A DNA stretch of 64,000 nt from Rubrivivax sp. (GTDB lineage: Bacteria; Pseudomonadota; Gammaproteobacteria; Burkholderiales; Burkholderiaceae_C), in NCBI GenBank assembly GCA_004210455.1, contig SEFA01000032.1, positions 1 to 64,000 of the forward strand. Direction: 5' to 3'. Position 1 is the stretch's first letter; each line of letters opens with the position of its first letter. A model generated the notes under the pieces. The model worked only from the letters and a program-made list of their open reading frames with translations. It made no database searches and was not told where the DNA came from. Positions 1-64,000 of the stretch are shown piece by piece. The translations under genes and the position numbers were made by a program.

Positions 1-28
1 GCTCATGGGGGAGGAGTGTCGCGCAGGC

Positions 29-547
29 TCAGGCCGCGACGGCGGAGGAGGCCTGGGGGCGATGGGACAGGATGTTGAGGGCCCGGCCGAGGAAGGCGCC
101 GCTGAACAGGCCGAAGGTGGCGCTGAAGCCGAGCGCGTAGGCGGTGTGATGGGCGTAGTCGGGGTGCAGGGCCAGGCTCACGCCCGAGGCGAACTTCAGG
201 ACGAAGATGCCGGCCATCAGCGCCATCGGCACCCAGCTGCCGGGGACGATGAAGCGGCGGGTGTCGGCGTCGTAACGCACGTGGCCGGGCCAGCGCAGGA
301 CGCGCAGCGTCAGCACGCCGGCGACGATGCCCAGCAGCCAGGCCAGGCCCGCCAGGCCGTCCAGGCCGAAGCTCTTCTCGACGCCCCAGGCGCCGAACAC
401 CAGCCACAGCGCCGGCAGCACGATCAGCCGCTTGGCGCGCATCGCAGTGCTGCGGGTCTGCTTGAGGCCGAAGTAGAGGATCACCACCAGGATCGCCCAG
501 ACGAAGCCGGGGATGTGGGACAGGATCTGGATCGGGGTGGGGGGCAT
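29..547 (-). CDS. DUF6622-like integral membrane protein
   Basis: A 172-residue hydrophobic protein with about five predicted membrane segments (roughly residues 10-27, 41-60, 65-85, 108-130 and 137-160) and a short polar C-terminus. It begins MPPTPIQILSHIPGFVWA, which resembles the DUF6622 family of small proteobacterial membrane proteins; that match is from memory and no function is known. The start is supported by a GGAG motif about 7 nt upstream of the ATG. It is monocistronic, facing away from the window start and separated by 127 bases from the end of the next minus-strand gene. Confident that it is real, not of its role. Confidence 0.75.
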   Translation of the reverse strand: MPPTPIQILSHIPGFVWAILVVILYFGLKQTRSTAMRAKRLIVLPALWLVFGAWGVEKSFGLDGLAGLAWLLGIVAGVLTLRVLRWPGHVRYDADTRRFIVPGSWVPMALMAGIFVLKFASGVSLALHPDYAHHTAYALGFSATFGLFSGAFLGRALNILSHRPQASSAVAA

Positions 548-674
548 GGCGGGCTCCGTGAGGCGGTGCGTTGTCGATGGGTTCGACTGTCGCGGCGCCC
601 GCCCGGGCCGGCCATGGGATTGCGATGAGACGCCGGGTTCCGGCGCGAACGGTGGCCGGAAGGCGTGAAGTGCA

Positions 675-3041
675 TCAATAGAAGTAGGGCGAGCGCTTGG
701 CCCACTCCGACTTCGGATACAGGCGGTGCAGGGTCTGGAACATGGCCTTGGACTGGGCGCTGTTGTCCTTGTCCGTGCAGCCGCCCTTGGTCGACTGGAT
801 GCCGACGTAGAGCAGCCAGGGCAGGTCGGCCGGGCGGTCGGGTCGGCGGCTCTGCGCCAGCACCCAGCGGGCGAAGGCGCCGGTCGCCGAGCCCATCGCG
901 CCCAGCGCCGCCCGTTCTTTCGCCACCGTCTCGACCGACGGCCAGCCCGTGACCGGTCCGGGAACCGGATGCGCCTTGTCCCAGTCCGCCTGTTCGCTGT
1001 CGGCGCCCTGGTCCAGCCGGCACCAGGTTCCGGCCGTCGCGTCCTTCGGGTCGTCCGGCTTCTGGCCGACCAGCAGCATGTTCGGGCCCAGCCCCACGTT
1101 CACTTGCGCGGTCAGCCCGTTGCGGCTGATCGAGGCCCGCCACAACGCGGCCCGCCGCTCCTCCGCCGTCGTCGCCTTCAGGTAGGGCCCGACCAGCGCC
1201 TCGCCTTCCGCCTTCGGCAGCAGGCCGGACAGCGTCGTCGCCGCGGACCGGGCCAGATCGGGCTGGTCGAGCACGTCCGCCCGCCACCAGAGTCCGAACG
1301 CCAGCGCCGCCCGGATCTTGTCCGGCACCGCCTTGGCGCTGATCACGGCCGGCCATTCGGACAAGGTGAAGCGCCTGATCAGCAGCGTGGCGCCGTCTCC
1401 GTCGAGCGCCCTGGCGACTGGCGCCGCGCGGTCGTACGGGTAGACGGCATCGCCCTGCGAGTACATCGACCAGGCGCCGCTCTCCCGACTCAGCCAGGGG
1501 ATGGCCTCCGCGGGCGTACGCGCCAGTCGCAGCGCTTCTTCGGCGGCGAGGTTGCGCGCCGTCGGCGTCGGGCCGGCCGGCGAGGTGAGCGCGGCCAGTT
1601 GCGTCCGCGCGCGGTCGAAGTCGCCAGCCTCGCGCAGCAGGCGGACCTGCTGCATCCGCACGGTCCGCCAGCCCGGATGGCCCGCCGGGACCTTGTCCGC
1701 CGCCGCCTGCAGCGCCTTCCAGGTCGCGGCGTCCTTCACCAGCTCCTGGCCGTTGGCGCAGGTGAGGGTGGGGATCAGCCACAGGACGCCGTCCGGCTGC
1801 GCCCTCCAGCGCGCCAGCGGCGTCTGGCCGGGGCCAGAGGCCGACTTGACCGCACCGGCGGAGCCGCCCATGCAGCTCCGCTCCGCGTAGATCCAGTCGA
1901 AGACCGGCAATGCGCGGACGGCCGCTTCCCGCGGCGCGACGACCGCCGCCGACTCCTCGTCCAGCCAGTGGTCGGAAATCCGCGCCCAATCCGCCAGCGC
2001 CTGCGCCGGCGGCGCCTTGTCGAGCACCGCCAGTTCGCGCGTGAGCTGCGCGAGGCGCTTCTCCGGCTCGCTGCGGGCGCGCACGAGGTTGAGGAGTTCC
2101 TCGGCGGCGCGCTGCTGCGTCGCCCAGTCCGCATGCGTGCCGATGAAGGCGGCCATCGGCTGCAGCTTGCCCAGCAACGCGGGTGCCAGCTTCTGCGGGC
2201 CGTAGTCGCCCTCGGCGCGCGGCGTCAGTGTGGCCTGCCGGACGACCGTCCGCATCCGGGCCAGCGCGGCCCAGGCCTGCCACGGGTGCGCGTTGTCGGC
2301 GGCGATCCGGGCGAAGCCCGCTTCCGCCGCGCCCCAGTCGCTCGCGTAGAAGGCCGCGGCCGCGCGCTGGTAGTCGCGCGCCTGGCGCCAGTGCAGCGGC
2401 TCGGACGCCGGCAGGCCGTCGATCGCGGGCGGCGGCTCCGGCTGCGGCCGGCCGGTGGCGGCGGCCCGGCCCGGCGGCTCCGCCGTGCACTGCGCGAAGA
2501 CGCGGTCCTGGCCGTCGACCCAGGCGTTCAGCCGGGCCGGCGTCGCGTCCTGCCGCTGCCGCAGCGCGGCCAGCGTTTCTGCCGCGAAGGCGTAGGCACC
2601 GTCCGGACAGTTCAGGAATTCCTCATAGGACTTCGCGTCAGCCGCCCGCATCGAACCCGGACGCCAACGCGGTGCGTCGGCGACGAGTTCCTTGCGCGCG
2701 GCCAGCCATGCGGAGATCGGCGGATGTTTCTCCGACTCGTCGTTGGACGGGCCGTAGATCGACGTGCAGCAGGCCTTGTCCAGCCATTCGCCGGCCAGAG
2801 GCACCAGCGGGCGCTTCGCGTCCGCGCTGGCGATGGCGCGCCAGGCGACGTAGAGCATCGGTCGCGAGTAGGTCGGCAGGACCGTGCCCAGGTCGCCCTG
2901 CACGTAGCGGTCGAGCCGGATCTCCGTGCGGCTCGTCGTGACGAAGTCGTTCGTGTCGTCGAAGCCGCTGGCCCGTGCGGGGACCGTGGTCACGGTGGCC
3001 AGCAACAGCGCGATCGTGGTCGCGCGGATCCGGGGTTGCAT
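675..3041 (-). CDS. Large exported protein of unknown function, TPR-like
   Basis: About 788 residues with a clear Sec signal peptide (MQPRIRATTIALLLATVTTV, cleavage near PARA-SG). The body is rich in Ala/Trp/Leu helical segments, for example around RAAAAFYASDWGAAEAGFAR, which look like degenerate tetratricopeptide or alpha-solenoid repeats, so a periplasmic scaffold or protein-binding role is plausible. No catalytic motif is visible. The start was chosen at 3041 because GGGAGG lies 6 nt upstream; an ATG at 3047 overlaps the stop of the DUF3142 gene as ATGA but would have no spacer to that ribosome-binding site. Last gene of a yjgR-DUF3142-this gene block, apparently translationally coupled. 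I do not recognise the family. Confidence 0.7.
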   Translation of the reverse strand: MQPRIRATTIALLLATVTTVPARASGFDDTNDFVTTSRTEIRLDRYVQGDLGTVLPTYSRPMLYVAWRAIASADAKRPLVPLAGEWLDKACCTSIYGPSNDESEKHPPISAWLAARKELVADAPRWRPGSMRAADAKSYEEFLNCPDGAYAFAAETLAALRQRQDATPARLNAWVDGQDRVFAQCTAEPPGRAAATGRPQPEPPPAIDGLPASEPLHWRQARDYQRAAAAFYASDWGAAEAGFARIAADNAHPWQAWAALARMRTVVRQATLTPRAEGDYGPQKLAPALLGKLQPMAAFIGTHADWATQQRAAEELLNLVRARSEPEKRLAQLTRELAVLDKAPPAQALADWARISDHWLDEESAAVVAPREAAVRALPVFDWIYAERSCMGGSAGAVKSASGPGQTPLARWRAQPDGVLWLIPTLTCANGQELVKDAATWKALQAAADKVPAGHPGWRTVRMQQVRLLREAGDFDRARTQLAALTSPAGPTPTARNLAAEEALRLARTPAEAIPWLSRESGAWSMYSQGDAVYPYDRAAPVARALDGDGATLLIRRFTLSEWPAVISAKAVPDKIRAALAFGLWWRADVLDQPDLARSAATTLSGLLPKAEGEALVGPYLKATTAEERRAALWRASISRNGLTAQVNVGLGPNMLLVGQKPDDPKDATAGTWCRLDQGADSEQADWDKAHPVPGPVTGWPSVETVAKERAALGAMGSATGAFARWVLAQSRRPDRPADLPWLLYVGIQSTKGGCTDKDNSAQSKAMFQTLHRLYPKSEWAKRSPYFY

Positions 3042-3043
3042 CG

Positions 3044-3952
3044 TCATCCTCCCTGTGGTCGTGTCGGGGCGGTCGCGCCCCAGATGTCCGCCTCGAACGC
3101 CGCGGGCCAATCGGTGACGCGGCCGCGCTCGAGGTTGAACCAGTACCGTTTCGGCCAGCGTCGCTGCCACGCGGCGGGCGGCGTGTCCTGCGGCGCGAAA
3201 CCAGCCGCTTCGTGGCGGCAGCGCGGGTGCAGGGTCGCGGCACCGGCGGCGAGTTCGCGCTGCCAGCGCGCCGTGTCCCGGCCCAGCCGGAAAAACATCG
3301 GCACGACCTCGTCCGCGACGATGGGATCCATCCACGCGCGGCTGCGGCATTGCCAGGCGAGGAGCGTGACCGACAGCCGCGTCGATGCCGGCAGTGCCGC
3401 GCGCAGCCGCTTCACCAACGCGTGGTAGCTGTCGCGTTGCGAGGGCACGGCCTCGAAATCCAGTTGCACCCAGCCGCTGGTCGAGCGTCGCGCGGCGGCG
3501 ACCACACGCTGTTCGATCGCGATCTGCTGGCGCTCGTTGAGCGCGCGGCCCGGCGAGGCGTCGGCGCCGCGTCCGTCGTAGAGCTCGCCGGCGGGCACCT
3601 GCCGGCGCAGCTGCGGCAGCGGATCCACATGGACGACCGGCGTCACCGGGCGATTCTCCGGCAGGGGCAGGCCTTGCCGCCGCGGGCGCTCCTCGATGCC
3701 GCCCGGCGTCAGGCGCATCTGCGTCACGGTCACCGCCCAGGCGGTGGCGCTGGCCGGCGGGGCGTGGTGGTCCCAGATCCAGGCGATGTCCGTCGGACCG
3801 GGGTCGGGCTTTGCGGCCCTGCCAGCCCCAGCCGGGGCGGCCGTGGTGTTGGTCGAGTCCTTGGCGGGCTCGGCCGCCCAGGCGGCGCCCGGCGCCGCCA
3901 GCTCAGCGGCGGCGCTTAGTACCGCCGCCCAGCAGGCTGCCCAGCACGCCAC
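3044..3952 (-). CDS. DUF3142 domain protein, exported
   Basis: The C-terminal 250 residues match the DUF3142 style: an [11 protein letters not shown] strand early on, a VVHVDPLP strand, then [16 protein letters not shown], as in TIM-barrel glycosidase-like folds where the D-x-E pair sits at a strand end. Function is unknown; DUF3142 proteins are thought to be extracytoplasmic. The start is uncertain. The reading frame stays open to 4066, but that stretch overlaps the yjgR C-terminus. A GTG at 3952 gives a hydrophobic leader ending near GAAWA-AE, so I use it. The TGA stop overlaps the downstream gene's first ATG as ATGA, suggesting coupled translation. Confidence 0.6.
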
Positions 3953-5203
3953 GGACGATCTCCCGACCCACCGACGATCCGATGCTGCGCAGCGCCGACT
4001 TGGCCGCCGTTTCCGCCAGCCCCTCGTGGCGCCCGCCGCGCGGGCCGGTGCTGCCGAAGAGCACATCCTTCAGGCCGCCGAGCAGGCCGCCGCCGTCGTC
4101 CTGCGCGGGCGCGGGCGCCCCGCCGCGGCCCGTGGTCCCAGTTCGGTGATCGCCATCGCGATGTCCAGCCCCGGCTTGGGACGCATCGTGTCCGCCGCCG
4201 CCTTGACCGCCTTCTGGTCCCGCGGCGTGAACGCCCGCAGCGCGTGCTGCACCCGGTTGCCGAGCTGCCCCAGCACCGTGTCCGGGATGTCCAGCGGGTT
4301 CTGCGTCACGAAGTAGACGCCCACGCCCTTGGAGCGGACCAGCCGCACCACCAGCTCGATGCGTTCCACCAGCGCCGCCGGCGCGTCCTTGAACAGCAGG
4401 TGGGCCTCGTCGAAGAAGAACACCAGCTTGGGTTTGTCCAGGTCGCCGACTTCCGGCAGCGCCTCGAACAGTTCCGACAGCATCCACAGCAGGAAGGTCG
4501 CGTACAGCTGCGGCGCGGCCATCAGCTTGTCGGCCGCCAGGATGTTGATGACACCCAGGCCATCCGACGTCTGCATGAAGTCATGGATGTCGAGCATCGG
4601 CTCGCCGAAGAACTTGTCGCCGCCTTGCGCCTCGATCTGCAGCAGCCCGCGCTGGATCGCGCCGACGCTGGCCGCCGAGACGTTGCCGTACTGCGTCGTG
4701 AACTCGCTGGCGTTGTCGCCCACGTGCTGCAGCATCGCGCGCAGGTCTTTCAGGTCCAGCAGCGCCAGGCCGTGGTCGTCGGCGATCTTGAAGACCATCT
4801 GGAGCACGCCGCCCTGGGTCTCGTTGAGCCCCAGCATCCGCGACAGCAGCAGCGGCCCCATGTCGGAGACCGTCGCGCGTACCGGATGGCCCTGCTCGCC
4901 GAACACATCCCAGAGCGTCGTCGGGCAGGCGATGGCGACCGGCGGCTCAAAGCCGCGTTCCTTCAGCACCGCCAGCAGCTTGGCCGACGGCGCGCCGGCC
5001 TGCGAGATGCCGGTCAGGTCGCCCTTGACGTCCGCCATGAACACCGGGACGCCCATCTGGCTGAACGATTCGGCCAGTTTCTGCAGACTGATGGTCTTGC
5101 CCGTGCCGGTCGCGCCGGTGATCAGGCCGTGGCGGTTGGCCAGCGCGGGCAACAGCTGGCACTCGATGTCGCCGTGGCGGGCCAGCAGGATCGGGTCGGC
5201 CAT
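3903..5203 (-). CDS. yjgR: DUF853/YjgR HerA-like ATPase, apparent 1-nt frameshift near 4138
   Basis: Homologue of E. coli YjgR, a HerA/VirB4-like P-loop ATPase of unknown role. Walker A GATGTGKT is at residues 30-37 and Walker B is [12 protein letters not shown]. In the initial frame the protein runs to 4070 and ends in a nonsense Arg/Ala-rich tail. The genuine family C-terminus ([13 protein letters not shown] ... [15 protein letters not shown], ending KRRR) is encoded in the next frame and stops at 3903. The switch falls at the CCC run 4137-4139, where the minus strand reads CTGGGACC; adding one G restores a 433-residue protein. Either a sequencing error or a real mutation that removes about 80 residues. 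Start at 5203 by homology ([10 protein letters not shown]). Confidence 0.8.
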
Positions 5204-5308
5204 GCGGAAGTCTCCAGAGGCAAAAAAGCTAAAATCGCAGTCTAACGAAGCAACCACCGCGCCGCCCCGGAGAATTTCTTCCGGGCCGCGTCACAGGAGA
5301 ACGAGGAC

Positions 5309-6034
5309 ATGGCAGGGCATTCCAAATGGGCGAACATCCAGCACCGCAAGGGTCGCCAGGACGAGAAGCGCGGCAAGGTCTGGACCCGTCTGACGCGTGA
5401 AATCATCGTCGCGGCCCGGGCCGGCGGTGCCGACATCAACATGAACCCCCGCCTGCGCTTGGCCATCGAAAAGGCCAAGGGCGCCAACATGCCGGCCGAC
5501 AACATCAAGCGCAACGTCGACAAGGCCACCGGCAACCTCGACGGCGTGACCTACGAGGAAATCCGCTACGAGGGCTACGGCATCGGCGGCGCCGCCATCA
5601 TCGTGGACTGCATGACCGACAACCGCGTCCGCACCGTCGCCGAAGTCCGGCACGCGTTCAGCAAGTACGGCGGCAACCTGGGCACCGAAGGCTCGGTGGC
5701 CTTCCAGTTCAAGCACTGCGGCCAGCTGGTGTTCGCGCCGGGCACCTCGGAGGACAAGGTCATGGAAGTCGCGCTGGAAGCCGGCGCCGAGGACGTCCTG
5801 ACCGACGACGACGGCGCCATCGAGGTGCTGACCTCGCCCGCCGACTACGAAGCCGTCAAGAACGCGCTCGAAGCGGCCGGCCTGAAGCCCGAAATCGCCG
5901 AAGTGACGATGCGCGCCGAGAACACCGTCGAGCTGGCCGGCGAAGATGCCGCCCGCATGCAGAAGCTGCTGGATGTGATCGAAGACCTGGACGACGTCCA
6001 GGACGTCTACAACAACGCGAGCCTGTCCGAATGA
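5309..6034 (+). CDS. yebC: YebC/PmpR family translation or regulatory protein
   Basis: 241 residues opening with the family signature [20 protein letters not shown], full length for YebC/TACO1. Members have been described both as DNA-binding regulators and, more recently, as factors that relieve ribosome stalling at proline stretches. The ATG follows a GGAGAACGAGGAC sequence that serves as ribosome-binding site. It is the first gene of a plus-strand housekeeping run, and its TGA overlaps the purD ATG (ATGA), so the two are probably co-translated. It diverges from yjgR with about 105 bases between starts. Confidence 0.95.
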
Positions 6035-7314
6035 AGGTCCTGGTCCTTGGCAATGGTGGCCGTGAACACGCGCTGGCCTGGCGGCTGGCGCAGGGCGAGC
6101 GCGTCACGCAGGTCTTCGTGGCGCCCGGCAACGGCGGCACCGCGCGCGACCCGCTGCTGAAGAACGTCCCCCTCACCGACGTGAAGGCCCTGGCCGACTT
6201 CGCGATCGAGCAGAAGATCGCGCTGACGGTCGTCGGTCCGGAGGCCTTCCTGGCCGCCGGCGTGGTCGACGAGTTCCGCGCCCGCGGCCTGCGCATCTTC
6301 GGCCCCACCAAGGCCGCCGCGCAGCTGGAGAGCTCCAAGGCCTTCGCCAAGGAGTTCATGAAGCGCCACGGCATCCCGACCGCCGCCTACGAGACCTTCA
6401 GCGACGCGACCCAGGCGCACGCCTACGTCGACGCACAGGGCGCGCCCATCGTCATCAAGGCCGACGGCCTGGCGGCGGGCAAGGGCGTGGTCGTCGCGAT
6501 GACGCTGACCGAGGCGCACGAGGCGATCGATTGGATCCTCGCCGACAACAAGCTGGGCGTGGTCCACAACGAAGGCGGCGCCCGCGTGGTCATCGAGCAG
6601 TTCCTCGAAGGCGAGGAAGCCAGCTTCATCGTGCTGTGCGACGGCAAGAACGTCCTGCCGCTGGCCACCAGCCAGGACCACAAGCGCCTGCTCGACGGCG
6701 ACCAGGGCCCCAACACCGGCGGCATGGGGGCCTACTCGCCCGCGCCGGTGGTGACGCCCAACGTCCACGCCAAGGCGATGCACGAGATCATCATGCCGAC
6801 GATCCAGGGCATGGCCCGCGACGGCGCCCCGTTCACCGGCTTCCTGTACGCCGGCCTGATGATCGACGCGCACGGCCAGCCGCGCACCGTCGAGTTCAAC
6901 ACCCGCATGGGCGACCCCGAGACGCAGCCGATCATGATGCGTCTGAAGAGCGACCTGTTCGAGGTGCTGATGCACGCGACCGACGGCACGCTCGACCAGG
7001 TCGAGCTGCAGTGGGACCGCCGCGCCGCGCTGGGCGTCGTGATGGCCGCGGGCGGTTATCCGCTGTCGCCGCGCAAGGGCGACGTGATCTCCGGCCTGCC
7101 CGTGGATGGCGAGGAGGCGATGGTCTTCCACGCCGGCACCACGTTGCAGGCCGACGGCCAGCTCGTGACCAGCGGCGGCCGTGTGCTGTGCGTGACCGCG
7201 CTGGGCGAGGCCGTGCGCCACGCGCAGCAGCTGGCCTACCAGACCGCGCAATCGATCCAGTTCGACGGCAAGCAGTACCGTCAGGACATCGGATACCGCG
7301 CGATCAAGCGCTGA
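6031..7314 (+). CDS. purD: Phosphoribosylamine-glycine ligase
   Basis: 427 residues, the standard length for PurD (GAR synthetase), which ligates glycine to 5-phosphoribosylamine using ATP in step two of purine synthesis. Seen: N-terminal [15 protein letters not shown] nucleotide-binding loop, an ATP-grasp core with [18 protein letters not shown], the [20 protein letters not shown] signature, and the metal-binding stretch [12 protein letters not shown]. The start overlaps the yebC stop by 4 nt. Cytosolic. Confidence 0.97.
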
Positions 7315-7366
7315 TCCGCGCCCACCCGAGCGCCGACCCGACCTCCGACCCGGACCCCGACCTGCC

Positions 7367-8065
7367 GTGGCTCCTTCCGCCCCTCGCCGCTGGACCGGCG
7401 CGCTGACGCCGATGCCCGGCGGCAGCGCGCTTGCGCGTGCGGTGCTGGGCGCCTTCGGCTGGCGCATCGACAACGGCGGCCTGCCGGGGAAGCAGGGCGT
7501 CGTGATGGTTTATCCGCACACGTCGAACTGGGATTTCCCGATCGGCGTGCTGACGAAATGGAGCCTGGGCTTCCAGTTGAAGTTCTGGGCCAAGGACAGC
7601 CTGTTCAAGCCGGCCATCGTCGGCCGCTGGATGCGGTCCATCGGCGGCGTGGCGGTGAACCGCCGCTCGGCCAACGGCATGGTCGCCGACACGGTCCAAC
7701 GGATGCGCGAGGCCAAGGCCCGCGACGAGTCCTTCTGGCTCATCGTCGCGCCCGAAGGCACGCGCGGCTACGTCGACCACTGGAAGTCCGGCGCGTACCA
7801 CGTCGCCGTCCAGGCTGGCGTGCCGGTCGGACTGGCCTCGTTCGACTTCGCCACGAAGCGGGTCCTGTTCACCGACTTCGTCGAGGTCAGCGGCGATCCG
7901 GCGCAGGACTTCGCGCTGTTCGCCGAGGTGCTCCGCGGCCGCCAGGGCAAGCATCCCGAGAACGCCGGACTGATCCGGCTGAAATCCGATTCCCCCAGGG
8001 AATCCCACCACGATTCTTCCCCGGAATCCCGAAAAGAACTCGCCAAGGACGGAGATCCCCGATGA
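7367..8065 (+). CDS. PlsC-like lysophospholipid acyltransferase family protein
   Basis: 232 residues with the two acyltransferase motifs of the PlsC superfamily: H-x4-D as HTSNWD near residue 47 and the glycerophosphate-binding motif PEGTRG near residue 129. Probably transfers an acyl chain to a lysolipid or related acceptor at the inner face of the membrane; the acceptor cannot be told from sequence. The start is a GTG 52 bases after purD. Its C-terminus is charged and low in conservation, and its TGA overlaps the hemF ATG as ATGA, so it is translationally coupled to hemF. Confidence 0.85.
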
Positions 8066-8997
8066 ACACGCAGTTGGTGCGCGATTACCTGCTCGGTCTG
8101 CAGCAGCGGATCGTCACGACGCTCGAGCGTCTGGACGGTCAGGCATTCATCACCGACGCCTGGCAGCGCGAGCCCGGCGGTCGCCTCGAAGGCGACGGCC
8201 TGGTGCGCCTGATCGAGAACGGCGCCGTGTTCGAACGGGGCGGCGTCAACTTCTCGCACGTGCGGGGCCGGGTGTTGCCGCCGTCGGCGACGGCGCATCG
8301 ACCGGAGCTGGCCGGCGCGCCGTTCGAGGCGATGGGCGTGTCGCTGGTCATGCACCCGCACAACCCGTTCGTGCCCACCGTCCACATGAACGTGCGCATG
8401 TTCGCGGCGCTGCCGGCCGACCGGGAGCCGGTCGTGTGGTTCGGCGGCGGCATGGACCTGACGCCGTACTACGGCTTCGAGCGCGACGCGCAACACTTCC
8501 ACCGCACCTGCCGAGCGGCGCTGGAGCCGCACGGCGAGGCGCTCTATCCGCGCTTCAAGCAGTGGTGCGACGAGTACTTCCACCTGAAGCACCGCAACGA
8601 GCCGCGCGGCGTCGGCGGCATCTTCTTCGACGATTTCGCGGAGGGCGGCGTCGAGAACGCGTTCGGCATGGTCCAATCCGTCGGCGATGCGTTCCTGCCC
8701 GCCTACGAGCCGATCGTCGATCGCCGGCACGGCCTGGCCTACGGCGAACGCGAACGCGATTTCCAGGAATACCGGCGCGGTCGTTACGTCGAGTTCAACC
8801 TGGTCTTCGACCGCGGCACGCTGTTCGGGCTGCAGTCGGGCGGACGCACCGAGTCCATCCTGATGTCGATGCCGCCGGTCGCGCGCTGGCGCTACGACTG
8901 GCAGCCGGAGGAAGGCTCGCCCGAAGCGAAGCTCTACAGCGACTTCCTCCGCCCCCGCGACTGGGCGGACGAGGTGCCGACGCACCTGTGGTTCTGA
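8062..8997 (+). CDS. hemF: Oxygen-dependent coproporphyrinogen-III oxidase
   Basis: 311 residues, close to E. coli HemF (299). Performs the oxidative decarboxylation of coproporphyrinogen III to protoporphyrinogen IX in heme synthesis, using O2. Diagnostic segments: [39 protein letters not shown] and the C-terminal [18 protein letters not shown]. The start was set at 8062 from homology ([15 protein letters not shown]) and the GGAGATCCCCG ribosome-binding region; a longer open frame upstream is a shadow of the acyltransferase gene. Its presence implies aerobic heme synthesis. Confidence 0.96.
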
Positions 8998-9027
8998 CGG
9001 CATGCGCGTGAGCCGGAAGGATCACCC

Positions 9028-9672
9028 GTGAGCGCCGGCGCGTCAGGGCGCCCGAAGGGGTCGGGTCGTGTCCGTCAGGTCGGGTGGTTCGGCGGATCCT
9101 TCGATCCGGTGCATCGCGCGCATCTGGCGCTGGCGCACGCGGCACTCGACCAGCTGGCGCTGGACGAGGTGCGATGGATCGTTGCCGGTCAGCCTTGGCA
9201 GAAGGCGGGCCGGCGGATGGCGACCGCCGCGGACCGTGCCGAGATGGTGCGGCTGACGATCGCGGGGAAGGGCGGAGATCCCCGCTTCGTCCTCGACGAT
9301 CGCGAGATGAAACGCGCCGGACCGAGCTACACGCTCGACTCGGTGCGCGAGTATCAGCAGGAGCGTCCCGACGACGCGCTCTGGCTGATCCTCGGGCAGG
9401 ACCAGTTGGCCGGCTTCACGAGCTGGAACGGCTGGGAGGAACTGGTCGCGCGTTCGGGGCTGGCGGTCGCGGCCCGCGCGCAGGACAAGGTACAGGCGCC
9501 GGCGGCGCTGCTGGAACGGCCCCATCGGCTGGTCCGGTTGACGATGCCGGCGCTGGAATGGTCATCCACCGAGGCCCGCCGACTGGCGGCCGAGGGCGCT
9601 GACGTAGGGCCCGTGGTGGGCGAAGAGGTGGCGGGTTATATTTCCCGGCACCGTCTCTACAGTGAGAACTGA
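9028..9672 (+). CDS. nadD: Nicotinate-nucleotide adenylyltransferase
   Basis: 214 residues. Adenylates nicotinic acid mononucleotide to deamido-NAD in NAD synthesis. Seen: the nucleotidyltransferase loop GGSFDPVHRAHL (the usual G-x-x-x-P-x-H-x-x-H pattern), a central ALWLILGQDQLAGF segment and the C-terminal SSTEARRL equivalent of the ISSTxIR motif. The start is GTG at 9028, preceded by GGAAGG at good spacing. It ends exactly one base before rsfS, the usual nadD-rsfS-rlmH order in proteobacteria. Confidence 0.95.
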   Translation: MSAGASGRPKGSGRVRQVGWFGGSFDPVHRAHLALAHAALDQLALDEVRWIVAGQPWQKAGRRMATAADRAEMVRLTIAGKGGDPRFVLDDREMKRAGPSYTLDSVREYQQERPDDALWLILGQDQLAGFTSWNGWEELVARSGLAVAARAQDKVQAPAALLERPHRLVRLTMPALEWSSTEARRLAAEGADVGPVVGEEVAGYISRHRLYSEN

Positions 9673-10605
9673 ATGGACATCAAGAAACTGGAACGTGCCA
9701 TCGTCGATGGTCTTGAGGATGTGAAGGGCCAGGACATCCTGGTCTTCGACACCGAGCGCCTGTCGCCGCTGTTCGAGCGCGTGATCATCGCCTCGGGCAC
9801 GAGCAACCGGCAGACCAAGGCGCTGGCCTCCAGCGTGCGCGAGACGGTCAAGAAGCGCGGCATGCAGGTCATGCGCACCGAGGGCGAGGACAACGGCGAA
9901 TGGATCATCGTCGACTGCGGCGCCGCCGTGGTCCACCTGATGCAGCCGGCGATCCGCCAGTACTACCACCTCGAAGAGATCTGGGGCGGCAAGCCGGTCA
10001 AGCTCAAGCTGGGCAGCGGCGGCACCAAGCTGGTGAAGGCCTCGGAGCCGATGGACGACGAAGACGACGCGCCGAAGGCGAAGAAGTCTTCGGCCAAGAA
10101 GTCCGCCAAGGCCGACAAGGCTGAGAAGGCCGACAAGGCCGACAAGGCTGACAAGCCCGCGAAGAAGGCGACCAAGGTCAAGTCCGTCGACGGCGAGGCC
10201 ATCGGTGCCGCGTCGAAGAAGGCGCCGACGCGCGCGACGGGCACGAAGTCCGCTGCCGCCAAGTCGGCGACGAAGGCCGCCCCGGCGAAGACCGCCGCGA
10301 CGAAGACGGCCGCGACCAAGTCCGCCAGACCGGCCGCCAAGAAGACGAGCATCAAGACCACGGCCGCCGCCGCGAAGCCTGCCGCCAAGACCACCCGCAA
10401 GCCTGCCGCCCAGGCGCCGGTCGAGACGGTGAAGGTCGGCAGCAAGAAGCCGGCGATCAAGAAGGCGTCTCCGAAGGTCGCCGCCGCGAAGCCGGCCACC
10501 GGCGCCAGAAAGCCGGCCGCCAAGCCGGCGGCCAAGTCGGTCGCCAAGCCGGCTGCCAAGAAGACCACGGTGAAGACCGGCACGAAGTCCAAGCCCAAGG
10601 TCTGA
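9673..10605 (+). CDS. rsfS: Ribosomal silencing factor RsfS with long Lys/Ala-rich tail
   Basis: Residues 1-115 form a normal RsfS domain ([20 protein letters not shown], then [19 protein letters not shown]), which binds ribosomal protein uL14 and blocks subunit joining when nutrients are scarce. RsfS is usually 105-130 residues; here the chain continues to 310. The extra 190 residues are almost only Lys, Ala, Thr, Pro and Ser, with PAAK/PAKK-like units resembling eukaryotic histone H1 tails and the AlgP/Hc1-type bacterial proteins. The tail is in frame with no stop, begins near [18 protein letters not shown], and may bind nucleic acid. Directly follows nadD and precedes rlmH by 4 bases. Confidence 0.93.
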
Positions 10606-10609
10606 CCCC

Positions 10610-11080
10610 GTGCGTCTGGTGCTGTGCGCGGTCGGGCAGAAGATGCCGGCCTGGGCCGACGAGGCCTATGAGGATTTCGCCAAGCGTTTCCCGCCCGAGA
10701 TGCGGCTGGAGCTCAAGGCGGTGAAGGCCGAACCGCGCACCACCGGCAAGTCGACCGAGCAGCTGATGGCGGCCGAGGCCCTGCGCCTTGACGCCGCCTG
10801 TCCCAAGGGCGCCCGGCGCGTCGTGCTCGACGAGCGCGGTGAACGCGTCACCTCGAAGCAGCTCGCGCAGCGGCTCGAGTTCTGGCGCGGCGACGGGCGC
10901 GACGTCGCCATCTTCATCGGCGGCCCGGACGGGCTTGACGACAGCATCAAGTCGAGTGCCGACGAGAAGCTGCGCCTGTCCGACCTGACCCTGCCGCACG
11001 CCTTCGTCCGCGTGCTGCTGTCGGAAGGCCTCTACCGGGCCTGGTCGGTCATGGAAGGTCATCCGTACCACCGCGAATGA
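10610..11080 (+). CDS. rlmH: 23S rRNA (pseudouridine1915-N3)-methyltransferase
   Basis: 156 residues, the standard size for the SPOUT methyltransferase RlmH, which methylates pseudouridine 1915 of helix 69 using SAM. Seen: start [15 protein letters not shown] from a GTG, the knot region IFIGGPDGL with the SAM-binding glycine loop, and the conserved C-terminus [16 protein letters not shown]. Four bases after rsfS; its TGA overlaps an ATG that could start the next gene. Confidence 0.96.
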
Positions 11081-11100
11081 CCACCGCGAATGAGCTGACG

Positions 11101-11709
11101 ATGTCCGCAGATGTCCTGTACCTCGCCTCGCAGAGTCCGCGTCGGCGACAGTTGCTGGCGCAGATCGGCGTTCGTCACGAACTGCTGCTGCCCGGCGCCG
11201 ACGAGGACGCCGAGGCCCTGGAAGCCGTGATCGAGGGCGAGTCGCCCGACGATTACGTGCGCCGGGTCACCATCGCCAAACTGGATGCTGCGCTGCAGCG
11301 TCGCGCGCGCCGCGGCCTGCCGCACGCGCCGGTGCTGTGTTCCGACACGACGGTGGCCCTGGGCGACCGCATCCTCGGCAAGCCCGACGACGCCGCCCAG
11401 GCGGCGGCGATGCTGGCCGACCTGTCCGGCCGCGAGCACCGCGTGCTGACGGCCGTGGCCATCGGCATGCCGGACGGACGGCGGCTGAGCGCGGTCAACG
11501 TGTCGCTGGTGCGTTTCGCCGAGATCGGCGACGAGCGCCTGCGCGCCTATGTGGCTTCGGGCGAACCCATGGGCAAGGCCGGCGCGTACGCGATACAAAG
11601 TCAGGCGGCCGCCTGGATCGAACACATCGCCGGCAGTTATTCGGGCATCATGGGCCTGCCGTTGTTTGAAACGGCGGAGCTGTTGCGGGAGGCCGGTTTC
11701 CCCGTCTGA
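11101..11709 (+). CDS. maf: Maf-type nucleotide pyrophosphatase, YceF-like
   Basis: About 202 residues. Maf proteins hydrolyse non-canonical or methylated nucleoside triphosphates; the YceF branch prefers 7-methyl-GTP. Seen: [17 protein letters not shown], the metal-binding [15 protein letters not shown], and the C-terminal [19 protein letters not shown]. An upstream in-frame ATG at 11077 overlaps the rlmH stop (ATGA) and would add eight residues (MTTANELT); I prefer 11101 because the conserved domain begins immediately after it, but coupled translation from 11077 is equally possible. Confidence 0.92.
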
Positions 11710-11824
11710 ACACGGACGGGGCGCACGGAGCGGCAGCGGACCCTGGACCGACAAAGCTTTCCGGAAGGCGACTCGAGCGTTGCCGCCAGCCCCGAGGCTG
11801 ACGAGAACGCTGGAGTACAAGAAC

Positions 11825-13318
11825 ATGGAAGACATCCTGATCAACTGGACCCCGCAGGAGACGCGGGTGGCTGTGGTCGAGAACGGGTCCGTGCAGGAAC
11901 TGCACATCGAACGCACGCTGGAGCGGGGCCTCGTCGGCAACGTCTACCTCGGCAAGGTCGCGCGGGTGCTGCCGGGCATGCAGTCCGCGTTCATCGACAT
12001 CGGGCTGGAGCGGGCGGCCTTCCTGCACGTCGCCGACCTGCACCTGAACGGCGTCAATCCGCGCGGCCACCACGGCCCGCACGGAGAGGCCGCGCAGGCC
12101 GTGCCGATCGAGCGCCAAGTCTACGAGGGCCAAGCCTTGACCGTGCAGGTCATCAAGGATCCGATCGGCACCAAGGGCGCGAGACTGTCGACGCAGATCT
12201 CGATCGCCGGCCGCCTGCTGGTGCACCTGCCGCAGGACAACCACATCGGCATCTCGCAGAAGATCGGTTCGCCCGAGGCGCGCGATGCGCTGCGCTCGCG
12301 CATGCAGACGCTGGTGTCGACCGGCGTGCAGGACGGCAACACCGGCGGCTTCATCCTGCGGACCAATGCGGAGGAGGCGAGCGACGAGGAACTCGGCGCC
12401 GACATCAGCTACCTGCGCAAGACCTGGAACTCGATCCGCGACAAGTCGCTGACCCTGCCGCCCGGCAGCCTGCTGTTCCAGGACCTGAGCCTGGTCGAAC
12501 GCGTGCTGCGCGACCTGGCCAGCGAGCGGACCAACTCGATCCGCATCGACGCCAAGCTGCAGTACGACGTGGTGCGCGAGTTCGGCGAAACCTACATGCC
12601 GGCCGCGACCGCGAAGCTGGAGCTCTACCGGGGCGAGCGTCCGATCTTCGACCTGAACAACATCGACGCCGAGATCGCCCGCGCGCTCGCGCGACGCGTG
12701 GACCTGAAGTCGGGGGGGTACCTGATCATCGACCAGACCGAGGCGATGACGACCATCGACGTGAACACCGGCGGTTTCGTCGGTGCGCGCAACTTCGACG
12801 ACACCATCTTCAAGACCAACCTCGAGGCGGCCGGCGCCATCGCGCGCCAGCTGCGGCTGCGCAACCTGGGCGGCATCATCATCGTCGACTTCATCGACAT
12901 GACCCGCGAGGAGCACAAGACCGCCGTCCTGCAGGAGTTCCGCAAGCAGTTGAGCCGCGACCGCACCAAGGTGACGATCGGCGGTTTCACGCAGCTGGGA
13001 CTGGTCGAACTGACGCGCAAGCGCACCCGCGAATCACTGGCCCGCATGCTCTGCGAGCCGTGCCCGACCTGCGACGCCCGTGGCCAGGTCAAGACCGCGC
13101 GCAGCATCTGCTACGAGATCCTGCGGGAGATCCTGCGCGAGTCGCGGCAGTTCAATCCGAAGGAATTCCGCGTGGTCGCCGCGGCCAATGTCGTCGAGAT
13201 GCTGCTCGATGAGGAGAACCAGCATCTGGCCGGGCTCTCGGACTTCATCGGCAAGCCGATCTCGCTGACCGCCGAGCCGACCAACCAGACCGAGCACTAC
13301 GACATCGTGCTGATGTAG
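11825..13318 (+). CDS. rng: Ribonuclease G
   Basis: 497 residues, close to E. coli RNase G (489); lacks the long C-terminal scaffold of RNase E. Processes the 5' end of 16S rRNA and degrades some mRNAs. Seen: N-terminal MEDILINWTPQETRVAVVEN, S1 domain with GNVYLGKVARVLPGMQSAFID, catalytic DNase I-like region TIDVNTGGFVG and IIIVDFIDM, and the zinc-link CEPCPTCDARG. The start at 11825 is by homology; the frame is open further upstream into maf. Its last 22 bases overlap the end of the convergent gene on the other strand. Confidence 0.95.
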   Translation: MEDILINWTPQETRVAVVENGSVQELHIERTLERGLVGNVYLGKVARVLPGMQSAFIDIGLERAAFLHVADLHLNGVNPRGHHGPHGEAAQAVPIERQVYEGQALTVQVIKDPIGTKGARLSTQISIAGRLLVHLPQDNHIGISQKIGSPEARDALRSRMQTLVSTGVQDGNTGGFILRTNAEEASDEELGADISYLRKTWNSIRDKSLTLPPGSLLFQDLSLVERVLRDLASERTNSIRIDAKLQYDVVREFGETYMPAATAKLELYRGERPIFDLNNIDAEIARALARRVDLKSGGYLIIDQTEAMTTIDVNTGGFVGARNFDDTIFKTNLEAAGAIARQLRLRNLGGIIIVDFIDMTREEHKTAVLQEFRKQLSRDRTKVTIGGFTQLGLVELTRKRTRESLARMLCEPCPTCDARGQVKTARSICYEILREILRESRQFNPKEFRVVAAANVVEMLLDEENQHLAGLSDFIGKPISLTAEPTNQTEHYDIVLM

Positions 13319-13944
13319 GGGCGGGGCGGCTCGCCGAAGGCCGCGGCGCAGGTCGCGTCCAGCGGCCAGGGCACCGTCGTCAGGCCTTCCTCGAAGCCGT
13401 GGAGGGCGAGGGCGGCCGCCTGATGGGCCGGCATCGCGGGCACATGGTCGTGGATCAGGCCCGCGGTGGCGCTGGCGGCCGCGACCGCGGCATCGCGGAT
13501 CCCCATCGGCGAGTGCGCCAGATAGGCCAGCACCGGCAGGGTGAGGCGCTCGTGCACCTCGATGAAGGCCAGGCGCGACAGCGCCGCGGTCTTGCAGCGC
13601 GGATCGACATCGTCGATGTGCAGCGCATGCCCGAGCTGCTGCAAGGTGGCCAGCAGGACCTCCCGCAACCGGGCGCCGTGGATCTCCGCCTCGGCCGACG
13701 GAACCTGCATGCCGGGCGCGAGCGCGCCGGTGTCGATGCGGAAACTGCGGAACATGAGCAGGCCGGCCAGCCGGGCCGCGCCGAGGATCTGCGTCTGCGC
13801 GTGGGCCAGTCCGCTCCCGGTCACCAGTTGGGCCCGGACCAGGCGGTGGAAATGCGCCGTCGCCGCCACCAGGTGCTTGAAGGCGCTGCCGCTCATCTTG
13901 GGGTTCATGGTGGGGCCCATCGTGGACATCATCCTGGAGCTCAT
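13297..13944 (-). CDS. Unknown helical protein coupled to a TctC-like receptor
   Basis: 215 residues beginning MSSRMMSTMGPTMNPKMSGS. Mostly amphipathic helices, no membrane segment, no cysteine cluster, several His residues (DHVPAMPAHQAAALALHGFE). I do not recognise the family. The ATG overlaps the stop of the upstream receptor-like gene as ATGA, and its own stop lies inside the 3' end of rng on the other strand. Codon use and the long open frame, together with the overlap, support it as real; function unknown. Confidence 0.6.
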   Translation of the reverse strand: MSSRMMSTMGPTMNPKMSGSAFKHLVAATAHFHRLVRAQLVTGSGLAHAQTQILGAARLAGLLMFRSFRIDTGALAPGMQVPSAEAEIHGARLREVLLATLQQLGHALHIDDVDPRCKTAALSRLAFIEVHERLTLPVLAYLAHSPMGIRDAAVAAASATAGLIHDHVPAMPAHQAAALALHGFEEGLTTVPWPLDATCAAAFGEPPRPYISTMS

Positions 13945-14771
13945 CGTGCAGCTCCCCGGACCTCGCCCGCAGGGAGGCGTTCCCACAGTTCGGTTCCGGT
14001 CTGGGCCAGCGCCATCCTCACGCGGGGATCGGACACGACCTGACCCCAGGTCGTGCGCAACTGGTCCGCGAGCTTGCCGGGCAGATGCGGCGGCGCGAGC
14101 AGCGCGTTCCACGCCGGCGCGTCCCGCGAGGTGAGGGCATCGAAGTCCTCCCAGTCCGGCGCCGCCATCAAGGCCGAGCGGTCGGCAGGCGTGGCGGGCA
14201 GCACACGGGCCAGGGTCGCGGCGTCCTCCGCAGCGGGTACCGTCGAGGTGGTTGCGAAGGCCGGCGGCGTCGCCAGGCGCGTCAGCCATCGCCCGAACAT
14301 GCCCGGCGGGAATACGGTGACAAAGGGAAGCTGTCCGACGCGCGAAATCGGGGTGAAGTCCTCGGCGGACGCGGCCGGCGGCTGGAAGGGATCGTCCGGG
14401 AGACGCGCGGGGCGCTCCAGCAAGGTGCTGCAGGTCAGCAGCAGGACCTGCCCGTCGGGACGTGCCGTCGCCACCTGCCGCGCGGCGAGGTAACCCTGGC
14501 GGTCCGGCAGGTTGCGGACCAGGACCTGTCCGCCGGCGCGCTCGGCCCAGACCTGCGCCATCGTGCGGGCGACGTGATCGGGTCCGCTGCCGGCGCTGAA
14601 CGGGATCACCAGGGTCAGTGACGGCACGCCGCTGTCCGCCGGCTGCGCGAGCGCGGCCTTGAAGAGTCCGGCGGACAGCAGCCACGCGACGCCGATCAGC
14701 CATGGGCGCAGGCGGTCGATGACGGACGACCGGGGGCGTGCGTGGCGGCTGGAGAACATCGGATCGGACAT
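13941..14771 (-). CDS. Short TctC/Bug-type periplasmic substrate-binding protein
   Basis: 276 residues with a signal peptide or anchor (residues 20-42, ending KAALA-QP) followed by SLTLVIPFSAGSGPDHVART, the hallmark start of Bug receptors (IV-P-x-x-x-G-G-x-x-D). Such proteins bind small carboxylates for tripartite tricarboxylate transporters and are hugely expanded in Burkholderiales. It is 40-50 residues shorter than usual and the middle (around residues 125-200) is poorly conserved, so it may be a divergent or decaying member. No tctA/tctB is adjacent. Coupled by ATGA to the unknown gene downstream. Confidence 0.75.
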   Translation of the reverse strand: MSDPMFSSRHARPRSSVIDRLRPWLIGVAWLLSAGLFKAALAQPADSGVPSLTLVIPFSAGSGPDHVARTMAQVWAERAGGQVLVRNLPDRQGYLAARQVATARPDGQVLLLTCSTLLERPARLPDDPFQPPAASAEDFTPISRVGQLPFVTVFPPGMFGRWLTRLATPPAFATTSTVPAAEDAATLARVLPATPADRSALMAAPDWEDFDALTSRDAPAWNALLAPPHLPGKLADQLRTTWGQVVSDPRVRMALAQTGTELWERLPAGEVRGAAR

Positions 14772-15033
14772 GACTTCCTTTCGGTCGCCGCTGTGGTGGC
14801 GCGGAGCGGGCGAAGGGAGTCATTCTGGGAATCGGACTGAGACGGCGCCATGACCGGAACTCGTAGAAGATGCCGTCGGCACCGACTGGTTCGAGTCATT
14901 GACTGACCTGTCGGGTGGATGGCAGTCGGTCTGGAGCGCCGCTTGCCATGGGCTTGCCCTTTGTAACCTCACTGCATCGCAGCCCCTGTCCAGGCCTCGG
15001 GCACAATCAGGCCTCCATTCGTTCCGCAAGCCG

Positions 15034-16359
15034 ATGAGCACCAAGACGATTGCCACCCCTTCCGCTCTTCTTCCTTCCGGCATCAGCGCGCTGACGCGCC
15101 GCGGATTGCTCGGAGGCCTGGCCGCTGGACTGGCGATGCCCTCGCTGGCGCAGTTCCGGGTCGAGATTGCCGGTGTCGGCGCCACGCGGCTGCCGATCGC
15201 GATCAGCGACTTCAACAACGAATCGGCCACCGGCCAGCCCCTGGCGGCGATCATCCGCGCCGACCTGGAGCGCAGCGGCCAGTTCAGCATCGTGCCTGGC
15301 CAGGCCGGCATGAGCGAGACCTCCCAACCCCAGTTCGTCGACTGGCGCGCACGCGCCGCGGACGCGTTGGCTGCGGGCTCGGCGACGCGGCTGGCCGATG
15401 GCCGCTTCGACGTCCGCTATCGGCTGTGGGACGTGGTCAAGGGCTCGGACCTGGGCAGCGAGAGCCTGCCCGTCGTCGCCGGCGACCTGCGCCTGTCGGC
15501 GCACAAGATCGCCGACACGATCTACCAGAAGCTCACCGGCGAGCGCGGCGTCTTCGCCACGCGACTGGCCTACGTCAACAAGGCCGGTCCGCGCTACTCG
15601 CTGATCGTCGCCGACGCCGACGGCCTGGGCGCGCAGTCCGTGCTCAACAGCCCCGAGGCGATCATCTCGCCGGCCTGGTCGCCGGACGGCAATGAGCTCG
15701 CCTACGTGAGCTTCGAGTCGCGCAAGGCCGTCGTCTGGATCCAGGACCTGCGCACCGGCAAGCGCCGCAAGGTCGCGGACTTCCGCGGCAGCAACAGCGC
15801 GCCCTCGTACTCGCCCAACGGCCAGCAGCTGGTCGTGACGCTGTCGCGCGAAGGCGGCTCGCAGCTCTACCTGATCAACAAGGACGGCTCCGGCGCCAAG
15901 CGCCTGACGCAGACCTCGGCGATCGACACCGAGGCGACCTTTTCGCCCGACGGTGCGCAGATCTACTTCGTCAGCGACCGCGGCGGCGCGCCGCAGATCT
16001 ACCGCACGCCGGCCGGCGGCGGCGGCGCCGAGCGCGTGACCTTCAGCGGCAACTACAACATCAGCCCGGCCATCAGCCCCGACGGCCGCACGATGGCCTA
16101 CATCACCCGCGTCGGCGGCGGCACCTTCAAGCTGTGCGTGATGGACCTCGGCAGCGGCCAGGTCCAGCAGATCACCGACACCAGCGACGACGAGAGCCCC
16201 AGCTTCGCGCCCAACGGCAAGCTGATCGTCTACGCGACCCGCACCGGCGGCCGCGACACGCTGGTGACCACGACGCTCGACGGCAAGGTCAAGGCCAGGC
16301 TGGACACCCCGGGGTCTTCCGACATCCGGGAACCCGCCTGGGGTCCCTTCGGCAACTGA
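15034..16359 (+). CDS. tolB: Tol-Pal system beta-propeller protein TolB
   Basis: 441 residues. Periplasmic part of the Tol-Pal machine that pulls the outer membrane inward at division. An N-terminal alpha/beta domain (residues 35-165) is followed by a six-bladed propeller with repeated SPDG motifs (AWSPDGNELAYVS, YSPNGQQLVVT, FSPDGAQIYFVSD, ISPDGRTMAYIT, FAPNGKLIVYAT). The leader contains LTRRGLLGGLAAGLAMPSLA, a twin-arginine pattern instead of the plain Sec leader of E. coli TolB. I start at 15034 (MSTKTIATP); an earlier in-frame ATG at 14899 only adds unconserved sequence. Followed by pal and cpoB. Confidence 0.95.
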   Translation: MSTKTIATPSALLPSGISALTRRGLLGGLAAGLAMPSLAQFRVEIAGVGATRLPIAISDFNNESATGQPLAAIIRADLERSGQFSIVPGQAGMSETSQPQFVDWRARAADALAAGSATRLADGRFDVRYRLWDVVKGSDLGSESLPVVAGDLRLSAHKIADTIYQKLTGERGVFATRLAYVNKAGPRYSLIVADADGLGAQSVLNSPEAIISPAWSPDGNELAYVSFESRKAVVWIQDLRTGKRRKVADFRGSNSAPSYSPNGQQLVVTLSREGGSQLYLINKDGSGAKRLTQTSAIDTEATFSPDGAQIYFVSDRGGAPQIYRTPAGGGGAERVTFSGNYNISPAISPDGRTMAYITRVGGGTFKLCVMDLGSGQVQQITDTSDDESPSFAPNGKLIVYATRTGGRDTLVTTTLDGKVKARLDTPGSSDIREPAWGPFGN

Positions 16360-16440
16360 GCGGGCGCGATGCCGACCCGGTCTCCGTTCGAAAATATGTT
16401 GGCTTTCGCAACGTCGGGCACGAGGATTGCCTACGTTGGC

Positions 16441-16473
16441 GTCGCGCCTCGCCCGTCCCGTGCGAGGCGCGAC
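16441..16473. repeat. Inverted repeat (11-bp stem) between tolB and pal
   Basis: GTCGCGCCTCG (16441-16451) and CGAGGCGCGAC (16463-16473) are perfect complements around an 11-nt loop. No T-run follows, so it is not a classical intrinsic terminator; it may stabilise or attenuate the tolB transcript and set the ratio of tolB to pal. The 278-base tolB-pal gap holds nothing else I can name except the pal ribosome-binding site AGGAG at 16624. Confidence 0.6.
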
Positions 16474-16637
16474 CGCGACGACTTGGCCGACACGCCGCGC
16501 AGGCATGCCTGCCCCACGGATGTGTTAGCCGATGATTCACAATTGCTGTTCCCCCGCGGCTTCACCGGCGGCGCTGTCCACCGCCATGTCCTGACCGTAA
16601 CTTCCTCGCCCGCTTTGACCTCTAGGAGCGTATGTCC

Positions 16638-17171
16638 ATGAAATTCGAAAAACTGATGCTGGGCCTGGTGGCCGCGGCCGCCCTGTCCGCCTGCAGCTCC
16701 ACCAAGCTGGATGAACCGGCCCCGGTGGAAAACAAGGCGCCGGTCGCGACGACCCCGAGCGGCCCGGCCGTCGACCCGAACGCCAACGCCCAGCGCAAGG
16801 TCGAGACCGTCGACCTGGGCGCCCAGCTGGACGCCGCGGTGTCCAACCAGCGCGTCGTGTTCTTCGACTTCGACAGCTTCGTCGTCAAGGACGAGTACCG
16901 CAGCCTGATCGAGAACCACGCCAAGCGTCTGAACAACAAGAAGACGCTGCAGCTGAGCCTCGAAGGCCACGCCGACGAGCGCGGCGGCCGCGAATACAAC
17001 CTGGCCCTGGGCCAGAAGCGTGCCGAAGCCGTCGCCAAGTCGCTGACGCTGCTGGGCGTCACGGCGGGCCAGGTCGAGGCGGTGAGCTTCGGCAAGGAGC
17101 GTCCGACCGACACGGGCCACAACGAAGAGGCGTGGGCCAAGAACCGTCGCGTCGAACTGCGCGACAAGTAA
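16638..17171 (+). CDS. pal: Peptidoglycan-associated lipoprotein
   Basis: 177 residues. Outer-membrane lipoprotein with lipobox LSAC (Cys19) and a C-terminal OmpA-like peptidoglycan-binding domain (VVFFDFDSFVVKDEYR, LEGHADERGGREYNLALGQKR, NRRVEL). Works with TolB. Two in-frame ATGs exist, 16632 and 16638; AGGAG at 16624-16628 is 3 nt from the first and 9 nt from the second, so I choose 16638. Confidence 0.96.
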   Translation: MKFEKLMLGLVAAAALSACSSTKLDEPAPVENKAPVATTPSGPAVDPNANAQRKVETVDLGAQLDAAVSNQRVVFFDFDSFVVKDEYRSLIENHAKRLNNKKTLQLSLEGHADERGGREYNLALGQKRAEAVAKSLTLLGVTAGQVEAVSFGKERPTDTGHNEEAWAKNRRVELRDK

Positions 17172-17180
17172 TCCGGTGAC

Positions 17181-17990
17181 ATGAGCATGCTGCGTATGGA
17201 TCGTTTCCTCCCGTTCGCGCCGACTCCGACGGCCAAGGCCGTGCTGGTCGGCGTGCTGATGGCGTTGAGCGCCGCCGGCCCCGCGCGGGCGGCGCTGTTC
17301 GAGGACGACGAGGCCCGCAAGGCCATCCTCGACCTGCGGACCAAGATGACGCAGAACGACGACGCGCAGCGTGCCCGTGTCACGGAACTGCAGAACCAGC
17401 TCGAGACCGCGCGACGCGGTCTGCTGGATCTGTCCGGACAGATCGAGGCGCTGAAATCGGACCTGGCCAAGATGCGCGGCCAGAACGAACAGCTCGCGCG
17501 CGACCTGTCCGACACCCAGCGCAAGGTGGCCGACCAGTCGGCCACGCTCGACAACCGGCTGCGCCCGCTGGAGCCGCAGAAGGTGTCGCTGGACGGCAAG
17601 GAATTCCAGGCCGATCCGGAAGAGAAGCGCCAGTTCGATGCCGCGATGGGTCTCATCCGCCGCGGCGACTTCAATGAGGCGACCTCCGCCTTCACCTCCT
17701 TCCTGACGCGTTTCCCGGCGAGCGGTTTCTCCGACTCGGTGCGCTTCTGGCTGGGCAACGCGCAGTACGGCAAGCGCGACTACAAGGGCGCGATCGCGAC
17801 CTTCAAGGCCTTCGTCGCCGCCAACCCGGACCACCCGCGCGCGGCCGAGAGCCTGCTGGCGATCGCCAACTGCCAGATCGAGCTCAAGGACACCAAGAGC
17901 GCCCGCAAGACGCTGGACGACCTGCAGAAGGCTTATCCCGGCAGCGAGGCCGCGAAGGCCGCCAAGGAACGCGCGGCCGGCCTGCGCTGA
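17181..17990 (+). CDS. cpoB: Cell division coordinator CpoB (YbgF)
   Basis: 269 residues: signal peptide ending near GPARA-AL, a coiled-coil trimerisation region at about residues 45-130 (QNQLETARRGLLDLSGQ and following heptads), then TPR repeats from about 150 (AAMGLIRRGDFNEATSAFTS, FWLGNAQYGKRDYKGAIATF, LLAIANCQIELKD). CpoB links Tol energy to PBP1B during constriction. Nine bases after pal, so co-transcribed. Confidence 0.94.
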   Translation: MSMLRMDRFLPFAPTPTAKAVLVGVLMALSAAGPARAALFEDDEARKAILDLRTKMTQNDDAQRARVTELQNQLETARRGLLDLSGQIEALKSDLAKMRGQNEQLARDLSDTQRKVADQSATLDNRLRPLEPQKVSLDGKEFQADPEEKRQFDAAMGLIRRGDFNEATSAFTSFLTRFPASGFSDSVRFWLGNAQYGKRDYKGAIATFKAFVAANPDHPRAAESLLAIANCQIELKDTKSARKTLDDLQKAYPGSEAAKAAKERAAGLR

Positions 17991-18041
17991 GCCCATCCGC
18001 TGTTCCCACCCGTTGAGGACGCGCTCAGGCGCGCATCGATC

Positions 18042-18854
18042 TTGAGTCTGGAGACCGGGCACGGCCCCCTCGATCTGGAAGCCGACGCGGAGCGCCGCTT
18101 CGGTGGTCTGCGCCGCCTGCACGGCGACCGGGACTACGCGCGGCTGCGCGCGGCGCGTTTCTGCGTCGTGGGGCTGGGCGGCGTGGGCTCCTGGGTGGTC
18201 GAGGCGCTGGCGCGCATGGGCGTCGCCCGGCTCGTGCTGGTCGATCTGGACCATGTCGCCGAATCCAACATCAACCGCCAGGTGCAGGCCCTCGGCAGCA
18301 CGCTGGGCATGGCCAAGGCGGAAGCGCTCAAGCAGCGCATCGCCGACATCCATCCGGGCTGCGAGGTTGTCACCATCGAGGACTTCGTCGACGAACAGAA
18401 CTGGCCCTCGCTGCTTGGCGACGTGCAGGTCGACGGCATCGTCGACGCCTGCGACCAGGTCCGCGCCAAGGCGCAGATCGCCGCCTGGGCGAGGGCCTTG
18501 AAGCTGCCGCAGATCTGCATCGGCGCGGCGGGCGGCAAGCACCGCCCGCAAGCCGTCGAGATCCTGGACCTGTGCGAGACCACGCATGATCCGCTGCTCG
18601 CGAGCCTGCGCCAGCGGCTGCGCAAGTTCCACGCAGCACCGCGCGAAGGCGCGATGGGCGTGACCTGCGTGTTCTCACGCGAACCCGTGACGCGGCCTGA
18701 AGGCGTGGAGGCCTGCGACATCGATGGCAACCTGAATTGCCACGGCTATGGCTCAAGCGTGGCGGTCACTGCCGGCTTCGGCATGACGGCCGCGGCCGAA
18801 CTGGTGACACGATATTTGAAGGCGCTTGCACGGTCGCAAAAAACCGTCCTATAA
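18042..18854 (+). CDS. tcdA: tRNA threonylcarbamoyladenosine dehydratase
   Basis: 270 residues, an E1-like (ThiF/MoeB superfamily) enzyme that uses ATP to dehydrate and cyclise t6A37 to ct6A37 in ANN-decoding tRNAs. Seen: nucleotide-binding VVGLGGVGSWVVEALARMG, the LVLVDLDHVAESNINRQ substrate-adenylation segment, and VDACDQVRAKAQI. The start appears to be TTG at 18042 (MSLETG). Its stop TAA overlaps the -10 box of the tRNA promoter, and the tRNA-Lys genes immediately downstream encode substrates of this enzyme class. Confidence 0.92.
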   Translation: MSLETGHGPLDLEADAERRFGGLRRLHGDRDYARLRAARFCVVGLGGVGSWVVEALARMGVARLVLVDLDHVAESNINRQVQALGSTLGMAKAEALKQRIADIHPGCEVVTIEDFVDEQNWPSLLGDVQVDGIVDACDQVRAKAQIAAWARALKLPQICIGAAGGKHRPQAVEILDLCETTHDPLLASLRQRLRKFHAAPREGAMGVTCVFSREPVTRPEGVEACDIDGNLNCHGYGSSVAVTAGFGMTAAAELVTRYLKALARSQKTVL

Positions 18855-18855
18855 T
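18826..18855 (+). promoter_or_regulatory. Strong sigma70-type promoter of the tRNA-Lys cluster
   Basis: TTGCAC (-35, 18826-18831), an 18-bp spacer and a perfect TATAAT (-10, 18850-18855). It lies across the tcdA stop codon and points at the first tRNA-Lys, about 100 bases downstream. The leader 18862-18954 is GC-rich with short inverted repeats. Confidence 0.85.
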
Positions 18856-18954
18856 GTGAGGCTCTGCTGAGGGGCAAACACCTCGAAGCGATGTGGAGGA
18901 GGTCAGGGCAACCTGGCTTTCACTGCTGGAAGCAGGCTTAGGCGTGCAGGCTTT

Positions 18955-19030
18955 GGGTCGTTAGCTCAGTCGGTAGAGCAGCGGACTTTTAATCCGTTGG
19001 TCGCAGGTTCGAATCCTGCACGACCCACCA
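18955..19030 (+). tRNA. tRNA-Lys (anticodon UUU)
   Basis: 76 nt including an encoded CCA. Acceptor stem GGGTCGT pairs with ACGACCC; anticodon loop CTTTTAA gives UUU; T-loop GTTCGAATCC is canonical. First gene of a three-member lysine tRNA cluster behind tcdA. Confidence 0.98.
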
Positions 19031-19054
19031 TTTGCTTCAGATGGTATTTCTCGG

Positions 19055-19130
19055 GGGCTCTTAGCTCAGTTGGTAGAGCAGCGGACTCTTAATCCGTTGG
19101 TCGAAGGTTCGAATCCTTCAGGGCCCACCA
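19055..19130 (+). tRNA. tRNA-Lys (anticodon CUU), copy 1
   Basis: 76 nt including CCA. Acceptor GGGCTCT pairs with AGGGCCC (one G-U); anticodon loop CTCTTAA gives CUU. Identical to the copy at 19305. 24 bases after the UUU tRNA. Confidence 0.98.
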
Positions 19131-19145
19131 CCGATCCTTGTCGGA

Positions 19146-19195
19146 TCGTCAGCGTGAAGCGACGCAAGATGTTGCGTGCGATTCACGGACGACGA
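19146..19195 (+). repeat. Long imperfect hairpin between the two tRNA-Lys(CUU) genes
   Basis: Arms CGTGAAGCGACGCAA (19153-19167) and TTGCGTGCGATTCACG (19172-19187) pair almost perfectly around GATG, and outer TCGTC/GACGA (19146-19150, 19191-19195) extend the stem. A shorter hairpin, CGATCC/GGATCG, sits just before it (19132-19148). Possible roles are tRNA precursor processing or a partial terminator with a second start site: a weak CATAAT occurs at 19241. Confidence 0.6.
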
Positions 19196-19304
19196 AACGA
19201 TGTCAGAGAGGATTCGATGTGACGAGATCAAAATATCTGACATAATCGCGGCTTCGCCAAATTCGCAAGAATCAAGCGGACCGGAATGAGTTGAAAAGAA
19301 TTTC

Positions 19305-19380
19305 GGGCTCTTAGCTCAGTTGGTAGAGCAGCGGACTCTTAATCCGTTGGTCGAAGGTTCGAATCCTTCAGGGCCCACCA
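19305..19380 (+). tRNA. tRNA-Lys (anticodon CUU), copy 2
   Basis: 76 nt including CCA, base for base identical to the copy at 19055; flanks differ, so the identity is maintained over the mature tRNA only. Followed four bases later by a strong terminator. Confidence 0.98.
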
Positions 19381-19383
19381 AAT

Positions 19384-19417
19384 AAAAGGGGTTGCAACGC
19401 AAGTTGCAACCCCTTTT
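19384..19417 (+). terminator. Intrinsic terminator of the tRNA-Lys cluster
   Basis: AAAAGGGGTTGCAAC (19384-19398), loop GCAA, GTTGCAACCCCTTTT (19403-19417): a perfect 15-bp stem ending in a T-run. Because the left arm starts with an A-run it could also terminate transcription arriving from the other strand. Confidence 0.95.
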
Positions 19418-19489
19418 GTCATTCCCGCTAGACTTCGCGCCATTCCCGCGTTTTGCGTCCATTCGGCGACGCGTCATTCGAAAAGCCCC

Positions 19490-20584
19490 ATGTCCCAGAT
19501 TCAAGAAGCCGCGCTGCTGCAGGCCCTGCAGCAGGTGATCGATCCCAACACCGGTCGCGACTTCGTCTCCACGAAGCAACTCCGGCAGTTGAAGGTGCAG
19601 GGCGACGCGGTCAGCTTCGAGATCGAGCTGGGCTACCCGGCCGCGAGCCAGATCGACGCGCTGCGCGCGGCGCTCGTCGAGGCGGCGCGCGCGGTGCCGG
19701 GCGTGGGCAACGTCAGCGTCGGCGTGACGACCAGGATCACGGCCCACGCCGTGCAACGCGGCGTGCAACTGCTACCCGGGGTGAAGAACATCATCGCGGT
19801 GGCGTCCGGCAAGGGTGGCGTCGGCAAGAGCACGACCGCGGCCAACCTCGCGCTGGCGCTCTCCGCCGAAGGCGCGACGGTGGGTCTGCTCGACGCGGAC
19901 ATCTATGGTCCCAGCCTGCCGCTGATGCTGGGCGTCAGCGGGCGTCCGGAGAGCACCGACGGTCAGACGATGGAGCCGCTGGAATCGCATGGCCTGCAGC
20001 TGATGTCCATCGGCTTCCTGGTCGAGGACGACCAGGCGATGGTCTGGCGCGGTCCGATGGCCACGCAGGCGCTGGAGCAGTTGCTGCGCCAGACGCGCTG
20101 GCGCGATCTGGACTACCTGGTGATCGACATGCCGCCGGGGACTGGCGACATCCAGCTGACCTTGTCCCAGCGCGTGCCGGTGAGCGGCTCCGTCATCGTG
20201 ACGACGCCGCAGGACATTGCGCTGATCGATGCGAAGAAGGGCCTGAAGATGTTCGAGAAGGTCGGCGTGCCCATCCTGGGCATTGTCGAGAACATGGCCA
20301 TCCACATCTGCAGCAACTGCGGCCACGCCGAGCACATCTTCGGCAGCGGCGGTGGTCAGCGCATGGCCGACCAGTACAGCCAGGAGCTGCTCGGCTCGCT
20401 GCCGCTGGCCCTGTCGATCCGCGAGCAGGCGGACAGTGGCAAGCCCACGGTCGTCGCCGAGCCCGACGGCGTGCATGCGCAGGCTTACAAGCAGATCGCG
20501 CGCAAGGTTGCGGTGAAGCTGGCGGGGCAGGCGAAGGATTACTCCTCGAAATTTCCGACGATCACCATCTCGAAAAACACCTGA
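19490..20584 (+). CDS. apbC: Iron-sulfur cluster carrier ApbC/Mrp
   Basis: 364 residues. An N-terminal DUF59/MIP18-like domain (residues 1-90) is fused to a MinD-type ATPase with deviant Walker A GKGGVGKST (107-115), and a CxxC pair in HICSNCGHAEH binds a bridging 4Fe-4S cluster. Delivers Fe-S clusters to apo-proteins. Standalone gene after the tRNA terminator. Its cargo may include the multi-cluster formate dehydrogenase encoded next, but that is only inference from position. Confidence 0.95.
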   Translation: MSQIQEAALLQALQQVIDPNTGRDFVSTKQLRQLKVQGDAVSFEIELGYPAASQIDALRAALVEAARAVPGVGNVSVGVTTRITAHAVQRGVQLLPGVKNIIAVASGKGGVGKSTTAANLALALSAEGATVGLLDADIYGPSLPLMLGVSGRPESTDGQTMEPLESHGLQLMSIGFLVEDDQAMVWRGPMATQALEQLLRQTRWRDLDYLVIDMPPGTGDIQLTLSQRVPVSGSVIVTTPQDIALIDAKKGLKMFEKVGVPILGIVENMAIHICSNCGHAEHIFGSGGGQRMADQYSQELLGSLPLALSIREQADSGKPTVVAEPDGVHAQAYKQIARKVAVKLAGQAKDYSSKFPTITISKNT

Positions 20585-20972
20585 CCCCTTCCTCCGCGCC
20601 TCCGCCATTCTCGACGCAGTGCTGCACTGCAACGTGAGCCGCGCAGGCCGGTGCCCCTCGGAGCGAATTCCGAGCGGCGAGGAGGAGATTGAGCGGAGAG
20701 GGGCACCGGCCTGCGCGGCGGTGCGCTCGATCCGAGGCAGGAATGCATCCCCGGCGACGCACTCCGTGCGTTGCACCGCACAACAACGCGGCCCAGAAAA
20801 AGCCACCGTCAAGCGTGGTGCGCGCTGCGGTTCTTCCTCTCCCCAGAGGGTGACTCCTCATTGGACAAAGTGGGAGCTTTGTGCCGAAATGCTCGGACGG
20901 GCCGCGTGACGGCCGTGCGTTTCACCCAGGTCGGGCCTTGCATGGCGGGGTACCGAACCCAGGAGGCACAAG
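20585..20972. other. 388-bp gap upstream of the formate dehydrogenase operon
   Basis: No coding sequence supported. It holds a perfect 22-bp inverted repeat (entered separately), a second small palindrome ACAAAG-N6-CTTTGT at 20865-20882 that could be an operator, and the fdnG ribosome-binding site AGGAGG at 20959. The -35-like TTGGAC at 20861 has no good -10 partner. I see no convincing FNR or sigma54 site. Confidence 0.6.
20638..20719. repeat. Perfect 22-bp inverted repeat with nested hairpin
   Basis: Arms 20638-20659 and 20698-20719 are exact complements (GCCGCGCAGGCCGG... and ...CCGGCCTGCGCGGC), separated by 38 nt that contain a second palindrome, CTCGGA-N6-TCCGAG (20657-20674). No T-run follows. 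Could be the apbC terminator, a dispersed palindromic element, or a cruciform regulatory site for the fdn operon. Confidence 0.75.
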
Positions 20973-23900
20973 ATGGACATGAACCGGAGGCATTTCTTCC
21001 GGGTGAGCGGGGCGGCCGTGATGGGCTCCAGCCTCGTGGCGTTGGGATTTTCTCCGACAGCCGCACTGGCCGAGACACGCCAGTTCAAGCTTGCCCGGGC
21101 GACCGAGACCCGCAACACCTGCCCCTATTGCTCGGTGGGTTGCGGGATCATCATGTACTCGCTCGGGGACAAGGCGAAGAACGTCACCTCCGAGATCGTC
21201 CACATCGAGGGCGACCCTGATCATCCGGTCAACCGCGGCACCTTGTGCCCGAAGGGGGCGGGCCTGCTGGACTTCGTCCACAGCCCCAACCGGCTGAAGT
21301 ATCCGGAGATCCGGGAGGCTGGTGCCAAGGAGTGGAAGCGTGTCAGCTGGGGCGAGGCGATGGACCGCTTCGTGAAGCTGCTCAAGGCCGACCGCGACGC
21401 CAATTTCATCGCCAGGAATGCGGACGGCAAGCCCGTCAACCGCTGGCTGTCGACCGGGATGATCTGCGCGTCCGCGTCCTCGAACGAATCGGGCTACATC
21501 ACCCACAAGGCGATGCGCTCGATGGGGCTGCTCGCGTTCGACAACCAGGCTCGCGTCTGACACGGACCGACGGTGGCCAGTCTGGCCCCGACGTTCGGAC
21601 GCGGCGCGATGACCAACCACTGGGTGGACATCAAGAACGCCGACCTCGTGCTGATCATGGGCGGCAATGCCGCCGAGGCGCATCCCTGCGGCTTCAAGTG
21701 GGTGATCGAGGCCAAGCACCACAACAAGGCCCGGCTGATCGTCGTCGACCCGCGCTTCACGCGCTCGGCCGCGATGAGCGACTACTACGCGCCCATCCGC
21801 GCGGGGTCCGACATCGCCTTCCTGGGCGGGGTGATCAACTATCTGCTGAGCAACAACAAGATCCAGACCGAGTACGTCCGGCATTACACGAACGCGCCCT
21901 TCCTCATCAATGAGGGCTACAAGTTCGAGGACGGCCTGTTCTCCGGCTACGACGAGGCCAAGCGCGCCTACAGCAACGCGTCGTGGGCCTACGAGATGGA
22001 CGACAAGGGCTTCGCCAAGGTCGACATGACGATGCAGCATCCGCGCTGCGTGCTCAACGTCATGAAGACGCATTACTCGCGCTACACGCCCGAGAAGGTC
22101 AGCGAGATCACGGGCACGCCCAAGGACAAGTTCGTCGAGATCTGCCGCCAGATCGCCGAGACCTCGGTGCCCGGCAAGGTGATGACGATCATGTACGCGC
22201 TGGGTTGGACGCAGCACAGCCAGGGCTCGCAGATCATCCGCACCGGCGCGCTGGTACAGCTGCTGCTCGGCAACATCGGCCAGCCCGGCGGCGGCATGAA
22301 CGCGCTGCGCGGCCACAGCAATATCCAGGGCCTCACCGACCTGGGTCTGCTGTCGACCTCGCTGACCGGCTACATGGCGCTGCCCAGGGACTCGGAGCAG
22401 GACCTCGAGACCTACTACAAGACCAAGGCCCTCAAGCCGCTGCGCCCCAACCAGATGAGCTTCTGGCAGAACTATCCGAAGTTCTTCGTCAGCCAGCAGA
22501 AGGCGTGGTGGGGCAAGGCCGCGACCAAGGAGAACGACTGGGCCTACCACTACCTGCCGAAGTGGGACAAGGGCTACGACGTGCTGCAGGCCTTCGAGCT
22601 GATGCACCAGGGCAAGGTCAACGGCTACATCTGCCAGGGCTTCAATCCCGTGGGGTCCTTCCCCAACAAGAAGAAGGTGGTCGAGAGCCTGTCCAAGCTG
22701 AAGTTCCTCGCCATCATCGATCCGCTCAACACCGAGACCGCCGAGTTCTGGAAGAACTACGGCGAGCACAACGATGTGAAGACGGAAGAGATCCAGACGG
22801 TGGTGTTCCGCTTCCCGAGCACCTGCTTCGCGGAAGAGGACGGCTCGCTGACCAACTCCGGCCGCTGGCTGCAGTGGCACTGGAAGGGCGCCGAGCCTCC
22901 GGGCGAAGCCAAGGGCGACGCGGAGATCATCGCGGAGATCTTCCTGAGACTGCGCACGCTCTACCAGAAGGACGGCGGCGCGTTCCCCGATCCCATCGTC
23001 AACCTGAGCTGGCCGTACAAGATCCCGCACAGTCCCTCGGCCGAGGAACTGGCGATGGAGTTCAACGGCAAGGCGCTGGCCGACGTGACCGATCCGAAGG
23101 ACGCGACCAAGGTGCTGGCGAAGGCCGGCGAGCAGTTGTCGGGCTTCGGTCTGCTGCGCGACGACGGCAGCACGTCCAGCGGTTGCTGGATCTATGCCGG
23201 CGCGTGGACGCAGGCCGGCAACCAGATGGCGCGGCGCGACAACAGCGACCCGTGGGGCATCGGCCAGACGCTGGGCTGGGCCTGGGCCTGGCCGGCGAAC
23301 CGGCGCGTGCTCTACAACGCCGCGTCCTGCGATCCGAGCGGCAAGCCGTGGAATCCGAAGCGGCGGCTGATCAGCTACACCGACAAGTGGGGCGGCTCCG
23401 ACGTGCCGGACATCCGCCCCGACGCCAACCCCAACGACGAGGACGCGGTGCGGCCCTTCATCATGACCGCCGAAGGCGTGGCGCGCCTGTTCGCGCCCAG
23501 CGGCATGGTGGACGGTCCGTTGCCCGAGCATTACGAGCCCTTCGAGTCGCCGCTGACGGTCAACCCGATGCATCCGAACAATCCGAAGGCGATGAACAAC
23601 CCGGCTGGCCGGGTGTTCAAGGCCGACCGGGAGGCCTTCGGCAAGCCGGACAAGTTCCCGTACGTGGCGACGAGCTACCGGCTCACCGAGCACTTCCACT
23701 ACTGGACCAAGAACGTGCGCACCAGCGCCATCATCCAGCCGCAGCAGTTCGTGGAGATCGGCGAGGAACTCGCGAAGGAGAAGGGGATCGCCAACGGCGA
23801 TCAGGTGAAGGTCAGCTCCAACCGCGGCTTCATCAAGGCGGTCTGCGTGGTGACCAAACGCGTGGCGTCGCTGGATGTCGGCGGCAAGCGGGTCCACACC

Positions 23901-24041
23901 GTCGGATTGCCCAACCACTGGGGCTTCGTCGGCGTGGCCAAGCCCGGGTACCTGGTGAACACGCTCACCCCGTTCGTGGGTGACGCGAATACCCAGACGC
24001 CCGAGTTCAAGAGCTTCACCGTCAACATCGAAAAAGCCTGA
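20973..24041 (+). CDS. fdnG: Formate dehydrogenase-N/O major subunit, selenocysteine-containing
   Basis: 1,022 residues when the in-frame TGA at 21558-21560 is read as selenocysteine (Sec196, the same position as in E. coli FdnG). Flanking residues are DNQARV[13 protein letters not shown], the diagnostic active-site context. Periplasmic molybdopterin oxidoreductase that oxidises formate to CO2. Twin-arginine leader [12 protein letters not shown]; 4Fe-4S ligands Cys50, Cys53, Cys57 and Cys92; bis-MGD-binding segments such as [21 protein letters not shown] conventional gene caller will split it into 195- and 822-residue pieces. First gene of fdnGHI-fdhE-selA-selB, with fdnH 11 bases downstream. 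Confidence 0.97.
21558..21599 (+). promoter_or_regulatory. UGA Sec codon and bacterial SECIS hairpin
   Basis: Immediately after TGA comes CACGGACCGACGGTGGCC, then AGTC, then TGGCCCCGACG: a stem-loop whose top is GGCCA-GTC-TGGCC at 21574-21586. Its distance from the UGA and its G/U-containing apical loop match the E. coli fdnG/fdhF SECIS layout that recruits SelB. It codes protein at the same time ([13 protein letters not shown]). Confidence 0.85.
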
Positions 24042-24052
24042 GGAGGAGCGTC

Positions 24053-25042
24053 ATGTCTTCATTGCAATCCCTCGACATCGCCAAGCGCTCCGCCACGACG
24101 CTGCCCAGCCCCGACGCGCGGCGCACGACGACGGAGGTCGCCAAGCTCATCGACGTCTCCTCGTGCATCGGCTGCAAGGCCTGCCAGGTCGCCTGCATGC
24201 AGTGGAACGACCTGCGCGACGACGTCGGCGATACCCACGGCACCTACGACAACCCGCGCGACCTGACCCCGCAGTCGTGGACGGTGATGCGCTTCTCCGA
24301 AGTGGAGGTCGTCGAGAACAAGCTCGAATGGCTGATCCGCAAGGACGGCTGCATGCACTGCGACGATCCCGGCTGCCTGAAGGCCTGTCCGGCGCCCGGC
24401 GCGATCGTGAAGTACCAGAACGGCATCGTGGACTTCATCTCGGAGCACTGCGTGGGCTGCGGCAACTGCGTGACGGGCTGTCCCTTCGACGTGCCGCGCA
24501 TCAGCAAGGCCGACAACAAGGCCTACAAGTGCAGCCTGTGCTCGGACCGCGTGGGCGTCGGCCTGGAACCCGCCTGCGTGAAGGCCTGTCCGACCGGGGC
24601 GATCCGCTTCGGCTCGAAGGAGGACATGCATGAGTTCGCGTCCGAGCGCATCGTCGACCTGAAGGAGCGCGGCTATGCCAACGCCGGCGTCTACGACCCG
24701 ATGGGCGTCGGCGGCACGCACGTGATGTACGTGCTGCAGCATGCGGACCAGCCGACGCTCTATCACGGGCTTCCCAAGGATCCGCAGATCAGTCCCTTCG
24801 TGTCCCTGTGGAAGGGCGCGGCCAAGCCGCTGGCGGTGGCGGCGATGGTCGGCGCGGCGGTGGCCGGCTTCTTCCACTACATGAAGGTCGGTCCGCAGAA
24901 GACGGCGCACGACGAGCCGGATCCCGAGGAGGAACTGGCCTACGAGCGCGCGAAGCGGGGCGAAGGTCCTGAGGGTCCGGATGCGCATGCGGGCGAGGCG
25001 CCGCGGCGCTCGTCGTACACCCCGCCCAGCGGCGGCCTCTGA
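24053..25042 (+). CDS. fdnH: Formate dehydrogenase iron-sulfur subunit
   Basis: 329 residues with four 4Fe-4S motifs: [35 protein letters not shown] and CSLCSDR...CVKAC, in the ferredoxin-like arrangement of E. coli FdnH/FdoH. Passes electrons from FdnG to the membrane cytochrome. A single transmembrane helix (about residues 262-282, [15 protein letters not shown]) anchors it with a charged tail (DEPDPEEEL). The ATG is preceded by GGAGG at 24042. Confidence 0.96.
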
Positions 25043-25059
25043 TCCACCGGGAGTCCCTC

Positions 25060-25680
25060 ATGTTGCTGCAACGCTATCGCGACAGCCAGCGGCTCAACCA
25101 CTGGCTCATCGTGCTGCTGTTCCTGTGCGCCGGGCTGTCGGGCCTGGCCTTCTTCCACCCGAGTCTCTACTTCCTCAGTCATCTCTTCGGCGGCGGGCCG
25201 TGGACGCGCGTGCTGCACCCCTACATGGGTCTGGGCATGGTGATCGCGTTCGCCTTCCTCGCGGCGCGGATGTGGCGGGACAACCTCTGGATCAGCGCCG
25301 ACTCGCAATGGATGCGCCAGAGTCCCACCATGATCACCGGCGCCGGAAAAGAAGGTGTCCAGCCGGCGGCCAAGTACAACGCCGGGCAGAAGATCGTCTT
25401 CTGGGTGATGGTGGTGACGCTCACCATCCTGCTCGTCACCGGCTTCATGTTCTGGCACGCCTGGTTCCCCGAAGGCAACATCCTGATGCGACGCATCGCG
25501 GTGCTGCTGCATTCGGCGTCCGCGGCGATCCTGATCCTGACGATCATCATCCATGTCTACGCCGCCATCTGGGTGAAGGGCTCGTTCCGGGCGATGACCC
25601 GTGGTACGGTCACCGACACCTGGGCCGCACACCATCATCCGCTGTGGCACAAGGAAGTGAAGGAGCGGCCTCGCGCATGA
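25060..25680 (+). CDS. fdnI: Formate dehydrogenase cytochrome b556 subunit
   Basis: 206 residues with four membrane helices. Heme-ligand candidates His14, His53, His151 and His165 reproduce the E. coli FdnI spacing (18, 57, 155, 169) exactly. Transfers electrons to quinone at the cytoplasmic side. Its stop overlaps the fdhE start (ATGA). Confidence 0.95.
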   Translation: MLLQRYRDSQRLNHWLIVLLFLCAGLSGLAFFHPSLYFLSHLFGGGPWTRVLHPYMGLGMVIAFAFLAARMWRDNLWISADSQWMRQSPTMITGAGKEGVQPAAKYNAGQKIVFWVMVVTLTILLVTGFMFWHAWFPEGNILMRRIAVLLHSASAAILILTIIIHVYAAIWVKGSFRAMTRGTVTDTWAAHHHPLWHKEVKERPRA

Positions 25681-26684
25681 CGTCTTCCAGCCCCATCCGG
25701 GTCATGACCCCGGAAGAGATCGCAGTCAACGCCGGCGCGCGCGCCGCGCCGGTGAAGGTGCCGGAGCCCGGCCTCTTCGCCGGGCGCGCCATGCGCCTGC
25801 GGCAGCTGGCCGAGGGGCATGCGATGCGCGACTACCTGCTGTTCATGGCCGAACTGTCGCAGGCGCAGCATGAGCGCTTCAAGCGACCGGATGCAGTGGC
25901 GCTGCCGGCCGAGGTGCTGGTCAACAGCGCAATGGTGGGCGGGCTGCCGCCGCTCGATGTGGCGACCTTCCCGCGCGATGCGGCGTGGCGCGACGAGCTC
26001 CGCGCGCTGCTGGGCGCGATGGGCAAGTCAGCGATTCCCGATCCGGCCAGGGCGCTGGTGAAACAGCTCGGCGAAGCGGACGACGATTGGCTGGAGCGCC
26101 AGGCGGATGCGTTGCTCGCCGGCGGCGCACCGGGCCTCGAACCCGCGGCGGCGCCGCTGATCGCCGCGGCGCTCCAGGTGCATTGGGCGCGGCTCGTCGT
26201 GCGTCTGCAGCAGCGCTACGACGACAGCGACCAGGGCGAGCACGTCGCGCCCTTCGGCATGATCGACGACCCCACCGTCTGCCCGTGCTGCGGCTCGCGG
26301 CCGGTGGCCTCGATCACGCGCATCGCGGCGGAGCAGTCGGGGCAGCGCTTCCTGGCCTGCGCGCTGTGCGGCGCGCAGTGGCATTACGTGCGCATCAAGT
26401 GCACGCACTGCCAGGGCACCAAAGGCATCACCTTCCAGAGCCTGATCGACGCCGACGGGAAGACCTCAGAGGCCGTGGCCGCCGAGTGCTGCGAGACCTG
26501 CGGGCATTACCTGAAGCAGGTCCACATGGAAAAGGACCTGCAGGTCGAGCCGCTGGCCGACGATCTGGCGAGCTTGACGCTGGACCTGCTGGTCGGTGAA
26601 CAGGGGCTGGTGCGGCAGGGATTCAATCCGCTGCTGATCCTCGGCGAGCCCGACGCGCCGCCACCGGATCCCGGAGGACACTGA
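25677..26684 (+). CDS. fdhE: Formate dehydrogenase accessory protein FdhE
   Basis: 335 residues. Cytoplasmic rubredoxin-like maturation factor that binds the catalytic subunit before Tat export. Seen: four zinc/iron-type CxxC pairs (CPCCGS, CALCGA, CTHCQG, CETCGH) in the C-terminal half and a helical N-terminal half. The start at 25677 overlaps the fdnI stop by 4 nt; the frame extends upstream but there it is a shadow of fdnI. Confidence 0.94.
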
Positions 26685-26686
26685 GC

Positions 26687-28168
26687 ATGAGGCCCGAGGC
26701 ATCCATGGTTCATGGTCCGACGGCAGGCTCCCCGGTCAGCAGTCAGGATCCGGTCGCGGCCCCCAAGGACCTGCCGTCCGTCGATCGCCTGCTGCGCGAT
26801 CCGGCGGTGACGCACCTGATGGCGCGGCATGGGCACGCGTTCGTCGCGGCCGAAGCGCGCAGGCTGCTCGAAGCGTCGCGCGGACGCGCGTTGGGCGGCA
26901 CGCTGACGATGGCGGAACTCCATCACCTGCCGGCCGAGCTCGACCGACTCTGCGGCCAGCGCCTCGCGCCGCGCATGCGTCGCGTGATCAACCTGACCGG
27001 CACGGTGCTGCACACCAACCTGGGCCGCGCGCTGCTTGCCGACGAGGCGCTGCGCCATGTGCTGACCTGCATGAGCTCGCCGAACAACCTGGAGTTCGAC
27101 CTCGCGCTCGGCGAGCGCGGCGACCGCGACAGCCTCGTCGAATCGCTGCTGTGCGACATCACCGGCGCCGAGGCGGCGACCGTGGTCAACAACAACGCCG
27201 CCGCGGTGCTGCTGGGCATCGCCGCGCTGGCCGGCGGGAAAGAGGCCGTGGTGTCGCGCGGCGAGCTGGTCGAGATCGGCGGCGCCTTCCGCATGCCCGA
27301 CGTGATGGCGGCGGCGGGCGCGCGGCTGGTGGAAGTCGGCACGACCAACCGCACGCACGCGCGGGACTACGAGGCCGCCATCGGCCCGCACACCGGGCTG
27401 CTGATGAAGGTCCACACCAGCAACTACGCGATCCAGGGATTCACCGCTTCCGTGAGCGAGGCCGAACTCGCCCCGATCGCGAAGGCCGCGGGCGTGCCGC
27501 TGATGACGGATCTCGGCAGCGGATCGCTGGTCGATCTGGCGCAATGGGGCCTGCCCGCCGAACCGCTCCCGCAGGCGATGCTGGCCGACGGCTGCGATGT
27601 CGTGACCTTCAGCGGCGACAAGCTGCTGGGCGGGCCGCAGGCGGGGCTGATCGTGGGTCGCAGGGACCTGGTGCAGAAGATCCGCAAGTTCCCGATGAAG
27701 CGGGCGCTGCGGCTGTCCAAGCTGCCGCTGGCGGCGCTGGAGGCGACGCTGCGGCTCTATCTGCAGCCGGACCGGCTGACGCAGGACCTGCCGACGCTGC
27801 GCCTGCTGACGCGACCGGTCGACCAGATCCAGGCGCAGGCGGAGCGGCTGCTGGCGCGCGTGGAAGACGCCGTCGCGCCGCGCTTCGGCGCGCGGGTCAG
27901 CGCGATGCGCGGGCAGATCGGCTCGGGGTCGCTGCCGGTGGAGACGCTCCCGTCGGCGGGATGGGTGCTGACGCCGCGGCTGCCGGGCAAGCGCGGCATC
28001 GGGCGCGCGCTCGATGAATTGCTCACGGCGTTGCGCGCGCTGCCGTTGCCGGTCATCGCGCGCGTGCAGGCCGATGAGCTCTGGATGGACCTGCGCTGCC
28101 TCGACGAGGCGCGCGAGGAGGCCGACTTCGTCGAGCAGCTCCCGCGGCTGAAGGAGCAGCTCGCGTGA
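26687..28168 (+). CDS. selA: L-seryl-tRNA(Sec) selenium transferase
   Basis: 493 residues. PLP enzyme that converts Ser-tRNA(Sec) to Sec-tRNA(Sec) with selenophosphate. Seen: [19 protein letters not shown] signature, [11 protein letters not shown], and the PLP lysine in [14 protein letters not shown] (Lys312). N-terminal extension of about 25 residues compared with E. coli (463). Starts two bases after fdhE, ends overlapping selB (GTGA). Confidence 0.96.
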
Positions 28169-30348
28169 TCGTCGGAACCGCCGGCCACATCGACCACGGC
28201 AAGACGACGCTGGTGAAGGCGCTGACCGGCGTCGACACCGATCGGCTGCCCGAGGAAAAGCGGCGCGGCATCAGCATCGCGCTCGGGTATGCGTTCATGG
28301 ACGGGGGCGAAGGCGGGCGCATCGGCTTCGTCGACGTGCCGGGGCATGAGCGCCTCGTGCACACGATGCTGTCCGGCGCGACCGGGATCGATCACGCGCT
28401 GCTGCTGGTGGCCGCCGACGATGGCGTGATGCCGCAGACGCGTGAGCATCTGGCGCTGCTGACGCTGCTGGGGATCGTGCGCGGGACGATCGCGTTGACC
28501 AAGTGCGACCGCGTCGAGCCGGCGTTGCGCGTGCAGCGGCGCGAGGAGATCCGCGCGCTGGTGGCCGGCACGCCGCTGGCGGATGCCGCGGTGTTCGAGG
28601 TCGCCGCGACGACGGGCGAGGGCGTGCGCGCGTTGCGCGAGCATCTGATCGCGGCGGCGAAGGCGCTGCCACCGCGCGAGATCGCGGGACGCGGCTTCCG
28701 GCTCGCGGTGGATCGCGTGTTCAGCCTCGCCGGCGTCGGCACGGTGTGCACCGGCACCGCCCATGCCGGGGCGGTGGCGATCGGCGACGAGCTTCTGCTG
28801 CTGCCGCCTGCGCCGGGTCAGTCACCACGGCGCGGCCGCGTCCGCAGCCTGCATGCGCAGAGCGAGCCCGCGGAATGCGCCGGCGCCGGACAACGCGTGG
28901 CCATCGGCCTCGCCGGTCTGGAGAAGGACGACGTCGAGCGCGGTCAATGGCTGGCCGCGCCGGAGATCGCACAGTGCACGGAGCGCCTCGACGTGCGCCT
29001 GCGCTTGTCGCCCGAGGAAAGCAGGGCGCTGCGCAGCGGCCTGCCCGTGCATGTGCATGTCGGCGCGGAAACAGTCACCGGATCAGTGGCGGTGCTCGGG
29101 CGCTTCGGTACTGCGCAGGCCGCTGGCCCTCACCCCCGCCCTCTCCCGCAAGCGGGAGAGGGAGTAAGCCCCATCGCGGCGGCTGAGGTGCCCGACGTGC
29201 CCGACGTGCCCGACGTGCCCGACGTGCCCAACCCGCATGAGGTGCATGAGGTGCATGAGGTGCATGAGGTGCATGAGGTGCATGAGGTGCATGGGGCGGT
29301 TGTGGCAGTTGAAGCCCTGCAACCGGGCGAGGAGGGCTTGGTGCAACTCGTGCTGCATCGAGCGATCGGGGCGTGGGCCGGCGATCGCGTGGTGCTGCGC
29401 GATGCCGCCGCGACGCGCGCGCTGGCCGGCGGCGTCGTGCTCGATCCGCAGGCGCCGGCGCGGTATCGCCGCACGGCGCAGCGGCTCGCGGAACTCGGCG
29501 CGCTGACCGCCGACTCGCCGGCGACCCGGCTCGCGGGCTTGCTCGCTCAGGCGCCGTTGGGTGTCGACCTCGCGCGCTTCGCGGCGGGGCAGGGCGTCGC
29601 CCTCGGGGCGCGCGCGGCGCTGCTCGCGGCAGCCGGCGCCGCCACCGTCGTGCCCGGCGCCGACGGTCCTGCCTGGGCGCTTGGCGCCTTGCAGACGGCG
29701 TCGTGGGAGGGCATCGCGCTCGCCCGCCTGGCGCGGTACCACGAGGATCAGCCCGAGGAACTCGGACCGGACCTCGCGCGCTGGCGGCGCCTGGCCGCGC
29801 CGCGCATGGCCGAGCCGCTCTGGCAGGCGCTCGTGCGCCGCATGGTCTCGAACGCTCAGGTGGTTCTCAGCGGCGCGTCGGCGCATCTGCCGGCCCACGG
29901 CGTGCAGTTGTCGGCGCTGGACGAGCGCCTCGCGCAGAAGGTGATGCCGCGACTGCTGTCGGCCGGCTTCGAAGGCGCCTGGGCGCGCGACCTGGCCAAG
30001 GACGCGCACGAACCCGAGGCGCTGGTGCGCACGACGCTGGCGCGGCTGTCGCAGCGGGGCGAGCTGTTCCAGGTCGTGAAGGACCTGTACTACGCGCCGG
30101 CGGCCGTCCATGAGTTGGCCCGCATCGCGCGGGCGTCGGCCGTCGCCGGCGACGTGACGGCCGCGGTGTTCCGCGACCGCAGCGGCCTCGGCCGCAAGCG
30201 CGCGATCCAGGTGCTGGAATTCTTCGACAAGCTCGGCGTGCTGCGGCGCGTCGGCGACGCGCACCGGCTTCGGACCGACAGCCGGCTGTTCATCGACGAT
30301 CATGAGGGCGGCGGCGTGAGCCGCGGCCATGCCGCCGAAACCGCATGA
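28165..30348 (+). CDS. selB: Selenocysteine-specific elongation factor SelB with repeat insertion
   Basis: 727 residues against 614 in E. coli. G domain at the N-terminus ([13 protein letters not shown], residues 4-16; [18 protein letters not shown]), then EF-Tu-like domains, then C-terminal winged helices that bind the SECIS (ending [21 protein letters not shown]). Start is GTG overlapping the selA stop. About 60 extra residues at roughly 318-378, inside the third beta-barrel domain, are encoded by a palindrome plus two 9-nt tandem repeats (VPD and HEV units). The frame is kept, so the protein is probably functional with a disordered loop. Confidence 0.95.
29139..29162. repeat. REP-like palindrome inside selB
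   Basis: CCCTCTCCCGC-AA-GCGGGAGAGGG, an 11-bp perfect stem. The CTCTCCCGCAAGCGGGAGAG core is, from memory, a common extragenic palindrome in beta- and gammaproteobacteria. Here it lies within the coding frame, at the left edge of the selB insertion. Confidence 0.8.
29188..29289 (+). repeat. Two 9-nt tandem repeat tracts in selB
   Basis: Tract one: GTGCCCGAC four times plus GTGCCCAAC (29188-29232), encoding Val-Pro-Asp units. Tract two: CATGAGGTG six times (29236-29289), encoding His-Glu-Val units. Unit length is a multiple of three, so copy-number change keeps the frame. Confidence 0.97.
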
Positions 30349-30375
30349 CCGCATGACCGCGCATCGATTAACGTT

Positions 30376-30445
30376 CACCGATCACCGATCACCGATCACC
30401 GATCACCGATCACCGATCACCGATCAATGATCAATGATCAATGAT
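30376..30445 (+). repeat. 7-nt tandem repeats before selC
   Basis: Seven copies of CACCGAT (30376-30424) followed by three of CAATGAT (30425-30445), ending 4 bases before tRNA-Sec. The units contain GATC, so the tract carries many Dam-type sites. Copy number is likely variable. Confidence 0.95.
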
Positions 30446-30449
30446 CAAT

Positions 30450-30545
30450 GGAGAGACAACGATCCTGGTGGATCGGCCGGACTTCAAATCCGGTGGACGG
30501 CGCCACGCGCCGTCGGGTGGGTTCGACTCCCATGTCTCTCCGCCA
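30450..30545 (+). tRNA. selC: tRNA-Sec (anticodon UCA)
   Basis: 96 nt with encoded CCA. Eight-bp acceptor stem GGAGAGAC/GTCTCTCC, anticodon stem CCGGA/TCCGG with loop CTTCAAA (anticodon TCA, 30484-30486), and a long variable arm (GGACGGCGCCACGCGCCGTC), all typical of bacterial tRNA-Sec. About 100 bases after selB, completing selA-selB-selC. selD is not in the window. Confidence 0.98.
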
Positions 30546-30586
30546 ATTTCCCAGCGTTCCTTCCTCACCTCTCACCGGAGCCCCTG

Positions 30587-31477
30587 ATGTCCAGCCTCTT
30601 CCGACCAGTCAGCCGTGCGCTGCAGGGAATCGTCGCCGCGTCCCTGATCGCCGCCGCGGGCCTCGCGGGCCCCGCGCTGGCGCAGGCGCAGCAGGTGCTG
30701 CGCGTGACCGCCATCCCTGACGAATCGCCGACCGAGCTCTCCCGCAAGTTCGCCCCGCTGGGCAGGTACCTGGAGAAGGAACTCGGCGTGAAGGTCGAGT
30801 GGACGCCCGTCACCGACTACGCCGCCGCCGTCGAGGCGGTCGTCAACAAGAAGATCGACCTGGCGTGGTTCGGCGGCTTCACCTTCGTGCAGGCCAACGT
30901 GCGTTCCGGCGGCAAGATCGTCCCGCTGGTGCAGCGCGAGGAGGACGAGAAGTTCCGCTCCGTCTTCATCACCGAGGCGAAGTCCGGCATCTCAAAGCTC
31001 GAGGACCTGAAGGGCAAGACGCTCAGCTTCGGTTCGGCCTCGTCGACCTCGGGCCACCTGATGCCGCGCTCGTTCCTGCTGGCCGCGAAGATCAACCCCG
31101 ACGCCGACCTCAAGCGCATCTCCTTCTCCGGCGCGCACGACGCCACCGTCGCCGCCGTGTCCTCGGGCAAGGTGGACGCGGGCGCGCTCAACATCTCCGT
31201 CTGGGAGAAGCTGGTCGCCGAGAAGAAGGTCGACACGTCGACCGTCAAGGTCTTCTTCACGACCCCGCCGTACTACGACTACAACTGGAGCGTCCACGCC
31301 GACATGCCGGCCGCGACGAAAGAGAAGCTCAAGGCCGCGTTCCTGAAGCTCAACGCGTCGACGCCGGAAGGCAAGGAGATCCTGGACCTGCAACGCGCGA
31401 CACGGTTCGTGCCGACGCAGCCGGAGAACTATGCCGGCATTAAGGCGGCGGCGGAGAATGCAGGTCTGCTGAAGTGA
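30587..31477 (+). CDS. PhnD-like ABC binding protein 1, putative selenium-oxyanion receptor
   Basis: 296 residues: signal peptide ending GPALA-QA, then a type II periplasmic binding fold of the phosphonate/phosphite/phosphate (PhnD) family (VLRVTAIPDESPTELSRKF, DLAWFGGFTFVQA, SASSTSGHLMPRSFLL). The STSGH loop is the expected oxyanion-binding site. A clade of this family next to selenium genes has been named putative selenate ABC transporter binding protein. Here it follows selC directly, which supports that reading over phosphonate. Start at 30587 by the signal peptide; the upstream open frame crosses the tRNA. Confidence 0.88.
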   Translation: MSSLFRPVSRALQGIVAASLIAAAGLAGPALAQAQQVLRVTAIPDESPTELSRKFAPLGRYLEKELGVKVEWTPVTDYAAAVEAVVNKKIDLAWFGGFTFVQANVRSGGKIVPLVQREEDEKFRSVFITEAKSGISKLEDLKGKTLSFGSASSTSGHLMPRSFLLAAKINPDADLKRISFSGAHDATVAAVSSGKVDAGALNISVWEKLVAEKKVDTSTVKVFFTTPPYYDYNWSVHADMPAATKEKLKAAFLKLNASTPEGKEILDLQRATRFVPTQPENYAGIKAAAENAGLLK

Positions 31478-31494
31478 GTTGAACGGAGGCTGCC

Positions 31495-32397
31495 ATGCCC
31501 GACTCGTGGCGACATGTGGGACGATTGCCGCGGACGCTGCTCGCCGCGGCGCTGATCGGCGTCACGCTGATCGCGACGGGCCTGCTCAAACCGGCGCGCG
31601 CGCAGACGCCGACGGTGCTGCGCGTCTCGGTCCTCCCGGTCGGCTCTCCGGTCGAGCTCAGCCGCCGCTACGCGCCGCTGGGCCGGTACCTGGAGCAGGC
31701 GCTCGACCGGAAGATCGAATGGACGCAGAGCGCCGATTACGAGGCCAGCGTCGAGGCCCTCGTGAACGGGACGATCGATCTGGCCATGCTGGGCGGTTTC
31801 ACGCTCGTGCAGGCCCAGATGCGCTCGGGCGGGAAGATCATCCCCCTGGTCCAGCGCGACAAGGACGCCAACTACCGCTCCATGTTCATCACGCCGGTCG
31901 ATTCCGGCATCCGGCGGCTCGAGGATCTGAAGGGCCGGTCGTTGAGCTTCGGCCCCCGGTCCTCGACCTCGGGCCACCTGATGCCGCGCGCCTTCCTGCT
32001 GGCGGCGAAGATCGATCCCGAGAAGGACCTCCGGCAGGTCGCCTACGCCAGCGGACATGACGCCACCGTCGCCGCCGTGGTCGCGGGCAAGGTCGACGCG
32101 GGCGTGCTGCACGTCTACGCCTGGGAAAAGCTGGTCGCCGCTGGTCGCGTCGACACGTCCACCCTCCGCGTGTTCTACACCTCGCCCCCGTTCTCCGACA
32201 CCAATTGGAGCGTCCATGCCGACATGCCGGCCGCGACCCGCAAGGCGATCACCGCGGCCTTCCTGAGGATCGACGGATCGACGCCGGAGGAACAGGAGAT
32301 CCTCGCACTGCAGGAAGCGACCAAGTTCGTTCCGACGCGCGTCGAGAACTATCAGCGGATCCGGGCCGTCGCCGAAAGCGCCGGGCTGCTCAAGTGA
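31495..32397 (+). CDS. PhnD-like ABC binding protein 2
   Basis: 300 residues, clear paralogue of the preceding gene with the same layout: signal peptide (residues 1-36, ending KPARA-QT), SPVELSRRYAPLGRYLEQ, the oxyanion loop SSTSGHLMPRAFLL, and NWSVHADMPAATRK. The pocket segment reads DLAMLGGFT where copy 1 has DLAWFGGFT. A GGAGG ribosome-binding site precedes the ATG. Stop overlaps the GTG of copy 3. Confidence 0.86.
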   Translation: MPDSWRHVGRLPRTLLAAALIGVTLIATGLLKPARAQTPTVLRVSVLPVGSPVELSRRYAPLGRYLEQALDRKIEWTQSADYEASVEALVNGTIDLAMLGGFTLVQAQMRSGGKIIPLVQRDKDANYRSMFITPVDSGIRRLEDLKGRSLSFGPRSSTSGHLMPRAFLLAAKIDPEKDLRQVAYASGHDATVAAVVAGKVDAGVLHVYAWEKLVAAGRVDTSTLRVFYTSPPFSDTNWSVHADMPAATRKAITAAFLRIDGSTPEEQEILALQEATKFVPTRVENYQRIRAVAESAGLLK

Positions 32398-33308
32398 CGG
32401 CAGGAAACGTTCGCGGGACGCGTCGCGCATGGGGGCGAGCATGGGGTCGCGTCATTGCCGCCCTGTGCGCCGTCTCGCTGCTCATGGCGACGGCGGGCGG
32501 CGCGGCGCTGGCGCAGACCCGGGAGGTGCTGCGCGTGACCACCATTCCCGCCGGCTCCCCCGCCGAGCTCGCCCGCCGCTTCGCGCCGCTCGGCAAGTAC
32601 CTGGAGCGCGAACTCGACATGAAGGTCGAGTGGGTGCCGACCGTCGACTACGAGGCCGTCGTCGACGGCCTGGTCCACAGGAAGATCGATCTCGCGCTGC
32701 TCGGCGGCTTCACCTTCGTGCTGGCCAATGCGCGCACGAGCGGGAAGATCGTCCCGCTGGTCCAGCGTGAGGGGGACGCCAACTACCGGTCCATCTTCAT
32801 CACGCAGCCGAACAGCGGCATCCGGCGACTGGAACAGCTGCGAGGCCGCAGCTTCCTCTTCGGTCCCGTCTCGTCGACCTCCGGGCACCTGATGCCGCGC
32901 GCGACGCTCCTGGCCGCGAAGATCGATCCCGAGCGGGACATGCGGCAGGTGAACTACTCCGGCGGACATGACGCCACCGCCGCGGCGGTGGTGTCGGGCA
33001 AGGTCGACGCCGGGGTGCTGCATCTCTATGCATGGGAAAAACTGGTGGAGGAAAAGAAGATCGATGCCGCATCGGTCCGAGTGTTCTTCAAGACGCCGCC
33101 GTTCTACGACACCAACTGGAGCGTGCACGCCGCCTTGCCGGCCGAGACCCGGGACGCGATCCGGGTCGCCTTCCTGAAGCTCGACGCGGCCAGGCCGGAG
33201 GACAGGCAGATCCTCGATCTGCAGCGCGCGACGAAGTTCATCCCGACACGGGTGGAAAACTATCAGCGCATCAAGGCCGCAGCCGAGAATGCCGACCTGT
33301 TGAAATGA
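32394..33308 (+). CDS. PhnD-like ABC binding protein 3
   Basis: 304 residues from a GTG overlapping the previous stop (GTGA). Signal peptide with arginine-rich n-region and VIAALCAVSLLMATAGGA core, ending near AALA-QT. Same fold: TTIPAGSPAELARRFAPLGK, DLALLGGFTFVLA and the SSTSGHLMPRATLL loop. Third tandem paralogue; a later ATG would destroy the signal peptide, which supports the GTG. Ligand not known; probably another oxyanion of the same class. Confidence 0.84.
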   Translation: MTAGNVRGTRRAWGRAWGRVIAALCAVSLLMATAGGAALAQTREVLRVTTIPAGSPAELARRFAPLGKYLERELDMKVEWVPTVDYEAVVDGLVHRKIDLALLGGFTFVLANARTSGKIVPLVQREGDANYRSIFITQPNSGIRRLEQLRGRSFLFGPVSSTSGHLMPRATLLAAKIDPERDMRQVNYSGGHDATAAAVVSGKVDAGVLHLYAWEKLVEEKKIDAASVRVFFKTPPFYDTNWSVHAALPAETRDAIRVAFLKLDAARPEDRQILDLQRATKFIPTRVENYQRIKAAAENADLLK

Positions 33309-33323
33309 ACTGAGACCATCGCG

Positions 33324-34139
33324 ATGCGTCTGCTGGAACTGGAGGGCCTGCATCTGAAGGCCGGTATGCGCACGCTGGTCGCGCCGCTGTCGCTGCGCAT
33401 CGAGCCCGGCGAGCAGGTCGCGCTGATCGGCGCGTCGGGTGCCGGCAAGACCTCGCTGCTGCACGCGATGGCGCTGGCGCTCGCCCCGGTCGCCGGCACG
33501 CTGCGGCTGGCGGGCGAGGACGCCTGGGGTCTCTCCTCGCGCGACCGTCACCGGCTGCGCCGCGCGTTGATGCTGGCACCTCAACATCCGCCGCTGCCGC
33601 CGCGCCAGCGCGTGGTCACCGCGGTGCTGGCCGGGCAACTGCCGGGCGCCTCGATGTCGCAGACCCTGCGCATGCTGTTCAGCCCGGACGAGGTGCAGGC
33701 GCGGCTCGCGTTCGAGGCGCTGGACCGGCTGGAACTCGGCGACCGGCTCTGGTCCCGGGTCGATCAGTTGTCCGGTGGAGAACGTCAGCGTGTCGCGATC
33801 GCGAGGCTGCTGGTGTCGAAGGCGCGGCTCTGGCTCGCCGACGAGCCTCTGTCGGCGCTGGATCCGCAGCGCGCGCAGCGCGTGCTGGAGGTGCTGCGGG
33901 ACCACGCCCGAGCGCAGGACCGGACGCTCGTGTGCAGCCTGCACCAGGTCGAGCTGGCGTGCCGGCTGTTCCCGCGCGTGATCGCGCTGCGCGAAGGCCG
34001 CCTCGTCTACGACGGCCCGCCGCGGGGGCTGGGCGCCCGCGAGCTCGATGAGATCTATGCGGACCTGCCGAACGAGCCGCCGCCGGCGATGGCGGACGAG
34101 TGGTCGCACGCTGCCGTGCCTCAGGCGATGTGTCGATGA
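33324..34139 (+). CDS. ABC transporter ATPase, PhnC-like
   Basis: 271 residues with Walker A GASGAGKTS (residues 37-45), signature QLSGGERQRVAIAR, Walker B LWLADEPLSALD and the H-loop CSLHQVEL. Energises the importer whose binding proteins precede it and whose permease overlaps it (ATGA at 34136). Confidence 0.93.
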   Translation: MRLLELEGLHLKAGMRTLVAPLSLRIEPGEQVALIGASGAGKTSLLHAMALALAPVAGTLRLAGEDAWGLSSRDRHRLRRALMLAPQHPPLPPRQRVVTAVLAGQLPGASMSQTLRMLFSPDEVQARLAFEALDRLELGDRLWSRVDQLSGGERQRVAIARLLVSKARLWLADEPLSALDPQRAQRVLEVLRDHARAQDRTLVCSLHQVELACRLFPRVIALREGRLVYDGPPRGLGARELDEIYADLPNEPPPAMADEWSHAAVPQAMCR

Positions 34140-35812
34140 GCGCGAGCCCGTCTGCCGGCGCTGGTGCCTCCGCCCTCGCTGCCGCAGCGATCGCGGCGCC
34201 CTGGCGACGCGATCCCGCCGCCTCGCGACGGCGGGCCCTGGCCGTCGCGCTGCTGGTGCTGCTGTGGCCGCTGCTGGTCTGGTGCGAGTTCCGGCCCTGG
34301 GAACTGCTCGACGAGCGCAGCCTGCGGGCGACGCTGCGCTTCGGCGCGCAGTTCCTGACGCCTCGCGTCGACGTCGAGTTCCTGACGATGCTGGCCGCCG
34401 ACACCTGGCACACCGTGGCGATGGCGACGGTGGGTCTGGCGCTTTCGTGGCTGATCGCCGTGCCGCTGGCGCTGCTGGCGACGGCACGGCTGTCGGTGTC
34501 CGCGGTGGCGGGCCGCATGGGGCCGGTGCCGGCGGCGTTGCGCGGCACGGTGCGCCTGGTGCTGATCGTGCTGCGCTCCGTGCCGGAACTGGTCTGGGCG
34601 TTGATGCTCGTGCGGGTGCTCGGCCTCGGACCCGGCGCGGGCGTGCTGGCGATCGCCCTGTCGTATGGCGGCATGCTCGGCAAGGTCTACGCCGAGATCC
34701 TCGAGAGCGCCGACGGCGCGCCCACGCAGGCGCTGCTGCGAGGCGGCGCCGGCCGCCTGCAGGCCTTGCTCTTCGGCACGCTGCCCGGCTGCGCCGACGA
34801 GCTCGTGAGCTACACCGTCTACCGCTGGGAATGCGCGATCCGGTCCTCGGTGGTGCTCGGGTTCGTCGGGGCCGGCGGACTCGGCCAGCAACTGGACAAC
34901 GCGACCAAGATGTTCGCCGGCTCCGAGGTCGCGACCATCCTGCTGGTGTTCATGGCGCTCGTGGCGATCGCGGACCGGATCAGCGCCTGGCTGCGTCCCG
35001 CGCGCGAGGCGGGGCAGGGCGCGGAGTCCAGGCGGCCCGCGGGCCGGCCGCCGGCGCGATGGGGCGTGCGCGCACTGCTGGTCGGCCTGGTCGCGCTGGT
35101 GGTCGCGAGCTTCGCGACGCTGCCCCTGCGCTGGGGCGAGCTGCTCGGTGCCGGAGCGCTCGCGCAGATGGGACGCTTCATCGCGGAGTTCTTCCCGCCG
35201 CAACTGTCGCCGGCGTTTCTTGCGCGCGTGGGACAGGGCGCGCTGGAAACCCTGGCGATGTCGGCGCTGGGCAGCGGCCTGGCGGCGGTCGCCGGCCTCG
35301 CGATCGCGCTGCTGGCCAGCCGGCCGCCGGGGCTGCTCCGGGCGGGCTCGCGCCTCTTGCTCAACGCGCTGCGCAGCGTGCCGGAACTGGTCTGGGCCGC
35401 GATCCTGCTGGTCGCGGCCGGCCTGGGGCCGATGCCGGGCACGCTGGCGCTGGCGCTGCACACCACGGGCGTGCTGGGCCGCCTGATGGCCGAGGCGCTG
35501 GAGAACGCGCCGCCGCAGACCGCCCAGGCCTTGCGCTGGGCGGGCGCGTCGCGCTGGCAGGTGTTCGCGTTCGCGACGCTGCCGCAGGCGGCGCCGCAAC
35601 TGCTCAGCTACACGCTGTACCGGTGGGAGAACAACATCCGCGCCGCCACGGTGCTGGGCGTCGTGGGGGCCGGCGGACTCGGCCAGATGCTCAGCCTGCA
35701 CCTCAGCCTGTTCCAGATGGGCGAGACTTGCACCGTGCTGCTGGCGATGCTGGCGCTGGTGATGCTGGTCGACGCCTGTTCCTACGCGGCGCGCCGGCAG
35801 TTGAATCGATGA
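34136..35812 (+). CDS. ABC transporter permease, two PhnE-like modules fused
   Basis: 558 residues in which two complete inner-membrane permease modules are joined. Module 1 contains RSVPELVWALMLVRVLGLGP and an EAA-type loop ending VLGFVGAGGLGQQL; module 2 repeats RSVPELVWAAILLVAAGLGP and VLGVVGAGGLGQML. Each module has about six helices, so the single chain probably replaces the usual homodimer. The start overlaps the ATPase stop; its own stop overlaps an ATG of the nitroreductase gene. Confidence 0.9.
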   Translation: MSASPSAGAGASALAAAAIAAPWRRDPAASRRRALAVALLVLLWPLLVWCEFRPWELLDERSLRATLRFGAQFLTPRVDVEFLTMLAADTWHTVAMATVGLALSWLIAVPLALLATARLSVSAVAGRMGPVPAALRGTVRLVLIVLRSVPELVWALMLVRVLGLGPGAGVLAIALSYGGMLGKVYAEILESADGAPTQALLRGGAGRLQALLFGTLPGCADELVSYTVYRWECAIRSSVVLGFVGAGGLGQQLDNATKMFAGSEVATILLVFMALVAIADRISAWLRPAREAGQGAESRRPAGRPPARWGVRALLVGLVALVVASFATLPLRWGELLGAGALAQMGRFIAEFFPPQLSPAFLARVGQGALETLAMSALGSGLAAVAGLAIALLASRPPGLLRAGSRLLLNALRSVPELVWAAILLVAAGLGPMPGTLALALHTTGVLGRLMAEALENAPPQTAQALRWAGASRWQVFAFATLPQAAPQLLSYTLYRWENNIRAATVLGVVGAGGLGQMLSLHLSLFQMGETCTVLLAMLALVMLVDACSYAARRQLNR

Positions 35813-35823
35813 AGAGAACCGCC

Positions 35824-36402
35824 ATGAACGACGACGCCCTGACGCTGTTGCTCACGCGCGCTTCGGTCGGTCCGAAGTACCTGATCGAACCGGGCCCCGA
35901 CGATGCGCATCTGCGCCTGATGGTCGATGCCGCACTGCACGCGCCGGACCATGCGGGGCTGGTGCCGTTCCGTTTCAAGGTCGTGCGCGGCGAGGCGAAG
36001 CGCTCGATGGCCGCGCTCTTCGCGGAGGCCGCGCGCCGCGCGGGCAAGGACGCCGACGGACTGGCGATGGACGAGGAACGCGCCTTGCGGCCGCCGGTGA
36101 CGGTGGCCGTCGTGGCGCGGCTGGACCTGGGGCATCCCCAGGTGCCGGCGCACGAGCAGTGGGCCTGCGTGGGCGGGGCGCTGACGAACTTCCTCAACGC
36201 CGCGCAGGCGCTGGGTTTCGGCGGCAAGATGCTCAGCGGCGCGAAGGCGCGCGACCCGGGCCTGATCGCCGCCTTCTGCGAGCCGGGAGAAACGCTGCTC
36301 GGCTGGATCGCGATGGGTACGCCGGCGCCGTCGGACAAGCCGCCTAAGCAGCGCGGCGCGAAGGCGGGCGCCGATCGCGCGCTGCAGTGCTGGGGCAGGT
36401 GA
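35824..36402 (+). CDS. YdjA-like nitroreductase family flavoprotein
   Basis: 192 residues, a nitroreductase-fold FMN protein close in layout to E. coli YdjA (183): MNDDALTLLLTRASVG, HAPDHAGLVPFRFKVV, ACVGGALTNFLNAAQALGFGGKMLSG. An earlier ATG at 35809 overlaps the permease stop, but the conserved domain begins at 35824. In E. coli ydjA lies beside selD, so its appearance in this selenium block hints at a redox step in selenium handling; not proven. Minimal family members often lack broad substrate activity. Confidence 0.85.
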   Translation: MNDDALTLLLTRASVGPKYLIEPGPDDAHLRLMVDAALHAPDHAGLVPFRFKVVRGEAKRSMAALFAEAARRAGKDADGLAMDEERALRPPVTVAVVARLDLGHPQVPAHEQWACVGGALTNFLNAAQALGFGGKMLSGAKARDPGLIAAFCEPGETLLGWIAMGTPAPSDKPPKQRGAKAGADRALQCWGR

Positions 36403-36423
36403 AATTCCTGCCGCTTGGGCGAA

Positions 36424-36524
36424 CGCGGTCTCGATTTGGGATGCAGCGCTAGGCGCAAACCGCAGCCATAGCCCAGCTATGGCGAGGATTTGCAACGACG
36501 CGATGCGCCCAAATCGAGGCCGCG
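36424..36524. repeat. Large palindromic element A
   Basis: Nested inverted repeats: outer CGCGGTCTCGATTTGGG (36424-36440) with CCCAAATCGAGGCCGCG (36508-36524, one mismatch), middle GCAAA/TTTGC, inner GCCATAGC-CCA-GCTATGGC (36465-36483). It fills the gap between the nitroreductase and CBS genes exactly and shares its core with element B at 52.9 kb. Could act as a bidirectional terminator. Confidence 0.85.
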
Positions 36525-36953
36525 TCAGCCGTAGATGTAGCTCTGGAGCTGGGCGATCGTGAGCTCATCGTCCGCGATGATGTTGTCCATCAGGTCTCTG
36601 ATCGACAGCATGCCCACGACGGTGGCGCCCTCGACCACCGGGAGGTGGCGGATCTTGCGCTGGCTCATGAGGCTCATGCACTCGCGGCACTCGGTGTCGG
36701 GCTTCACGACGAACACGTTGGGCGTCATGACCTCCTTGACCTGGGTGTTGCGCGAATCTCTGCCCTGCAGCGCGATCTTGCGGGTGTAGTCGCGCTCCGA
36801 GAAGATGCCGAGCAGCCGCTCGCCCTCCATCACCAGCAGCGCGCCGACGTCGTGCTGCGCGAGCAGATGCAGCGCATCGAACACCGTCGCTTCCGGCGTG
36901 ATGCGCCAGACGCTGGGGCCGCGGTTCTTCAAGAGCTCGGACACCGGTTTCAT
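36525..36953 (-). CDS. Two-CBS-domain protein
   Basis: 142 residues made of a tandem CBS pair (VWRITPEATVFDALHLLAQH, LLGIFSERDYTRKI, VFVVKPDTECRECMSLMSQ, VVGMLSIRDLMD). Such Bateman modules bind adenine nucleotides and report energy state; partner unknown. The start MKPVSELLKNRGP at 36953 has an AGGAGGC site just upstream. Stop directly abuts palindromic element A. Confidence 0.92.
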   Translation of the reverse strand: MKPVSELLKNRGPSVWRITPEATVFDALHLLAQHDVGALLVMEGERLLGIFSERDYTRKIALQGRDSRNTQVKEVMTPNVFVVKPDTECRECMSLMSQRKIRHLPVVEGATVVGMLSIRDLMDNIIADDELTIAQLQSYIYG

Positions 36954-37093
36954 GGGGCCTCCTGGCGAAATCCTGATGAGATCCTGGCGAATCGGTGATC
37001 GATCCGGCGGTCCAAGATAAGCGCCTTGGCGGCGCACCGCAAGCCCCCGCAAGACCCGACCCCCAAAAGGGTGAGACCCGCGACGTGCCCGAT

Positions 37094-37624
37094 TCAGGCG
37101 GGATGGGTCAGGTCGCGCAGATGGGTGGGGCCGGCGCGGCGTTCGATCTCGGCGAGCAGGTCGCGGCCCCAGCCCATCGCGAAGAGTGCTTCCCCGACGA
37201 CGAACATCGGCCCGACGAGCAGGCCGATCAGGTCGTCGACGAAGGCGGGCTTGCGGCCCTCGTAATAGTGACCGATGAACTGGATGATCCAGCCGACCAG
37301 GAAGCTGCCCAGGCCCCACGCGAGCCAGCCGCCGACCGATCCCGCGGCCAGCGGATGCGCCAGCCCCATCAGCACCGCGTTGACGAGCGCGGTGGACAGG
37401 CCCAGCACGAAGTTGCCGCGCGTGAGATACCAGATCGTGGCGGCGCCCCAGACCACCCAGGCGGCGGACACGGTCCAGTCGGCGACGTGGAATTGCGCCC
37501 GCGCCAGCAGCACGCCGATCGCGAAGACGATCAGCGGAATGCCGACGAAATGCGTGGCGATGTTGCGGCGGTCGCGGTGGTAGGCGGCGTACTGCGCCAT
37601 CAGGTCGTTGGCTTGACGTGCCAT
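37094..37624 (-). CDS. Mpo1-like/DUF962 membrane protein
   Basis: 176 residues, beginning MARQANDLMAQYAAYHRDRR followed by NIATHFVGIPLIVFAIGVLL and later FIGHYYEGRKPA, the His-containing motifs of the Mpo1/YGL010w family (yeast member is an Fe2+-dependent dioxygenase for 2-hydroxy fatty acids). About five membrane segments. Bacterial function not established. Standalone, divergent from the YceI gene. Confidence 0.88.
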   Translation of the reverse strand: MARQANDLMAQYAAYHRDRRNIATHFVGIPLIVFAIGVLLARAQFHVADWTVSAAWVVWGAATIWYLTRGNFVLGLSTALVNAVLMGLAHPLAAGSVGGWLAWGLGSFLVGWIIQFIGHYYEGRKPAFVDDLIGLLVGPMFVVGEALFAMGWGRDLLAEIERRAGPTHLRDLTHPA

Positions 37625-37753
37625 GGCAGTCTCCGTGCGAGGTGTCGTCGTGATGTCGCAATGCTAGTGCGACCCGCTTGTTTGTGCAGTTCAGAATGCA
37701 AGTCTGACCACTCTTGGTTTACCCCTATGCAAGTGTTGACGCGGGCAAGCGAG

Positions 37754-38569
37754 ATGCCTCCGGTGCCGTGGCGCCGGGGCGCGCGGGGTTCGGCCGGCGC
37801 GGCGATCGTCGTGGCGGCGCTGTCGGTCGCGGGATGCGGCAGTGCACCAATCGCGCCGCCGCCGGTGTCGACGACGGACGGCACCGCATCGGGACCCTCG
37901 GCGACGGCACCTGGCGCTGAAGCGCCGCCGTCTTCCTGTCCCACCTGGCTCGCAGCGCAGCAGCGCGGCGAGGGGCGGCTCTACCGCGTCGACGCGGCGG
38001 GCTCGCAGGTGCGGATCCATGTCTTCCGCGCCGGCCGGCTCGCCAAGGTCGGCCACAACCATGTGCTGGGGGTCGATCGGCTCGACGGCCAGCTCTTCCT
38101 GCCGGCCGACGGCATCGCCGGCGCCGGGGTCGAACTAGGGTTCCGGCTCGACGACGTCGGCATCGACAAGCCCGAATGGCGCGCCGGCCTCGGTCCCGAA
38201 TTCGCCAGCGTGCCCACGGCCTCCGACGTCGCCGGCACACGGACCAACATGCTCCGCGCCATCGACGGCGAACGCTTCCCGACGATCTCGATGCGCAGCA
38301 CCGCGGTCGCAGGCGCCTTCCCGGTCCTGGCGGTGAAGCTCGCGGTGCGGTGGCACGGGCAGGTCCGCGAGATCGACGTCCCTGTGCGCGTCGACCGGCC
38401 TTCGGGGGAAGCGGCGCTGCGGGCGCAGGGCGCGCTGGTCCTTCGCCAGAGCGAGTTCGGGATCACCCCGTTCTCCGTCTTCGGCGGGCTGCTCGCCATC
38501 CAGGACGAGCTGACGGTGGAGGTCGACGTGGCGGCCCGGCCGGCGACGGCCTGCCCCGAGTCCCGCTAG
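37754..38569 (+). CDS. YceI-family lipoprotein
   Basis: About 271 residues: leader with RRGARGSAGAAIVVAALSVAGC giving a lipobox VAGC, a Pro/Thr/Ser-rich linker, then a YceI lipocalin-like beta-barrel (YRVDAAGSQVRIHVFRAGRL, VGHNHVLGVDRLDGQLFLP, FGITPFSVFGGLLAIQDEL). The family binds isoprenoid lipids. Start uncertain: 37754 or an in-frame ATG at 37727 nine codons earlier. Ends overlapping the convergent GNAT gene by four bases. Confidence 0.82.
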   Translation: MPPVPWRRGARGSAGAAIVVAALSVAGCGSAPIAPPPVSTTDGTASGPSATAPGAEAPPSSCPTWLAAQQRGEGRLYRVDAAGSQVRIHVFRAGRLAKVGHNHVLGVDRLDGQLFLPADGIAGAGVELGFRLDDVGIDKPEWRAGLGPEFASVPTASDVAGTRTNMLRAIDGERFPTISMRSTAVAGAFPVLAVKLAVRWHGQVREIDVPVRVDRPSGEAALRAQGALVLRQSEFGITPFSVFGGLLAIQDELTVEVDVAARPATACPESR

Positions 38570-39090
38570 TCCCGCAGATCGAGGCTCATCAGGTCCTTGG
38601 CGTAGTAGCGGCCGTCGGACAGGCGGATGGCGCGGGGCAGGTGACCGTAGCGCGTGAAGCCGGCCTGGCGGTAGACCGCGATCGCGGCCTGGTTGCCGGC
38701 GGTGACGCTCAAGGTGACCGATTCCAGGCGCGGCTCGCGGCGCAGCAGCGCCAGGGCCTGCTGCAGCAGGCGCTTGCCGATGCCGCGCCCGCGGAAGTCG
38801 TCGTCCACCATCATCCCGATCAGGTGGGCGATGTGCATGACCTTCTTGCGGTTCTCGTGCTCGCAGGTCAACGCGCCGACGAGGCGCTCGCCCTGCCACG
38901 CGCCGATGGTGAACAGCGACTTGCCGCCCGCCTGCGGGTGCAGCCGCACGCGGTAGCTCGCCGCCTCGCGCGCGCGCTCGGTCTCCGCGTCGGAGGTGAA
39001 GGCCTGCTCGTGCCGACTCAACATCGCGTCGCGCAGGGCCTTGTAGGCGGGCAGATCGCCCTCGCCCAGCAGGCGCAACGTGACCGGCAC
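38566..39090 (-). CDS. GNAT N-acetyltransferase
   Basis: About 174 residues with a GNAT core: VTLRLLGEGDLPAYKALRDA, HIAHLIGMMVDDDFRGRGIGKRLL (acetyl-CoA pyrophosphate loop R-G-x-G-I-G) and GNQAAIAVYRQAGFTRYG. Substrate unknown. The frame is open through the 3' end of mobA; I use a GTG at 39090, just after the mobA stop, because the fold begins there. An ATG at 39171 would overlap mobA by about 65 bases. Confidence 0.82.
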   Translation of the reverse strand: MPVTLRLLGEGDLPAYKALRDAMLSRHEQAFTSDAETERAREAASYRVRLHPQAGGKSLFTIGAWQGERLVGALTCEHENRKKVMHIAHLIGMMVDDDFRGRGIGKRLLQQALALLRREPRLESVTLSVTAGNQAAIAVYRQAGFTRYGHLPRAIRLSDGRYYAKDLMSLDLRD

Positions 39091-39106
39091 ACCGATGTGG
39101 TCGGCG

Positions 39107-39724
39107 CTATCGGAGTCGTTCAAGTCGTTCAAGCTCGCTCCTGTCGTTGATGTTGGCGAAGGCGTGCGCATCCCCTGGACGATCGAACGTGACCCTCGCC
39201 AGCGCCAGGCTGGACAACCAGCCTTCGACGCGCCGTTCGCCCGCATGCAACGCGGCGGCCAGCGATGCCCGATGGCGGCCATGGATCAGACTCGCGAGGG
39301 GCTGACTGCGCAAGGGCTCGCCCGGTGCCTCGCGGCCCAGCGCCATGGCGGCCGTCTGTCCCGGGGCGAGGCCCCCTGCCAGGGAGACGAGGAGGTCCTC
39401 GGGCAACCACGGGCTGTCGCCGCTGACGACGAGCAGCCACGCGTCGTTCTCCCCGGAGGCGTCCAGCACCTCCAGTCCGGCCAGGATCCCCGCGAGCGGT
39501 CCAGGAAAGTCCGGGAGCGTGTCCTCGAGGACCGGGTGGCCCAGGCGACGGTACTCGTCGAGGTGGCGGTTGGCGCTGACGAGCACGCGACCGGCGGTCT
39601 GCGGCGCGATGCGCCCGAGCACGTGCTCGACGAGGGGCCGTCCCTGGAAGGGCTGGAGTGGCTTGTCGACGCCGCCCATGCGCGTGGCGCGACCGCCACA
39701 GAGGAGCAGCGCGGTGGCGCGCAT
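39107..39724 (-). CDS. mobA: Molybdenum cofactor guanylyltransferase
   Basis: 205 residues. Attaches GMP to Mo-molybdopterin to form MGD, needed by the bis-MGD enzyme FdnG. Seen: nucleotidyltransferase loop LLLCGGRATRMGGVDKPLQP (the usual AGG is CGG), LVVSGDSPWLP. The start is joined to the moaA stop as TGATG. Confidence 0.93.
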   Translation of the reverse strand: MRATALLLCGGRATRMGGVDKPLQPFQGRPLVEHVLGRIAPQTAGRVLVSANRHLDEYRRLGHPVLEDTLPDFPGPLAGILAGLEVLDASGENDAWLLVVSGDSPWLPEDLLVSLAGGLAPGQTAAMALGREAPGEPLRSQPLASLIHGRHRASLAAALHAGERRVEGWLSSLALARVTFDRPGDAHAFANINDRSELERLERLR

Positions 39725-40860
39725 CAGCCGCCGATGTAGTGCATCTCGACGCGGCGCGCCGGGCCGGCGTCCGCGTCGGCCGGGAGGCTGGCACGCAGCT
39801 CGGAGTAGCGGTCGTTGCGCCGTGTCCAGAGCGCGCCGAGCGCGGCGGCGATCTCGTCGTCGGTGCGCGCGTCGTGGACGGCGTCGCCGCGCAGCAGGGC
39901 GCGCAGGTCGTGGCCGTCGCCGGCGAAGAGGCAGGTGTAGAGCCGACCCTCGGTCGACAGCCGCGCACGGTTGCAATCGCCGCAGAAGGCCTGCGTGACG
40001 CTGGAGATCAGGCCGATCTCGCCGCTGCCGTCGGCGTAACCCCAGCGGGTGGCGGTTTCGCCTTCCGACGAGGGGGCGAGCGGGACCAGATCGGCGTCCT
40101 CGCGCAGGCGGGCCAGGACCTCGGCGGACGGCAGCACTTCGTCCATGCGCCAGCCGTTGCTCATGCCGACGTCCATGTACTCGATGAAGCGCAGCACCAC
40201 GCCGGTGCCGCGGAAGTGGCGCGCCATCGGGACGATCTGGTCGTCGTTGGTGCCGCGCTTGACGACCATGTTGACCTTGATCGGCGCCAGGCCCACGGCC
40301 TGCGCGGTCTCGATGCCGTGCAGCACGTCGGCGACGGGGAAGTCCACGTCGTTCATGCGGCGGAAGATGGCGTCGTCGAGCGCGTCCAGGCTGACCGTGA
40401 CGCGCTGGAGTCCGGCGTCCTTGAGCGCCTGCGCCTTGCGGGCGAGCAGCGAGCCGTTGGTGGTCAGCGTGAGGTCGAGCGGCTGTCCGTCGGGTGTGCG
40501 CAGTCCGGCCAACTGGGCGATCAGCGCTTCGAGGTGGCGACGCAGCAGCGGTTCGCCGCCCGTCAGCCGCAGTTTCTGGACGCCGAGCTGGGCGAAGACG
40601 CGGGCCAGCCGGGTGATCTCCTCGAAGGAGAGCAGGTCGCGGTGAGGGAGGAAGGCGTAGTCCTTGTCGAACACGTCCTTGGGCATGCAGTAGCTGCATC
40701 GGAAGTTGCAGCGGTCGGTGACGGAGATCCGCAGGTCGCGCAGCGGCCGGCCGCGCGCGTCCAGCCACGGGCCGCTGCGGGGCGGCGGCAGCGGATGCGG
40801 CACGGGAGGCGTCCGCCCGATCTGGCGAAGATCGAGCAGCGGAATCACACCATCGGTCAT
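39724..40860 (-). CDS. moaA: GTP 3',8-cyclase
   Basis: 378 residues. Radical-SAM enzyme for the first step of molybdopterin synthesis. CNFRCSYC at residues 51-58 binds the SAM cluster; [17 protein letters not shown] and the second cluster region [19 protein letters not shown] follow. The C-terminus ends HYIGG, the conserved double-glycine type end. Start at 40860 by homology; the open frame upstream is unconserved. Coupled to mobA. Confidence 0.95.
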
Positions 40861-41033
40861 GACCCGGATTGTGCCGCCGTCGGCCCGCCCGCGCCCGCGG
40901 AGGCCCTTCCCCGAGCACTGTGCTCCTCGGCCAGGGGCGGCGTCGTGCGCTTCGACGCTGAGCGGCATTCGCCCTCGTCACCCTGTAGGACTTGTCACTT
41001 GCACGACCGATCCGGCGGCGTTCGAATCGCGGG

Positions 41034-41996
41034 ATGAGCCTGACCCCCACGACCGTGGTCCATGCGGACCTGGCCAGCTTCGTCTCCTTCGGCGAAGCCC
41101 TCACCGACATGATCCGCGTCGGCCCCGACGACTGGCGCAGCCGCAGCGGCGGCTCGCCCTGGAACGTGGCCATCGCGATGTCGCGCCTGGGCCAGCTCAG
41201 CGCCTTCGCGGGCGGCATCAGCAAGGATGCCTTCGGCCAGGCGATCTGGCAGGCCAGCGCCGACGCCAGCCTGGACCTGCGCTTCATCCAGCAGTTCGCG
41301 AAATCGCCGCTGGTGGCCTACGTCCATCAGGTCGACCCGCCCGAGTACGCCTTCGTCGGCGACGACAGCGCCGACCTGCACTTCCGTCCCCATGCGCTGC
41401 CCGCCGGTTGGCGTCGCGCGCTGCGCTGGGCGCATTTCGGTTCGATCAGCCTGACCCGCGAACCGCTGGCGGCGCGGCTGATCGCGCTGGCCGAGTCCCT
41501 CAAGGACGAGGGCGTGCGCATCAGCTACGACCCGAACTACCGCATGTCCATGGACTCGCGCTACGACCGCACGCTGGAGCGCATGTGCCGGCTGGCGGAC
41601 GTCATCAAGGTGTCGGACGAGGACCTCCGCGGCCTGTTCCGCAGCCGCGACCACCATCTCGGGCTGGCGCAGATCTCAGCCTGGAATCCGCGCGCGATCG
41701 TGATGCTGACGCTCGGCGAACGCGGCGCGCAGCTGTTCCATCCGAAGGCGGACCTGAGCGCCTCACCGCCGCCGCTGGCGCACGTCGTGGACACCATCGG
41801 CGCCGGCGACGCCGCGATGGCCGGGCTGCTCTACAGCCTGATGAACGGCGGCACGCAGGATCCCGAGGACCCGCTGCGCTGGGCCGTGGCCGCTGGCGCA
41901 GCCTCGTGCGCTGGCGCTGGCGTGCACGGGTTGTCGGCCGGGCTCGTCACCTCGCTCATCGATCAGGTGCAGGTCCGTCGCGCCGAGATGGCGTAG
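41034..41996 (+). CDS. PfkB-family carbohydrate kinase
   Basis: 320 residues: FVSFGEALTDMI, the sugar-binding SGGSPWNVAIAMSRLG, and the ATP/anion-hole signature DTIGAGDAAMAGLLYSL. Probably a fructokinase or related sugar kinase; specificity cannot be fixed. Standalone, divergent from moaA across 173 bases. Confidence 0.92.
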   Translation: MSLTPTTVVHADLASFVSFGEALTDMIRVGPDDWRSRSGGSPWNVAIAMSRLGQLSAFAGGISKDAFGQAIWQASADASLDLRFIQQFAKSPLVAYVHQVDPPEYAFVGDDSADLHFRPHALPAGWRRALRWAHFGSISLTREPLAARLIALAESLKDEGVRISYDPNYRMSMDSRYDRTLERMCRLADVIKVSDEDLRGLFRSRDHHLGLAQISAWNPRAIVMLTLGERGAQLFHPKADLSASPPPLAHVVDTIGAGDAAMAGLLYSLMNGGTQDPEDPLRWAVAAGAASCAGAGVHGLSAGLVTSLIDQVQVRRAEMA

Positions 41997-42053
41997 CCAT
42001 CGGGGCAGAAGGGCGAGTGCGAGCGCCGGTGCAGGCGACCCCCTGAGCCCGCC

Positions 42054-43256
42054 TCATGACCTCGGACGGTCGCGTCCTGCAATCCAGAACCCGAACTGCC
42101 CCACCAGTCCCGCGCCGCTGAGCGTGAGCGCCGCCGCCAGCGCCGGATCGCCACCCAGGCCGACCAGCGACGAGCACACCGCTCCCACCGCCATCTGCAT
42201 GCAGCCGTAGAGCCCCGAGGCGGAACCCGTGACCGTCGGATCGACGCTGATCGCCTGCGTCAGCGCGGCCGGCGACGACAGCCCCGCGCCCAGCGTGAAG
42301 AGGAACATCGTGCCCACCGTCCCCGCGACGGTGAGCTGGTCCAGCAGCACGAGCCCGAGCAGCGCCAGCGCCGCCGCCACGCTGACCGCATTCGCCCCGA
42401 TCAGCAGCGGCCGTAGCGGAAATCGCCGCAGCAGCCGCGTTGCCAGCATGCTGCCCAGCCAGATGCCCGAGACCAGCATGGCCAGGCACCAGCCGACCTC
42501 ATGCGCCGGACGGTGCAACTGGTCGACGAAGATGAAGGGCGCGGCCGCGATGAAGGCGTACATCGCCGTCGTCGCGCAACCGCCGCCGACGCTGTAGCCG
42601 AGGAAGGCCGGCGAGCGCAGCAGTCCGGCATAGGCGTGCGCGAGGCTGCGCAGGTCCTGCGCCTGCGCATGACGCCCGGTCTCCGGCAACTGGCGCCAGG
42701 CCACCAACATGGCCGCCACGCCAAGGACGGTGAGCGCGATCAGGATGCTGCGCCAGCCCAGCGCCGGCGCCATCGCCGCGCCGATGATGGGCGCGATGCC
42801 CGGCGCGATCGTCACGATCAGGTTGACCGACGCCATGCGGCTGGCCGCGTCCGCGGTCGTGGAGGTGTCGCGCACGATCGCCCGCGCCAGCACCATGCCC
42901 GAGCAGCCGCCCAGCGCCTGCAGCAGCCGCGCGGCGATCAGCATCCCGGCGGTCGGCGCCAGCGACGCGGCCAGCCCCGCCAGTGTGTAGAGACCGAGTC
43001 CGGCCAACAGCACGGGCCGGCGACCGTATCGATCTGCGAGCGGGCCGTAGACGAGTTGACCCGCCGCGAGTCCCGCAATGTAGAGGCTGATGCTGAGCTG
43101 CAGCGCATGCGGACTCGCGCCGAGGTCGGCGGCCGCCAGCGGCAGCGCCGGCACGAAGACGTGCATCGCCAGCGTGCTGCAGACGATGAACAGCGCCGGC
43201 AGCCACAGCGGCACCTCCGGGCGGGGCACAGGCAGCGGAGCGGCGGCGGACGTCAT
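42054..43256 (-). CDS. Bcr/CflA-type MFS multidrug efflux protein
   Basis: 400 residues, twelve predicted helices, with the drug:H+ antiporter motif A GPLADRYGRRPVLL between helices 2 and 3 and LQALGGCSGMVLARAIVRD typical of the Bcr/CflA group. Start at MTSAAAPLPVPRPEVP (43256); the frame extends upstream without conservation. Confidence 0.92.
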   Translation of the reverse strand: MTSAAAPLPVPRPEVPLWLPALFIVCSTLAMHVFVPALPLAAADLGASPHALQLSISLYIAGLAAGQLVYGPLADRYGRRPVLLAGLGLYTLAGLAASLAPTAGMLIAARLLQALGGCSGMVLARAIVRDTSTTADAASRMASVNLIVTIAPGIAPIIGAAMAPALGWRSILIALTVLGVAAMLVAWRQLPETGRHAQAQDLRSLAHAYAGLLRSPAFLGYSVGGGCATTAMYAFIAAAPFIFVDQLHRPAHEVGWCLAMLVSGIWLGSMLATRLLRRFPLRPLLIGANAVSVAAALALLGLVLLDQLTVAGTVGTMFLFTLGAGLSSPAALTQAISVDPTVTGSASGLYGCMQMAVGAVCSSLVGLGGDPALAAALTLSGAGLVGQFGFWIAGRDRPRS

Positions 43257-43350
43257 GACGACCGATTCTTCCAGTCGCGCGCCTGCAGCGGGGGACCCGC
43301 GAGGGACGCCGCGTGCGAGCGACGATCGCGTACTGCGTGCGCGGGCGCAG

Positions 43351-43378
43351 GGCAACTGGCAACTGGCAACTGGCAACT
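43351..43378. repeat. Four copies of the 7-mer GGCAACT
   Basis: GGCAACT repeated four times in the 128-bp gap between the 3' end of paaY and the 5' end of the efflux gene. Short variable-number-type repeat, no coding role seen. Confidence 0.9.
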
Positions 43379-43384
43379 GGCGAC

Positions 43385-43996
43385 CTAAGCCTCGCCGTCG
43401 CGCTTCGTCGCCACCAGCGTCTTCGGCCCGCCGACCTGCAGGCGAGGGCGGTCCGCTTCCTCCTCGGTCAGCGGTTGGACTTCGACCAGGCTCGCATGAC
43501 TGCGTTTCGCCAGGTCCTGGTAGGTCTCGGTGCCGACGCGCTTCCAGCGGATCTCGTCCTCGGTCAGCGGACGCATCACCTTCGCAGGCAGGCCCGCGAT
43601 GAGTGACCTCTCCGGCAGCTGGAGCCCCGCCCGCACGAACGCGCAGGCCGCGACGATGCTGTAAGCGCCGACCTCGGCCTCGTCCATCACGACCGCGTTC
43701 ATGCCCACCAGCGCGTCGTGGCGCACCATACAGCCGTGCAGCACCGCCCCGTGGCCGATGTGTCCGTTCGTCTCCACCACCGTGTCCGAGTCCGGGAACC
43801 CATGGATCACGCAGGTGTCCTGCACGTTGGCCCCGTCCATCAGCCGGATGCGGCCGAAGTCCCCCCTCAGCGAGGCGCAGGGCCCCACATAACAACCCGG
43901 ACCCACGATCACGTCCCCGATCAGCACCGCCGTCGGGTGGACGTAGGCGCTCGGATGGACGACCGGCGACAGGCCGTCGATGGCGTAGCAGGGCAT
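43385..43996 (-). CDS. paaY: Phenylacetate pathway hexapeptide protein PaaY
   Basis: 203 residues with left-handed beta-helix hexapeptide repeats ([20 protein letters not shown] and following), the gamma carbonic-anhydrase-like fold of PaaY, a thioesterase that hydrolyses dead-end CoA adducts of the phenylacetate pathway. Start [15 protein letters not shown] at 43996. Divergent from paaG across a shared regulatory region. Confidence 0.93.
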
Positions 43997-44037
43997 GGAA
44001 TGACTCCTATCTAGGTGGTAACCCCAGGTTTCCGACC

Positions 44038-44083
44038 TTGTCTTGCGATGCGATGGCTCGTAGTATCTACCGACCGGTCGGTA
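44038..44083 (+). promoter_or_regulatory. paaG promoter with PaaR-type operator
   Basis: TTGTCT (-35, 44038-44043), a 17-bp spacer, TAGTAT (-10, 44061-44066), then the perfect 16-bp palindrome TACCGACCGGTCGGTA at 44068-44083 covering the predicted transcription start. The palindrome resembles the ACCGACCGGTCGGT-type sites of TetR-family PaaR/PfmR regulators, so repression lifted by phenylacetyl-CoA is expected. It may also control paaY on the other strand. Confidence 0.8.
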
Positions 44084-44147
44084 AATAGAAGCCGACCCAC
44101 AAAAGCTGAAAAAGCTGAATCCATCGACGGCCGAGGAGACAAGCCGA

Positions 44148-45020
44148 ATGAGCACCGCCACCACGATCCCCTCCACCGCTGCCGAAGACAGTCCGCTGCT
44201 GACCAGCACCGAGGGCGCCGTCCGCGTCCTCACGCTGAACCGGCCGCAGGCCTTGAACGCGTTCACGACCGGCCTGCTCGGCCAGTTGCGCGTCGCGCTC
44301 GACGAGGCGGCGCACGACGGGGCCGTGCGCGCGGTGCTCATCACCGGCTCCGGGCGCGCGTTCTGCGCGGGCCAGGACCTGTCGGACCCCCACATCAAGC
44401 CGGAGTTCGACGAGCACGCGGATCCGGCGGCGTCTGCCGACGACCGCAAGAAGCCCAAGGCCAAGGACATCGGCAACCTGCTCGACCACTACTACATCCC
44501 GCTGGCGCTGCGTCTGCGCAGCATGCCGGTGCCCACGATCTGCGCCGTCAACGGCGTCGCCGCCGGCGCGGGCGCGAACTTCGCGCTTGGCTGCGACCTC
44601 GTGCTCGCAGGGCAGTCGGCGTCCTTCATCCAGGCGTTCTCGAAGATCGGGCTGGTGCCCGACTGCGGCGGCACCTGGCTGTTGACGCGTCTCGTGGGCC
44701 GCGCCCGCGCGATGCAGCTGGCGCTGCTCGGCGACAAGCTGCCCGCCGCCGACGCGCAGTCCTGGGGCCTGATCGCCCGCTGCGTCGCCGATGCCGAGCT
44801 GCAAAGCGAGGCCATGGCCACCGCGCAGAAGCTCGCGAAGATGCCGACCAAGGCGCTGGTGCAGACCCGCGAGGCGCTCGACGCCTCGATGGACCTGGAG
44901 TTCGAGGACGCCCTCAAGCTCGAGGCCCGGCTGCAGAGTCAGCTCGGCTACGCGCACGACTATCTGGAAGGCGCCGCGGCTTTCCTGACCAAGCGCGCCC
45001 CGAGCTTCAAGGACCGCTGA
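44148..45020 (+). CDS. paaG: 1,2-epoxyphenylacetyl-CoA isomerase
   Basis: 290 residues, crotonase fold ([67 protein letters not shown]). Converts ring 1,2-epoxyphenylacetyl-CoA to the oxepin. A polar insertion of about 20 residues ([18 protein letters not shown]) makes it longer than E. coli PaaG (262). First gene of the main operon; stop shared with the paaI start (TGATG). Confidence 0.94.
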
Positions 45021-45487
45021 TGAGTGCGCCCCCGGATCCGCGTGTGGAGGCGCAACGCGTGGCCGAAGCGGTCCGCGACACCATGTTCGCCAACGACCGC
45101 GCGTCCAAGAGCCTGGGCATGCGCATCGAGGCCATCGGCCCCGGCACCGCGACGCTGTCGATGACGGTGCGCGAGGACATGCTCAACGGCTTCGACATCT
45201 GCCACGGCGGCTTCGTCACGACGCTGGCCGATTCGTGTTTCGCCTTCGCCTGCAACTCGCACAACGAGGTGACGGTGGCCTCCGGCTTCGCGATCGACAT
45301 CGTCGCGCCGTCCCGACTGGGCGACGTGCTGACGGCGAGTGCCGTCGAGACCTCGCTGGCCGGGCGCACCGGCGTCTACGACATCCGCATTACCAATCAA
45401 CGCGACGAATTGATCGCGGTCTTCCGGGGCCGTTCCTATCGCATCAAGGGCAGGCCCGTGGTGCCGGAACTTGCTGCCGCGCGCTGA
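45020..45487 (+). CDS. paaI: Hydroxyphenylacetyl-CoA thioesterase
   Basis: 155 residues, hot-dog fold with the active-site segment ICHGGFVTTLADSCFAFACN. Hydrolyses CoA esters that clog the pathway. Start overlaps the paaG stop by one base. Confidence 0.93.
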   Translation: MSAPPDPRVEAQRVAEAVRDTMFANDRASKSLGMRIEAIGPGTATLSMTVREDMLNGFDICHGGFVTTLADSCFAFACNSHNEVTVASGFAIDIVAPSRLGDVLTASAVETSLAGRTGVYDIRITNQRDELIAVFRGRSYRIKGRPVVPELAAAR

Positions 45488-45546
45488 GACGCCGGCAGCC
45501 CGGAACGACGAGTCAGGTCAGAAGACAGGTCAGGAGACAGACCCCC

Positions 45547-46857
45547 ATGACGGTGAAGACCTTCCAGCCCGAACACCTCGAGCCCATCGAGCGCGCCAGC
45601 CAGGACGAGCTGCGCGCGCTGCAGCTGCAGCGCCTGAAGTGGTCGCTGAAGCACGCCTACGAGAACGTGCCGCACTACCAGGCCGCCTTCGATGCGAAGG
45701 GCGTTCATCCGGACGACCTGAAGGACCTGGCCGACCTGCGCCTGTTCCCGTTCACGACGAAGAAGGACCTGCGCGACAACTACCCGTTCGGCCTCTTCGC
45801 CGTGCCGCGCGAGCAGGTGGTGCGGGTGCATGCGTCGTCGGGCACGACCGGCAAGCCGACCGTCGTCGGCTACACGCAGCAGGACATCGACACCTGGGCC
45901 GACCTGGTCGCGCGATCGCTGCGCGCCGCCGGCACGCGCCAGGGCGACATCGTCCACATCGCCTACGGCTACGGCCTGTTCACCGGCGGGCTGGGCGCGC
46001 ATTACGGCGCCGAGCGGCTGGGCTGCACCGTCATCCCGATGTCGGGCGGCCAGACCGAGAAGCAGGTCCAGCTGATCCAGGACTTCAAGCCCGACGTCAT
46101 CATGGTCACGCCGAGCTACATGCAGGTGATCGTCGAGGAATTCGTGCGCCAGGGCCTGGACCCGCGCGCGTCCTCGCTGAAGACCGGCGTCTTCGGGGCC
46201 GAGCCCTGGACCGAGGCCATGCGCCGCGAGATCGAGCAGAAGGCCGGCATCGACGCGGTCGACATCTACGGCCTGTCCGAGGTGATGGGGCCGGGCGTTG
46301 CCAGCGAATGCATCGAGACCAAGGACGGTCCGGTGATCTGGGAGGACCACTTCTATCCCGAGATCATCGATCCCGAGACCGGCGAGGTGCTGCCCGAGGG
46401 CTCCGAAGGGGAACTGGTGTTCACCTCGCTGAGCAAGGAGGCGCTGCCGGTGATCCGCTACCGCACGCGCGACCTGACGCGCCTGCTGCCGCCGACCGCG
46501 CGCAGCATGCGCCGCATGGGCAAGATCGTCGGCCGCAGCGACGACATGCTGATCATCCGCGGCGTCAACCTGTTCCCGACGCAGATCGAGGAACTGGTGC
46601 TCGCCGAGCCTGGCCTGTCGGGCCAGTACCAGATCGTCGTCAGCCGCAACGGCCACCTCGACGAGGTCGAGGTGCGCTGCGAGCTGTCCGCCGCGGGCGG
46701 CGGCGACGCGTCGGCGATGTCGAAGTCGCTGCAGCACCGCATCAAGACGCTGATCGGCGTGTCGACCCGCGTGACGGTCGGCGCGCCGGATTCGATTGAG
46801 AGAACGCTGGTGGGCAAGGCCCGCCGCGTCGTGGACCAAAGACCGAAGAACTCGTAA
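45547..46857 (+). CDS. paaK: Phenylacetate-CoA ligase
   Basis: 436 residues. Adenylate-forming enzyme that activates phenylacetate. P-loop [17 protein letters not shown] near residue 97, [15 protein letters not shown], and [20 protein letters not shown] at the hinge. Start at 45547; the longer open frame runs back into paaI. Confidence 0.96.
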
Positions 46858-46936
46858 CCCGTCGGACGACGATCCGATGGCCACGCGGCGGCGCCCCACA
46901 AGGACGCCGCTTCGAAGCAGGAAGCAAGGAGCATCC

Positions 46937-47938
46937 ATGTACACGCAAGCCATGAGCGTCGGTCCGCAGGACCAGGCGACCAAGCTGCAGACCGCCGAGG
47001 AGCAGCAGCGCAACGAGGCCTTCGAGGCCCGCATCGATGCGGGCGACTTCATCGAGGCCAAGGACTGGATGCCGGAGCACTACCGCAAGACGCTGGTGCG
47101 TCAGATCAGCCAGCACGCGCATTCGGAGATCGTCGGCATGCTGCCGGAAGGCAACTGGATCACGCGCGCGCCGACGCTCAAGCGCAAGGCGATTCTGCTG
47201 GCCAAGGTGCAGGACGAGGGCGGGCATGGGCTCTACCTGTACTCCGCCGCCGAGACCCTGGGCACCAGCCGCGACCAGATGCTGGACGCGCTGCACACCG
47301 GCAAGGCCAAGTACAGCTCGATCTTCAACTACCCGACGCTGACCTGGGCCGACATCGGCGTGGTCGGCTGGCTGGTGGACGGCGCGGCGATCATGAACCA
47401 GGTGCCGCTGTGCCGCTGCTCCTACGGTCCGTATGCGCGCGCGATGATCCGCATCTGCCGCGAGGAGTCCTTCCATCAGCGCCAGGGCTACGAAAGCCTG
47501 CTGGTCATGATGCGCGAGGGCACGGCCGCGCAGAAGGCGATGGTCCAGGATGCGGTGAACCGCTGGTGGTGGCCGTCGCTGATGATGTTCGGTCCGGCGG
47601 ACAAGGATTCGCCGAACTCCGAGCAGTCGATGCGCTGGGGCATCAAGCGCCTGACCAACGACGAGCTGCGCCAGAAGTTCGTCGACGCCACGGTGCCGCA
47701 GGCCGAGCTGCTCGGCGTGACGCTGCCCGACCCCGACCTGAAGTGGAACGCCGAGCGCGACCACCACGACTTCGGCGAGATCGACTGGAGCGAGTTCTGG
47801 CGCGTCGTCGGCGGCAACGGCCCCTGCAACACCGAACGCCTGGGCACCCGCGTCAAGGCCTGGGACGACGGCGCCTGGGTCCGCGACGCCGCGCTCGCCC
47901 ACGCGCAGAAGCGCGCCACCGAAGCCAAGGCGGCTTGA
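46937..47938 (+). CDS. paaA: Phenylacetyl-CoA epoxidase catalytic subunit PaaA
   Basis: 333 residues. Diiron subunit of the ring 1,2-epoxidase; carboxylate/His ligands lie in the helical core ([26 protein letters not shown]). Slightly longer than E. coli (309) at the N-terminus. AAGGAG ribosome-binding site precedes the ATG. First of paaABCDE. Confidence 0.96.
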
Positions 47939-47987
47939 TCAGTTTCGATCGCCGCCTCCGCCACGCACACGTTCCGAGCACTGAATC

Positions 47988-48293
47988 ATGAGCATCAACC
48001 AAACGACCGGCGCCAACGAATGGCCCCTGTGGGAAGTCTTCGTCCGCAACAAGGCGGGCCTGGACCACAAGCATTGCGGCAGCCTGCACGCGCCCGATTC
48101 GAAGATGGCGCTGCAGATGGCCCGCGACGTCTACACCCGCCGCCAGGAAGGCGTCAGCATCTGGGTCGTGCCCTCGTCGGCGATCGTCGCGTCGGATCCG
48201 GGCGAGAAGTCGATGTACTTCGATCCGATGGAAGACAAGGTGTACCGCCACCCGACCTTCTATGACCTGCCCGAGTCCCTGGACCACATGTGA
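47988..48293 (+). CDS. paaB: Phenylacetyl-CoA epoxidase subunit PaaB
   Basis: 101 residues, matching the family (EWPLWEVFVRNKAGLDHKH, then ARDVYTRRQEGVSIWVVPSS). Small subunit thought to bridge the catalytic PaaA-PaaC core. 49 bases after paaA, 10 before paaC. Confidence 0.95.
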   Translation: MSINQTTGANEWPLWEVFVRNKAGLDHKHCGSLHAPDSKMALQMARDVYTRRQEGVSIWVVPSSAIVASDPGEKSMYFDPMEDKVYRHPTFYDLPESLDHM

Positions 48294-48303
48294 GGACCGG
48301 ACG

Positions 48304-49077
48304 ATGAACGCCTCCGTCCAACCCGGCCAGCGCGCGGAGGTCCAGTACCTGCTGCGCGTCGGCGACGCCTGCCTGGTCCTGTCGCACCGCATCTCCGAAT
48401 GGATCGGCCATGCGCCCATCCTGGAAGAGGAACTCGCGCTGGGCAACATCGCGCTGGATCTGCTGGGCCAGTCGCGCGCGCTGCTGACGCGCGCCGGACA
48501 GCTCAACGAGCAGCCGCTCGACGAGGACCAGCTCGCCTACCTGCGCGAGGAACGCCACTACCTGAACCCCGTGATGATGGAGCTGCCGCGCGGCGACTTC
48601 GCCTTCACGCAGGCCCGCAACCTGATCGCCGCCTGCTGGCTGATGCCGATGTGGACGCGGCTGCAGGCGTCCAGCGACGCCGAGGTCGCCGCCATCGCCG
48701 CCAAGGCGGTGAAGGAAGTGCGCTATCACCAGCAGCACGCGGCCGAGTGGGTCGTGCGTCTGGGCGACGGCACGGAGGAATCGGCCCAGCGGATGAAGGC
48801 CGCGCTCGCGCAGCTGTGGCCTTACGTCAACGAGCTGTTCGCGTCGGACGAGATCGACGCGGCCGCCGAGGCCGGCGGCCTGGGCCCGGCCTGGTCATCG
48901 CTGAAGCCCGACTGGGACGCGGCGATGGACGAGGTCCTGGCCGAGGCGCAACTCGCGCGGCCGAAGGACACCCCTCATGTCTACACCGGCGTGCGCGGCG
49001 TCCACAGCGAGCACATGGGCCACATGCTGGCGACGATGCAATCGCTGCAGCGCAGCTACCCCGGCGGGGTGTGGTGA
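48304..49077 (+). CDS. paaC: Phenylacetyl-CoA epoxidase structural subunit PaaC
   Basis: 257 residues, ferritin-like partner of PaaA without an expected active diiron site (YLLRVGDACLVLSHRISEW, EEELALGNIALDLLGQSRAL, VYTGVRGVHSEHMGHMLATM). Its stop overlaps a GTG that may start paaD. Confidence 0.95.
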   Translation: MNASVQPGQRAEVQYLLRVGDACLVLSHRISEWIGHAPILEEELALGNIALDLLGQSRALLTRAGQLNEQPLDEDQLAYLREERHYLNPVMMELPRGDFAFTQARNLIAACWLMPMWTRLQASSDAEVAAIAAKAVKEVRYHQQHAAEWVVRLGDGTEESAQRMKAALAQLWPYVNELFASDEIDAAAEAGGLGPAWSSLKPDWDAAMDEVLAEAQLARPKDTPHVYTGVRGVHSEHMGHMLATMQSLQRSYPGGVW

Positions 49078-49121
49078 ACGCGGCAGCGCTGCGAGCCACC
49101 GAAGACACGCAGGCACATGCC

Positions 49122-49712
49122 ATGAACGCCGCCTCCACGCCTTCACATCTCGATGGGCTGTCGTCATTGACGCCAGTCGGACCGCGTCCGTCGTCGTCCG
49201 GCGTCGGCGCTACCGACCTCGGCTGCGGACGCCTGTCCGCCGCGTGGGAGGTGCTGTCGCAGGTGCTTGATCCCGAGGTGCCGGCGGTGTCGCTGGTGGA
49301 GCTCGGCATCGTGCGCGATCTGGTCGAGACCGCCGACGGCGTCGAGGTCGTGCTGACGCCGACCTACTCCGGCTGCCCGGCGACCGAGGCGATCGAGCAG
49401 AGCGTCCGCGACGCGCTGTCGAGTTTCGGCACCGTGACCGTGACCATGCGCCGCGCGCCGGCCTGGACCACCGACTGGATCACCGACGAGGGCCGCGAGA
49501 AGCTGCGCCGCTACGGCATCGCGCCGCCGGGACCGGTGGACGCGGGGCAGGGCGTGCCCATCCGCATCGTCCGTCGCCGCGAAGCCATCGCCTGCCCGCG
49601 CTGCGGCAGCACGCACACCGAGCAGCTGTCGGCCTTCGGATCGACGGCGTGCAAGTCGCTGTACCGCTGCGTCGCCTGCCGCGAGCCTTTTGAACATTTC
49701 AAGCCGATCTGA
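49122..49712 (+). CDS. paaD: Phenylacetyl-CoA epoxidase assembly protein PaaD
   Basis: 196 residues. N-terminal MIP18/DUF59 domain (VLDPEVPAVSLVELGIVRD, TPTYSGCPATEAIEQ) plus a C-terminal zinc-ribbon-like CPRCGSTHTEQLSAFGSTAC...CVACREPFEHFK. Likely helps insert metal centres. Start ambiguous: ATG 49122 or GTG 49074, the latter coupled to paaC as GTGA and adding 16 residues. Confidence 0.93.
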   Translation: MNAASTPSHLDGLSSLTPVGPRPSSSGVGATDLGCGRLSAAWEVLSQVLDPEVPAVSLVELGIVRDLVETADGVEVVLTPTYSGCPATEAIEQSVRDALSSFGTVTVTMRRAPAWTTDWITDEGREKLRRYGIAPPGPVDAGQGVPIRIVRRREAIACPRCGSTHTEQLSAFGSTACKSLYRCVACREPFEHFKPI

Positions 49713-49721
49713 GCCATCGCC

Positions 49722-50801
49722 ATGAGTCTGCACTTCCACCCGCTGCGCCTGCGCGCCAAGCACCAGGACACCGACGACGCCGTCGTGCTGTGCTTCGACG
49801 TGCCCGAGGCGCTGCGCGAGACCTTCCGCTTTACGCAAGGCCAGTACCTCACGCTGCGCGGCGACGTCGACGGCCAGGACCTGCGCCGGTCCTATTCCAT
49901 CTGCGCCGGCGTCGACGACGGCGAGTTGCGCGTCGGCGTGCGCCAGGTCGACGGTGGCGCCTTCTCCACCTGGGTCCACCGGCACCTGAAGGCCGGCGAC
50001 GAGATCCAGGTCTTCCCGCCGCAGGGCCGCTTCCACGTGCCGCTGGAACCCGCGACGGGCCGTCACTTCGTCGGCATCGCGGCCGGATCGGGCATCACGC
50101 CCATCCTGTCCATCATGAAAAGCGTGCTCGCCCGCGAGCCGATGAGCCGCTTCACGCTGATCTACGGCAACCGCCGGCCGGCGACGACGATGTTCAAGGA
50201 AGAGCTCGAGGACCTGAAGAACCGCTACATGACGCGGCTCACGCTGCATCACGTGTTCTCGCGCGAGCACGTCGATTCGCCGCTGATGGCGGGCCGGCTG
50301 GACCAGGCCAAGCTGAGCGACTTCCTGGGCGGCCCCGTGCCGGCGGCCGGCATCGACCAGGTCTTCGTCTGCGGCCCGTTCGAGATGAACGAGCAGGCGG
50401 AAGCCGCGCTCCGCGCGGCGGGCGTCCCCGAGGAACGCATCCACATCGAGCGCTTCGGCACGCCGGAGATGCAGACCGGTCGACCGGCGCCGCACGAGGT
50501 CCACGAGGAGGACGCGGAGGCCGCCAAGGTCGTCGTGATCCGCGACGGCGTCTCGCGCGAGATCGAGTTCCGCAAGAGCGATCCCAGCCTGCTGGACGCC
50601 GCGGCGCGGGCCGGCATGGACGTCCCGTTCTCCTGCAAATCCGGCGTGTGTTCCACCTGCCGTTGCAAGTTGATCGAAGGCGAGGTCCGGATGGATAAGA
50701 ATTTCGCCCTGGAGAAGCACGAAGTGGCGGCGGGATTCATCTTGAGCTGTCAGGCGCATGCCCTGACCCCCCGCGTCGTGATCTCCTTCGACGAGAGATG
50801 A
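49722..50801 (+). CDS. paaE: Phenylacetyl-CoA epoxidase reductase PaaE
   Basis: 359 residues. FAD domain (RRSYSICAG), NADPH domain (GIAAGSGITPILSIMK) and a C-terminal plant-type 2Fe-2S domain (CKSGVCSTCRC ... LSCQ). Feeds electrons to PaaA. Nine bases after paaD; last gene of the epoxidase set. Confidence 0.96.
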   Translation: MSLHFHPLRLRAKHQDTDDAVVLCFDVPEALRETFRFTQGQYLTLRGDVDGQDLRRSYSICAGVDDGELRVGVRQVDGGAFSTWVHRHLKAGDEIQVFPPQGRFHVPLEPATGRHFVGIAAGSGITPILSIMKSVLAREPMSRFTLIYGNRRPATTMFKEELEDLKNRYMTRLTLHHVFSREHVDSPLMAGRLDQAKLSDFLGGPVPAAGIDQVFVCGPFEMNEQAEAALRAAGVPEERIHIERFGTPEMQTGRPAPHEVHEEDAEAAKVVVIRDGVSREIEFRKSDPSLLDAAARAGMDVPFSCKSGVCSTCRCKLIEGEVRMDKNFALEKHEVAAGFILSCQAHALTPRVVISFDER

Positions 50802-50812
50802 CCCCCCTCCTA

Positions 50813-50864
50813 CCGGCTTCGCCGGCCCCCTCCAGGGGGCGACCCCGAAGCCCGGCAAAGCCGG
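50813..50864. repeat. Triple hairpin region after paaE
   Basis: Three successive perfect palindromes: CCGGC-TTC-GCCGG (50813-50825), CCCCC-TCCA-GGGGG (50826-50839), CCGGC-AAA-GCCGG (50852-50864). Resembles intergenic repeats often seen in this bacterial group. Probably weakens read-through from paaE into paaR. Confidence 0.75.
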
Positions 50865-50933
50865 ATCTTCGTGTCCTGCCGGGTAGGGTTCGTTGTTTGC
50901 AACTGCAAGAAGTTTAAGAAGCGATTGAGCACC

Positions 50934-51596
50934 ATGGCCCGAGGTCGAGCTCCAGGATTCGATGCCACCCGCGAGGAGATCCTCGCGCAGGCTGCCCGAC
51001 TTTTCGCCAACCAGGGTTACCCCGCGACCTCGATGAACCAGGTCGCCGAGGCCTGTGCGGTGAGCAAGCCCACGCTGTATCACTACGTTCGCGACAAGCA
51101 TGAGCTGCTCGCGCAGATCTGCCAGAACCACCTGCAGCACCTGGTCGACCTGGTCGACGAGGTCAGCGCGCGGCAGCTGCCGCCGCAGGAGCATCTGCGC
51201 GGCCTGATCCACCGGTTCGTGCAGGCCTATGGCGAGGCGCAGAACGAGCACCGCGTGCTGACCGAGGATCTGAAGTTCCTCGACGAGGAACACCGCGAGC
51301 GCATGGTCGCGGTCGAGCGCCAGGTCGTGGGCCGTTTCGCCGACGCGGTGGCCGCGGTGCGGCCGGAGTTGCGAGGCGCGCATCTGCACAAGCCGCTGAC
51401 CATGCTGCTGTTCGGCATGATCAACTGGACCTTCACCTGGCTGCGGCCCGACGGCGCCCTGACCTACGAGGCGGTCGCGCCCATGGTGGCGGACCTGTTC
51501 TTCGGCGGACTCGGCGCGGTGCGGACCGAACTCACCGATCCCTCGGCGCGCCACGAGCGCAACGAACTCGACCCGGCGGCGCCGCAAGTCTCATGA
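50934..51596 (+). CDS. paaR: TetR-family regulator, probable PaaR
   Basis: 220 residues. N-terminal HTH (EEILAQAARLFANQGYPATS, MNQVAEACAVSKPTLYHYVR) and an all-helical ligand domain. Position after paaE and the palindromic operator upstream of paaG argue for the phenylacetyl-CoA-responsive repressor PaaR. Start ATG at 50934; upstream in-frame codons (from 50871) lie in the hairpin-rich leader. Confidence 0.88.
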   Translation: MARGRAPGFDATREEILAQAARLFANQGYPATSMNQVAEACAVSKPTLYHYVRDKHELLAQICQNHLQHLVDLVDEVSARQLPPQEHLRGLIHRFVQAYGEAQNEHRVLTEDLKFLDEEHRERMVAVERQVVGRFADAVAAVRPELRGAHLHKPLTMLLFGMINWTFTWLRPDGALTYEAVAPMVADLFFGGLGAVRTELTDPSARHERNELDPAAPQVS

Positions 51597-51704
51597 AGGC
51601 TTGGCGGAGGACCATCGCTCCCGACATGCATTCCGTGCAGTCATCGCAGTAGCAGTACCTCATTGACCTTGCGTTCCTGAAAAACACATTCCCTAGGACA
51701 CAAC

Positions 51705-52868
51705 ATGAAACGCATCGAGAAGACCCTGCTGGCCGTGGCCATGACGGGCGCCGCGCTGATGGGCGCGGTCGGCGGCGCGCGGGCGGACATCAACGTCGGC
51801 GTCACCGTGTCGGCCTCGGGTCCGGCCGCGTCGCTGGGCATCCCGGAGAAGAACACCTTCTCGCTGATGCCCAAGACCATCGCCGGACAGAAGGTCAACT
51901 ACATCATCCTGGACGACGCGTCCGACACGACCACGGCGGTCGCCAACACCCGCAAGCTGATCACCGAGCACAAGGTCGACGTGGTCGTCGGTTCGACCGT
52001 CACGCCGAACTCGCTGGCGATGATCGACGCGGTGTCGGAGGCGCAGGTGCCGATGATCTCGATGGCGGCCTCGGCGCGCATCGTCGAGCCGATGGACGCC
52101 AAGAAGAAGTGGGTCTTCAAGACGCCGCAGAACGACATCATGATGGCGCTGGCCATCGCCGGCCACATGCAGGCGCAGGGCGTGAAGACGGTGGCCTACA
52201 TCGGCTTCGCCGACGCGTACGGCGAAGGCTGGTACGGCGAGTTCAACAAGGTCGCGGCCAGCAAGGGCCTGAGCATCGTCGCCAACGAGCGCTACAACCG
52301 CACCGACACCTCGGTGACCGGCCAGGTGCTGAAGATCATGGCGGCCAAACCCGACGCGGTGCTGGTCGGCGGCAGCGGCACGCCGGCGGCGCTGCCGCAG
52401 AAGACGCTCAAGGAGCGCGGCTACCAGGGCAAGTACTACCAGACCCACGGCGTGGCCAACAACGACTTCCTGCGTGTGGGCGGCAAGGACGTCGAAGGCA
52501 CCTTCCTGCCGTCGGGCCCGGTGCTGGTCGTGGACCAGCTGCCCGCGGACCATCCGGCCAAGAAGAGCGCCAAGACCTACGTGACGGCCTATGAGGGCGC
52601 GTACGGCAAGGGCAGCGTGTCGACCTTCGGCGGCCACGCGTGGGACGCGGGCCTGCTGCTGCAGGCGGCGATCCCCGAAGCCGTCAAGAAGGCCCAGCCC
52701 GGCACGCCGCAGTTCCGCGCGGCGCTGCGCGACGCGCTCGAAGGCGTGAAGGAACTGCCGGCCGCGCACGGTGTGTTCACGATGTCGCCCAATGACCATC
52801 TGGGTCTCGACCAGCGCGCCCGCGTCATGGTGAAAATCGAGAACGGCACCTGGAAGTACCAGCCCTGA
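51705..52868 (+). CDS. Branched-chain/aromatic-acid type ABC binding protein
   Basis: 387 residues: signal peptide ending GARA-DI, then a type I periplasmic fold (INVGVTVSASGPAASLGIPE, VGSTVTPNSLAMIDAVSEA, YIGFADAYGEGWYGEF). LivJ/LivK family, often used for amino acids or aromatic acids. Between paaR and paaZ, so phenylacetate or a related acid is a reasonable ligand, but no permease or ATPase genes accompany it here. Confidence 0.88.
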   Translation: MKRIEKTLLAVAMTGAALMGAVGGARADINVGVTVSASGPAASLGIPEKNTFSLMPKTIAGQKVNYIILDDASDTTTAVANTRKLITEHKVDVVVGSTVTPNSLAMIDAVSEAQVPMISMAASARIVEPMDAKKKWVFKTPQNDIMMALAIAGHMQAQGVKTVAYIGFADAYGEGWYGEFNKVAASKGLSIVANERYNRTDTSVTGQVLKIMAAKPDAVLVGGSGTPAALPQKTLKERGYQGKYYQTHGVANNDFLRVGGKDVEGTFLPSGPVLVVDQLPADHPAKKSAKTYVTAYEGAYGKGSVSTFGGHAWDAGLLLQAAIPEAVKKAQPGTPQFRAALRDALEGVKELPAAHGVFTMSPNDHLGLDQRARVMVKIENGTWKYQP

Positions 52869-52889
52869 TTTCGCCGACGCTCGGCTACT

Positions 52890-52970
52890 GCGCGGGCCGA
52901 TCTTGGGCCTGCGGTGCTCGCCATACAGGAGTATGGCTGCGCGCCTCAGGCCCAACCTCGACCCGCTCGC
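52890..52970. repeat. Large palindromic element B
   Basis: Inner stem GCCATAC-AGGA-GTATGGC (52920-52937), middle TTGGGCCTG/CAGGCCCAA (52903-52911 and 52947-52955), looser outer arms. Shares the core CTCGCCATA-N-TATGGCTGCG with element A at 36.4 kb (read on the opposite strand). Lies between the binding-protein gene and paaZ. Confidence 0.85.
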
Positions 52971-53019
52971 GACGCCGCTCGTCTGCGAAATGTCCTGCGA
53001 TTGATGTTGTGAGAATCCA

Positions 53020-55086
53020 ATGAGCGCTACCCCCGTCCTTCAAAGCCTGATCGCTGGTCGCTGGATCGGCTCGACCGCCGCGCGCGGCCTGCACAGCGCC
53101 GTCAACGGACGGCTGGTGACGCAGACCCATGCCGAGGAGATCGACTTCGGCGAGAGCCTGCACTTCGCGCGCACGACGACCTTGCCCGCGCTGCTGGCAC
53201 TCGACTTCCAGCAGCGCGCCGCGATCCTGAAGGCGCTCGCCACCTACCTGCAGGAGCACAAGGAGTCGCTCTACGCGATTTCCGCGCACACCGGCGCGAC
53301 GCGGCCCGATTCGTGGATCGACATCGAAGGCGGCTTCGGCACGCTCTTCGCCTATGCGTCCATGGGCCGCCGCGAACTGCCGTCGAGCAACATCGTCCAT
53401 GAAGGCCCGGCGCAGGCGTTGGGCAAGCTCGGCCAGTTCATGGGCACGCACGTGCTGGTGCCCAAGCGCGGCGTCGCCGTGCACATCAACGCCTTCAACT
53501 TCCCGATGTGGGGAATGCTGGAGAAGTTCGCGCCGAGTTTCCTCGCGGGCATGCCCTGCATCGTCAAGCCCGCCACCGCGACCAGCTACGTCGCCGAGGC
53601 CTGCGTGCGCCTGATCGAGCGGTCCGGCCTGCTGCCGGCCGGCGCGTTGCAGCTGGTCATCGGCAGTTCGGGCGATCTGCTGGACCGGCTGGAGGAGACG
53701 GACGTCGTCACCTTCACCGGCTCGGCCGACACCGCGGCGCAGCTGCGCGTCAATGCGAACCTGATCCGCCGCTCGGTGCCGTTCAACGCCGAGGCGGACA
53801 GTCTCAACTGCGCGATCCTGGCGCCGGACGTGGTGCCGGGCGATCCCGAATTCGATCTCTTCGTCAAGGAAGTGATGCGGGAGATGAGCGCCAAGGCCGG
53901 CCAGAAGTGCACGGCCATCCGCCGCGCCATCGTGCCGGCGGCGCAGATCGACGCGGTCGCCGCGGCGCTGCGCGAGCGGCTCGCGAAGATCAGGATCGGC
54001 GATCCGGCCGTTGAAGGCGTGCGCATGGGGGCGCTGGCGTCCAAGGCGCAGCAGGCCGACGTGGCCGAGCGCCTGGCGCAGCTGGCGCAGGGCAACGAGA
54101 TCGTCTACGGCGAGCGCGACGGCTTCGCGCCGGTGGGCGAGGGCGTGGGCGACGGCGCCTTCTTCGCACCGACGCTGCTGCTGTGTCGCGACGCGATGAC
54201 CAACGAGGCGGTCCACAACGTCGAGGCCTTCGGGCCGGTGTCGACGTTGATGAGCTATGGCGACTTCGACGAGGCGCTGGCGCTCGCCGCCAAGGGCCGC
54301 GGCAGCCTGGTGGGTTCCGTGGTCACGAAGACGCCGGCGCTGGCCGCGCAGGCCGTGTATCACGCGGCGGCCTTCCACGGCCGGCTGCTGGTCCTGGACC
54401 GCGACGCGGCCGGCGAATCGACCGGTCACGGCTCGCCGCTGCCGATGCTCAAGCACGGCGGCCCGGGACGTGCCGGCGGCGGCGAGGAACTCGGCGGCAT
54501 CCGCGCCGTCAAGCACTACCTGCAGCGCTGCGCGGTGCAGGCCTCGCCGACGATGCTCACCGCCATCACCGGCGAATATGTGCGCGGCGGCCAGGTCACC
54601 GAGGACGCGATCCACCCGTTCCGCAAGTACTTCGAGGAGATCCGGATCGGCGACTCGCTGCTCACGCATCGCCGCACGGTGTCGGAGGCGGACATCGTCA
54701 ACTTCGGCGGCATCAGCGGCGACTACTTCTATATGCACTTCGACGAGGTCGCGGCCAAGGACACGCAGTTCGGCCAGCGCATCGCCCACGGCTACTTCGT
54801 GCTGTCGGCCGCGGCGGGGCTGTTCGTGTCGCCCGCGCCGGGACCGGTGCTGGCCAACTACGGGCTCGACACGCTGCGCTTCGTGAACCCGGTCGCCATC
54901 GGCGACACCATCCAGGCGCGACTCACCTGCAAGCGCCGCATCGACCGCGGCAATCGCCCCGACCAACCGCCGCAAGGCGTCGTCGCGTGGGATGTGCAGG
55001 TCACCAACCAGCGCGGCGAACTCGTCGCGAGCTACGACATCCTGACGCTGGTGGCAAAGAAGGCCTGTGCAGGCCTCGGCGATTGA
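53020..55086 (+). CDS. paaZ: Oxepin-CoA hydrolase / 3-oxo-5,6-didehydrosuberyl-CoA semialdehyde dehydrogenase
   Basis: 688 residues, the fused bifunctional form. N-terminal aldehyde dehydrogenase ([13 protein letters not shown] with the catalytic Glu, [11 protein letters not shown] with the Cys) and C-terminal MaoC-type hydratase ([32 protein letters not shown]). Opens the oxepin ring and oxidises the aldehyde. The last 86 bases overlap the convergent LysR gene. Confidence 0.96.
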
Positions 55087-55993
55087 TCTCGTGGATGAGA
55101 TCGATCATCGCGCGCAGCGTCGACGGAATGTGCCGGTGCCCTGAGTAATACAGGCACAGCGCCGGCAGCGGTGCTGCCCAGCCGTCGAGCACGCGACGGA
55201 GTCGTCCGCTCGCGAGGTCTTCGGCGACGTACCACTCGGCGATCTGCGCGAGGCCCAGTCCCGCGCGCGCCGCCTCCAGCATCAGCAGCGGCGAATCCAG
55301 CACCATCGGTCCAGGCACGTCGAGCGCCTCGCCCTTGGCCTCTGCGGTGGCCTTGCCGCGCTTCGCACGTGCGAACTCCCAGGGGGACGGCAGCCCGCTC
55401 GGCATCCGCGCGCGGATGCACGCATGGCGGGCGAGGTCGGCGGGTGCCGACGGCGTGCCGTGGCGCTCGAGGTAATCGGGTGAACCGACGACCGTCATCC
55501 GCAGCGGCAGTCCGATAGGCACCCGGATCATGTCGCGCGGCACCTGCGGCGCGAGCCGCAATCCGGCGTCGAAGCCTTCCGCGACGATGTCGACCAGCCG
55601 GCCCTCGGTGACGATGTCGAGCGAGACGTCCGGGTAACGGCGCAGGAACTCCGCCAGGACCGGCCGGAACACCATCTGCGCCGCCCCCAGCGAGCTGTTG
55701 AGGCGCAAGGTGCCGGAAGGAGCCGCAGCTCGGTCGTCCGCCGCCGAGACGGCTTCCTGGATCTGCGCGACCGCCGGACCGATCCGGTCGACGAATCGTC
55801 GCCCCGCGTCCGTGAGCGACACGCTGCGCGTCGTGCGGTGGAAGAGCCGCACGCCCATGCGCGCTTCCAGCCCAGCGACCGCGTTGCTGACGGCGGAGGT
55901 CGACATCTCCAGCGCCACCGCCGCCGGCCTGAATCCCTGGCGACGCGCGACGGCAAGCACCACCTCGAACTCGGTCAAGCTGTCTTTCTGCAT
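55001..55993 (-). CDS. LysR-family transcriptional regulator
   Basis: 330 residues. HTH at residues 8-65 (LAVARRQGFRPAAVALEMST, SAVSNAVAGLEARMGVRLFH), then an effector domain. The C-terminal 30 residues ([11 protein letters not shown] end) are unconserved and run through the 3' end of paaZ, suggesting stop-codon drift. Divergent from the aldehyde dehydrogenase gene, its likely target. Confidence 0.92.
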   Translation of the reverse strand: MQKDSLTEFEVVLAVARRQGFRPAAVALEMSTSAVSNAVAGLEARMGVRLFHRTTRSVSLTDAGRRFVDRIGPAVAQIQEAVSAADDRAAAPSGTLRLNSSLGAAQMVFRPVLAEFLRRYPDVSLDIVTEGRLVDIVAEGFDAGLRLAPQVPRDMIRVPIGLPLRMTVVGSPDYLERHGTPSAPADLARHACIRARMPSGLPSPWEFARAKRGKATAEAKGEALDVPGPMVLDSPLLMLEAARAGLGLAQIAEWYVAEDLASGRLRRVLDGWAAPLPALCLYYSGHRHIPSTLRAMIDLIHEINRRGLHRPSLPPASGCRSSRRVRRAGW

Positions 55994-56007
55994 GAGTCAT
56001 TGTTCCT

Positions 56008-56063
56008 GGAATCGGGATGAAACGTCCAGCATTGGACGGCTTATCGAAATGGAAGCCGATTCC
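56008..56063. promoter_or_regulatory. Candidate LysR operators between divergent genes
   Basis: GGAATCGG (56008-56015) and CCGATTCC (56056-56063) form a perfect 8-bp inverted pair 40 bases apart; a smaller dyad GTCCA-GCAT-TGGAC (56024-56037) lies between. Position in a LysR/target intergenic region suggests recognition and activation sites. Confidence 0.55.
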
Positions 56064-56119
56064 TACAGTCGTCTCATCGCGTCGCGGCACCGCCGAGGCC
56101 AATGTTGAAAGGACAAGTC

Positions 56120-57550
56120 ATGCGGACCCGTGATCAGATCTTCGACCAGAACTACATCGACGGCGTTTTCGTTCCCGTGACGGGCGAGGAAGTCGTCGAC
56201 ATCGTCGATCCCGCCACCGAGGGCGCGGTCGGCCAAGCCAGGCTGGCGAATCGCGACGATGCCCGTCGCGCCGTGGACGCCGCCATGCGCGCTCAGCCGG
56301 CGTTCGGCCATACCTCCGTCGCGGAGCGCGTCGCGATACTCGAACGCCTGCAGGCGGCGATGCTGTCGCAGGCGGAGGCGATTCTTGAAGCGACCGTCAC
56401 CGAGTACGGCGGCCCCATCGCCCGCGCGCAATGGGTCGCGAACTACGCCGGGCAGTGCTTCGGCGACGCTGCGCGGGCACTGTCGAGCTACGCGTTCGAG
56501 CGCCGCGTCGGCGGCTCGATCGTCGTGATGGAACCGGTCGGCGTCTCGGCACTCTTCGCGCCGTGGAACAGCACCGCCGGCACGATGGCGAGCAAGCTCG
56601 CGTCCGCCATCGCCGCCGGCTGCGCGACGGTGATCAAGCCCAGCGAACTGAGCCCGTGGCAGGCGCATGTCGTCGCCCGCGCGATTCATGACGCAGGTCT
56701 GCCGCCCGGCGTCGTCAACATCGTGACCGGTCGGGGCGTCGACGTCGGGGCCGAGATCGGCACGCATCCCGGCGTGGCCAAGCTGTCGTTCACCGGGTCG
56801 ACACCGACCGGCAAGCTGATTGCGCGCGGCGCCGTCGACACCATGAAACGCGTGAGCCTGGCCCTGACCGGCAAGTCGGCCTCGCTGCTGCTGGACGATG
56901 CGGATCTGGCGGCCGCAATTCCGCTCGCCGTAGGCGCCGCCTTCATGAACAGCGGCCAGGCGTGCGTGGCGGGGACGCGCCTGCTGGTGCCGCGGGAACG
57001 GATGGCCGATGCCGTCGAACGGATCCGCGCCGCTGTCGCCGCCCTGCGTGTCGGCGATCCGCGCGATCCCGCGACGACGATCGGCCCCATGGTCAACCAC
57101 GCACAGTTCGAGCGCGTCCAGTACTTCATCCGCCGCGGCCTCGAGCAGGGCGCGACGCTGGTCGCGGGCGGAGAAGGGCGGCCCGATGGACTCGACCGAG
57201 GCTGGTTCGTCCGTCCTACGGTCTTCGCCGACGTCCGCAACGACATGGACATCGCGCGCGACGAGATCTTCGGCCCGGTGCTGTCCGTCCTCCCGGTCGA
57301 CTCGGAGGTCGAGGCGATCGCCGTCGCCAACGACTCGCCGTACGGGCTCCAGGCCTACGTGTTCTCGGCCGACGCCGACCGCGCGCGACGCGTGGCCGCG
57401 CGGCTCCAGGCGGGCACGGTGCTGATCAACCGGGTCGCGCCGGATCTGCTTGCGCCGTTCGGGGGCGTCAAGCAGTCGGGCGTGGGCCGGGAATTCGGAG
57501 TCGCCGGCATGGAAGCGTTCCTGGAGGCCAAGACCATCACCACCGCGTGA
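56120..57550 (+). CDS. Aldehyde dehydrogenase family protein lacking the catalytic glutamate
   Basis: 476 residues. NAD-dependent ALDH fold: APWNSTAGTMASKLASAIAA, TVIKPSELSPW, FTGSTPTGKLIA, and the nucleophile Cys282 in MNSGQACVAGTRLL. The usual LELGGK motif is LALTGK here (Ala248 in place of the general-base Glu). Start at 56120 with AAAGGAC upstream; an earlier ATG at 56102 is less likely. Regulated presumably by the divergent LysR protein. Substrate unknown. Confidence 0.9.
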   Translation: MRTRDQIFDQNYIDGVFVPVTGEEVVDIVDPATEGAVGQARLANRDDARRAVDAAMRAQPAFGHTSVAERVAILERLQAAMLSQAEAILEATVTEYGGPIARAQWVANYAGQCFGDAARALSSYAFERRVGGSIVVMEPVGVSALFAPWNSTAGTMASKLASAIAAGCATVIKPSELSPWQAHVVARAIHDAGLPPGVVNIVTGRGVDVGAEIGTHPGVAKLSFTGSTPTGKLIARGAVDTMKRVSLALTGKSASLLLDDADLAAAIPLAVGAAFMNSGQACVAGTRLLVPRERMADAVERIRAAVAALRVGDPRDPATTIGPMVNHAQFERVQYFIRRGLEQGATLVAGGEGRPDGLDRGWFVRPTVFADVRNDMDIARDEIFGPVLSVLPVDSEVEAIAVANDSPYGLQAYVFSADADRARRVAARLQAGTVLINRVAPDLLAPFGGVKQSGVGREFGVAGMEAFLEAKTITTA

Positions 57551-57682
57551 ACATCGGGCGACGTCGGATCGACATCGACCCACCCGGAGATCGGCAAAGC
57601 CGAATCGCCGGCAAGGAAGTTCGACCTTGAGCGGAGTGCGCGGGCCGCCCACACTGCGGCCTTCCTTCCACCCGACTTTCGA

Positions 57683-57856
57683 ATGACCTTGGACCTGCTC
57701 ACCACCCCCGTCATCGCCGGTCTGCTGTTCACCGGCACCCTGGCCCTCGTCGCACTGATGGCCTGGAAAGGCGGCAGCGAGCGCCGCGACGTCACTTTCC
57801 TCGCGTCGGCCGCTGGCTTCGGCGGCGTCTGCACGGCCATCGCCGTGGTCGTCTGA
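57683..57856 (+). CDS. Small two-helix membrane protein
   Basis: 57 residues (MTLDLLTTPVIAGLLFTGTL start), two hydrophobic stretches at about residues 8-28 and 40-57 separated by KGGSERRD. No recognisable family. 132 bases after the aldehyde dehydrogenase. No strong ribosome-binding site, so moderate confidence. Confidence 0.45.
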   Translation: MTLDLLTTPVIAGLLFTGTLALVALMAWKGGSERRDVTFLASAAGFGGVCTAIAVVV

Positions 57857-57989
57857 ATCCGGCGCGCACAGCGCACGCCGCAAGCCCGGGATTTACGCTC
57901 CGTTGCGAAGTCGACGTCCCTGACGGCCGCGCGTGATTCGGCGCCGCGCCAGAATGCGGCGAACGAGTCAGTGAGAGGAAGGGAAGGGC

Positions 57990-58364
57990 ATGCGCGTCTT
58001 GCTCGTCGAGGATTCCGAGTTTGTTCGCGAGCAGTTCCTGCGATTGTTCGAGGGACTCGATTTCGTGGAAGTGGTGGGTTACGCCGACAGCGAGGAAGAC
58101 GCCGTCCAGGCGATTGCCGTGCTCAAGCCGGACGTGGTGCTGCTCGACCTGAACCTGCAGGTCGGTTCCGGCATGCACGTGCTGCGGCGCGCCCGGGCGG
58201 GCGGCTATGTCGGCAAGCTGTGGGTGCTCAGCAGCCGCGATCCCGACTTCTACCGCACCCTGTGCGAGAAGCACGGCGCGGACGGCTTCTACGACAAGGC
58301 CCATGAGCAGCTGAAGCTGCTCGACGACCTGCGCGTGCTCGGGGGCGAGAAGCCCTTGTTCTGA
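57990..58364 (+). CDS. Single-domain response regulator
   Basis: 124 residues, receiver domain only: acidic pocket VLLVEDSEF, phospho-acceptor Asp in DVVLLDLNLQVGSGM, Ser/Thr switch in VLSSRDP, Lys in FYDKAHE. No output domain. GGAAGGGAAGGGC ribosome-binding region. No kinase gene next to it. Confidence 0.92.
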   Translation: MRVLLVEDSEFVREQFLRLFEGLDFVEVVGYADSEEDAVQAIAVLKPDVVLLDLNLQVGSGMHVLRRARAGGYVGKLWVLSSRDPDFYRTLCEKHGADGFYDKAHEQLKLLDDLRVLGGEKPLF

Positions 58365-58412
58365 CGCGCGCGGGGAGCGCCTGGGTGGGCCCAGGAGCCG
58401 CTCCGGAACCTC

Positions 58413-58634
58413 TCAGCCGCATCCGGCCATGGCCATCACCCCGTCCACATGCAGCAACGCGACGGACAGCGGGTCCGACGCCAGCGATGCCGCCATGACC
58501 AGCAGGCCCAGGCCGACGCGGAGCGCCCGCGCCCGCCGGCGCTGCGGGCGGCAGGCCAGGATCAGGAAAGGCGCGCCGACGCCGAGCATGAACAGCGCGG
58601 TCAACGCGCCGTGCAGGATCGCGTCCGTCATCAC
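58413..58634 (-). CDS. Small membrane protein at the end of the MetZ operon
   Basis: 73 residues: helix at about 8-27, basic loop RPQRRRARALR, second hydrophobic stretch 40-58, then HVDGVMAMAGCG. Family not recognised. Its ATG follows the MetZ-like stop by three bases, so it is probably translated from the same mRNA. Confidence 0.6.
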   Translation of the reverse strand: MMTDAILHGALTALFMLGVGAPFLILACRPQRRRARALRVGLGLLVMAASLASDPLSVALLHVDGVMAMAGCG

Positions 58635-58637
58635 CGT

Positions 58638-59858
58638 TCAGCCCAGCGCCAGGGCATCGTGCAGCGGCCCGGCGGCCGGCTCGTGATCGGGCAGGCCGGC
58701 CATCGCCAGGTCCAGGTCCTCCATCAGGTCGGAGACGTTCTCCAGGCCGACCGACAGCCGCAGCAGGTCCTCGCCGATGCCGGCCTGCCGGCGTTCCTCC
58801 GCCGACAGCTTGCCGTGCGTGGTGGACGCGGGATGGGTGATCATGCTGCGCGTGTCGCCGATGCTGGTGGCGATGGAAATCAGCCGCAGACTGTCCACCA
58901 CCGACCAGGCACCCAGGCGGCCGCCCGGGACCCGGAAACCCACCACGCCGCCGTAGCCGGACTGCTGGGACACCGCGAGCGCGTGCTGCGGGTGCGTCGC
59001 CAGGCCGGTGTAGATCACGTCGACCGCTTTCGGGGACGCCTTGAGCCAGCGCGCCAGCTGCAGCGCGTTGGCGGAGATCGCCGCCATCCGCAGGTGCAGC
59101 GTCTCCAGGCTCTTGAGCAGCAGCCAGGCGTCCATCGCGCCCAGCGCGGCCCCGGTGACACGCAGCACGCCGCGCAGGTCGGCCATCAGGCGCTCGGCGC
59201 CGACGGCGACACCCGCCACCACCCGGCCATGACCGTCCAGGTACTTCCCGGCGGAATGGATGACGACATCCGCGCCCAGGTCCAGCGGGTGCTGCTGGTA
59301 GGGCGTCAGCAGCGAGTTGTCCACGGCCAGCAGTGCGCCGCGCGCGTGGGCGAGTCGCGCGACGGCCTCGATGTCGCCGACGTGCTGCAGCGGGTTGGAC
59401 GGTGTTTCCATGAAGGCGAATGCGGTGCGATCGTCGATGGCGGCGTGCCACTGCGCCAGGTCGGTCAGGTCGACGACGCGCACCTCGACGCCCAGCTTGC
59501 CGAAATGGTGCCGGAAGGCCGTCAGCGTCGTGCCGAAGACATCGCGGGAACAGACGATGTTCCTGCCGAGGGTGACCCAGGCCTGCGCCATGGCCACGAT
59601 CGCCGCCATGCCGGAGGCGAAGGCGACGGCCGCCTCGGCGCGCTCCATCGCCGCGATGCGTCGCTCGAACGCCTGCACGGTCGGATTGGAGAAGCGCGAG
59701 TAGACATGGCCCGAGGCCGCGCCGCTGAACTTGCGCGCCGCGTCCGCCGCCGACTTGAAGACATAGGCGGAGGTCATCGCGACCGGCTCGCAGTGGGCGT
59801 CGCTCAGGTCGTGGAACTGGGCGGTGCGGATGGCCGCGGTGTAGGGGTGGTAGTCCAT
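58638..59858 (-). CDS. metZ: MetZ-like PLP enzyme (O-succinylhomoserine sulfhydrylase family)
   Basis: 406 residues, Cys/Met-metabolism PLP fold: SRFSNPTVQAFERRIAAME, SNPLQHVGDIEAVARLAH, PLP lysine Lys205 in VVIHSAGKYLDGHG, and ITHPASTTHGKLSAEERRQA. Canonical members add sulfide to O-succinylhomoserine to make homocysteine. Divergence is seen at the PLP loop (SAGK where SATK is usual, and no C/L-GG after DGHGR). Its place in an operon with a diiron-type enzyme, exporter and acetyltransferase leaves open a gamma-elimination or gamma-replacement role in an unusual amino acid pathway. Confidence 0.85.
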   Translation of the reverse strand: MDYHPYTAAIRTAQFHDLSDAHCEPVAMTSAYVFKSAADAARKFSGAASGHVYSRFSNPTVQAFERRIAAMERAEAAVAFASGMAAIVAMAQAWVTLGRNIVCSRDVFGTTLTAFRHHFGKLGVEVRVVDLTDLAQWHAAIDDRTAFAFMETPSNPLQHVGDIEAVARLAHARGALLAVDNSLLTPYQQHPLDLGADVVIHSAGKYLDGHGRVVAGVAVGAERLMADLRGVLRVTGAALGAMDAWLLLKSLETLHLRMAAISANALQLARWLKASPKAVDVIYTGLATHPQHALAVSQQSGYGGVVGFRVPGGRLGAWSVVDSLRLISIATSIGDTRSMITHPASTTHGKLSAEERRQAGIGEDLLRLSVGLENVSDLMEDLDLAMAGLPDHEPAAGPLHDALALG

Positions 59859-59886
59859 GGAAAGCTTCCGTTCGAAGGCGGACCCG

Positions 59887-61191
59887 TCAGGCGGTCGGAT
59901 GGGCCTGCAGCGCCGGGCGCGGGGCCGGCTCGCCGCGCGGATCGCGCAGGAACAGCCAGCTCGTCAGGCCGCCGAGCGCGGTCAGCGCCGCCAGACCGAC
60001 GATGTAGGGCTGATAACTGCCCCACAGGTCGTGGCTGAGCGCGCCCAGCTGCACCGAGGCGAAGCCGCCGAGCTGATGCGCCAGGAAAAGGTAGCCGAAC
60101 GCCCGGCCCTTGATCGCCGCGCCGTAACGCGCCAGGCAGAACATCGAGGTCAGCACCACCGTGCCCAGGTAGGTCGCGCCGAACAGGACGGCGAAGCCCA
60201 GCGTGCGCAGGTCTTCCGACGCACCGAGCAGCAACAGCACCGCGCAGGACCGCAGCAGGTAGAACGCGCCCAGCAGCGCGCGCTGGGGCAGCCGGATCGC
60301 CAGCCAGCCGGTGAGCAGGCCGCTGATCAGTTCCAGCACGCCGAGCAGGCTCAGGCTGACGCCCATGAGGCCGCGCGGCGTCGAGTGGTCCTGCCAGAAC
60401 GCGACCAGATGGACGTCGATGAAGGCCATGGTGGCGCCGCAGCCCATGAAGCCGATCGCCAGCGCGTAGAAGCCGCTGTCGCGCCGCAGCACGGACCAGG
60501 CGCCAGGCGGGGGCGCGTGCGCCGCGTCCTTCCCTCCGGCCTTTTCGCCTTCCGCCGGGAGCGGGAGCGGGGCGGCATCCAGTCCCGCGGCCTTGGCCTT
60601 CGCCGCGGCGAACCACGCCAGACCGGCCAGCGGCACCGCCAGGAAGGCGCCGGTCAGCAGGAAGGTGATCTCCCACGACGCCTTGGGCGCGAGCCACAGC
60701 CAGAAGGGCGACAGCACGATGAAGCTGATCGAGGTGCCGTTGGTGACCACCGCGAAGGCCAGGCCGGATTTCTTCTGCTCGAAGAGGCGGTCGACCAGCA
60801 CGCCCATCGGCACGTAGGTCATGGCCGCCAGGCCGAAGGCGGCGAGCAGTCCGTAGCCGAGCACGAAGACCGGCAGCGACCCGTCGAACAGGCTGGTGCC
60901 CGCGAGCGCGGCGCCGGCGGCCAGGCAGCCGATGACCACGGTGCGCAGCGGGCCGTGGCGGTCGCTCAAGGCGCCCACCAGCGGCGACACCAGTCCGGTC
61001 ACCAGCATGAACACCGAGCCCGACCAGGCGAAGTCGGCACGTCCGCGTCCGAAATGGGTCGCCAGATCGGCGAAGTAGACCTGGTAGACGCTCTTGACGC
61101 TGGTGGAGAAGAACATCACCAGGAAACCCACCGCCACCAGGCCGTGGACGAGGCGGCGCGACGAGGCGCCCGAAGTCGCGCCCGACGTCAT
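59887..61191 (-). CDS. MFS transporter
   Basis: 434 residues, twelve predicted helices with a long central loop (about 200-235, LPLPAEGEKAGGKDAAHAPP). Resembles oxalate/formate-type or monocarboxylate-like MFS members; motif A variant GALSDRHGPLRTVV. The start overlaps the stop of the diiron-type gene (ATGA). Probably exports or imports the metabolite of this operon. Confidence 0.88.
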   Translation of the reverse strand: MTSGATSGASSRRLVHGLVAVGFLVMFFSTSVKSVYQVYFADLATHFGRGRADFAWSGSVFMLVTGLVSPLVGALSDRHGPLRTVVIGCLAAGAALAGTSLFDGSLPVFVLGYGLLAAFGLAAMTYVPMGVLVDRLFEQKKSGLAFAVVTNGTSISFIVLSPFWLWLAPKASWEITFLLTGAFLAVPLAGLAWFAAAKAKAAGLDAAPLPLPAEGEKAGGKDAAHAPPPGAWSVLRRDSGFYALAIGFMGCGATMAFIDVHLVAFWQDHSTPRGLMGVSLSLLGVLELISGLLTGWLAIRLPQRALLGAFYLLRSCAVLLLLGASEDLRTLGFAVLFGATYLGTVVLTSMFCLARYGAAIKGRAFGYLFLAHQLGGFASVQLGALSHDLWGSYQPYIVGLAALTALGGLTSWLFLRDPRGEPAPRPALQAHPTA

Positions 61192-61928
61192 GCCGCCACC
61201 CCGGGGGCGCTGCGACGTGCGGCGGGGCGGCAGTACGCGAGGTACATGCCGTCGTACATGGCGTAGAACAGCCGGCAGGTGTGATCGACCGCGTGCAGCG
61301 CCTCCTGCTGCAGACGGTCCGTGTCGCACAGTTCGGTCACCAGGTTCAGTCCCTGTTCGACGTGGCCCACGTCCTCGGCCTGGTGGACCGAGAAGAACAG
61401 CAGGTCCTCCTCCTTCAGGCCGTAGACCTTGCCCAGCAGTTCGTGGCGCGCCTCGCCCGCCTTGACCTCCAGGTTCTGCCCCTCGCTGGCGATCATCACG
61501 GCGGCGGCGCCGATGTGATAACTGCCGCGGCCGCGCACCGCGTGCAGCCGGTAGTCGATCAGGTCCTGCGTGGCGGGCAGCGGCCGGGCCGCGTCGCGCT
61601 CCTCATCGCTGATCCCGAGCGCGCGGATGAAGTTCTGCATCAGCACCACGTGGTTGTCGGTCTTCGACAGCCGGCCCGTCTCTTCCTCGTAGACGTTGAT
61701 CAGCAGACCGCGCTTGAACGTCGGCAAGGGGCAGTGGAAGAACAGGTGCTCGACGTAGTCGAGGAAGTGCTTCGTCAGCTGATAACCCTGCAGCGCGACC
61801 TGGCGCAGCAGGACCAGGTCCTTGGCCTGCGGGTCCATCAGCCGGTCGAAGATGGGATGCGCCATCGTCAGATGGCTGTTCAGCAGCGAGCGCAATTGCG
61901 CCTTGAAGGCGGCCTTGGATTGCGGCAT
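61188..61928 (-). CDS. Heme-oxygenase-like diiron (TenA/PqqC/CADD-type) protein
   Basis: 246 residues, all-helical. Candidate iron ligands follow the heme-oxygenase-like diiron oxidase pattern: Glu82 or neighbour and His93 in NVYEEETGRLSKTDNH, Glu149 in MIASEGQN, and His182, Asp186, His189 in FFSVHQAEDVGHVEQGL. Relatives include PqqC, Chlamydia CADD, UndA and the lysine-fragmenting lyase BesC, so reaction type cannot be assigned by sequence alone. Overlaps the MFS gene; 18 bases after the GNAT gene. Confidence 0.83.
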   Translation of the reverse strand: MPQSKAAFKAQLRSLLNSHLTMAHPIFDRLMDPQAKDLVLLRQVALQGYQLTKHFLDYVEHLFFHCPLPTFKRGLLINVYEEETGRLSKTDNHVVLMQNFIRALGISDEERDAARPLPATQDLIDYRLHAVRGRGSYHIGAAAVMIASEGQNLEVKAGEARHELLGKVYGLKEEDLLFFSVHQAEDVGHVEQGLNLVTELCDTDRLQQEALHAVDHTCRLFYAMYDGMYLAYCRPAARRSAPGVAA

Positions 61929-61946
61929 GGGAAGGTCCTCTCGGAG

Positions 61947-62516
61947 TCAATGAGCGATGGGGGCGTCGACGCGCCGACGCAGCGATCTCACCGTTTGCGC
62001 CATGAAATGACCGCGGTGGACCGCGCCGCCGACGCGGGCGTAGTCCTCCAGCACGCCGTAGGTCTCGAAGCCGAAGAGCTCCCACAGGCGATGGGCGCGG
62101 GTGTGCTCGCGCACGTCGAGCACCAGCTGCTCGACGGCCAGCCGTTCGGCGAGCCGCACGATCTCCCGGAAGGCGAGCTGCACCAGGTGCAGGCCGCGGA
62201 AGTCGGGGTGCACGACGCCTTTGGCCAGCTCGGCCCGATGGCGGCAGTTCGCCATCCCGTTGAGATGCAGCAGCACCATGAAGGCCGGGCGGCCGTCGAC
62301 GCGGCCCAGCAGCAGGTGGGTGCGGCCGGAGGCGATGCCGTCGCGCAGACCAGCAATAAACTGGACTTGCTGATGGGGGGTCAGGACATGCTCGTATCCC
62401 AGCGTGCCGCCGTCGGCGACGGTGCTGTTCAGAAGAATGATCACATCCGCGGCCACGCGATCATCGATCTGATCGGGCCAGTGGTGGCTGGCGGCGCCTG
62501 CATGCGGTGACCTCAT
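61947..62516 (-). CDS. GNAT-family acyltransferase, first gene of the operon
   Basis: 189 residues. GNAT-like fold with acetyl-CoA-binding region VVHPDFRGLHLVQLAFREIV and RAHRLWELFGFETYGVLEDY. N-acetyltransferase or arginine-succinyltransferase-like role; substrate unknown. GGAGGA ribosome-binding site before the ATG. Shares a 231-bp divergent promoter region with the AraC regulator. Confidence 0.82.
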   Translation of the reverse strand: MRSPHAGAASHHWPDQIDDRVAADVIILLNSTVADGGTLGYEHVLTPHQQVQFIAGLRDGIASGRTHLLLGRVDGRPAFMVLLHLNGMANCRHRAELAKGVVHPDFRGLHLVQLAFREIVRLAERLAVEQLVLDVREHTRAHRLWELFGFETYGVLEDYARVGGAVHRGHFMAQTVRSLRRRVDAPIAH

Positions 62517-62747
62517 CGTCCTCCTCCCCGGGCATCTGTTGTTCAGGTCAGATTAACCAGGGCCTTGGGTGCTGCACAGCAACAAACGCGCTCAGAAGGA
62601 CAAGAAATCAGACATCATCGGGGAGTGGAAATCCCGAGGAACCGCTCCCGTGCCGCTGCCGTCGAGGAAGCACCTGCGATGACGCGTCTGCGGTGACATG
62701 CCTGCGATGAAGCCATGCGATGACGCCACCCCGATGAAGACCGTGCG

Positions 62748-63728
62748 ATGAAGAACGTGTATTTCCTGATGGTCCCGTCGACCCACCTGCTGGACCTGGC
62801 GGGTCCGCTGCAGGTCATCCATTCCGTCGGCGAGGTGGGGGCCGGGTCGGTCGACCTGCGCTGCATCGGACCGGAGGTGTCGGTCGGCGCCTTCCAGCCT
62901 TTGACGTTGACCGATATCCGCCCGCTGCCGCGCACCTTGCCGCCGGAGGCGGTGCTGTTCGTCATCGGAGCCAAGCTGACGCCGGCGCTGGTGCGCTCGT
63001 CGGCCTGGCGGAAGTCGGTCGACTGGCTGGCCCGGCTGGGCCGCGAGCGGCCCGACGGGCTGCGGATCTGCGGCGTCTGCTCCGGCACCTTCCTGCTGGC
63101 CGAGGCGGGACTGCTCGACGGCCGCCTGTGCACCACGCACCACCGCTTCATCGCGCGGCTGCGCGCGGCCAGTCCCACGGCGACGGTGCTGGAGAACCGC
63201 GTGTTCGTCGAGGACGGCGACCTGCTGACCTCCGCCGGGGTGACCTCGGGCATCGACCTGGCGCTGCACCTGGTGTCGCAGGCCTTCGGCGAGGACGTGG
63301 CGATCCAGGTCGCGCGGGAGAACGTGGTGAACTTCCGCCGCTTCGGCGCCGATCCCGAGCTGTCCGCCGCGACGCGCCACCGCGCCCACGGCAACCAGCG
63401 CATCCACGCGATCCAGGATGCGATCGCCGCGCGCCTGCACGCCGGCGTCACGATCGGGGAACTGGCCGCCCAGGCCGGCCTGAGCGAGCGCCACCTGGCC
63501 CGGTTGTTCCTCGCCGAGACGGGGGTGAGCATCAAGCAATACCAGATCGCGCTGCGCATGGACCTGGCGCGGCGGCTGATGACCAGTTCGCGGCTGTCGC
63601 TCGAGAACATCGCCGCTTCCTGCGGCTACAGCAGCGTGCAGGCCTTCCGCGCCAACTGGAACAAGCACGAGCAGCTGCCGCCTTCGCTGCTGCGACGGGG
63701 CGAGGGCGTGACGCAGCCTATTTCCTAG
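62748..63728 (+). CDS. GlxA-type AraC regulator (DJ-1/PfpI plus HTH)
   Basis: 326 residues: N-terminal DJ-1/PfpI domain with the nucleophile-elbow cysteine in ICGVCSGTFLLAEAGLL, then two AraC HTHs (GVTIGELAAQAGLSERHLAR and LSLENIAASCGYSSVQAFRA). Likely senses the operon's metabolite and controls the divergent genes. The leader 62677-62747 has several GCGATGA(A/C) units just before the ATG and no clear ribosome-binding site. Confidence 0.9.
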   Translation: MKNVYFLMVPSTHLLDLAGPLQVIHSVGEVGAGSVDLRCIGPEVSVGAFQPLTLTDIRPLPRTLPPEAVLFVIGAKLTPALVRSSAWRKSVDWLARLGRERPDGLRICGVCSGTFLLAEAGLLDGRLCTTHHRFIARLRAASPTATVLENRVFVEDGDLLTSAGVTSGIDLALHLVSQAFGEDVAIQVARENVVNFRRFGADPELSAATRHRAHGNQRIHAIQDAIAARLHAGVTIGELAAQAGLSERHLARLFLAETGVSIKQYQIALRMDLARRLMTSSRLSLENIAASCGYSSVQAFRANWNKHEQLPPSLLRRGEGVTQPIS

Positions 63729-63808
63729 ATTCGCCCACTCGCCAAGGGATCATTCAACTCGACCCGTGACGTGTCTTGCCAAGCTGACTCGCCGCTCCGG
63801 TGAGCGCT

Positions 63809-64000
63809 TCAGTCGTTCCAACGCTCAAGAAGTCTGCGCAGCACATGGATGACTGCAAGGCCCACCAAGTATGTCCAGGGTGGTAGCGACGTGTCGCTTG
63901 CCGCCAGAGCCAATGCGAACAGGCAGACGAGGATGATCGCGTCGTGATTCATCTGAAATCTGCGCGACGCCAGCGCTCGCAGACGCGGGCGCCGCGCTCC
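63809..64000 (-). CDS. C-terminal part of a membrane protein, cut by the window edge
   Basis: The frame is open from the right edge and ends DAIILVCLFALALAASDTSL, PPWTYLVGLAVIHVLRRLLE, RWND-stop. Two hydrophobic stretches. Could be a complete 47-residue protein from an ATG at 63949, or the tail of a longer gene beyond the window. Family not recognised. Confidence 0.45.
   Translation of the reverse strand, partial: GARRPRLRALASRRFQMNHDAIILVCLFALALAASDTSLPPWTYLVGLAVIHVLRRLLERWND

Follow-up and report, generated by a model that had tools for sequence, protein, structure and literature searches.

The 64,000-nucleotide stretch of Rubrivivax sp. DNA analysed here (the window) carries an operon that is well supported as a dedicated biosynthetic module. 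The module is probably one member of a scattered and apparently undescribed group of pathways, and its product is probably an unusual small amino-acid compound. We give a probability of about one half to a small dedicated pathway with a fixed core, consisting of a haem-oxygenase-like diiron protein (HDO) and a GNAT-fold protein, in which transfer of an aminocarboxypropyl group is followed by oxidation by the HDO and acylation or protection by the GNAT. The open-licence PMC literature, with bioRxiv outside the scope of the search, yielded no description of the module.

Operon structure and distribution

The five minus-strand open reading frames and the divergent regulator (Table 1) are open at the positions given in an earlier, sequence-only reading of this DNA, and the gaps of 18, -4, 28 and 3 bases reported there between the operon genes are correct. 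A promoter and terminator scan returned nothing above chance. The 73-residue hydrophobic protein has no Pfam or NCBIfam match, and similar reading frames occur in only a few relatives (L018, 89%; L026, 68%; weakly L027 and L028). The top NCBIfam model of the MFS protein is SfMCT (79.9 bits, cut-off 320); we propose it as the predicted exporter.

Table 1. Genes of the operon and the divergent regulator, in window coordinates
Gene product	Position	Strand	Family match or remark
73-residue hydrophobic protein (GTG start)	58413..58634	-	lineage-specific accessory
MetZ-like PLP enzyme, dedicated paralogue	58638..59858	-	PF01053 Cys_Met_Meta_PP 1.3e-125; NF006003 492.5 bits
MFS transporter (monocarboxylate-transporter-like)	59887..61191	-	MFS_1 PF07690 2.3e-32
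HDO, haem-oxygenase-like diiron protein	61188..61928	-	Haem_oxygenas_2 PF14518 4.2e-22
GNAT-fold protein	61947..62516	-	Acetyltransf_1 PF00583 2e-5, above cut-off
DJ-1/AraC (GlxA-type) regulator, divergent	62748..63728	+	DJ-1_PfpI PF01965 and HTH_18 PF12833

A genome-wide scan identified 41 loci with the HDO module, apparently in six phyla, among them loci in Pseudomonas, Photobacterium, Burkholderiales, Streptomyces and others. Duplicates (L019 and L026; L020 and L029) were counted once, and L018 (genome G007) stands outside the 41. The loci are partly non-independent, as L032 and L064 have the same HDO sequence and four are from Photobacterium. The HDO gene lies within 3.7 kb of a GNAT relative in all 41 loci. 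In 24 of the 28 MetZ-type loci the genes follow the order GNAT-HDO-MFS-MetZ on one strand, which is therefore not a matter of chance; a non-conserved order had been named beforehand as a possible refutation. A DJ-1/AraC gene is found within 5 kb, upstream or downstream, in 23 of these 24 loci, and 23 of the 41 loci, all of MetZ type, have a full-length relative of the regulator no more than 5 kb from the HDO. The recurrence of the gene set in 41 loci supports the earlier suggestion of a route that combines a diiron enzyme, a Cys/Met-type PLP enzyme, a transporter and an acetyltransferase-like protein.

As a block, the operon is accessory. Only 58 bp separate the end of the response-regulator gene (window 58365) from contig position 64689 in a sister genome (G006), and the HDO is present in 3 of 16 genomes of the genus, its own included. 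NRPS or PKS genes adjoin several of the sister loci. No relative was confirmed on viral contigs, plasmids gave a single match (28.6%, in Cupriavidus), and the defence library gave only weak class-V-type matches, to the PLP enzyme.

The diiron protein, its GNAT-fold partner and the regulator

The AF2 model of the HDO (pLDDT 91) has the predicted haem-oxygenase fold: the best 50 of its 78 Foldseek matches (E <=0.001) are all proteins of that fold, namely CADD, PqqC, UndA, HrmI, BesC, FlcD, TenA and relatives. Among these 50 of 78 matches, CtCADD ranks first (8va9, TM 0.78/0.89) and PqqC second, before UndA, HrmI and BesC; HrmI (TM 0.76-0.77) is present, and MboA and PolF are not. PF14518 scores 79.2 bits, far above the TenA/PqqC family PF03070, at 22 bits equal to its gathering cut-off as printed. 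The scores against the BesC (NF042919, 19.7 bits) and PqqC (23 bits) models lie far below the cut-offs of 500 and 240, and the CADD/PabS model, with 82.1 bits against a cut-off of 200, is still the top NCBIfam match.

Assigned by alignment to the ligand positions of CADD, the predicted metal ligands are E82, H93, E149, H182, D186 and H189. They are invariant in all 39 aligned proteins (the window and 38 of the 41 loci), so that by alignment the window HDO would have the three-histidine, three-carboxylate set of the HDO superfamily. Identity to the window protein is 52-84% over the 38 relatives and 93% for L018. We regard the HDO of the module as a new subfamily. E60, on the helix preceding the first ligand helix, is Glu in 37 of 39 proteins and Gly in L062 and L063; that it might be a seventh ligand, giving an SznF-like 3H/4C enzyme, is only an idea. 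The position of CADD Tyr27 is F27 in the window and Phe, Val, Ile or Leu, never Tyr, in 39 of 39 proteins, and that of Lys152 is E159, with Lys in 2 of 39. As both residues have sacrificial roles in CADD, according to the available text of PMC11965152, we reject p-aminobenzoate synthesis by the HDO.

The GNAT-fold assignment follows from an AF2 model (pLDDT 91.7) whose best Foldseek match is tabtoxin resistance acetyltransferase (1ghe, E 9.8e-13), together with the Pfam match above cut-off. The GNAT P-loop motif [QR]xxGx[GA] does not occur at the aligned position in any of 33 GNATs (the window, L018 and 31 of the 41 loci). It is found anywhere in the domain in 6 of these 33, compared with 24 of the best 30 of 37 PF00583 matches in the host. 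Because all 33 proteins deviate from the acyl-CoA P-loop signature at the aligned position, the use of acyl-CoA by the GNAT is uncertain.

The DJ-1 part of the regulator is nearest to isonitrile hydratase InhA (54 bits), and we propose the regulator as a sensor of the product or an intermediate. Stand-alone DJ-1 proteins are encoded in L042 and L061, with InhA as the best match in the former and the second, after 3mgk, in the latter. An isonitrile reading of these proteins is weak, since the DJ-1 part of the regulator also resembles InhA.

The MetZ-like enzyme and its exchange

The MetZ-like protein of the window scores below the cut-off of NF006003, the model for O-succinylhomoserine sulfhydrylase (492.5 versus 522 bits). 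Four further operon MetZs were compared with it: L053 passes (530.6 bits), and L034 (509.1), L041 (471.6) and L061 (407.9) do not. The operon MetZs (29 rows) form one clade (95/84), apart from 17 other copies including the housekeeping MetZ. The host has a separate MetZ (L002) with 618 bits in NF006003, and two O-acetylhomoserine sulfhydrylases above their cut-offs. Thus the operon enzyme is not the sole sulfhydrylase of the genome, whereas a sole sulfhydrylase would have spoken against the sequence-only reading, and we reject a role in housekeeping methionine synthesis on the grounds of the separate clade and the true MetZ elsewhere. The PLP loop does read SAGK, as had been pointed out, but as a sign of novelty this is rejected, because SAGK is shared by 20 of the 29 operon MetZs (STGK 5, SAAK 3, SLGK 1; SGTK in the true MetZ of the host). 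A MetA-like homoserine O-acyltransferase adjoins MetZ in L047, L053 and L055 (tblastn), which indicates synthesis; the L053 protein matches Pfam HTS and reaches 213.9 bits in NCBIfam, against a cut-off of 358.

In 40 of the 41 loci a single partner enzyme, never two, accompanies HDO and GNAT: MetZ-like in 28, nicotianamine-synthase-like (NAS) in 6 and SbnA/cysteine-synthase-like (PALP) in 6. The remaining locus, L066, has a NAS-like gene on its own contig, 67 kb away. NAS or SbnA-like proteins thus replace MetZ in 12 of 41 loci, or 13 with L066. HDO and GNAT are fused into one reading frame in eight loci, seven times as GNAT-HDO and once as HDO-NAS-GNAT (L063). L066 was counted as fused, as its reading frame 9416-10678 covers both parts in one frame; the tblastn stretch passes a stop. 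GNAT and MetZ form a single reading frame in L061. The partner labels require at least two changes, and most simply four, on the HDO tree, which is weakly rooted and joins the long rows L060 and L061, and from which we claim no ancestral state.

Characterised relatives of NAS and SbnA transfer aminocarboxypropyl or aminocarboxyethyl groups to amines, the acceptor for both MtNAS and SbnA being the amine of glutamate (available portions of PMC10491745 and PMC12414870). The NAS proteins of the sister loci are nearest to thermonicotianamine synthase and keep the catalytic Glu81 of MtNAS in 6 of 6 cases. Tyr107, which aids deprotonation of the acceptor amine in MtNAS, is Phe in all six, and the acceptor may therefore differ. 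The PF03059 cut-off was passed by all three NAS proteins scanned with hmmscan (L057, L042 and the fused L063) and in four of six genomes searched, the other two being those of L058 (PALP-type) and L061 (MetZ-type). SbnA (TIGR03945) is the top NCBIfam model in all three PALPs scanned, with 320, 320 and 290 bits under a cut-off of 350, and the cystathionine beta-synthase model gives 243-270 bits (cut-off 510). The one PALP searched in the PDB, from L054, matches cystathionine beta-synthases before SbnA. PALP would supply a two-carbon unit, compared with a three-carbon unit from MetZ or NAS, and so the loci may make a set of homologues instead of a single compound.

Proposed pathway, alternatives and known systems

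We hypothesize that the MetZ paralogue makes no homocysteine and instead transfers a 3-amino-3-carboxypropyl group by gamma-replacement. The donor would be O-succinyl- or O-acetyl-homoserine and the acceptor, by analogy, most likely a nitrogen nucleophile. In other lineages the equivalent step would be taken by NAS from SAM, or by the SbnA-like enzyme, with an aminocarboxyethyl group from O-phospho- or O-acetyl-serine. The HDO, with its predicted fold and ligands, would then activate O2 and oxidise the amino-acid-like product, by N-oxygenation, desaturation or C-C cleavage. The GNAT-fold partner may acylate the oxidised product or its alpha-amine, stabilising the product or protecting the producer, after which the MFS protein would export the product and the DJ-1/AraC protein sense it. 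We speculate further, and more tentatively, that the HDO, closely tied to its GNAT-fold partner, oxidises an aminocarboxyalkyl-nitrogen compound in a new reaction, building a reactive group of the N-oxide, enamide/vinylglycine or isonitrile type, and that three unrelated carbon-donor enzymes were swapped while the reaction was kept, in a family of cryptic amino-acid-like natural products.

The nucleophile could also be made first. In this rather unlikely scheme HDO and GNAT would produce a hydroxylamine, hydrazine or N-hydroxy-amide, which MetZ, NAS or PALP would cap with an aminocarboxyalkyl group to give a canaline- or alanosine/homoalanosine-like amino acid. A fixed HDO-GNAT pair with a varying capper is expected if the capper need only accept one nucleophile, and the change of Tyr107 to Phe in NAS suits a nucleophile requiring less deprotonation. 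HDO N-oxygenases are known in HrmI and SznF (PMC13108848), and the fold matches include HrmI (9nh9). However, CADD and PqqC are closer folds than HrmI (best 50 of 78 matches), no small-amine source gene was noticed among the scanned ORFs, a minority of the flanking ones, and the place of the HDO in the pathway order is not readable from sequence. It is improbable that all three enzymes make a thioether that the HDO oxidises, such as cystathionine (from cysteine with MetZ and NAS, from homocysteine with PALP). Cystathionine is the only product we can conceive of that would be identical from all three, and the matches of the PALPs to cystathionine beta-synthases agree with it; yet the SbnA model outscores that model in 3 of 3 PALPs, and we know of no NAS-type enzyme that alkylates a thiol.

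The sequence-only reading had drawn an analogy with a BesC-like lyase that fragments a lysine derivative to an allylglycine and feeds a BesB-like Cys/Met PLP enzyme. Two enzyme classes are indeed in common, and BesC (7twa, TM 0.68-0.70) is among the fold matches. The distance to the BesC model (19.7 versus 500 bits) leaves the proposal unsupported. In 12 of 41 loci, moreover, the PLP enzyme is replaced by NAS or SbnA-like proteins, which are not known to us to use allylglycines as substrates, and none of the six window genes encodes a halogenase. On the evidence of the family models, the fold matches and the gene neighbourhood the analogy is weak, and we consider it very improbable. We give similarly little credence to a catabolic or protective operon, in which an environmental amino acid would be imported by the MFS protein, acetylated and oxidised, with the MetZ-like enzyme as a gamma-lyase. 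The transporter is nearest to the monocarboxylate type (though far below cut-off), the accessory distribution is scattered, and methionine gamma-lyases are among the MetZ relatives. Against this stand the MetA-like acyltransferase next to MetZ in three loci, the replacement of MetZ by NAS, an enzyme type with purely biosynthetic known relatives, and the presence of NRPS/PKS genes at sister loci.

The number of HDOs with a validated function is put at only about a dozen in PMC13108848. The subfamily described here has an unusually tight context, in which a single constant partner is joined by one of three carbon-donor enzymes of partly known chemistry. The non-homologous exchange of these enzymes narrows the missing step to an aminocarboxyalkyl group onto X, with three independent routes to X. 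If the proposed pathway is correct, Pseudomonas, Photobacterium, Burkholderiales, Streptomyces and others would make a class of small amino-acid metabolites opened up by this work, and the HDO step would very likely be a reaction new to these enzymes.

The HDO shares its fold, the six dimetal ligand positions and its top NCBIfam match (82 bits) with the self-sacrificing p-aminobenzoate synthases CADD/PabS, but it scores below their cut-off of 200, lacks Tyr27 and mostly Lys152, and has another operon setting. The beta-ethynylserine pathway, to which BesC and BesB belong, likewise has an HDO clustered with a PLP enzyme of Cys/Met metabolism. In contrast to that pathway, the HDO here falls far under the BesC model, the PLP enzyme is MetZ-like and exchangeable, and the window operon has no halogenase. 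SbnA in staphyloferrin B synthesis and CntL/MtNAS in metallophore synthesis move an aminocarboxyethyl or aminocarboxypropyl group onto an amine, and relatives of SbnA and MtNAS replace MetZ in the sister loci; we know of no HDO or GNAT of the operon's kind in those pathways. In the fungal loline alkaloid pathway, which uses different oxidases, the Cys/Met-type PLP enzyme LolC forms a C-N bond between proline and the aminocarboxypropyl group of O-acetylhomoserine. MboA (mangotoxin), PolF (polyoxin) and HrmI (hormaomycin), all encoded in biosynthetic clusters, are HDOs with amino acids or peptides as substrates (PMC13185094, PMC13108848, PMC12614342), and they differ from the operon HDO in cluster and partner enzymes.

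The operon, its flanks and its MetZ-like enzyme

All five ORFs on the minus strand, and the regulator diverging from them, lie where the sequence-only reading had placed them, and recomputation returned its intergenic gaps of 18, -4, 28 and 3 bases. The operon is flanked by a response-regulator gene on one side and an L-aspartate oxidase-like gene (recognised by eye) on the other. In a sister genome (G006) the matches ending at window position 58365 and starting at contig position 64689 are 58 bp apart: between its flanking genes the operon is either there as a whole or cleanly missing. It is an accessory block. The haem-oxygenase-like diiron protein (HDO) is present in 3 of 16 genomes of the genus and, at E 1e-10, in 7 of 200 genomes of the family, the host's included in both counts; three of the seven contain distant relatives (30-32%) only. 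The closest named locus is that of Mitsuaria sp. GD03876 (HDO 84% identical), and the host is related to Mitsuaria. Distant HDOs of other family members (L023, L024, L025; 30-32% identity) adjoin an aldehyde dehydrogenase gene and are another uncharted HDO group.

Features of the operon and of selected loci (family matches from Pfam)
Feature	Position	Strand	Observation
73-aa protein		-	no family match
MetZ-like enzyme		-	PF01053, 1.3e-125
Transporter		-	MFS_1, 2.3e-32
HDO	window 61188..61928	-	PF14518, 4.2e-22
GNAT	window 61947..62516	-	E 2e-5
Regulator	window 62748..63728	+	DJ-1 and AraC domains
Small ORF beside operon, just beyond window	host contig 64009-64524 (= L142:9010-9525)	-	double-glycine-type leader, Gly/Ala-rich core; microcin-like by eye
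Short LeuRS-like gene (Planctomycetota MAG)	L060:3070-5403		778 aa; 448 bits, cut-off 548; immediately after NAS-GNAT-HDO
Stand-alone DJ-1 protein	L042:10717-11307		resembles isonitrile hydratase InhA
Stand-alone DJ-1 protein	L061:10707-11279		resembles isonitrile hydratase InhA

The sequence-only reading would have been refuted had the operon MetZ been the host's only sulfhydrylase for methionine synthesis, which it is not. Among five further full-length PF01053 proteins of the host, one exceeds the MetZ cut-off (618 bits) and two exceed those for O-acetylhomoserine sulfhydrylases; the best models of the remaining two are cystathionine gamma-lyase and cystathionine beta-lyase, both below cut-offs. 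In a tree that included 17 further copies, taken from the host and from genomes of the loci, the 29 operon sequences (28 loci plus the window) group as a single clade (95/84). Judged from sequence, the operon MetZ is a dedicated paralogue.

GNAT, HDO and a third enzyme across 41 loci

An alignment of six HDOs was scanned against one genome of each species. Of 115 pattern matches, 41 encode relatives; the scan relies on two conserved peptides, and relatives lacking them are missed. The 41 loci are partly non-independent (L032 and L064 have an identical HDO, L032 and L036 represent one species, and four are from Photobacterium). They belong to what we take to be Pseudomonadota, Myxococcota (Sorangium) and Actinomycetota, and to metagenome-assembled Planctomycetota, Bacteroidota and Cyanobacteriota, whose bins may be wrong. 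The window proteins, together with one nicotianamine-synthase-like (NAS) and one SbnA/cysteine-synthase-like (PALP) sequence, served as tblastn queries (E 1e-4) for neighbours.

A GNAT is encoded within 3.7 kb of the HDO in all 41 loci. MetZ accompanies them in 28, NAS in six (L042, L057, L059, L060, L062, L063) and SbnA-like PALP in six (L049, L050, L052, L054, L056, L058), and no locus has two of the three. Pfam or NCBIfam confirmed NAS in three loci and PALP in three; the other NAS and PALP calls are from tblastn and, for NAS, also from a profile built from those sequences. L066 has none of the three enzymes within its 20.7 kb (tblastn; NAS also by profile), and the one NAS of its genome lies 67 kb away on the same contig and strand. 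GNAT and HDO are fused in a single ORF in L041, L043, L044, L045, L057, L059 and L066, one ORF in L063 comprises HDO, NAS and GNAT (all detected by Pfam), and L061 fuses GNAT to MetZ. The gene order, on whose conservation the sequence-only reading depended, recurs as GNAT-HDO-MFS-MetZ on a single strand in 24 of the 28 MetZ loci (exceptions L047, L053, L055, L061). On the HDO tree the three enzyme types require at least two changes, most simply four, and a single clade for the MetZ type is not rejected (p-AU 0.20).

We regard the operon family as a real, recurring and apparently undescribed biosynthetic module, and put the probability that it is a dedicated one at about 0.85.

Chemistry suggested by the third enzymes and their neighbours

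MetZ enzymes use O-acyl-homoserine as aminocarboxypropyl donor. A MetA-like homoserine O-acyltransferase occurs in the cluster of three MetZ loci (L047, L053, L055; tblastn), which argues for synthesis; that of L053 matches HTS in Pfam and falls under the NCBIfam cut-offs. NAS draws on SAM as donor of 3-amino-3-carboxypropyl for an acceptor, which for the Methanothermobacter enzyme is the amine of glutamate (PMC10491745), and SbnA transfers aminocarboxyethyl from O-phosphoserine to the same amine (PMC12414870). Given this donor chemistry and the MetA-like neighbours, we infer by analogy that all three enzymes would add an aminocarboxyalkyl group to an acceptor, most likely at nitrogen. The Methanothermobacter enzyme is the sole PDB relative found for the L042 NAS. 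All six NAS of the loci retain its Glu81 and have Phe in place of its Tyr107; this exchange counts against simple glutamate as acceptor. SbnA is the top NCBIfam model for all three PALPs scanned; the first PDB matches of the L054 PALP are cystathionine beta-synthases, which count against SbnA chemistry.

Among the scanned ORFs from which sister loci were judged, L054 has PKS and AMP-ligases (L049, L050 and L056 carry ORFs that fall in the same clusters), L059 and L052 have NRPS, and L047 has a PhyH oxygenase. Together with the LeuRS-like gene, these neighbours fit specialised metabolism. The LeuRS-like gene may be a target copy that confers self-resistance, or else a housekeeping gene that has diverged. 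Both stand-alone DJ-1 proteins retain the aligned Asp and Cys and could act on the product's side either as enzymes or as sensors. A PF04909 amidohydrolase-like protein recurs in NAS/PALP clusters (L049, L050, L054, L056, L057, L059, L066; one by domain scan, the others by tblastn). Because amidohydrolase-related dinuclear oxygenases (AROs) exist, as PMC11965152 mentions, it may by analogy be a second oxygenase.

GNAT and HDO compared with known enzymes

Among solved folds the predicted GNAT model (pLDDT 91.7) best matches tabtoxin resistance protein, closely followed by phosphinothricin-type and other acetyltransferases. The usual P-loop is at the aligned position in 0 of 33 GNATs, and the motif occurs anywhere in the matched stretch in 6 of 33 operon GNATs versus 24 of the best 30 of 37 host GNATs. 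Since some host GNATs also lack the motif, its absence would call for caution on acyl-CoA use rather than prove loss. We give even odds to the full proposed mechanism, in which aminocarboxyalkyl transfer would be followed by O2-dependent oxidation by the HDO and by N-acylation or self-protection by the GNAT.

All 39 aligned HDOs (window and 38 of 41 loci; L044, L045 and L064 omitted as near copies) have the same residues at six predicted metal-ligand positions. E60, in the helix preceding the ligand helix, is Glu in 37 of 39 and Gly in L062 and L063 only; it may serve as a seventh ligand of the SznF type. The HDO misses the NCBIfam models for CADD, PqqC and BesC. A BesC-like HDO, as first proposed, is thus disfavoured by the missed model and by the low rank of BesC among fold matches; the undescribed biosynthetic route that was also proposed is supported by the recurrence of the gene set in 41 loci. 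The nearest folds to the HDO model (pLDDT 91) are, in order, CtCADD, PqqC, UndA, a TenA homologue and HrmI, with BesC further down, and the HDO differs from CADD in lacking its sacrificial residues. Known HDOs oxygenate nitrogen, cleave C-C bonds, desaturate their substrates, form C-N bonds and carry out rearrangements (PMC13108848, PMC13185094, PMC12614342).
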